From Pseudomonadaceae bacterium (GTDB lineage Bacteria; Pseudomonadota; Gammaproteobacteria; Pseudomonadales; Pseudomonadaceae), in contig JAIERD010000234.1 of NCBI GenBank assembly GCA_019747155.1, positions 1-35,302 on the forward strand: a stretch of 35,302 bases of DNA, given 5' to 3'. Positions 1 through 35,302 of this stretch are shown here, piece by piece. The notes beneath the pieces are model-generated. The model was given only the letters and a program-made list of their open reading frames with translations. It was not told the origin of the DNA and ran no database searches. Position numbers and translations under genes: made by a program. Position 1 is the first letter of the stretch, and each line of letters opens with the position of its first letter.

Positions 1-157
1 CCGGCGCCTGTAAAAAAGCCGCACCCAAGGTCCCGCCAATCACAATCAGCGCCGCCGGACCATTAACTAGGGCGCCGACATGGCCGCCTTCCAGATAGTT
101 ACCACCCAGAATGGCCACAAAGGCCAAAATAATCCCAATAAGACTCAGTACATCCAT
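1..157 (-). CDS. motC: Flagellar stator protein MotC/MotA family, N-terminal part only (runs off the left edge)
   Basis: Minus-strand reading from ATG at 157 gives [51 protein letters not shown], typical of the MotA/MotC N-terminus; start overlaps cheB stop (TGATG). Confidence 0.85.
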   Translation of the reverse strand, partial: MDVLSLIGIILAFVAILGGNYLEGGHVGALVNGPAALIVIGGTLGAAFLQAP

Positions 158-1260
158 CAGATGCAGGCCTCAGCCAAATGCCTGCCGATATCCTCAAGGC
201 TGTAAACAGCGTCCGCCAGATTGGCTTTAACCACCGCCATGGGCATGCCATAAATCACACAACTGGCCTCATCTTGCGCCCAGATTTGGCTGCCGCATTG
301 CTTGAGCAAACGCGCACCTTCACGGCCATCGGCGCCCATGCCGGTAAGCACCACGGCCAGCACCTTGTCATTGAATGACTTGGCCGCCGAACCAAAGGTG
401 ATATCCACACAGGGCTTGTAATTGAGACGCTCGTCGCCCGGTAAAATTTTCACTGCGCCACGCTGATCGACCATCATTTGCTTGCCGCCTGGGGCCAGCA
501 AAGCCAAACCCGGCCGCAGCAGATCACCATCTTCAGCCTCTTTGACGGAAATCCGGCAAAGCTTGTCCAGGCGTTCGGCAAAGGCCTTGGTGAACGCAGC
601 TGGCATATGCTGAATCAGCACGATGGGCGCCGGGAAGTTTGCCGGCAACTGGGTCAAGACCCGCTGCAGTGCCACTGGCCCGCCCGTTGAGGTACCGATC
701 GCGACCAACTTATAGGCTTTACGTTTAGGCGCAGCCGAGGCTTGAGAACTACTAGGCGCGACCGGCGCCGGACGCGCCGAGACACTCGCGCTGCTGGCGG
801 GCGTGCTGCTAGACGTCGAAGGGGTAACTGTGGGCGCAGGCGCAGAGCTGCCATAACGGCGATTACTGCGGGCAATGCTGTGGACTTTCTCGCAGAGCAT
901 CTGCTTAACTTTTTCAGGGTTACGCGAGATATCTTCGAAATTTTTCGGCAGAAAATCCACCGCCCCGGCGTCCAGGGCATCCAAGGTAACGCGGGCGCCC
1001 TCATGGGTCAGCGAGGAAAACATCAGTACCGGCGTTGGGCAGCGCTGCATGATGTTACGCACGGCCGTAATGCCATCCATCATCGGCATTTCATAGTCCA
1101 TGGTAATCACATCAGGCTTGAGCGCTATGGCCTGATCAATTGCCTCACGACCATTGGTGGCCGTACCAATGACTTGAATATTGGGGTCAGCAGAAAGAAT
1201 CTCCGAGACGCGGCGGCGAAAGAAACCCGAGTCATCCACCACCAAGACCTTAACCGCCAT
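157..1260 (-). CDS. cheB: Chemotaxis response regulator protein-glutamate methylesterase CheB
   Basis: REC domain ([17 protein letters not shown]...[14 protein letters not shown]) plus methylesterase domain ([13 protein letters not shown]...IVLIQHMP...[11 protein letters not shown]); start trimmed from ORF start 1284 to [10 protein letters not shown]. Confidence 0.95.
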
Positions 1261-1367
1261 ACACACTCCTAAGAACCTGCTCACTGCCTGTTGTATCTAA
1301 ACATGCGGATACGCGACTTAACCTTGCCGGCGTCGGCACCAGGCAAGCTAAGCCGCGCCAGTAACGA

Positions 1368-3629
1368 TCAACCGCGACGCGCGTAACGTTTAAGCATGCT
1401 TGGCACATCAAGAATTAACGCAATCCGCCCGTCACCGGTAATGGTTGCGCCAGACATGCCCGGAGTACCTTGCAGCATCTTGCCCAAGGGTTTGATCACC
1501 ACTTCCTCCTGACCGACCAACTGATCAACGACAAAGCCAATCCGCTGGGTGCCCACCGACAAAATAACCACATGCCCTTCACCCTGCTCTTCGCACGCGG
1601 CGCTGCCGACCAGCCAGCGCTTGAGATAGAACAGCGGTAAAGCCTTGTCGCGGACAATCACCACCTCTTGACCATCGACCACATTGGTTCGTGACAGATC
1701 AAGGTGGAATATTTCGTTAACATTGACCAGCGGGAAGGCAAAGGCTTGATTACCCAGCATCACCATCAGCGTCGGCATAATCGCCAAGGTTAATGGCACT
1801 TTGATAACGATTTTGGTGCCTTGGCCCTTGGTCGAGTAAATATTAATGATGCCGTTGAGTTGCGAAATCTTGGTTTTCACCACGTCCATGCCAACACCAC
1901 GACCAGAAACGTCGGTGATCTCGGCCTTGGTTGAAAAGCCCGGGGCGAAAATCAGGTTGAAGCACTCGGTATCACTCAAACGATCGGCAGCATCTTTGTC
2001 CAGCACGCCCTTCTCGACCGCCTTGGCCCGCAGTACGTCTGGGTCCATGCCGTTACCATCATCGGAGATCGACAGGAGGATGTGATCACCCTCTTGTTGC
2101 GCCGCCAAAATAATTTTACCGCCACGACTCTTGCCGCTGGCCTCGCGCTGATCCGGTGATTCAATGCCGTGGTCAACCGAGTTGCGCACCAAGTGGACCA
2201 AGGGGTCAGCCAAAGCCTCCACCAAATTTTTGTCTAGGTCGGTTTCTTCACCGACCAACTCCAAGTTGATTTCTTTCTTCAGGTTACGTGCCAGGTCGCG
2301 CACCAGACGCGGGAAACGACCAAAGACTTTTTTGATCGGCTGCATGCGGGTTTTCATCACCGCCGTCTGCAGATCTGCGGTTACCACATCAAGATTGGAG
2401 ACCGCCTTGGCCATGGCTTCGTCATTGCTGTTGGAGCCCAGTCGCACCAGACGATTACGCACCAACACCAATTCACCGACCATGTTCATGATTTCATCCA
2501 ACCGTGCAGTGTCGACCCGCACGGTGGTTTCGGCTTCGCTGGCGGCGGCTTTGTCGCCCGCGACCGGCGCTGCCGCAGCCTTTACCGGCGCGGCCCTGAC
2601 CGGCGCCGGCTCAGCATCAACATCTGGCTCAGGCGTTTTCTCAGCCGGCTTACTGACCGCAACCGGCTTGGCCACCACCGCCGCAACCGGTGCGGCTGCC
2701 GCGACCGGCGCTGCAACGCTGGGCTCAACGAACTTGCCCTTGCCGTGCAACTGATCAAGCAACGCCTCGAACTCATCGTCAGTAATGTTCTCGCCGCTGG
2801 CCGGTGTTGCTGTGCTGGGCGCCGCAGGGGCAGAGCTAACGGTCGTATCAGCAGGAGCCTCAAACTTGCCCTTGCCATGCAACTGATCGAGCAACGCCTC
2901 GAACTCGTCATCGGTAATTTCGCCCGCAGGCGCCGTACTGACGTCCGCTGGCGGCGTGGCTGGCGCTACTGGCGCAGCTGCTGACTCAGGTGCAGCAAAC
3001 TGACCCTTGCCGTGCAGCTGATCAAGCAAGGACTCAAACTCATCGTCGGTAATGGCATCGGACGCCGGGGCAGCTGGAACAACCAGTTCGACCTCAGCCA
3101 CCGGCGGCTGCGCCAACGCATCGAGCAACTGCTCGAACTCGCTATCGGTGATATCTGCACTCTCGCTGGCTGCGACCGGTGCAATGCTTTCAACCGCGAC
3201 CGGCGCAACAGGCGCAGGTGCAGCAGCCTTCGGCGCACCACCCGGTTCAGCCAAGCGCGCCAAGGCGGCCAATAGCTCAGGAGTCGCATGCGTGACTTCG
3301 GTGCGTTCGCGCACCTCAGCAAACATCGAGTTAACGGCGTCGAGGGTTTCCAGCACTACGTCCATGAGTTCGGAGTCAACCCGACGCTCACCTTTACGCA
3401 GAATATCGAACACGTTTTCTGCGATATGGCAGCACTCCACCAGCGCATCCAGCTGGAGGAAACCGGCTCCGCCTTTGACCGTGTGAAAACCACGGAAAAT
3501 GGCATTGAGCAAATTCATATCGTCCGGGCGATTTTCAAGCTCAACCAACTGTTCGGACAACAGTTCAAGAATCTCGCCGGCTTCTACCAGAAAATCCTGG
3601 AGAATCTCTTCATCGGCGCCGAAGCTCAT
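1368..3629 (-). CDS. cheA: Chemotaxis histidine kinase CheA
   Basis: N-terminal Hpt (NAIFRGFHTVKGGAGFL), dimerisation domain (VDTARLDEIMNMVGELVLVRNRL), HATPase (HLVRNSVDHGIES...GRGVGMDVVKTKI), C-terminal CheW-like domain. Confidence 0.97.
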   Translation of the reverse strand: MSFGADEEILQDFLVEAGEILELLSEQLVELENRPDDMNLLNAIFRGFHTVKGGAGFLQLDALVECCHIAENVFDILRKGERRVDSELMDVVLETLDAVNSMFAEVRERTEVTHATPELLAALARLAEPGGAPKAAAPAPVAPVAVESIAPVAASESADITDSEFEQLLDALAQPPVAEVELVVPAAPASDAITDDEFESLLDQLHGKGQFAAPESAAAPVAPATPPADVSTAPAGEITDDEFEALLDQLHGKGKFEAPADTTVSSAPAAPSTATPASGENITDDEFEALLDQLHGKGKFVEPSVAAPVAAAAPVAAVVAKPVAVSKPAEKTPEPDVDAEPAPVRAAPVKAAAAPVAGDKAAASEAETTVRVDTARLDEIMNMVGELVLVRNRLVRLGSNSNDEAMAKAVSNLDVVTADLQTAVMKTRMQPIKKVFGRFPRLVRDLARNLKKEINLELVGEETDLDKNLVEALADPLVHLVRNSVDHGIESPDQREASGKSRGGKIILAAQQEGDHILLSISDDGNGMDPDVLRAKAVEKGVLDKDAADRLSDTECFNLIFAPGFSTKAEITDVSGRGVGMDVVKTKISQLNGIINIYSTKGQGTKIVIKVPLTLAIMPTLMVMLGNQAFAFPLVNVNEIFHLDLSRTNVVDGQEVVIVRDKALPLFYLKRWLVGSAACEEQGEGHVVILSVGTQRIGFVVDQLVGQEEVVIKPLGKMLQGTPGMSGATITGDGRIALILDVPSMLKRYARRG

Positions 3630-3640
3630 TCGCGTGCTCC

Positions 3641-4429
3641 CTAAAAACCAAGGCTGGACAGCAGATCGTCAACATCGACCTGACCAGATACGACGTCTTC
3701 ACGCTTATCGGCATGAATCTGCGGACCTTCACCCCGGGATGGCTCTTTTTGTTGTTTTTGTTCAGCACGCAACTCATCGTGATCGTGCTGAATGCCGGTA
3801 TAGCGATCAATCTGTGACGCCATGCAGACCAGTTTGAGCAGATTGCTCTCGACCTCGGTCACCATGCTGGTGACCCGCTTGATCACCTGCCCGGTAAGGT
3901 CCTGGAAGTCTTGCGCCAGCAAAATATCGTTCAAGTGAGCCGACAACTTGCTGCTGTCGCGATCACTTTGCTCGAGGAATGATTCAATCCGTTTAGCCAA
4001 CTCGCGAAACTCATCTGCGCCGACCTCACGGCGCATAAAACGCGCCCAATCGACACTCAAGGCCCGCGACTCCGAGCCAATCTCATTGACCAGCGGAGCG
4101 CTTTCTTCGACCAGATCCATGGTGCGATTGGCCGCTTTCTCGGTCATGCGCACTACATAATTCAGGCGTTCACTGGCGTCGCTGATTTCAGAAACTTCGG
4201 CGGCGTGTGAGCCACTGAGGTCAACTTGAAAATTAACGATTGAGTTATGCAGTTCGCGGGTCAGCTTGCCCACCTCGTGATAGAGGCCTTGATCGCGGGC
4301 TTTGTTTAAATCGTGAATGACTTCGATTGCACCACTAAAATTACCGCGCTCAAGGCTATCCATTAGAGAGCGGGCGTGGGTTTTCAGACTCGACTCAAGG
4401 TCAGTCATGTGCGGCTCTTTATGCTCCAT
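3641..4429 (-). CDS. cheZ: Protein phosphatase CheZ
   Basis: LLAQDFQDLTGQVIKRV motif and C-terminal QVDVDDLLSSLGF CheY-binding tail; adjacent to cheY; start chosen at MEHKEPH (ORF track start at 4468 overlaps cheY). Confidence 0.95.
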   Translation of the reverse strand: MEHKEPHMTDLESSLKTHARSLMDSLERGNFSGAIEVIHDLNKARDQGLYHEVGKLTRELHNSIVNFQVDLSGSHAAEVSEISDASERLNYVVRMTEKAANRTMDLVEESAPLVNEIGSESRALSVDWARFMRREVGADEFRELAKRIESFLEQSDRDSSKLSAHLNDILLAQDFQDLTGQVIKRVTSMVTEVESNLLKLVCMASQIDRYTGIQHDHDELRAEQKQQKEPSRGEGPQIHADKREDVVSGQVDVDDLLSSLGF

Positions 4430-4448
4430 AGCGCCCTCGCGACCGACA

Positions 4449-4823
4449 TCAGCCGTTAACCCGCTCAAAGATCTTATCGATCTTCTCTTTCAGCACTTGC
4501 GCCGTGAAGGGCTTAACCACATAGCCATTCACACCCGCTTGCGCTGCTTCGATAATCTGATCGCGCTTGGCCTCAGCCGTCACCATCAGCACAGGTAACT
4601 GCTTGAGACGCTCGTCGGCGCGCACGGCGCGTAACAGGTCAATGCCGGTCATACCGGGCATGTTCCAGTCCGTCACCAGAAAATCAAAGCTGCCGCTTTG
4701 CAGCATCGGCAGTGCAGTGACGCCATCATCGGCCTCAGCGGTATTGGTAAATCCCAAGTCACGCAAGAGGTTCTTGATGATTCGCCGCATCGTCGAAAAG
4801 TCATCGACGATGAGGATTTTCAT
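4449..4823 (-). CDS. cheY: Chemotaxis response regulator CheY
   Basis: Single REC domain [25 protein letters not shown]...[11 protein letters not shown]...[14 protein letters not shown]. Confidence 0.97.
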
Positions 4824-4908
4824 GTTCTTGTCCAAATCGACCTCCGTACAGTCCTAAACATATCCAAGACCTGGACATGCCGTGAAATCGTGAAATTGAC
4901 GTATTTGC

Positions 4909-5655
4909 TCAGTGCTCACGCCACTCAGCCAGACGTGCTCGCAACCGTGCGGCGCATTGACTGTGCAACTGGCTGACACGCGATTCGCTAACCCCCAGTA
5001 CCTCGCCAATCTCTTTGAGGTTCAGCCCCTCATCGTAATACAACGACAAGACCAAACGCTCACGTTCCGGCAAGTTGGCAATGGCGTCGGCCAAGGCCAG
5101 TTGGAAACGCTGATCTTCCAGATCTCGGGACGGTTCAAGCTGAGCAGTACCTGTGTATTCACGCACACCGCCTGGCTCGTTTTCCTGTAACAGGTCGTCG
5201 AAGCTGAACAAGCGGCTGCCTAAAGTATCGCTGAGAATGCCGTAGTAATCTTCGAGACTCAATTGTAGTTCGGCCGCAACCTCTTGATCTTTAGCGTCGC
5301 GACCGACTCGCGCCTCAATTTTTCTAATCGCATCGCTGACCATACGGGTATTGCGATGCACTGAACGCGGCGCCCAATCGCCCTTGCGCACATCATCCAG
5401 CATAGCTCCACGAATGCGGATGCCGGCGTAAGTTTCAAAACTTGCACCTTTGCTGGCGTCGTATTTGGTTGAGGCTTCGAGCAAGCCGATCATGCCTGCC
5501 TGGATCAAGTCATCGACTTGAACGTTAGCCGGCAATCGGGCTAGCAGGTGATAAGCAATACGCTTAACCAGGGGTGCGTATTGCTCAATAAGCTGATGCC
5601 GGGAATCTTGTGCCTGCGCTTTGCTATACATGCGAAGCCCCATAGCGACTGTCAT
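4909..5655 (-). CDS. fliA: RNA polymerase sigma factor FliA (sigma28)
   Basis: MYSKAQAQDSRHQLIEQYAPLVKRIAYHLLARLPANVQVDDLIQAGMIGLLEA...EIGEVLGVSESRVSQLHSQ; start overlaps fleN stop (ATGA). Confidence 0.97.
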   Translation of the reverse strand: MTVAMGLRMYSKAQAQDSRHQLIEQYAPLVKRIAYHLLARLPANVQVDDLIQAGMIGLLEASTKYDASKGASFETYAGIRIRGAMLDDVRKGDWAPRSVHRNTRMVSDAIRKIEARVGRDAKDQEVAAELQLSLEDYYGILSDTLGSRLFSFDDLLQENEPGGVREYTGTAQLEPSRDLEDQRFQLALADAIANLPERERLVLSLYYDEGLNLKEIGEVLGVSESRVSQLHSQCAARLRARLAEWREH

Positions 5656-6485
5656 ACGCCGGAGTCTGCAGTTGAACTCTGCACCAAGCGCTCGACAAAA
5701 AACTCCAGATGCCCACGCGGGTTAGCCGGTAAAGGCCACGCATCGACTTTTTGTGCAATGGCCTTAAACGCCAATGCGCACTTTGAACGCGGAAAAGCCT
5801 CATACACGGCACGTTGCTTTTGCACCGCTTTGCGCACTGACTCGTCGTACGGCACAGCGCCCAGATACTGCAGCGCCACATCGAGAAAACGATCGGTTAC
5901 TTTGGTCAGCTTGGCGAACAGATTGTGGCCTTCTTGCGGGCTGTGCGCCATGTTGGCCAGCACCCGAAAACGGCTCATGCCGTAATCGCGATTGAGCAAT
6001 TTAATCAGCGCATACGCATCGGTAATCGAGGTGGGCTCATCGCACACGACCATGATTACCTCTTGGGCGGCGCGCACAAAACTGACCACGCCATCACCAA
6101 TGCCGGCTGCGGTATCAATGATCAACACGTCGACGTTATCGCTGATATCACTGAAGGCTTGAATCAAACCGGCGTGCTGCATCGGCGACAGTTGCACCAT
6201 GCTTTGCGCACCAGAAGCCGCCGGCACAATGCGAATACCGCCTGGGCCTTGCAGCAAGACGTCACGCAAATCGCACTCACCAGAAATCACATCTTCCAGG
6301 GTACGCTTGGCGGTTAGGCCGAGCAGCACGTCAACGTTGGCCAAACCAAGGTCGGCATCCATCAGCAGCACGCGGCGACCGAGGTCGGCCAACGCCAATG
6401 CCAAATTTACCGACACATTAGTCTTGCCAACGCCGCCCTTGCCGCCGGTCACTGCAATCACCTGTACGGGATGCTTACTACTCAT
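5652..6485 (-). CDS. fleN: Flagellar number regulator FleN (FlhG, MinD-like ATPase)
   Basis: Deviant Walker A GGKGGVGKTNVSVNLALALADLGRRVLLMDADLGLANVDVLLGL; located between flhF and fliA. Confidence 0.96.
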   Translation of the reverse strand: MSSKHPVQVIAVTGGKGGVGKTNVSVNLALALADLGRRVLLMDADLGLANVDVLLGLTAKRTLEDVISGECDLRDVLLQGPGGIRIVPAASGAQSMVQLSPMQHAGLIQAFSDISDNVDVLIIDTAAGIGDGVVSFVRAAQEVIMVVCDEPTSITDAYALIKLLNRDYGMSRFRVLANMAHSPQEGHNLFAKLTKVTDRFLDVALQYLGAVPYDESVRKAVQKQRAVYEAFPRSKCALAFKAIAQKVDAWPLPANPRGHLEFFVERLVQSSTADSGV

Positions 6486-6588
6486 GCTGTTTTAACACCT
6501 TGTGTTGCTTGGACTGGAATCGATGGCCAGCGCTGCGCGGCCAAGGATACAAGGTACTGCGGGTGTAAAATTCTGTGCTCCGAGCAGT

Positions 6589-7899
6589 TTAACCAACCTG
6601 CCGGGGTTGTTGCTGATACAAACCAGCAAACATATCGGCCATGGCATCCTCGCTCGGGTCCTCGGGTACTTGCAAGCTTACCGCTCGACTGACCAATTGA
6701 TGACTGCGTGGAAACTGTAAATCGTCAGGAATTCGAGGCCCATCAGCGACATAGGCTACCGGCAGGCGCTGACTGATAGCCAGCCCTAAAACTTCACCAA
6801 GGCTGGTTGCTTCATCTAGCTTAGTCAAAATACAGCCAGTCAAACCACAATGCTTATAACTATGGTAGGCGGCCTTGAGCACTTGACCCTGACTGGTTGC
6901 GGCTAAAACTAAATAATTTTTAGCTTTTATGCCGCGTCCGGCCAGGGTTTCCAGTTGCATGCGCAACGCCGGATCATTGCCAGGTAAACCGGCGGTATCG
7001 ATTAACACCACTTTACGCCGCGCTAAAGGCGCCAGCGCCTGGGTTAAGGACTGACCCGGATCGACGTGAGTAACCGACACATTCAGAATCCGCCCAAGGG
7101 TTTTCAGCTGCTCTTGGGCGCCAATGCGATAGCTGTCCATGCTCACCAAGGCGATATTTTGCGCGCCGTACTTGAGCACATAACGGGCGGCCAACTTGGC
7201 TAGGGTGGTGGTTTTACCCATGCCGGCCGGTCCGACCAAGGCGATGACCCCGCCCTCTTCTAGCGGCTCAACGGGCGCGATCCGAATCGCATGGGCCAAA
7301 TGTGCCAAGAGCATCCGCCAAGCTTGGCGCGGATCAGTAATGGTGGCGACTTTTTCCAGCAGCGCGCGGGCCAGTTCAGCCGCTATACCCATGCGTTGCA
7401 ACCGCCGCCATAAATTGGCTTGCTGCGGCTTGCGAGTTTGCAGTTGACCCCAGGCAATTGAGCCTAACTGCACCTCAATCAATTCACGCAAGCCGTGCAG
7501 TTCAAAACGCATGGCCTCCAGCGCCCGCTGATCACCCGCGGGCAATGCCGCTGCAGCGGCTGGCGGGGTTGCCCGCGCAGGCGGCGCCGCGCGCGCTGGC
7601 GAAGCTTTAGCCGGGCCGGCGAACAACTGACCGTCTTTACCCGCATCCGCCTGAACACGGTTATGCAGTTCAGCTTGCGCCGAGGCGATGCGCGTTTGGG
7701 TCTTGCGCAGCTCAGTTTCCAGCTCAACATTCGGCTGACGGCTGGGCGCGGCAGGTATCTGATAGTCCAGGGCAGCTGTCAGTTCAACCCCACCCGCCAC
7801 CCGGCGATTGGCAATTATTGAGGCATCAGCACCCAATTCATCACGGACCAGCTTCATGGCTTGGCGCATATCGGCGGCAAAAAAGCGTTTGACTTGCAT
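6589..7899 (-). CDS. flhF: Flagellar biosynthesis SRP-like GTPase FlhF
   Basis: MQVKRFFAADMRQAMKLVRDELGADASIIANRRV; NG GTPase domain GPAGMGKTTTLAKLAARYVLKYG...DSYRIGAQEQLKTLGRIL. Confidence 0.96.
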   Translation of the reverse strand: MQVKRFFAADMRQAMKLVRDELGADASIIANRRVAGGVELTAALDYQIPAAPSRQPNVELETELRKTQTRIASAQAELHNRVQADAGKDGQLFAGPAKASPARAAPPARATPPAAAAALPAGDQRALEAMRFELHGLRELIEVQLGSIAWGQLQTRKPQQANLWRRLQRMGIAAELARALLEKVATITDPRQAWRMLLAHLAHAIRIAPVEPLEEGGVIALVGPAGMGKTTTLAKLAARYVLKYGAQNIALVSMDSYRIGAQEQLKTLGRILNVSVTHVDPGQSLTQALAPLARRKVVLIDTAGLPGNDPALRMQLETLAGRGIKAKNYLVLAATSQGQVLKAAYHSYKHCGLTGCILTKLDEATSLGEVLGLAISQRLPVAYVADGPRIPDDLQFPRSHQLVSRAVSLQVPEDPSEDAMADMFAGLYQQQPRQVG

Positions 7900-7909
7900 G
7901 GCCTAGACC

Positions 7910-10039
7910 TCAGTTCTGCCCCACCGTCGCAACGATGGTGACCTGCTTGTTATCCGGAATTTCTTGGTAGGCCAGCACGTGCATATTCGGCACTGCGAGG
8001 CGCGCAAAGCGCGAAAGCATCGCCCGAACCGGGCCAGCCACCAGCAAAATCGCTGGCTTGCCGAGCATCTCCTGACGCTGCGCTGCGTCCACCAAGGAAC
8101 GTTGTAACTTTTCAGCCATGCCAGGCTCCAAAAGAATGCCTTCTTCGGAGCCTTGGCCGGCCTTCTGAATACTGTTGAGCAATATCTGTTCCAACCTTGG
8201 CTCAAGGGTGATCACAGGCAGCTCCGGCTCTAGTCCCACAACGCTTTGCACGATTGCCCGGGCCAGCGACACGCGCACCGCAGCCACCATGGCGGCGGGA
8301 TCTTGACTCTTGGTGGCGGCATTGGCGATGGTTTCGGCGATGGTGCGAATATCCCGTACCGGCACCTGCTCTTGCAGCAACGCCTGTAGCACTTTAAGTA
8401 GGGTCGACAAAGACACAGTGCCCGGCACCAACTCTTCGGCAAGCTTGGGTGAGCTTTTAGCCAACAACTGCAACAACTGCTGAACTTCCTCGTGACCGAG
8501 CAGTTCATGGGCATGCTTGTGCAGCACCTGGTTGAGGTGAGTCGCCACCACGGTGCTGGCGTCCACCACGGTATAACCCAGCGACTGCGCCTGGTCGCGC
8601 TGGTTTGGATCTATCCACACGGCCTCCAGGCCGAACGCTGGGTCCTTGGCGGCGATGCCGTTGAGCGGGCCGAACACCTGCCCCGGATTAATCGCCAGCT
8701 CGCGATCTGGATAGACCTCTGCCTCCGCGACGCTAACGCCCATCAGGGTCAAACGATAGGCATTGGGCAGCAGGTCGAGGTTGTCGCGGATATGCACCGA
8801 GGGCATCAAAAAACCCATCTCTTGCGAGAGCTTCTTACGTACCCCCTTGATTCGCGCCAGCAGCTGCCCACCCTGAGCACGATCGACCAACGGAATCAGC
8901 CGATAACCCACCTCCAGGCCCACCATATCGACCGGCGTTACATCATCCCAGCCGAGTTCCTTGGTTTCCTGGGAGCGCGCAGCCGGTAGCGCCTCTTGCT
9001 GGCGCTGCACCTCATGTACTTCTTCCTCTTTGACCAGCCGCTGGCGATTGGCAATCCAATAGGCGCCACCCGCAGCCACCAGCCCCAGACCAACAAAAGA
9101 CACATGCGGCATGCCGGGCACCAAGCCCATGGCGATCAAAATAATCGCCGAAACGGCCAGTGCCTTGGGCGAGGTAAACATCTGCCGATTAACCTGGGCG
9201 CCCATGTCTTCCGAGCTGGACACCCGCGTCACCATGATCGCCGCCGCCGTCGACAACAACAGGGACGGAATCTGCGCCACTAAACCGTCACCGATGGTCA
9301 GCAGCGCATACACCTTGCCCGCATCTGAGAAGCCCATTTGATGCTGGAAGATGCCGATGGCCACGCCACCGATCAGGTTGATAAACAGAATCAGCAAACC
9401 GGCCACGGCGTCACCACGGACGAACTTGCTGGCACCGTCCATGGAGCCGTAAAAATCGGCTTCCTGGGAGACTTCCGAGCGACGCTTTTTGGCTTCCGCC
9501 TGCTCGATCAAGCCGGCGTTCAAGTCGGCATCAATGGCCATTTGCTTGCCCGGCATAGCATCCAAGGTAAAACGTGCGCTGACCTCGGAGATGCGCCCGG
9601 CGCCCTTGGTCACCACCACAAAGTTGATGATCATCAAGATCGCAAACACCACGATACCGACCACGTAGTTGCCGCCGATCACCACTTCGCCGAAGGCCTG
9701 GATCACCTTACCGGCAGCCTCGTGACCATCATGCCCGTGTAACAGCACCACCCGCGTGGAAGCGACGTTCAGCGCCAGGCGCAGCAAGGTGGCGATCAGC
9801 AAAATGGTCGGAAATACCGCGAAATCCAGCGGCCGCAAGGCGTACACGCAGACCAGCAGGACCACAATCGACAAGGCGATATTGAAAGTGAACAGCACGT
9901 CGAGCAGAAACGGCGGGATCGGCAACATCATCATGGCGAGCATGACGAGCAGCAGCAACGGCACGCCTAAATTGCCATGCCGCAAGCCCGCGAGGTTACC
10001 GCGCACATTGCCCATCATTTGCGTGCGATCTACTGCCAC
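7910..10039 (-). CDS. flhA: Flagellar type III export protein FlhA
   Basis: MPIPPFLLDVLFTFNIALSIVVLLVCVYALRPLDFAVFPTILLIATLLRLALNVASTRVVL; FHIPEP-type export gate. Confidence 0.97.
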   Translation of the reverse strand: MAVDRTQMMGNVRGNLAGLRHGNLGVPLLLLVMLAMMMLPIPPFLLDVLFTFNIALSIVVLLVCVYALRPLDFAVFPTILLIATLLRLALNVASTRVVLLHGHDGHEAAGKVIQAFGEVVIGGNYVVGIVVFAILMIINFVVVTKGAGRISEVSARFTLDAMPGKQMAIDADLNAGLIEQAEAKKRRSEVSQEADFYGSMDGASKFVRGDAVAGLLILFINLIGGVAIGIFQHQMGFSDAGKVYALLTIGDGLVAQIPSLLLSTAAAIMVTRVSSSEDMGAQVNRQMFTSPKALAVSAIILIAMGLVPGMPHVSFVGLGLVAAGGAYWIANRQRLVKEEEVHEVQRQQEALPAARSQETKELGWDDVTPVDMVGLEVGYRLIPLVDRAQGGQLLARIKGVRKKLSQEMGFLMPSVHIRDNLDLLPNAYRLTLMGVSVAEAEVYPDRELAINPGQVFGPLNGIAAKDPAFGLEAVWIDPNQRDQAQSLGYTVVDASTVVATHLNQVLHKHAHELLGHEEVQQLLQLLAKSSPKLAEELVPGTVSLSTLLKVLQALLQEQVPVRDIRTIAETIANAATKSQDPAAMVAAVRVSLARAIVQSVVGLEPELPVITLEPRLEQILLNSIQKAGQGSEEGILLEPGMAEKLQRSLVDAAQRQEMLGKPAILLVAGPVRAMLSRFARLAVPNMHVLAYQEIPDNKQVTIVATVGQN

Positions 10040-10096
10040 GTTGCCACTCCAGCCGATTCAATCTTTTGACGCTCAAGGCGCCTGTGAATCAGCTAG

Positions 10097-10112
10097 TGCA
10101 AGAACTCGTCCA
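10097..10112 (-). promoter_or_regulatory. Putative sigma54 (RpoN) promoter upstream of flhA
   Basis: Minus strand TGGACG-AGTTC-TTGCA; GG-N10-GC spacing, about 60 nt upstream of the flhA ATG. Confidence 0.65.
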
Positions 10113-10204
10113 ACTAAGCCAACTGTTTGAGCGATAAAGAAAAATCTTTACCCAATGGACAAGTTGAAGGGGCCGACGCAGTGCTCAGTCAGGGGGGGGA
10201 GGAG

Positions 10205-11341
10205 TTACTCGTCGCGGCGCAGGTCGGGCGGAATCGGTAGATCCGGCAGCGGCGCCGGGCGTTTGCCTTTGCCGGACTGGTACTGCCTGAGCTGATAAAC
10301 GTAGGCCAGTACCTGGGCCACAGCCAGGTACAAGCCGGCCGGAATCTGTTGGTCCAATTCAGTTGAGTAGTAAACCGCCCGCGCCAGCCCCGGCGATTCC
10401 AGCAGCATGACTTTATGCTCTTGGGCAATTTCACGAATTTTCAGAGCGGTAAAATCGCTGCCCTTGGCCAGCAGCACCGGGGCACTGCCCTGGGCCGGAT
10501 CGTATTTGAGCGCCACGGCAAAATGCGTTGGGTTGGTAATTACCACATCCGCCTGGGGCACCGCCGCCATCATCCGCCGCTCAGCCATTTGCCGCTGCAA
10601 CTGACGAATCCGCGACTTGACCTCGGGCTTACCTTCACTGTCTTTGTATTCGTCGCGCACTTCCTGCTTGGTCATCATCAGTTTTTGGCGGTTATCCCAA
10701 ATCTGAAAGGGTATATCGACCACCGCAATCAAAATTAACCCGCACGCCATCCACAACATGCTCCAACCGACGATATTGACGCTGTGGATAATGGCCGAGG
10801 GCAATGGCTCATAGGCGATAGCCTGCAGGTCTTTCTGGTAGCTGCGCAGCACCGCTAACGCCACCAAAACTATGACCGTGAATTTGCCCAACGCCTTGAG
10901 CAGCTCCACCAAGGCGTGGGTGGAAAACATCCGTTTAAGACCCGCCAGCGGGCTCATCCGGCTGAGTTGGGGCGCCATCGACTCGGCTGAAAACAACCAG
11001 CCACCCAAGGCGATCGGACCAACCAAAGAGGCAATTACCAGGATCAACAGCAGCGGCAACATGGCCTCCAGCACCATCTTGCCGGACAGCAACAAGAACA
11101 GCGCCATGGAGCCGTCATCCAGCAGCACCTCGCGCGGCAGGTCGAAGTTTTTTTGCATCATCGTCAGCAGCATATGGCCAAAATCGGCGCCATAAACCAG
11201 TAAGCCGCCAATTCCCGACAGCGTCACCGCCACCGTATTGAGCTCCCGTGAACGAGCAACCTGGCCTTTTTTGCGCGACTCTTCTAAGCGTTTGCCCGTG
11301 GGCTCTTCACTCTTGTCCGCGCCACTCTCGCTTTCAGCCAT
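10205..11341 (-). CDS. flhB: Flagellar export switch protein FlhB
   Basis: SEEPTGKRLEESRKKGQVARSREL N-terminus and autocleavage NPTH site (VVITNPTHFAVALKYD). Confidence 0.97.
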   Translation of the reverse strand: MAESESGADKSEEPTGKRLEESRKKGQVARSRELNTVAVTLSGIGGLLVYGADFGHMLLTMMQKNFDLPREVLLDDGSMALFLLLSGKMVLEAMLPLLLILVIASLVGPIALGGWLFSAESMAPQLSRMSPLAGLKRMFSTHALVELLKALGKFTVIVLVALAVLRSYQKDLQAIAYEPLPSAIIHSVNIVGWSMLWMACGLILIAVVDIPFQIWDNRQKLMMTKQEVRDEYKDSEGKPEVKSRIRQLQRQMAERRMMAAVPQADVVITNPTHFAVALKYDPAQGSAPVLLAKGSDFTALKIREIAQEHKVMLLESPGLARAVYYSTELDQQIPAGLYLAVAQVLAYVYQLRQYQSGKGKRPAPLPDLPIPPDLRRDE

Positions 11342-11350
11342 GACAGATCC

Positions 11351-12127
11351 TTAGCGCGCGCGCGCCAATTCACGCAACAGCTGCAAGCCGTCGCTGGCCA
11401 GCTGCTGGTATTGGGCCAGAAAATCCCCCAGACCCAGCCAGAAAATCACCAGGCCGAGCACCATGGTCAGCGGAAAACCGATCGAGATGATGTTCAATTG
11501 CGGCGCCGCCCGGGTCATCAAGCCGAACGCCAGGTTGATCACCAGCAATGCGGTGACCGCCGGCAGCACCAGCAATAAACCGGCGCCGAACACCCAGCCC
11601 AGCTTGCCAGCCAACTCCCAGTAGTGGGCCGTCGACAAACCCGTGCCGATGGGCAAGGTAATAAAACTCTCGGCCAATACCTCAAACACCACCAGATGAC
11701 CGTTCATGGCCAAAAACAGCAGGGTCACCAGCATCAGCAGCATCTGCGCCAACACCGGCACTGAGACGCCATTACCAGGATCGACCATGGCGGCAAAGCC
11801 CAAGCCGGTTTGCACCGCGATAATCTGCCCCGCCACCGAAAATAAGTGAAAGAACAACTGCAAGGTGAAGCCCAGCATCACCCCGATGAGAATCTCTTGG
11901 GCGATGAGCAAGATGGCCTGCAAGCTCACGGCATCGAATGGCGCGATCGGCGGCACCGTGGGTGCCAGCACCAGGCAAATCGCCAGGGCCAGATACAGTC
12001 GCACTCGAGCTGGCACCAGCTTGGTACCAATAATCGGCATCACCATCAGCAAGGAGGCGATGCGAAACAACGGCAGCAGAAAACTCCCCACCCAGGCGCC
12101 GATCTGCTCGGTGGTCAGTTCCAACAT
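11351..12127 (-). CDS. fliR: Flagellar export protein FliR
   Basis: Multi-TM protein MLELTTEQIGAWVGSFLLPLFRIASLLMVMPIIGTKLVPARVRLYLALAI; between fliQ and flhB. Confidence 0.95.
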   Translation of the reverse strand: MLELTTEQIGAWVGSFLLPLFRIASLLMVMPIIGTKLVPARVRLYLALAICLVLAPTVPPIAPFDAVSLQAILLIAQEILIGVMLGFTLQLFFHLFSVAGQIIAVQTGLGFAAMVDPGNGVSVPVLAQMLLMLVTLLFLAMNGHLVVFEVLAESFITLPIGTGLSTAHYWELAGKLGWVFGAGLLLVLPAVTALLVINLAFGLMTRAAPQLNIISIGFPLTMVLGLVIFWLGLGDFLAQYQQLASDGLQLLRELARAR

Positions 12128-12131
12128 GGGC

Positions 12132-12401
12132 TTAGCCGATGACCCGCGGAATGTTCTGAATCAAGGTTTGGGTGTATTCCATCAGCTCGCGCACCAACCA
12201 GGGGCCGGCCCAGATCAGCGTCATCAGCATAACCAGCAGGCGTGGTACGAAGCTCAAGGTTTGCTCGTTGATTTGCGTCGCGGCCTGAAACATCGCCACC
12301 AGCAAGCCCACCAGCAAACTGGGCAACACCAGCAAACCGACAATCACGGCGATCAACCACAGCGCCTCACGGATCAGGTCTACCGCCACTTCGGGAGTCA
12401 T
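12132..12401 (-). CDS. fliQ: Flagellar export protein FliQ (89 aa)
   Basis: MTPEVAVDLIREALWLIAVIVGLLVLPSLLVGLLVAMFQAATQINEQTLSFVPRLLVM; 26 upstream codons of the ORF track trimmed. Confidence 0.95.
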   Translation of the reverse strand: MTPEVAVDLIREALWLIAVIVGLLVLPSLLVGLLVAMFQAATQINEQTLSFVPRLLVMLMTLIWAGPWLVRELMEYTQTLIQNIPRVIG

Positions 12402-12423
12402 AAGCGTCGCTCCACGTGCGTAT

Positions 12424-13182
12424 CTAAAGGGTGCCGAAACTACTGGCCAAGGTGCCGATGACCAGCGCCCAACCATCAATCAGCACAAACAGCATGATTT
12501 TGAACGGCAGCGAAATAATCAGCGGCGAGAGCATCATCATGCCCATAGCCATCAGCACACTGGCCACCACCATATCGATGATCAGGAACGGGATAAAAAT
12601 CATAAAGCCGATCTGAAATGCGGTTTTCAGCTCCGAGGTAACGAAGGCCGGCACCAGAATGGTCATCGGCGCGGCTTCCGGCGCAACGATGTCGGTACGT
12701 TTGGACAAGCGTACAAACAGCTCAAGATCGGAGGCGCGGGTCTGCGCCAGCATGAATTTCTTCAACGGCACTTCGGCTTTGGCGATCGCCTGCTGGGCCG
12801 GCAGCTGATCCTTCAAGTAAGGCTGCAGCGCATCTTGGTTTATTTGATCGAACACCGGCGCCATGATGAACAGGGTCAAAAACATCGCCAGCCCGGTAAG
12901 AATCTGGTTCGACGGCGTCTGCTGCAAGCCCAACGCCTGCCGCAAAATCGAAAAAACGATGATGATCCGGGTGAAGCTGGTCATCAGCATCACGAAGGCT
13001 GGGATAAAGCTCAGCGCGGTCATGATCAGCAGAATCTGCAGATTGACCGAATACTCCTGCTGGCCCGCAGCGTTGTTGGACAGTGTGATCGCCGAAATCG
13101 ACAGTGGATCGTCGGCGCCAAAGGCCAATGGCGCGACCAAACCCAACAACACGACCAACAGAATACGCAATACAGCCATCAA
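12424..13182 (-). CDS. fliP: Flagellar export protein FliP
   Basis: [55 protein letters not shown]; signal-like N-terminus. Confidence 0.97.
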
Positions 13183-13619
13183 GGTTTGTCCTTCTGATCC
13201 TTGCCCAACAACTCCATCAGGCGCTGGGCAAACTCGCTACTGGCCGGCTCACTGTCGGGCAGATGCACCGGCTCTTTAAGCACATGCAAGGGAGTGATGC
13301 GGCCCGCGCTTAAACCCAGCAGAATTTGTTCGCCGCCCACTTGCACCAGCACCAGCCGATCGCGCGGCCCCAGTGCTTGGGTGGCCAACAACTTGATGAC
13401 CTGCGCGCCGCGCGGACCAATACGCTGCACGCGGCGCAGCAACCAGGCCAGCACGAAGATCAGGCCGATGACCAACAGCAAACCCAGCAGCATCTGGCCC
13501 AGCTGAGCACTCAGATTGCTACTACTAGTCACCACCTGTGCAGCGGCCACAGCGGGGCCAGGCTCAGCCGCCAGGGCCGTCAGCGGCAGGCCGCTCAACA
13601 GCCAAAGAAAGCTGCGCAT
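13179..13619 (-). CDS. fliO: Flagellar export protein FliO
   Basis: Signal-like [17 protein letters not shown], one [40 protein letters not shown]; between fliN and fliP. Confidence 0.9.
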
Positions 13620-13623
13620 GGGT

Positions 13624-14091
13624 TTAGCGCAACTTCTTGATGCGTTCACTTGGACTGATGACATCAGTCAAGCGAATGCCAAATTTCTCGTTCACCACCA
13701 CCACCTCACCGTGAGCGATCAAAGTGCCGTTGACCAACACATCCAGCGGCTCGCCGGCCAACCGATCAAGCTCGATCACCGATCCCTGGTTGAGCTGCAG
13801 CAGGTTGCGAATGGTGATTTCGGTATTGCCAACTTCCATGGAAATCGACACTGGGATATCCAGAATCACATCCAGATTCGGTCCATCCAGGCTCACTGGC
13901 GCGCTCGAGCGTGCCGGCGAACTGCCGAACTCTTCCATTTTCGCCCGTGGCGCTGCGGGTTCTGCCGCCGCACTGGCCATCATCGCGTCGATGTCATCCT
14001 GATCGGCATCGCCAGCCTCAGACAAGGCTGCCGCCCACTCATCGGCCAAAGCCTGTTCTTCGGGAGAGGTGTTTTCGTCTTCGTCTGCCAT
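13624..14091 (-). CDS. fliN: Flagellar motor switch protein FliN
   Basis: C-terminal SpoA domain NLDVILDIPVSISMEVGNTEITIRNLLQLNQGSVIELDRLAGEPLDVLVNGTLIAHGEVVVVNEKFGIRLTDVI. Confidence 0.96.
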   Translation of the reverse strand: MADEDENTSPEEQALADEWAAALSEAGDADQDDIDAMMASAAAEPAAPRAKMEEFGSSPARSSAPVSLDGPNLDVILDIPVSISMEVGNTEITIRNLLQLNQGSVIELDRLAGEPLDVLVNGTLIAHGEVVVVNEKFGIRLTDVISPSERIKKLR

Positions 14092-14200
14092 CGTGTGTCC
14101 TCGGCGAGCTCTAAGAACCCGCTTAATGTTTAGTGCGCCTGCTTATGTCGCGCTGTGGCGACGTTAAACAGCCTCTAAAATATGGGTTAAGCGCCGCGCA

Positions 14201-15172
14201 TCAGCGCAAACGCTCGACCGGATTGAGTATTTGGAAGGCCAGTTTGCCTTTGTGCGCGCCCAACTTGACGGTAAAGGCCGGCACGCCATTGGCGCGCAGC
14301 AACACCTGATCGGGCAAGTCCACCGGAATTACATCACCCGGCTGCATATGCAAAATATCCCGCAGCTTTAATTGGCGACTGGCCACGGTGGCGCCCAGCG
14401 GTACGCTGACATCGAGAATATCTTCGCGCAGGGCATTCACCCAACGCTCATCCTGATCATCGACATCGGACTGAAAACCGGCATCAAGCATGTCGCGAAT
14501 CGGCTCAATCATCGAATACGGCATGGTTACGTGAAGGTCGCCGCCACCGCCATCCAACTCGATGTGAAAGGTAGAGACCACCACCACTTCGCTGGGGCTG
14601 ACGATGTTGGCCAAGGCCGGGTTCACTTCCGAGCTGATGTACTCAAAGTTAATATCCAGCACCGCATGCCAGGCTTCTTTGAGGTCGACAAAGGCCTGGT
14701 CAATAACCATGCGCACCACCCGCAACTCGGTGGGAGTGAATTCACGACCTTCGATCTTGGCGTGGCGGCCATCGCCGCCAAAGAAGTTATCCACCAGTTT
14801 GAACACCAACTTGGCATCCAGAATGAACAAGCCGGTACCGCGCAGCGGCTTCATCTTCACCAGGTTGAGACTGGTGGGTACATACAAGGAATGCACGTAC
14901 TCGCCGAACTTCATCACCTGCACGCCACCGACCGCCACATCGGCCGAACGGCGCAGCAGGTTAAACATGCTCACGCGGGTGTAACGAGCAAAGCGCTCGT
15001 TGATCATCTCCAGCGTTGGCATGCGGCCGCGAACGATGCGGTCCTGGCTGGACAGGTCATAGGTTTTCGCCGTGCCGGGCTCAGCAGCCTCTTCAGTCTC
15101 GACTGCACCGTCATCGACGCCATGCAGCAGGGCATCAATTTCGTCTTGTGAGAGCAGATCTTGCACAGCCAT
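14201..15172 (-). CDS. fliM: Flagellar motor switch protein FliM
   Basis: N-terminal CheY-binding LLSQDEIDALLHGVDDG; GREFTPTELRVVRMVIDQAFVDLKEAW; C-terminal SpoA-like region. Confidence 0.97.
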   Translation of the reverse strand: MAVQDLLSQDEIDALLHGVDDGAVETEEAAEPGTAKTYDLSSQDRIVRGRMPTLEMINERFARYTRVSMFNLLRRSADVAVGGVQVMKFGEYVHSLYVPTSLNLVKMKPLRGTGLFILDAKLVFKLVDNFFGGDGRHAKIEGREFTPTELRVVRMVIDQAFVDLKEAWHAVLDINFEYISSEVNPALANIVSPSEVVVVSTFHIELDGGGGDLHVTMPYSMIEPIRDMLDAGFQSDVDDQDERWVNALREDILDVSVPLGATVASRQLKLRDILHMQPGDVIPVDLPDQVLLRANGVPAFTVKLGAHKGKLAFQILNPVERLR

Positions 15173-15184
15173 TAATCCAAGCTC

Positions 15185-15727
15185 CTACTGCAATACGATA
15201 TTGGTAAACAGCACTTGTTCGACCGCCAATTTACCGGTCTCTTTTTGCGCCAGGGCTTGCACGCTCGCGGTGGTTTGCTGACGGAGCATTTCCTTGCCGA
15301 CCGGCGTGCTCAAAGCCTCAAAGTCCTGCCCAGAGAACAGCATGACCAAGTTATTGCGCAGCACCGGCATGTGCTCGTGCAAGGCATCCAGCTCAGCCTT
15401 GTCGCGCCCCATCAGTGCGACGCTGACTTGCATATAACGCTGGCGGCCTTTGTAGTTGAAGTTGACCACAAACGCCGGCGCCAAAACCTCGTAGATAGCC
15501 ACTTGCTTGCCGGGCTTGGCCTCACCTTCGACGGCCGCATGCTCTTCGGGCTTGGCCTCGTCTTTCTTGTCATTTTTCTTCAGAAAGAACCAGACGCCAC
15601 CGCCTGACAAACCAATCACCAGCAGCAAACCCACCACGATCAAAATAATCAGCTTGAGTTTGCTTTTGCCGGCAGGTTTGCCCTCGGCATCGGCCGCTGC
15701 TGGAGTTTTCTCTTCTTTCTTAGCCAT
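15185..15727 (-). CDS. fliL: Flagellar basal body protein FliL
   Basis: Single [28 protein letters not shown], periplasmic AFVVNFNYKGRQRYMQVSVALMGRD; directly upstream of fliM. Confidence 0.93.
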   Translation of the reverse strand: MAKKEEKTPAAADAEGKPAGKSKLKLIILIVVGLLLVIGLSGGGVWFFLKKNDKKDEAKPEEHAAVEGEAKPGKQVAIYEVLAPAFVVNFNYKGRQRYMQVSVALMGRDKAELDALHEHMPVLRNNLVMLFSGQDFEALSTPVGKEMLRQQTTASVQALAQKETGKLAVEQVLFTNIVLQ

Positions 15728-15776
15728 GCCAATAATCCGTCACTGATCGTTTTATGTCAGCGTTCAAGGGGTTAGG

Positions 15777-15792
15777 AGCAAGTGTTATGCCA
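15777..15792 (-). promoter_or_regulatory. Putative sigma54 promoter upstream of fliLMNOPQR-flhB
   Basis: Minus strand TGGCAT-AACAC-TTGCT (GG-N10-GC), about 55 nt upstream of the fliL ATG. Confidence 0.8.
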
Positions 15793-15880
15793 GTTCATCA
15801 ATATTATGGCCTAACCCTGCATTGTTCGACTCGCGCAGCGGATATACCAGTAAGCCCACGCACTGTCACCCAAAAACGAG

Positions 15881-15902
15881 TTCGCCCGGTTCCCCGGGCG
15901 AA
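15881..15902 (-). terminator. Intrinsic terminator after fliK
   Basis: Perfect 9-bp stem TTCGCCCGG-GGAA-CCGGGCGAA on the minus strand followed by CTCGTTTTT; located 48 bp after the fliK stop. Confidence 0.75.
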
Positions 15903-15949
15903 TTAAAGTTTAGATCAAGGCGACTGATTACCTGGCAGCCTGTCGGACT

Positions 15950-17308
15950 TTAGGCATAGTAATCCACCAAGCTGCGCGACGCCGCCAAGCTTGAACCACG
16001 CAACTCAGTCACCGCACTGATGTGCTCATCGTCACCGGCCGCCAACAAACCACCCGCAGAGCCGCCACGGCGCGAGCCCTCACCGGCTCCCCCCTGCTGT
16101 TCCTGGCCTTGCCAGCCACGATTCATTGACTGGTCGGAAACATTGACATCGAGCAAGTTCATCCCCTGCGCGGTAAACAGATCACGCAACCGCTGCATTT
16201 GCCCTTCAAGGGCCTCACGCACACCCGCATGGGGGCTGGCAAAGGTCACCTGGGTTTGATCCTTGGCGATATCAACCCGCACCTCCAAGCGACCCAGCTC
16301 GGCAGGGTCCAGCTGGATTTCCGCCGATTTTAGATTCTGGCTCGACAGCCACATAACCTTGTCGACTACCGCCTCGCTCCAGCCACCTTGCTGCATCGCC
16401 AGTGGCTGCCCAGGAATCAAGCCCAGACGCGATGTCGCCGGCGTTTGCTGGCCAATGGCTTGGCTAAGGGCACTCAGCCTGGCAGTGAGATTTTCCGTGC
16501 GCAGTTCTGGCGAGGCATCCTTGAGGCTGTCAGCCCCGTCCACACCGAGCGCCTTAAGCTCAGCCAGCGCACCCTCCCCCAGCTTAGTCTCAGCCGTCGG
16601 CTGCCCGGCCGCCAGCAGTGCACCGGCAAAATCCTGAGTGGTATCAGCCGCGCCCTGAGCAACTGCAGCACCACCTGCCTGCTGCGTCGCCGTCTGAGCC
16701 GCCAGCTGGGCCTTAGCACCAAGATCCACCACCAACTGCACGCCGGCGGCGCTGGTCAGGCTGTCCAGGGTCGGGTCATGACTGGCATCCGTCATGGCGG
16801 CTGTTGCAGCGCTGGCCAAACCGGCTACTGCGGGGGTTAAGCCACCGAGCACCGCCTGCGCAGTAGCATCTTCAGCTGTTTGTTGCGCCGTCCCGATTGC
16901 GGCCAAATCAGCAGGGCTGACTTCAACGGCGGGTAACTGACCGCTGATGGCCAAGAGCAACAAAGGATCGAGCTCAGTATCCGGCTCTGCATCTTCATCC
17001 GCAGTCGTGGTCGCCGTGGCGTCGTCCGGCAAAGCTTTGCCGCTTGCGGCAACTTGCTCTTGCTCAGGCAAGGTTTCAGTCGCACTGCTGGCGTCATCAC
17101 CGCAGTCGGAGAACCGTTCGCGAGCGCCCTTAGCCACAGGTTCAGCACGCTCGACAGGCTTGTCTTGGCGCTCGCGAGCGTACACCTGAGCGAAACTGGC
17201 AGCCTTGCGCTGACTGGGTTCGGGCGCGGGCGTCTGCGCCTTGGCGGGCACGGCGCGAGGCTTGGCTTTAACGGCAGGCTGCAACAGTAGATCGGGGACA
17301 ACGGACAT
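15950..17308 (-). CDS. fliK: Flagellar hook-length control protein FliK
   Basis: Low-complexity N-terminal region and conserved C-terminal LKSAEIQLDPAELGRLEVRVDIAKDQTQVTFASPHAGVREALEGQMQRLRDLF; start ATG at 17308 with GGAGAG upstream. Confidence 0.93.
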   Translation of the reverse strand: MSVVPDLLLQPAVKAKPRAVPAKAQTPAPEPSQRKAASFAQVYARERQDKPVERAEPVAKGARERFSDCGDDASSATETLPEQEQVAASGKALPDDATATTTADEDAEPDTELDPLLLLAISGQLPAVEVSPADLAAIGTAQQTAEDATAQAVLGGLTPAVAGLASAATAAMTDASHDPTLDSLTSAAGVQLVVDLGAKAQLAAQTATQQAGGAAVAQGAADTTQDFAGALLAAGQPTAETKLGEGALAELKALGVDGADSLKDASPELRTENLTARLSALSQAIGQQTPATSRLGLIPGQPLAMQQGGWSEAVVDKVMWLSSQNLKSAEIQLDPAELGRLEVRVDIAKDQTQVTFASPHAGVREALEGQMQRLRDLFTAQGMNLLDVNVSDQSMNRGWQGQEQQGGAGEGSRRGGSAGGLLAAGDDEHISAVTELRGSSLAASRSLVDYYA

Positions 17309-17364
17309 GGGCACTCTCCATTACGGCCATAGATGGCCGCTTGGGTGGGTCGTGCCAGAGGTAA

Positions 17365-17380
17365 TGCAAGGCTAAGGCCA
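17365..17380 (-). promoter_or_regulatory. Putative sigma54 promoter upstream of fliK
   Basis: Minus strand TGGCCT-TAGCC-TTGCA (GG-N10-GC), about 60 nt upstream of the fliK start. Confidence 0.65.
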
Positions 17381-17415
17381 ACTCTGCGAGCGCTGCGCGC
17401 CCGATTGCGCAGCCG

Positions 17416-17766
17416 TCAGCGATAACGCTGCAGTTCAGCTTTAAACAGAATGCGCACTATCGCAAACTCGCGCTGCACCTGCTCAAGCACAGGTGCCACC
17501 TGATCCAAAAGCTCACGGCGAGCAAGCTCCTCCAGCTCTTTGCACAGGCTGGCCAACAGCAGCGCACCCATATTGCTGCAGCTGCCTTTAAAGCTATGCG
17601 CCGCCAAGCGCATAGCTTGGGCATCGGCGCTCTGGGCAGCCGCTACCAGCAGACGCAGGCGCTCCTCGGAGTCGGCCAGAAAAGTTTCCAGTAACAGCGA
17701 ATACTCGTCTTCCATGACATCGCGCAGAGTTTCCAGTACGGCATTGTCGACATGTACTTCAGCCAC
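17416..17766 (-). CDS. hptB: Hpt-domain phosphotransfer protein, HptB-like
   Basis: Hpt motif LAAHSFKGSCSNMGA; adjacent to REC-PP2C and STAS genes. Confidence 0.82.
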   Translation of the reverse strand: MAEVHVDNAVLETLRDVMEDEYSLLLETFLADSEERLRLLVAAAQSADAQAMRLAAHSFKGSCSNMGALLLASLCKELEELARRELLDQVAPVLEQVQREFAIVRILFKAELQRYR

Positions 17767-17795
17767 CTATGACCCTCCTCCAGAACACGCGCAGC

Positions 17796-19496
17796 TCATG
17801 TCGCCGCCGGCCACGAAAACTCCACACTGACGCTACGACCATCGGCTGAGTAGCTGCACCGATCAGCCAATTGCCGCACCAGCGCCATCCCCCGGCCACT
17901 CAAGTTGACGCCACCGGGCAGCGGCTCAGGAGCCGCCTGCGGATCAAAACCCGCACCGCTGTCCTCAACCCGCAACGTCAGCCGTCCACCACCGGCCTCA
18001 GGTACTAAGTGCAGGTGAAAACGCACAAAGCCTTGATCCAGGCCGGCCAGCTGCTGGTTACGCTGGGCGTAATACTCGGTAAATCCCTTGGCATCGCGCT
18101 TAAGCCGAGAATCCAGGCCCATCACGCCATGCTCCAAGGCATTGGAATACAGCTCGGCCAACACCGTGTAGAGCGCACCAGCTTGGCCGCGCAACTCTTG
18201 CACCTCAAGTAAAAACTGCAATAAAAACGGCAGCGGATTGAAATGCCGCAGGGTTTGCGCACGAAACTCAAAGCTGGCGGACCAATCGAGCGGGCTAATC
18301 TGTCCGCCGTCAGAAAATGCCAGGGCGGGGCGATTGAGCAACGCCTCCTCAACCAGTACCACCTCGACCATGCTGACGTCGTCTTGCGCCTCGCCACGGA
18401 ACTCACCGATCGCCTGCTGAATCTCGGCGAACAGCTGATCGGCTTGTTGATTTTGCGCAAACACCGCCAGCAAGCGCTCTTCACCGAACATTTGTCCGTC
18501 ACTGTTACAACCTTCCAGCACGCCATCGGAGAGCAAGAACAGCCGATCATCTAACTCCAGCGAGTAAATTTCGCAGCGATCATCAAAGGTTGCCGCGTCG
18601 CGCACCCCCAAGGGCAAATGCCGCGACACCAGCGGCACTCGCTCACCACTGGCAGCCCGGTACAGATAGCCATCCGGTAAACCGCCATTCCAAACTTCGA
18701 CCACCCGCCGATGAAAGCTCACATTCAATAGCGTGGCGCAGCAAAACACCCCGACCGGCAAGATTCGCTTGAGCTTGCTGTTCATCTCGCGAAGGATTTC
18801 TGCCATCGAGTAGCCTTTGGCGGTCAATCCATAAAACACCTCGGCCAAGGGCATAGCGCCAATCGCCGCAGGCAAGCCGTGACCGGTAAAGTCGCCGAGA
18901 AACACATGCATGCCACCGGAGGGTTTAAATGCGGCCAGCAGCAAATCGCCATTGAACAAGGCATAGGGCGACTGCATGTAGCGAATATTGGCGGCGCTCA
19001 AACAGCCCGAATGGGCCACTTTGTCGAACACCGCCTTGGCGACGCGCTGTTCGGTGAGTAAATGTTCATTGTGCTTGGCGATTAGATCCCGCTGCTGCAG
19101 CACCGTTTGCTGCAGGCGCCGCAAGCGATCCATAGCATTGATCTTGGCCTCGATGATTACCCGATTGTAAGGCTTGGCGACAAAATCATCGCCGCCAGCC
19201 TCCAGGCAACGCACCAGCGCCTCGCCTTCGGTCAGCGAGGTCAGAAAGATAATCGGCACCAAGGTCTCGCCGGCGCACGCTTTAATTCGCCGGGCGGCCT
19301 CAAAGCCATCCATCACCGGCATCATGGCGTCCATCAACACCAGGTCCGGGCGCTCCAGCCGAAACAGCGCCACGGCTTCCAGGCCATTACAGGCCTCCAG
19401 TACCCGATGGCCCTGACGACTGACGATAGTCGCCAGCAACATGCGATCGAGCGCGCTGTCCTCGACAATCAGAATTGTTAAGCCGCGGCCCGGCAT
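17796..19496 (-). CDS. hsbR: Response regulator / PP2C-type serine phosphatase / anti-sigma kinase, HsbR-like
   Basis: REC (LILVEDSALDR-type start; DLVLMDAMMPVMDGFEAARRI), SpoIIE/PP2C (FLGDFTGHGLPAAIGAMPLAEVF), C-terminal HATPase (ELYSNALEHGVMG...VEDSGAGFD). Confidence 0.85.
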   Translation of the reverse strand: MPGRGLTILIVEDSALDRMLLATIVSRQGHRVLEACNGLEAVALFRLERPDLVLMDAMMPVMDGFEAARRIKACAGETLVPIIFLTSLTEGEALVRCLEAGGDDFVAKPYNRVIIEAKINAMDRLRRLQQTVLQQRDLIAKHNEHLLTEQRVAKAVFDKVAHSGCLSAANIRYMQSPYALFNGDLLLAAFKPSGGMHVFLGDFTGHGLPAAIGAMPLAEVFYGLTAKGYSMAEILREMNSKLKRILPVGVFCCATLLNVSFHRRVVEVWNGGLPDGYLYRAASGERVPLVSRHLPLGVRDAATFDDRCEIYSLELDDRLFLLSDGVLEGCNSDGQMFGEERLLAVFAQNQQADQLFAEIQQAIGEFRGEAQDDVSMVEVVLVEEALLNRPALAFSDGGQISPLDWSASFEFRAQTLRHFNPLPFLLQFLLEVQELRGQAGALYTVLAELYSNALEHGVMGLDSRLKRDAKGFTEYYAQRNQQLAGLDQGFVRFHLHLVPEAGGGRLTLRVEDSGAGFDPQAAPEPLPGGVNLSGRGMALVRQLADRCSYSADGRSVSVEFSWPAAT

Positions 19497-19507
19497 AATC
19501 AGCGGCC

Positions 19508-19813
19508 TTAGGCGATTTTAAACAGTTGCTCGAAATTTGAGATGGCGAGAATTTTGCGCACATCGGCGTTGCAGTTAGCCAAGCGAATTTGCGCATGATC
19601 GCCACCGGCATGATCGCGCAACAGCAACAACATCCCCAGCGCCGAACTGTCCAGGTAAGTGGTGCCCTGCAAGTCCACCAGATAGCGTTTAGGGGCGCTA
19701 TCGACACGCTCGTAAGCGTCGCGAAACTCTTGGTGCGCGCCGAAATCGAAACGCCCTTGAATGAAAATTGTCAGCTCTTGCTCGTCGGCAGACATCTGCG
19801 TGGTAATGGTCAT
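19508..19813 (-). CDS. hsbA: STAS-domain anti-sigma factor antagonist, HsbA-like
   Basis: MTITTQMSADEQELTIFIQGRFDFGAHQEFRDAY...VDLQGTTYLDSSALGMLLLLRDHAGGD with conserved DSSALG phospho-serine motif; start trimmed to ATG with GGAGC upstream. Confidence 0.85.
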   Translation of the reverse strand: MTITTQMSADEQELTIFIQGRFDFGAHQEFRDAYERVDSAPKRYLVDLQGTTYLDSSALGMLLLLRDHAGGDHAQIRLANCNADVRKILAISNFEQLFKIA

Positions 19814-19884
19814 AAACAGCTCCTTATTGTTATCGACAGCCGGCAGAACATTTAGCATTGCGCCACTCACAGGGCAACCCCTAT

Positions 19885-20334
19885 TCAGCGTTGCTCTGCG
19901 CCGCTTAGGCGTTGCGCCAGCTCATCGAGCATTTTTTGCTCACGCTTGTCCTCAGCTTGCCGCGCCTCTTGCTGGTAGCGCTGCACCAACTTGCGCAAAG
20001 CCTCCAGACGAGCATAGCGTTGCTGCCAGAGTTCGCGCGCTTTGTTCACATTATTGAGATGCCAGGCCGCCGCCTGCCGTTGCTGGTTGATGGCCGTCTC
20101 CAACTGCGACAGAAAACGCTGATAGCCCATCAGCCACTGCCCGGAAACGCCCTGCCGGCCTTGGGTCAGCCATTGCTGCTGGTAATCGCCCAGGTAGCGC
20201 TCCAGCTCACCCAGTTTAGTCTCGGCCTGGGTCAGCAATAACTGCGTGTGACCCAGGCTTCTTGCGGCCTCACGCTCAGCGCGCTCGGCCATATCAACCA
20301 CTGGCGCCAGCCTAGCGGCACGGCTTGGCTGCAT
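19885..20334 (-). CDS. fliJ: Flagellar export chaperone FliJ
   Basis: Coiled-coil, Q/R/E-rich 149-aa protein directly downstream of fliI. Confidence 0.88.
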   Translation of the reverse strand: MQPSRAARLAPVVDMAERAEREAARSLGHTQLLLTQAETKLGELERYLGDYQQQWLTQGRQGVSGQWLMGYQRFLSQLETAINQQRQAAAWHLNNVNKARELWQQRYARLEALRKLVQRYQQEARQAEDKREQKMLDELAQRLSGAEQR

Positions 20335-20337
20335 GAC

Positions 20338-21696
20338 TTAAGCGCCCGCCTGAGGATTAAACAGCGCAGTTAATTGCAAACCACTCTGCTGCAGGCTTTC
20401 ACTTTCATCCAGGCCCTGGCGCAGGTACATCGCCATGGCCGGTTGCAGCGCAATGGCCAGATCGGTTTGCGGATCGCCACCCGGCACATAAGCGCCGACG
20501 CTGATCAGATCGCGGCTCTGCTGATAACGTGACCAGAGTTGTTTGAAGCGTTGCGACTCGCGCAAATGTTGCGGCGTAATCACCTGCGGCATCACCCGGC
20601 TGATCGAGGCCTCGATATCAATGGCTGGGTAATGCCCCTCTTCGGCCAAGCGCCGCGACAGCACTATATGGCCGTCGAGCACGCCTCGGGCGGCATCGGC
20701 GATAGGGTCCTGCTGGTCATCGCCCTCCGACAACACGGTGTAAAACGCAGTAATCGAACCACCACCTGCCTCGGCATTACCGGCCCGCTCAACCAACTTG
20801 GGCAATTTGGCAAACACCGAGGGCGGATAGCCTTTGGTCGCCGGCGGCTCGCCAATCGCCAGAGCAATCTCGCGCTGGGCCTGGGCGAAACGGGTCAGCG
20901 AATCCATCAGCAGTAATACGTTTTTGCCCTTATCGCGAAAATATTCGGCAATCCGCGTGCAGTACATGGCCGCCCGCAGGCGCATCAGGGGCGCGTCATC
21001 AGCAGGGGATGCGACCACCACCGAGCGTTTCAGCCCCTCTTCGCCGAGGATATTTTCGATAAATTCCTTTACCTCGCGGCCCCGTTCACCGATCAGCCCG
21101 ACCACGATAATGTCGGCCTCGGTAAAGCGCGTCATCATCCCCAGCAGCACGCTCTTGCCCACCCCGGTACCGGCGAACAAACCCAGTCGCTGGCCACGCC
21201 CTACCGTTAACAGGGCGTTAATGCTGCGAATTCCGACATCCAGAGGCTGATTGATCGGTTCACGCTTAAGCGGGTTGATGGTCGGGCCGTCGAGCGGCAC
21301 CCAATCCTCGGCTTTCATCCCACCCTTGCCATCCAGGGCGCGGCCGGCGCCGTCGAGTACCCGGCCGAGCATCGACATGCCCATCGGCAAGCGCCCGGAA
21401 TCCGGCAGTGGCACTACCCGAGCGCCTGGTGCGATCCCAGCCAGATTACCGACTGGCATCAAGAACACCCGACCGCCAGAGAAACCCATGACTTCAGCTT
21501 CAACCTGCACCGGGTGGTAACTGTCTTGATTGATCACCATGCAGCGACTGCCCAGAGCTGCGCGCAAGCCTTCAGCCTCCAGGGTCAGGCCGACCATGCG
21601 CAGCAGTCGCCCCTCAACCACAGGCTGCTCGGGCAGATTGACGGCGGTTTGATAGCCGCTTAAGCGCTTGCTAAAACTGCTGCGCTCAAGACGCAT
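20338..21696 (-). CDS. fliI: Flagellar export ATPase FliI
   Basis: [43 protein letters not shown]; start chosen at MRLERSSF, overlapping fliH. Confidence 0.97.
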
Positions 21697-22501
21697 CGGA
21701 CGGCTCGGCAGTGACTTCCACGGCAGCACTTAAATCCAGCGACAAATCTGCCGCAGGGGGATTGCTGAGTTGCTCGCGCTGCTGCTCAAACAATTGCTTA
21801 AGCGCCAGCTCCAAGCGGGTTTCGACGCTGGCATCAATTTGGCTGTGCTCGGTTTCAACCCGGCAGCCGCCGGCCAATAGCTGCTGATCTTCGAGAATCC
21901 GCCAGCTTTCTTCATGGCGCTCGCGCAGGGCTTTAACCAGCTCGAAATCCTGCGGATTGATATGAATACGCAGGTTGCCGGCGCCCATCGGCAGCAATTT
22001 GAGGGCCTCGCTTAACACCTGGGCAAGCTGGCTGGAGTTGCACAACAACTCGCGGCGCACCACTTGTCGGCAAACGTGGTTCACCAACTTCACCAGCGCT
22101 TGTTCAATTTGCTGATCTTGCTCGGCAATTGGCGCCAACAATTGGCCCATCAACAGCTCAAGACGGGCAAGCTTGGCTTGCAAAGCGACATCGGCCTCTT
22201 GCTTGGCCTTTAATTGCCCGGCATGGAAACCGTCTTTCTCACCAACGGCAAACCCTTCGTTGTAAGCGTCCTGGCGAATCGCTTCGAGTTCATCGAGCGT
22301 CAAAGGTTTGACCGACTCCAGAGCAACCTCTTCGCCCTGCGCAGTGCTTGCCTCAGGCGCGGTTGGCTGGCTAGTCTCCGGCGTCTCCGGCAGATAAGTC
22401 GGCGCAGACGCGTCCGCCTCAAAGCTGGGCAAACTCCAGCGATCAAAGCTGCTGACATCTTTGGCGCGAATCAATTCGCTGGGAACTTCCTTAGCCGCCA
22501 T
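21686..22501 (-). CDS. fliH: Flagellar assembly protein FliH
   Basis: [24 protein letters not shown]...[16 protein letters not shown]; upstream of fliI; SD GAGGAAG before the ATG. Confidence 0.94.
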
Positions 22502-22520
22502 CTGAGACTTCCTCGCTTAG

Positions 22521-22825
22521 GGAACCGCTGAAAAACTACTGCGCTCGGTTATGCTGCGTTGAAATCATCCTCACAGCCACAGGCTGAACGCGCTTTAGCG
22601 CGGCCCCGGAGGGGTGAGCGAAGCGAATCAAATGCTCATTTACAGCACGTAAACTGCGCTTTTGACTCACTACGTTCGCCCTACGGGTCAGCCGTTGGCT
22701 GTTACTCCGCTTCGCTACGTTGCGGCTGCTTTCGCCTTGTGACCCACATGGATGTGGGAAATGCAGCTAGCCCGCAGGAGCGGGCGTCGCACTAACCATC
22801 GCTCGCTACCTTTTTCAGAGGCTCC
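22521..22825. mobile_element. 305-bp non-autonomous MITE-like insertion between fliG and fliH
   Basis: Imperfect terminal inverted repeats GGAACCGCTGAAAAA / GGAGCCTCTGAAAAA (13 of 15 identical); flanked by TTAG direct repeats at 22517-22520 and 22826-22829; no credible CDS; several internal palindromes. Confidence 0.8.
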
Positions 22826-23842
22826 TTAGATCATTGCTTCGCCGCCAGCACCGCCGAGCATAATCTCGCCAGCGTCGGCCATGCGTCGGGCAATGGTGAG
22901 GACTTCTTTTTGCGCCGTTTCAACATCACTGACCCGCACCGGCCCGCGGGCTTCCAGGTCATCACGGAGCAACTCTGCGGCACGCTTGGACATATTTTTG
23001 AAGACTTTTTCTTTGATGCCTTCATCGGCGCCCTTCAGCGCGATCACCAGCACATCGGAGGACACCTCGCGCAGCAAGGCTTGAATGCCCTTGTCATCGA
23101 CATCGGCAAGGTTGTCGAAGACAAACATCAGGTCCTCGATCTGGGTGGACAGGTCTTCATCGACCTCGCGGATCGAGTCCATCAACTGGCCTTCGATGGT
23201 GCTGTCGAGGAAGTTCATGATGTCCGCCGCCCGCTTAACCCCGCCCATCGCGGCGCGGGTGTTGCTTGAACTGCCGGAGAATTGCTTCTCTAATATCTGG
23301 TTGAGTTCTTTCAGCGCCGCCGGCTGCACGGTATTCAGTGACGACACCCGCAGAACTATATCCAGGCGAACTTTATGGTCGAAATGGCCCAGCACCTCGC
23401 CAGCTTGGTCCGGGTCCAGATAGGCCACCACGATGGCCTGAATTTGTGGGTGTTCGAAGCGAATCACATCGGCGACCGCCCGCGGCTCCATCCACTTCAG
23501 GCTGTCCAGACCGCTGGTGCTGCCGCCGAGGAGGATGCGGTCAATGAGGTTGCCGGCTTTGTCTTCACCCAAGGCCTGGGTGAGCATTTTGCGAATATAG
23601 CCGTCAGCACCCACCCCGAGACTGGTTTGATCGCCAACCGTCTCGACAAACTCGCCCATCACCCCTTCAACCTGCTCGCGCTGCACATTACCCATGTGCG
23701 ACATAGCCACGCCAACCCGCTGCACTTCCTTGGGGCTCAAATGGCGCAGCACTTGCGCGGCATCGGTTTCGCCGAGCGAGAGCAGCAAAATAGCGGCTTT
23801 ATCAACCTTGCTCAGCTTGGCTGGGGTACGTGCGTCACTCAT
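22826..23842 (-). CDS. fliG: Flagellar motor switch protein FliG
   Basis: LSKVDKAAILLLSLGETDAAQVLRHLSPKEVQRVGVAMS; FEHPQIQAIVVAYLDPDQAGEVL; C-terminal MFVFDNLADVDDKGIQALLREV. Confidence 0.97.
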   Translation of the reverse strand: MSDARTPAKLSKVDKAAILLLSLGETDAAQVLRHLSPKEVQRVGVAMSHMGNVQREQVEGVMGEFVETVGDQTSLGVGADGYIRKMLTQALGEDKAGNLIDRILLGGSTSGLDSLKWMEPRAVADVIRFEHPQIQAIVVAYLDPDQAGEVLGHFDHKVRLDIVLRVSSLNTVQPAALKELNQILEKQFSGSSSNTRAAMGGVKRAADIMNFLDSTIEGQLMDSIREVDEDLSTQIEDLMFVFDNLADVDDKGIQALLREVSSDVLVIALKGADEGIKEKVFKNMSKRAAELLRDDLEARGPVRVSDVETAQKEVLTIARRMADAGEIMLGGAGGEAMI

Positions 23843-23859
23843 CTGGCTTGATCCACTGT

Positions 23860-25650
23860 TTATTCACCATCATTGATCCATTCTTTAACAACCTGGGCCA
23901 CGCGCCCGGCGTCTTCAGCCACCAACCCCTTGATGGCGTTCAGTTGTGCATCATAACCCTCAGTGGGGCTGGGTAGCAGGATGCTTTGCGGGCCACTGAT
24001 GCTGACCCGATCATCGGACAGCTCACCGCCATAGCCACCCATGGCGCCCAGCTCAACATCACTGCCACGTCCACCGCCCGCATGGCCTTTGCCGGCACTG
24101 CTGATATTTTTCAGCACTGGCCGCAGCACGCCAAACACCAGCAGCAGGATAAACAGCACGCCCATGACCTGCTTGATAATGTCCCAGAACCAGGGCTGGG
24201 TGTAGAACGGTATGCTGATGATCTCATCGCCGTCCTGGGCCACGAATGGCGTGTTAATCACGCTGACGCTGTCGCCACGGCTGGCATCAAAACCCACCGA
24301 GTCCTGCACCAAGCGGGTAAAACGCGCGAGCTCGGCGGCCGTCCAAGGCACATGGGTGACCTCAGCGGTTTTCGCATCAACCTTGGTTTGGTCGTCCAGC
24401 ACCACCGCCACCGACAGCCGCCGCAAACGGCCTTGCTGCTGCTTGGTGTAGCTAACCGAGCGATCCAACTCATAGTTACGCGTCGATTGTTCACGCTTAT
24501 CTGCCGGGAACGGCGCCAACATCGGCTGACCGGTGGCGGGATCAATTACCTGCTGACCATTGGCATCCAACAACGGGTTACCCGCAGCAATCGCCGCAGG
24601 CGCGCCGGCCGCCGCTGCGCCGCCGGTTTGTTGTGGCGCCGAGGACGGCCCCGGCGGTTGATTGCTCAAGGCGCCTGGCACACCTTGCGCGCCCAAGCCG
24701 GCTTGACGCTGCTCGTTAACCTTTTGCTCACTGCGCAGCGCCGGCTGATCGGGGTTGAACATCTCCGAGGTGGACTCCACCGCGCTGAAATCAACATCCG
24801 CCGAGACTTCCGCCTTGTAACGGCCGCTGCCCAGTACCGGCTGCAAAATGTTGTGCACCCGCTGGGTAAACATCCCCTCCATGCGCCGGCTGTAGTCGTA
24901 CTGTTTGCCGGCCATGCTGAGTTCGGAGTTCTCACCTTGTTCGGAGAGCAACTGGCCTTTTTGATCGACCACTGTCACCTGCGACTTATCCAGCTCCGGC
25001 ACGCTGGTGGCGACCAAGTTAACAATCGCCATCACCTGGCTCGACTCCAGGCTGCGCCCCGGGTACAGCTCAACCAGCACCGAGGCGGTGGGTTTACGCT
25101 CGTCACGGACGAACACCGAGCCTTTTGGAATAGCCAGATGCACCCGCGCCGCTTTGACGTTATTCAAACTTGAGACCGTCCGCGCCAGCTCGCCCTCGAG
25201 GCTGCGCCGATAACGGGTGGTTTCCATAAACTGACTGGTGCCCAGGCCCTGATCCTGATCGAGCATTTCAAAACCATGATTACCGTCGCTCGGCGCGACC
25301 CCGGCGGCAGCCAGCTTCAAGCGGGCGCGCGGCAGGTCGTCGGCCTTGACCAGCAAAGCGCCTGAGTTGGGCTCCAGGCTGTAGGCAATATCGGCCGCAG
25401 TCAGTGTCTCGATCACCTGATTGGTGTCCAAGCCCGACAGGCTGCCATACAAGGGGCGGTAGTCCGGTTGTTGCGACCACAGCACCACAGCAAAACCAAT
25501 CGCCACGCTGGCGGCCAGACCGACCAGCAAACCAACCTGGCGGAGCATGGTCATCCCGGCCAGGTTTTCTAAAAAGGTCAGGCCAAACAGCGGCGGTTTG
25601 GAATCTGCCGAACCGGTAGTGGCAGGAAGCGTATCGAGGGCTGTGGCCAT
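23860..25650 (-). CDS. fliF: Flagellar MS-ring protein FliF
   Basis: YRPLYGSLSGLDTNQVIETLTAADIAYSLEPNSGALLVKADDLPRARLKLAAAGV; two TM segments. Confidence 0.97.
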   Translation of the reverse strand: MATALDTLPATTGSADSKPPLFGLTFLENLAGMTMLRQVGLLVGLAASVAIGFAVVLWSQQPDYRPLYGSLSGLDTNQVIETLTAADIAYSLEPNSGALLVKADDLPRARLKLAAAGVAPSDGNHGFEMLDQDQGLGTSQFMETTRYRRSLEGELARTVSSLNNVKAARVHLAIPKGSVFVRDERKPTASVLVELYPGRSLESSQVMAIVNLVATSVPELDKSQVTVVDQKGQLLSEQGENSELSMAGKQYDYSRRMEGMFTQRVHNILQPVLGSGRYKAEVSADVDFSAVESTSEMFNPDQPALRSEQKVNEQRQAGLGAQGVPGALSNQPPGPSSAPQQTGGAAAAGAPAAIAAGNPLLDANGQQVIDPATGQPMLAPFPADKREQSTRNYELDRSVSYTKQQQGRLRRLSVAVVLDDQTKVDAKTAEVTHVPWTAAELARFTRLVQDSVGFDASRGDSVSVINTPFVAQDGDEIISIPFYTQPWFWDIIKQVMGVLFILLLVFGVLRPVLKNISSAGKGHAGGGRGSDVELGAMGGYGGELSDDRVSISGPQSILLPSPTEGYDAQLNAIKGLVAEDAGRVAQVVKEWINDGE

Positions 25651-25665
25651 GATTTAGTCTCGCTG

Positions 25666-25998
25666 TTAAACCGGCATCTGCATGATGTCTTGATAGGCCT
25701 GAACCAGTTTATTTCGTACCTGGGTCACGGCCTGAAACGAGACGCTGGATTTTTGCGCAGCAATCATCACATCCGTTAGGTCAACGCCGCTCTTGCCGAT
25801 TTCAAAGGCAGTCGCCAACTGACTGGAAGCCTTCTGGGTATCGTTAACCTTATTGACCGCCTGCCCAAGCATGTCAGAGAAGCTTGGCGCACCGGCCTCC
25901 TGCACGCTGGCAGCAGGTTTCGGGCGCGACATCGCCTCGGTCTGCATGGAACGCATTTCCAACATCAGGCGATTAAATTCGATACCTTGGCTCATCAC
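25666..25998 (-). CDS. fliE: Flagellar hook-basal body protein FliE
   Basis: [71 protein letters not shown]. Confidence 0.96.
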
Positions 25999-26052
25999 AT
26001 TCCTCCACTGGCCGCGGTTTTTTGACGCTTCGCGGCGCGATACAGAGACGAT

Positions 26053-26068
26053 AGCAACAAGGGTGCCA
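26053..26068 (-). promoter_or_regulatory. Sigma54 promoter upstream of fliE
   Basis: Minus strand TGGCAC-CCTTG-TTGCT, an exact match to the TGGCAC-N5-TTGCW consensus, about 60 nt upstream of fliE. Confidence 0.92.
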
Positions 26069-26131
26069 GCTAGTCGCGTTTGGGCGAGTTAGTTGCTAAA
26101 TATCCGGCCGATAAATCTGCACGCAGCAAAG

Positions 26132-26163
26132 AGCGGCGGCTTAGCCCAAGCTAAGCCACCGCT
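26132..26163 (-). terminator. Intrinsic terminator after fleR
   Basis: 14-bp stem AGCGGTGGCTTAGC / GCTAAGCCGCCGCT with 4-nt loop and one G-T position, followed on the minus strand by CTTTGCTG; 57 bp downstream of the fleR stop. Confidence 0.65.
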
Positions 26164-26220
26164 GCACTCCCTCAAGCACTACCGCAGCCCCCACGCTCAG
26201 CGCGAAAGGCCTGCAGCCAC

Positions 26221-27651
26221 TCAACTGGCGAACAAATAGGACTCCACATCCATGCCGGCATCGCGCATCTGCGCAAGCTTGTAGCGCAAGGTGCGTGGAC
26301 TGATCCCCAGCCGATCAGCAGCCTCTTTACGCCGCCCGCGTTCGGCACGCAGGGTGTCAACAATCAACTGAAACTCGCGGCGGCGCAGGTCTTCACCCAG
26401 CGCGCCGTTAGAGACCGCCATGCTGCTCTCGACCAGCACCCGCTCGGCAAATGCCGGCACCGCACTCGTCGGCAAGGCAACCAACAACGGCGGTAACAAC
26501 TGCGGGCTAATCGCCTGGCCAATCTGAGTGCCCAGGCAGAGATCTTGCGGTTGAATCAAACCGCCCTGCTGCAGGATCAGCGCACGCTGAATCGCATTGT
26601 CCAGTTCGCGCACATTACCCGGCCAGGGGTGCGCAATCAGACAAGCCTGTGCCGGCGCCGACAAGCGCACGGGGGCATGCTTCATTTTTTTGACGTGCTT
26701 GGCCAGCAGCCGCTCGGCCAGCGGCAGAATATCGCCAGTGCGCTCGCGCAAAGGTCGCCACGCCAAGGGAAATACCGATAAGCGATAATACAAATCTTCA
26801 CGAAAACGCCCGGCCGCCACTTCACCAGCCAGATCGCGGTTGCTGGTGGCCAGCACCCGAATATCCAAATTAATTGGCTTACGCGCCCCTACCCGCTCAA
26901 CTTCACGTTCCTGCAAGACCCGCAATAACTTGGCCTGCAGCCCAAGCGGCATCTCGGAAATCTCATCGAGCAAAATACTGCCACCCTCAGCCAATTCAAA
27001 CTTGCCCGGCTGGGCGGCAATCGCGCCGGTGAAGGCGCCCTTCTCATGGCCAAACAGCGTGGCTTCCAACATGTTGTCGGGGATCGCCGCGCAGTTAATC
27101 GCAATAAATGGCTTATTGGCCCGTGGCGATTGCTGATGGATATAGCGCGCCAGTACCTCCTTACCGGTGCCCGACTCGCCAGTGATCAACACGGTCGATT
27201 CGCTTTGCGCCACCCTCGAAGCCAGCTCCAGCAATTGCTGACTGGCCGGCTCGCAAGCCACCGGCCCCTCACCGTCAAAGCTCGTGACCCGCCCCAACGC
27301 ATGCCGGGCCACCAGGTCAAGCAAGGTTTTCGGCTCAAAGGGCTTGACCAGATAATCCGCCGCGCCTTGGCGCATCGCATCCACGGCCCGCTCAACCGCG
27401 CCGAAGGCGGTCATCAGCAGCACCGGCAATTGCGGGTAGCGCGCACGAATCAGGCCGAGCAGCTGATGACCATCCATGCCCGGCATATTCACATCGCTGA
27501 CCACCAGGCTGAACGACTCTTGCGCCAACGCCTTAAGCGCAGCCTCAGCACTATCCACCGCGCAATAGGTATGCCCACCGAGCATCAGGGTATCGGCCAG
27601 CGCCTCGCGCAGGGCGCGGTCATCCTCAACCAACAGAACTTTAGCAAGCAT
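26221..27651 (-). CDS. fleR: Sigma54-dependent response regulator FleR
   Basis: REC domain, AAA+ domain ([26 protein letters not shown]), Fis-type HTH at C-terminus; overlaps fleS. Confidence 0.96.
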   Translation of the reverse strand: MLAKVLLVEDDRALREALADTLMLGGHTYCAVDSAEAALKALAQESFSLVVSDVNMPGMDGHQLLGLIRARYPQLPVLLMTAFGAVERAVDAMRQGAADYLVKPFEPKTLLDLVARHALGRVTSFDGEGPVACEPASQQLLELASRVAQSESTVLITGESGTGKEVLARYIHQQSPRANKPFIAINCAAIPDNMLEATLFGHEKGAFTGAIAAQPGKFELAEGGSILLDEISEMPLGLQAKLLRVLQEREVERVGARKPINLDIRVLATSNRDLAGEVAAGRFREDLYYRLSVFPLAWRPLRERTGDILPLAERLLAKHVKKMKHAPVRLSAPAQACLIAHPWPGNVRELDNAIQRALILQQGGLIQPQDLCLGTQIGQAISPQLLPPLLVALPTSAVPAFAERVLVESSMAVSNGALGEDLRRREFQLIVDTLRAERGRRKEAADRLGISPRTLRYKLAQMRDAGMDVESYLFAS

Positions 27652-28873
27652 GACTCTTTACTCCTGTGTCGCGATTATTGCCCGCATGAATCAGCGGTAA
27701 GGTCAGAATCGCGCAAGTACCGCGCGCCACCCTTGAACGTAACTGCAAAGTACCTTGATGAGCCCGCGCCACCGCCTGCACCACCGCCAAGCCCAAGCCG
27801 GTGCCGGTGGTTTTAGTGGTAAAAAACGGCTCACCCAAACGGGCCAAGATGGCACTGTCGATACCGCTGCCGTTGTCACTGATGCACAGCCGCAGCGAAC
27901 TGCCACGGCTGTACAGATGCACTTTCAAGCGTGATGCGGGGCCGGCCGCCTGCAGGGCGTTTTCGACCAGATTCATCAGTGCACCGACCAGAGTGTCGCG
28001 GTTACACAGCAACTCGCCGCTGTGGCTGTCGCACTGCCAACGCACCGCGCGCTCTTGCACATGGGCCTCGGCGGCCGAGCGCAAGGCGTCAAACAGGTCT
28101 TTGGGGGTTAAGCGATCCGGCAGCGGTAATTCGCCACGGGCGAACACCAGCATGTCGCGGACCTGATGCTCCAATTCATAAAGCCGCTCTTTGAGTCGCC
28201 CGGCAAAGCGCTGCTGCTGCTCGGCCGGCAACACCTGCTCGGTTAGATGGCTGGCATACAGCAAGGCGGCCGATAACGGCGTGCGAATCTGATGGGCCAA
28301 AGAGGCGACCATCCGCCCCAACGCCGACAGCCGCTCATGGCGCGACAGCTGCTCTTGCAAGCGCCGGGTTTCGGTCAGGTCGGTGAGCAGAATCAGCTGG
28401 CCCGGCTCACCATTCAGCGAGCGGGTCGCCATGGCTAGGCGGCGGCCGTCTTTAAGAGAAATTTCATGGCCGTCGTCCTCGCGCGGGGCAAAGTTGCGGG
28501 CAATCACCAAGCGCCAGAGCATACCCACCAAGGGCAAACCCAAAAAGCCGCAAGCGGCCGGATTGGCGTCGCGGACCACGCCCTGACCATCGAGCACTAT
28601 CACGCCACCAGGCAGCAGATCGAGCAGGCTTTGCAGGCGCTGAGCGAGACGTTCTTTCTCGGCCAGTTCTTGAATGCGCTGCGCACTGACCTGTGCCAGC
28701 TGACCATTAAGCTCAGCGACCTGGGTCTCGAGTAAATTGTAGGAATCACTGAGTTGCGACGACATCTGATTGAACACGGCAAATGCCTGTTCGAGGTTCG
28801 CGCGGCTAGCCGGTTCAACCGGCGCAGCAACCTGCAAATCAGTGGCGGGGGTCAGGCGGGTGACTGGTTTCAT
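27641..28873 (-). CDS. fleS: Sensor histidine kinase FleS
   Basis: PAS-like region, H-box SLAHQIRTPLSAALLYASHL, HATPase (LVENALQAA...DNGSGID...GTGLGLAVVQAV). Confidence 0.95.
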   Translation of the reverse strand: MKPVTRLTPATDLQVAAPVEPASRANLEQAFAVFNQMSSQLSDSYNLLETQVAELNGQLAQVSAQRIQELAEKERLAQRLQSLLDLLPGGVIVLDGQGVVRDANPAACGFLGLPLVGMLWRLVIARNFAPREDDGHEISLKDGRRLAMATRSLNGEPGQLILLTDLTETRRLQEQLSRHERLSALGRMVASLAHQIRTPLSAALLYASHLTEQVLPAEQQQRFAGRLKERLYELEHQVRDMLVFARGELPLPDRLTPKDLFDALRSAAEAHVQERAVRWQCDSHSGELLCNRDTLVGALMNLVENALQAAGPASRLKVHLYSRGSSLRLCISDNGSGIDSAILARLGEPFFTTKTTGTGLGLAVVQAVARAHQGTLQLRSRVARGTCAILTLPLIHAGNNRDTGVKSHAC

Positions 28874-28926
28874 AGTTCTCTCTCGCGCAGCGAGCCGTCA
28901 TAAAACGGTCTAGTGAGAGAGAACTA
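28873..28926. repeat. 12-bp perfect inverted repeat between the fleS start codon and its sigma54 promoter
   Basis: TAGTTCTCTCTC (28873-28884) and GAGAGAGAACTA (28915-28926), separated by 30 nt. Confidence 0.9.
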
Positions 28927-28941
28927 GCAATACTCATGCCT
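28926..28941 (-). promoter_or_regulatory. Putative sigma54 promoter upstream of fleSR
   Basis: Minus strand AGGCAT-GAGTA-TTGCT (GG-N10-GC), about 55 nt upstream of the fleS ATG. Confidence 0.78.
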
Positions 28942-28992
28942 AAAAAAATAACGTTATTTATCAAGGATATACGCAAGCATCAAAGCCAAGCG

Positions 28993-30471
28993 TCAATCGC
29001 TTGGCTGGTCCTCATCGTCATCCCGACGATTCATGCCGTACTTACGCATTTTCTCAACCAGGGTGGTACGCCGAATCCGCAAGCGTTCCGCCGCCCGCGC
29101 CACCACACCACCGGCATCATCCAGCGCTTGCTGGATCAACCCTTGCTCAAGGTTGCCCAGATAGTCCTTCAGATCCAGGCCTTCTGGCGGCAGCACTGCG
29201 GGTGAATCCAGGCCCGGCAATCCCGCGTTAATGGCTGCACGCTCCTGCAAGTCTTCACGCACGCTGACCGCCAACTGCTCGTCTTCATCATCGACATGGC
29301 GGAATTTTTTCGGCAACTCCATCACGCCGATCACCCCATAGGGATGCATGATCGCCATGCGCTCAACCAGGTTGGCCAGCTCACGGACGTTACCCGGCCA
29401 ATCATGCTGACAGAGCGACATGATCGCGGCGGAGTTAAAGCGAATCGAGCCGCGCTTTTCAAACTCCATCCGCGAGATCAGCTCGTTCATCAGCAGTGGA
29501 ATATCTTCGACCCGCTCGCGCATCGGCGCCATTTCGATGGGGAACACGTTCAAGCGATAAAACAGGTCCTCACGAAAGCTGCCATCCTCAATCATCTTTT
29601 CCAGATTCTTGTGGGTCGCGGTGATGATCCGCACATCGACACTTTGGGTCTTGTTGCTGCCGACACGCTCAAAGGTGCGCTCCTGCAACACTCGCAGTAA
29701 CTTGACCTGCATCGGCAAGGGCATGTCGCCAATTTCATCGAGGAACAGCGTGCCGCCATTGGCCATCTCAAAACGCCCAGCGCGACTGGTGATGGCGCCG
29801 GTAAAAGCGCCCTTCTCATGGCCAAACAGCTCACTCTCGAGCAACTCGGCGGGAATCGCACCGCAGTTAACCGGCACAAAGGGCGCGTCACGACGCTTGG
29901 AGTGATAGTGCAGATTGCGCGCCACCACCTCTTTGCCGGTGCCGGATTCACCGAGAATCAACACGCTGGCATCGGTGTCGACCACTTGCTGCATCATCTG
30001 TCGCACTTGTTGAATGGCCCGGCTGGTGCCCACCAGACTGCGAAACAGATTGGGTTCGCGCTGGCGGCCACGCTCACGGGCCAGATCGTACATCTCGCGA
30101 TAGACCTGGACCCGGTGCAAAGAGTCGAGCAATTTGTTGTAGCTTGGCGGCATCTCTAGACTGACCAACACCCGCCGGCGGATCTCTTCCGGCCACTCGG
30201 GTGGCACCTGAGCATCAATCAGCACCACGGGTAAAAACTCATCCCAGGCCGCTATGTGCTTAAGCAGCTCTAGCGCACCGCCCTTAGCCTCAACATCGCC
30301 GAGCAGTACGCTCAGCACATCACGACTAGAAGCCAACCCTGCCACGGCCTCGCGCCAGTCGGCACTGCTGCAGGCAAGGTGATCCTCACCCAGAAAATTC
30401 AGAATCACCGCCATCTCATGGCGGCGTTCGCTGTTGTCGTCAATCAGAAGAAGCTTGGTTTCGCGCCACAT
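28993..30471 (-). CDS. fleQ: Flagellar master regulator FleQ (sigma54 enhancer-binding protein)
   Basis: [42 protein letters not shown]+ domain [30 protein letters not shown]-terminal [25 protein letters not shown]. Confidence 0.97.
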
Positions 30472-30546
30472 CTTATTTTTTTAACTCGACAGCTTGAAAG
30501 GGAGGCCCGGAAACAAAAAATCTGACTGCACCGGCACTTGGCCATT

Positions 30547-30575
30547 AGTAAAGTCAAAAGCCACGCAATAGTCAA
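30547..30575 (-). promoter_or_regulatory. Possible sigma70 promoter for fleQ
   Basis: Minus strand TTGACT-N17-TTTACT; -35 strong, -10 weak. Confidence 0.35.
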
Positions 30576-30708
30576 TTTTATGGCGTGATTATTTTGCCTT
30601 TTCGATCAATAGCTTAGGGGTATAAACGAATGGGCGAAAAAGAGGGGAAGTGCGAACCAACGAGGAGAAAACACAAGAAAGTAACTCTAAAGCCAATAAA
30701 TTTAGCAC

Positions 30709-31005
30709 TCAAACAAACAACTGATAAACCTTGGCGCCCTGCTGAGATTGATTCAACTGAACCAACTCCTTGGCCAAACGCTGTTGCTCTGACTGGCAGA
30801 CCAACACTAACTCACGGTACAAATCGACCAGTTCTTGCATGCGCTGACGCAACTCGGTCTCATCACGCCCGGTTTCAACCATGGCCTCATCAACCGCTTG
30901 CCGACACTGCAAATCGAGCGCACCGATCGCACTCCAATCTTGCGTGGCCAGCGCCTCACGTAGCGCCGAACCGGTGGTTTCGAGAAGCTGTACTGCTGGA
31001 CTCAT
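30709..31005 (-). CDS. Small FliT-like flagellar chaperone-type protein
   Basis: 98-aa helical protein (LRQRMQELVDLYRELVLVCQSEQQRLAKELVQLNQSQQGAKVY) between fliS and fleQ, the usual fliT/fleP position. Confidence 0.65.
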   Translation of the reverse strand: MSPAVQLLETTGSALREALATQDWSAIGALDLQCRQAVDEAMVETGRDETELRQRMQELVDLYRELVLVCQSEQQRLAKELVQLNQSQQGAKVYQLFV

Positions 31006-31035
31006 AACATCGCTCCTCTTGGTGCTGGGTCAGGC

Positions 31036-31413
31036 TTAAGCAATTGCATCCCAACTACTTTTAATTTCACGCAGCATGCCAGCGACCTCATCCAGCATCT
31101 CGAGACTGTCTTTCTGGTTCGCCTCAAGCAAGCGCGCAACCATGTACTCGTAAAGACGATCGAGATTGCTGGCAACATCACCACCCTGGGCAAGATCCAG
31201 ACCCTCACGCAAGCCACCAATAATGGATATCGCATGACCAATCAACTCGCCCTTAAGGCCAAGCTGACCGCGCTCCATTGCCCCGCGAGCTTGCGCCAGC
31301 TTGGACAACCCCCCCTCCATCAGCATCTGAATCAAACGATGCGGACTGGCCTCAGCAACCTGGGCGCTGATATTGACTGAGTGATACTGCTTTAGGGCGG
31401 CCGATGCATACAT
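31036..31413 (-). CDS. fliS: Flagellar export chaperone FliS (canonical copy)
   Basis: ALKQYHSVNISAQVAEASPHRLIQMLMEGGLSKLAQARGAMERG...NLDRLYEYMVARLLEAN. Confidence 0.95.
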   Translation of the reverse strand: MYASAALKQYHSVNISAQVAEASPHRLIQMLMEGGLSKLAQARGAMERGQLGLKGELIGHAISIIGGLREGLDLAQGGDVASNLDRLYEYMVARLLEANQKDSLEMLDEVAGMLREIKSSWDAIA

Positions 31414-31484
31414 GATGTTTTCTCGCCTAGTGAATACTGCATAGACAGGCTATCGACTTTTCGGCAAAAAACTTTAAACAAAGT

Positions 31485-31865
31485 TTACGCGACAGGTGCA
31501 GATACGACAGATGGTTCAATGGCATCCCAAGCATGCTTAATTTGCAGCAACAACGTCTCAACTTCATCTAACGGACGAGGTGAGTTATCCAGCGCAACAT
31601 GCGACAGTTGGCGGGTCATGTAATCGTAAAGCGCATCAAGGTTACTGGCGATTTCACCCCCCTGCAGCGTATCTAAACTCGCCTGCAAAACGCCCAAGAT
31701 AGTCATGGTGGAACCAACCGCCGAACCACGAGCTTCTATATCGCCTTGCTGCAGCGCAGCACGAGCCTCAACAAGTCGCTCAAGCGCGGCCTGCAACAGA
31801 TATTGGACGGCATGATAGGGTGAAAGTGTATCGGCTACTTCTGGTAAAGCTTCGGCGCTCAACAT
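31485..31865 (-). CDS. Second, divergent FliS-family protein
   Basis: [73 protein letters not shown] aligns by eye with FliS; start at MLSAEAL (ORF track begins at a TTG). Confidence 0.85.
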
Positions 31866-31880
31866 AGTTAACAACCCCAA

Positions 31881-33314
31881 TTATTTTTTCACGGAGCCCG
31901 GCAAGCTGGCCAACTGACCGCTTAACGCCTCGCTGGTTTTCCTGAGTTGGCCAACCAATTGATCCATTGCGTTGTATTGTTTGTAAAGTCGCTCCTGCAC
32001 TTGAGCGATGCGCACATCGAGGGCGCCACGCTGTTTTTTGACGTCGCTCAGGGTCAACTGCAGGCCCTTCTGGCGCTGATCCAGCAGCCCACCGGAACTA
32101 TTAAAAGGCTTAACGGCCTCAGCAAGTCGCCCCATCAAGCCGCCAGAACCGGTTAAATAGCCGGCAACCTTGTCAAAATTATTAGCCAGCGCGGTATCCA
32201 GCTTCGCACTATCAACGCCCAGCTTGCCGTCTTTTTGCGTGGTAATACCCAACTCGCCCAAAGAGCGCAGACCAGCAGCTTCGCCCAGGGCCGTCAGCTC
32301 CTTGCGTAGGCTGGCCTGCAGATTGCGAATTGAGCTATCACCCAGCAAAGGGCCGACCAGAGGCTGCTTATCTTCCCCCACCTTAACTACGGAGGTCAGC
32401 TCGCTGGTGGTATCGATCAGTTTGTTATACGCATCGACAAATTTTTGTAGATTGGCACGCACACTGCCTTTGTCTTGCGTGATGTTGATATCAACGGTTT
32501 TACCCGCCGCTATATCAGTCGCCGACTGAGCACTGACCAAGCTAATGGTGACGCCACTGATCACATCATCAATACTGTTAGTGGGTTTTACTACCGGCAG
32601 GCCATCAACACTAAACTTGGCCGACTGGGCCTTATTGATAATCCCGGCCTCCCCCGTCAGCGTATTAGGCGGGGTGGTAGTCACTAACGGATCGAACGCC
32701 AAACTCGTCAGCGCGGCAGAACCACTGCTCACGCCGTTTTCAACAGCACTGACTTTGATGTCATTACCAACACCGGTATTGCTAGAGCTGAGCACCAATC
32801 GCGAGCCCGACGCATCAGAAATAATGCTGGCGCTAATACCTTTAGCTTGCCCTGCGGTGTTGATGGCATCGCGAATGTCGGTGAGCTTATCTTTACCGGC
32901 CTCAACGGTGACATCCAGGCTATTGGTTCCCGCAGAGATGGTCAGCACGCCGCTATTGAAGGTTGCGCCGGCGGTTGCCGCCTGCAACGCGACCTTACTG
33001 CCAGCCGCCAGTTGCTCTATCTGTAGATTGAAACGGCCGACCGGCAAAGTGCCACTGGCCGTTGCGGTAAAAACCGTAGGCGCAGAAGAAGACACCAGTT
33101 GCTTATTGAAGGCTGCCGGGGCGTTAAGCGAGGTCAAGACTGAACCTAGCCCCTCGAGCGCAGACCGCAGAGATCCAAGACCAGAAAGTCGCGCAGTGCT
33201 GGCCTTATCCAAACGATCCAGCTGCGCTTGTTTAGGTGCACGCTCAGCGTCGACGGTCGCCTTGACAATAGCGTCAATATTTACCCCGGAACCTATGCCA
33301 GTAATGCCGGCCAT
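31881..33314 (-). CDS. fliD: Flagellar filament cap protein FliD
   Basis: MAGITGIGSGVNIDAIVKATVDAERAPKQAQLDRLDKASTARLSGLGSLRSAL; C-terminal coiled coil. Confidence 0.96.
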   Translation of the reverse strand: MAGITGIGSGVNIDAIVKATVDAERAPKQAQLDRLDKASTARLSGLGSLRSALEGLGSVLTSLNAPAAFNKQLVSSSAPTVFTATASGTLPVGRFNLQIEQLAAGSKVALQAATAGATFNSGVLTISAGTNSLDVTVEAGKDKLTDIRDAINTAGQAKGISASIISDASGSRLVLSSSNTGVGNDIKVSAVENGVSSGSAALTSLAFDPLVTTTPPNTLTGEAGIINKAQSAKFSVDGLPVVKPTNSIDDVISGVTISLVSAQSATDIAAGKTVDINITQDKGSVRANLQKFVDAYNKLIDTTSELTSVVKVGEDKQPLVGPLLGDSSIRNLQASLRKELTALGEAAGLRSLGELGITTQKDGKLGVDSAKLDTALANNFDKVAGYLTGSGGLMGRLAEAVKPFNSSGGLLDQRQKGLQLTLSDVKKQRGALDVRIAQVQERLYKQYNAMDQLVGQLRKTSEALSGQLASLPGSVKK

Positions 33315-33338
33315 TTTTCACCTCGTCAAAACAATGAC

Positions 33339-33363
33339 TGTTTATGCCTTATGAGCATAAACA
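33339..33363. repeat. 9-bp perfect inverted repeat upstream of fliD
   Basis: TGTTTATGC-CTTATGA-GCATAAACA. Confidence 0.85.
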
Positions 33364-33379
33364 ATCAAAAGCCGTGCCA
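33364..33379 (-). promoter_or_regulatory. Sigma54-like promoter upstream of fliD with a non-consensus -12
   Basis: Minus strand TGGCAC-GGCTT-TTGAT: perfect -24 box, -12 GC replaced by GA. Confidence 0.45.
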
Positions 33380-33391
33380 GCGTTATACGCC

Positions 33392-33745
33392 TCAGGCCTT
33401 AGCCTTAAACAACAGATTGCGCGCGTCCGACAAGTGCTCGGCTAGCTGCAAGGCTTCTTCCGAGGGAATTTGCCTAATCAGGTCTCCGGAAGTCGAATCG
33501 ACAACCTTTACCACTACCTGCCCACTGCCATCATCAACACTAAAGCTAAGATTACGACTCACCACTTGCGCAAAGGCCTGCAGCGTGACTACGGCATCCT
33601 CCACCTGAGCCTTAGCAACCTCTTTCTGAGGTTGCGTTGCAGCATCATCAGCGACAAGCCTTTTAGGCGCTGCAAGCGCAGTGGAAGGCTTCGATGCCAG
33701 CACTACATCCGGGCTAGCCGTTTTTTGAGTTGAGCCAACGTCCAT
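33392..33745 (-). CDS. flaG: FlaG family protein
   Basis: Conserved C-terminal LSFSVDDGSGQVVVKVVDSTSGDLIRQIPSEEALQLAEHL; start MDVGSTQK preceded by GGAGG; between fliC and fliD. Confidence 0.93.
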   Translation of the reverse strand: MDVGSTQKTASPDVVLASKPSTALAAPKRLVADDAATQPQKEVAKAQVEDAVVTLQAFAQVVSRNLSFSVDDGSGQVVVKVVDSTSGDLIRQIPSEEALQLAEHLSDARNLLFKAKA

Positions 33746-33768
33746 AATATCCTCCTGGTCATTAGCAC

Positions 33769-33792
33769 GAAGAAGGGGCAAGCCCCTCCTTC
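33769..33792 (-). terminator. Hairpin in the fliC-flaG spacer (terminator-like or mRNA 3'-end stabiliser)
   Basis: GAAGGAGGGG-CTTG-CCCCTTCTTC on the minus strand, 10-bp stem including one G-U; no following U-tract. Confidence 0.5.
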
Positions 33793-33812
33793 TTTACTGT
33801 AGCCGGTTGAAC

Positions 33813-34988
33813 TTATCGCAGGAGGCTAAGTACAGCCTGTGGCAATTGGTTGGCCTGAGCCAGAATCGCAGTGCCTGCCTGCTGCAGAATCTGATTCTTG
33901 GTCAGCTCCGAGGTTTCGAGAGCAAAGTCAGTATCACGAATCCGACTACGGGCAGCCGAGGCATTCTCGGAGATGTTCTGCAGGTTAGAAATCGTGTTAT
34001 CGAACCGATTCTGTACCGCACCCAAAGCCGCTCGCTGTGTATCAATCTGACTAAGCGCCTGATCAATTACCAAGACAGATTTCTGCGCGCCTTCGACAGT
34101 TGTTATATCCAAGGCAGCCACATTATCATTCGTGGCAGTAGTTGTACCGGCTACCGTACCACCTGCAACTAGACCCGCGGGCACTGTGGTAAAGACGATA
34201 CCAGCAGCAGCCAGATTGTTAGCCGGTGGCGTAGCATCGTTATACTGAGATACGACGTTGGTTGCGGCGCTTCCGTAAGCGTACAAGCCTAAGTTGCTGT
34301 CGTTGATAGCTTTTACCGCAGACTCCTGCACTGAAGCGGCAGTAGCACCCGAAGCCACATCAAATTTAACGACATTTGCGCCGCCGGTAGTGCCTGCAGT
34401 GTTGATGGTGACAGTCACCGAGCCTGAAGCGGTTGCAGTCCCAGTGAATGCAGTGCCTGACTGGGTAAAGTAATCCCCCTTCAAAGTGCTAGAACCGGCA
34501 TCCGCAAGCGAAACGCTGATAGTTTCGTTAGCCGCCGCCCCTACCTGAAAGGCCGACGTACCAAAGCTGCCATCGAGCAATTTCTTACCACCGAAGGTGG
34601 TCGTATTAGAGATACGATCCAACTCATTCTTCAGCTGCGTGACTTCCTGGTTCAGGGCCTTGCGTTCACCGGCGCCGTTACTACCGTTGGCCGCCTGCAA
34701 GGACAGATCGCGAACACGCTGGAGAATATTGGTGGACTGCTGCAGAGCACCTTCAGCGGTTTGCGCCAAAGAAATACCATCGTTGGCGTTGCGGGTAGCC
34801 ACATTCAAACCACTGACCTGAGCGGACAAACGGTTAGAAATCTGCAAGCCAGCAGCATCGTCTTTGGCACTGTTGATGCGAAAACCGGTGGAAAGGCGCT
34901 GCAGCGAAGTCTCTAGACCTTTGCCGGAAACGCTAAGGTTACGTTGGGTGTTGAGCGATGCAACGTTTGTGTTGACTGTAAGTGCCAT
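33813..34988 (-). CDS. fliC: Flagellin FliC
   Basis: [54 protein letters not shown] and C-terminal [41 protein letters not shown]. Confidence 0.98.
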
Positions 34989-35081
34989 GGTGGTATCTCC
35001 AGATGACCGAAAATCATGCCTGAACGTGCGAGCCTTGGACCTACGTGTTCAGGCAACCAAGTAAATTCGCATTCAAACTAG

Positions 35082-35108
35082 ATATCGGCGCAATCCGAGG
35101 CAACTTTA
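35082..35108 (-). promoter_or_regulatory. FliA (sigma28) promoter of fliC
   Basis: Minus strand TAAA-N15-GCCGATAT, one mismatch to TAAA-N15-GCCGATAA, about 94 nt upstream of the fliC ATG. Confidence 0.88.
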
Positions 35109-35302
35109 GCCAACCCGTATTTTTTTTTGCTTATTTTTTAACCACAATAAAATCAGCGTGTTAGACCTCGGGAAAAGCTGAAACAGGAAAACACACCCAA
35201 TTGCAGCCGCCTCCAAGGCGATTTCACAGTAAGCGCTCCATAAACCGCGTCCGTCAGGACAAGGACTGTTTTCAGGATGGCGAAGCTGGCGAGCAGTTCC
35301 AG

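Follow-up and report, generated by a model that had tools for sequence, protein, structure and literature searches.

The closest described system is MITEPsy1 of Pseudomonas syringae pv. phaseolicola, a MITE that was shown to transpose and has been linked to the IS5-family element ISPsy2, with the end GTATCCTCTGAAAAAGCC and the target CTAG or YTAA (PMC3189936). The targets of IS5 elements conform to YTAR (PMC10359306). Of prokaryotic MITEs near gene ends, one copy of QMITE2 of Coxiella burnetii is placed at the 3' end of enhC (PMC5896051; review PMC10969869), and the same review lists intergenic and 3'-UTR preferences with stop codons unmentioned (PMC10969869). The sequence of the element described here returned no description and one unrelated match in the literature searched, mostly without subscription papers.

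Direct reading of the window (the whole 35,302-nt stretch of DNA that was analyzed) places a 305-bp element on the fliG stop codon, between fliG and fliH, with paired ends and TTAG on both sides, as a preliminary description had proposed (Table 1). The 15-bp terminal inverted repeats are matched at 13 of 15 positions, and at up to two mismatches the 35-kb window contains the tip pattern just twice, at these ends, against 0.36 expected from shuffles, yet 5 of 100 shuffles likewise reached two matches. A generic repeat finder run on the window did not report the element, presumably owing to its short, imperfect tips. Read on the coding (−) strand, the last codons of fliG are ATG ATC TAA, and the duplicated site, CTAA, includes the fliG TAA, again in agreement with that description. 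The element holds no coding sequence, and the duplicated TAA leaves FliG its own stop. Both flanking reading frames, which had been called intact, are full-length by profile comparison, and FliI, FliF and FliE were likewise identified through profiles. We have corrected only the wording by which the flagellar operon was termed "essential", since flagellar genes do not count as essential in ordinary usage.

Table 1. Coordinates of the element, its parts and the flanking genes, given as positions in the window.
Feature	Position	Strand	Basis
fliH, intact, 271 aa	21686..22501	-	ORF; NF004269; start (22501) and the Shine-Dalgarno-like GAGGA upstream of it undisturbed
Target-site duplication, left copy TTAG	22517..22520	.	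Read directly; single CTAA in empty-site relatives
Left terminal inverted repeat GGAACCGCTGAAAAA	22521..22535	+	Read directly; tips recur at C332, C565 and in five named genomes
Non-autonomous element, 305 bp, A' sub-type, modular	22521..22825	.	Sequence, BLAST, tip pairing, alignment
Internal module 1, 56 nt	22574..22629	.	Absent from 140-bp L260, present in L004 and L002 (alignment)
Internal modules 2-3	22664..22791	.	Absent from 140-bp copies; first part common with L259, all with L002 (alignment)
Right terminal inverted repeat GGAGCCTCTGAAAAA	22811..22825	-	Read directly
Duplication, right copy TTAG (coding strand CTAA), including the fliG stop TAA at 22826-22828	22826..22829	.	Read directly
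fliG, intact, 338 aa	22826..23842	-	ORF; TIGR00207 and three Pfam FliG domains

The fliG 3' ends of relatives show the junction as it looks when empty. In most same-genus genomes fliH follows the fliG stop after 3 to 23 bp, in keeping with the earlier reconstruction of the empty site as ATG ATC TAA with fliH nearby. Where the site is empty, fliG usually ends ATG ATC TAA with a single CTAA in the same ATGATCTAA context, so the CTAA target predates the insertion. A minority of relatives carry different spacers of ~50 to 220 bp between fliG and fliH (L114, L121, L125, L128, L129 and L137), which indicates that the junction tolerates inserts. One of these, L114:2509-2783 of G001, the relative whose fliG matches best, is an inverted-repeat element (ends CAGGGTCTATTCCCGTTTCG) that is unrelated to the one here and inserted independently at this joint of the operon; the 51- and 107-nt hairpin-like inserts of L121 and L137 look REP-like.

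BLAST with the element against its own genome, a draft of 4.07 Mb (621 contigs, 79% complete), returned at least 56 pieces (the self match and 55 others), among them a 305-bp copy at 91% identity (C398, L002) and one of 196 bp at C332, which shares its tips with the window element and has TTAA/TTAA flanks. The 140-bp consensus occurs in at least about 40 places; 40 candidates were scored per genome, so the copy numbers are lower bounds. Tip pairing separates an A sub-type (CAGGCCGYTGAAAAA tips; at least about 30 copies, mostly 140 bp), the rarer A' sub-type of the window (GGARCCKCTGAAAAA tips; three copies) and a B sub-type (CAGRCYGTGTGAAAA tips; 9 to 16 copies, depending on tip-match strictness). 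Copies range from ~140 to ~310 bp, and the dispersed ones contain no transposase gene. YTAR duplications flank the A and A' copies; they are identical on both sides in 11 copies of this genome, with all four tetramers in use, and decayed on one side in many others, and recent movement was not observed. Several A copies (L148, L161, L179, L193 and L296) show a recurrent combination of YTAR on one side with CCAA/TTGG on the other. Several B copies (L177, L168 and L022, from C598, C321 and C482 of this genome, and L229:16781) lie within terminator-like hairpins and have complementary flanks (e.g. AAAAAGGCCCG ... CGGGTCTTTTT) without YTAR duplications; averaged over all B copies, this flank complementarity is a modest effect.

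The A' sub-type is also found in five other pseudomonad-type genomes (named records), for example Pseudomonas sp. N040 and Halopseudomonas xinjiangensis, with duplications that include TTAA/TTAA, TTAG/TTAG and, in one copy, CTAT/CTAT, the last departing from the 4-bp YTAR rule of IS5-group MITEs. Shorter family matches extend to other genera of the same order; a plasmid collection gave a few matches to the element, none under an annotated gene, and a phage collection gave none. The terminal inverted repeats, target-site duplication, empty sites and dispersed transposase-free copies that characterize a MITE are all present. The many copies elsewhere in the genome, in which ends are paired and YTAR is duplicated, together with the empty sites, distinguish the element from a conserved spacer confined to fliG-fliH, the alternative that had been raised at the outset.

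The internal modules in Table 1 are defined against the 140-bp A' core element of L260. The interior of the window element is common to dozens of gene-free short copies, and L002, which is A-tipped, has the same modules as the A' window copy at 91% identity, which suggests that the sub-types have swapped tips and interiors. Another variant of the interior (CTACCTGCGTTGCCGATACGGCGTT) lies between the same CAGGCCG tips in L245:744-883, L251 and L234, so these tips serve several interiors.

We conclude that the window element is very probably an IS5-group-type MITE similar to MITEPsy1, mobilized in trans, as we infer, and inserted on the fliG stop as a member of a family biased to stops. An IS5-group transposase acting in trans would recognize the GGARCCKCTGAAAAA tips and cut a 4-bp YTAR target, and the element would land on the CTAA that holds the fliG stop; duplication of this CTAA would give the arrangement seen, in which FliG still terminates at the original TAA and FliH retains its own start and ribosome site. 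Recognition by an IS5-group transposase would be in line with the similarity of the tips to those of MITEPsy1 and of an IS5 element in the relative G008. The ends and target agree with IS5-group MITEs such as MITEPsy1 (PMC3189936), which upholds the earlier assignment from the YTAR fit.

The mobilizing partner was sought in several ways. Neither the incomplete own genome nor the relatives examined yielded an autonomous element with matching ends, nor did an A' tip search of 11 genomes, and what the tip-pattern searches returned was confined to MITEs, solo tips and sites attributable to chance. A PF13586 profile search of the own genome gave no match, and PF01609 picked up just part of a transposase there, which is unrelated and has different ends. 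Relatives do contain related IS5 elements, including one in G008 with an IS5 transposase (NF033581, 358 bits) bounded by TTAGGGATGGTCTGAAAAAG and with the tip GGGATGGTCTGAAAAAG, and one in G012 with the tip GGAAGGTCTGAAGTAG; their transposases were rejected as partner because the ends are related but different. A decayed IS5-like element in G041, of the same order (L095/L264), bears GGGAACCTCTGAACTTATC / GGGGACCTCTGAATTAATC at its ends, which resemble the A' tip, and is possibly a distant partner type. Multi-copy insertion sequences are typically lost from short-read drafts, so a missing partner is weak evidence. Of the original proposal of a non-autonomous element mobilized in trans, the non-autonomous, multi-copy nature stands; the insertion sequence with matching ends was not found, and mobilization in trans is still inferred.

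Position on a stop codon is a property of the family. For each A or A' insertion we rebuilt the empty site and checked its YTAR for overlap with the stop codon of a called gene, taking as background the YTAR sites in 435 kb of the same genome. Of the insertions in the own genome, 17 are on stops, 13 intergenic and 2 inside a called gene, against 126, 706 and 1563 background sites, respectively. Among non-disruptive sites, 17/30 (57%) are therefore on a stop versus 126/832 (15%) in the background (p = 1.9e-7), a comparison based on about 30 insertions of mixed age from one main genome, on a gene caller made for this analysis, and on a hypothesis conceived after inspection of several copies, that is, some of the same data. 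The relatives gave 7/14 insertions at stop codons (p = 0.002). A gene-caller-free test, which scores open frames of at least 150 codons ending at TAR, gave 16/32 versus 9.7% (p = 8e-9), 15/31 without the window copy, and 9/15 in relatives. Insertions of this family are thus enriched at stop codons three to four times over chance, a bias that we did not find described for such elements in the literature searched, again mostly without subscription papers.

The likely cause is the YTAR target, which contains TAA or TAG, combined with selection. Because YTAR always contains TAR, stop codons are ready-made targets, and insertions there would persist since the duplication gives the stop back and promoters are untouched; that almost no copies lie within genes shows that selection operates. 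We also considered active targeting, in which the transposase favors gene-end YTAR sites by way of, for example, their GC-rich flanks, the DNA structure or the state of transcription or translation, rather than survival alone shaping the pattern. Stop sites exceed convergent intergenic YTAR sites, expected to be harmless too, at 17:2 against a background of 126:129 (Fisher p = 6e-4), which hints at something beyond survival, though convergent regions contain terminators and may not be neutral comparison sites. Insertion sites, like stop sites, avoid A/T two bases outside YTAR. Their flanks are GC-rich, but a GC-matched expectation of 5.4/30 (p = 1.9e-6) means that this accounts for only part of the bias. 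We regard such targeting as possible but doubtful. Slightly more doubtful still is a real insertional preference for stop codons, in which YTAR within a GC-rich or gene-end context steers the MITEs to gene ends and the duplication restores the stop, as a "safe-harbour" strategy.

Within the operon, the element would act as an extra 309-nt, strongly folded spacer in the fliG-fliH message. As coding-strand RNA it is predicted to fold at -135 kcal/mol (z = -5.6). A pattern scan of the element predicted no promoter or intrinsic terminator, and we therefore expect its effect on expression to be modest; an Rfam search gave no match above threshold and one sub-threshold match, taken as chance. So stable a fold, and the other, unrelated inserts at fliG-fliH in several relatives, could mean that the spacer is a regulatory element (an attenuator, an mRNA-processing hairpin or a 3' stabilizer) retained by selection to tune FliG:FliH ratios. 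However, strong folding is expected of any MITE, most relatives have no insert at all, and neither the pattern scan nor Rfam lends support, so that we consider this improbable. That a complete IS5-group insertion sequence decayed at this locus, as the IS5-group-type tips might suggest, rather than a MITE having moved as such, is very improbable, since the 140-bp core and modules recur at numerous unrelated sites, where they have separate YTAR duplications; the short form itself therefore multiplied.

Insertion of a MITE on the fliG stop illustrates how, when a short target includes a stop codon, a transposon can spread through a compact genome, even between the genes of an operon, with the proteins undamaged. 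The insertion in the flagellar operon is clean and can be placed on a species tree, and the family to which it belongs is modular, with tips and interiors apparently exchanged. If the stop-codon bias reflected targeting rather than survival, it would amount to a new bacterial strategy of safe-site insertion.

Among the known systems, QMITE2 is unrelated in sequence, and a duplicated target that is itself a stop codon is absent from the accessible portions of its description. The IS5 element of G008 (L083/L096) resembles the window element in its 4-bp target of the YTAR/CTAG type and in the TCTGAAAAA part of its tip; the IS5-family elements of relatives differ in carrying a transposase gene, and none bears the exact window tips. 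MITEPsy1 is closest: like the window element it has no coding sequence, a pseudomonad host and a 4-bp duplication (CTAG or YTAA in MITEPsy1), and the tips are alike, of the type ...CTCTGAAAAA (GTATCCTCTGAAAAAGCC in MITEPsy1, GGAGCCTCTGAAAAA in the window). The window element is not MITEPsy1 itself, which is 100 nt long with 18-nt tips (GGAAGGTCTGAAAAAGCC / GTATCCTCTGAAAAAGCC), whereas the copies here are 140 to 305 nt and differ in the interior and the outermost bases. MITEPsy1 has six copies, two in genes, two intergenic and two in transposons, against tens of stop-biased copies here. The element is thus ordinary in kind, and what this locus adds to the described systems is that its position on a stop codon is a habit of its family.
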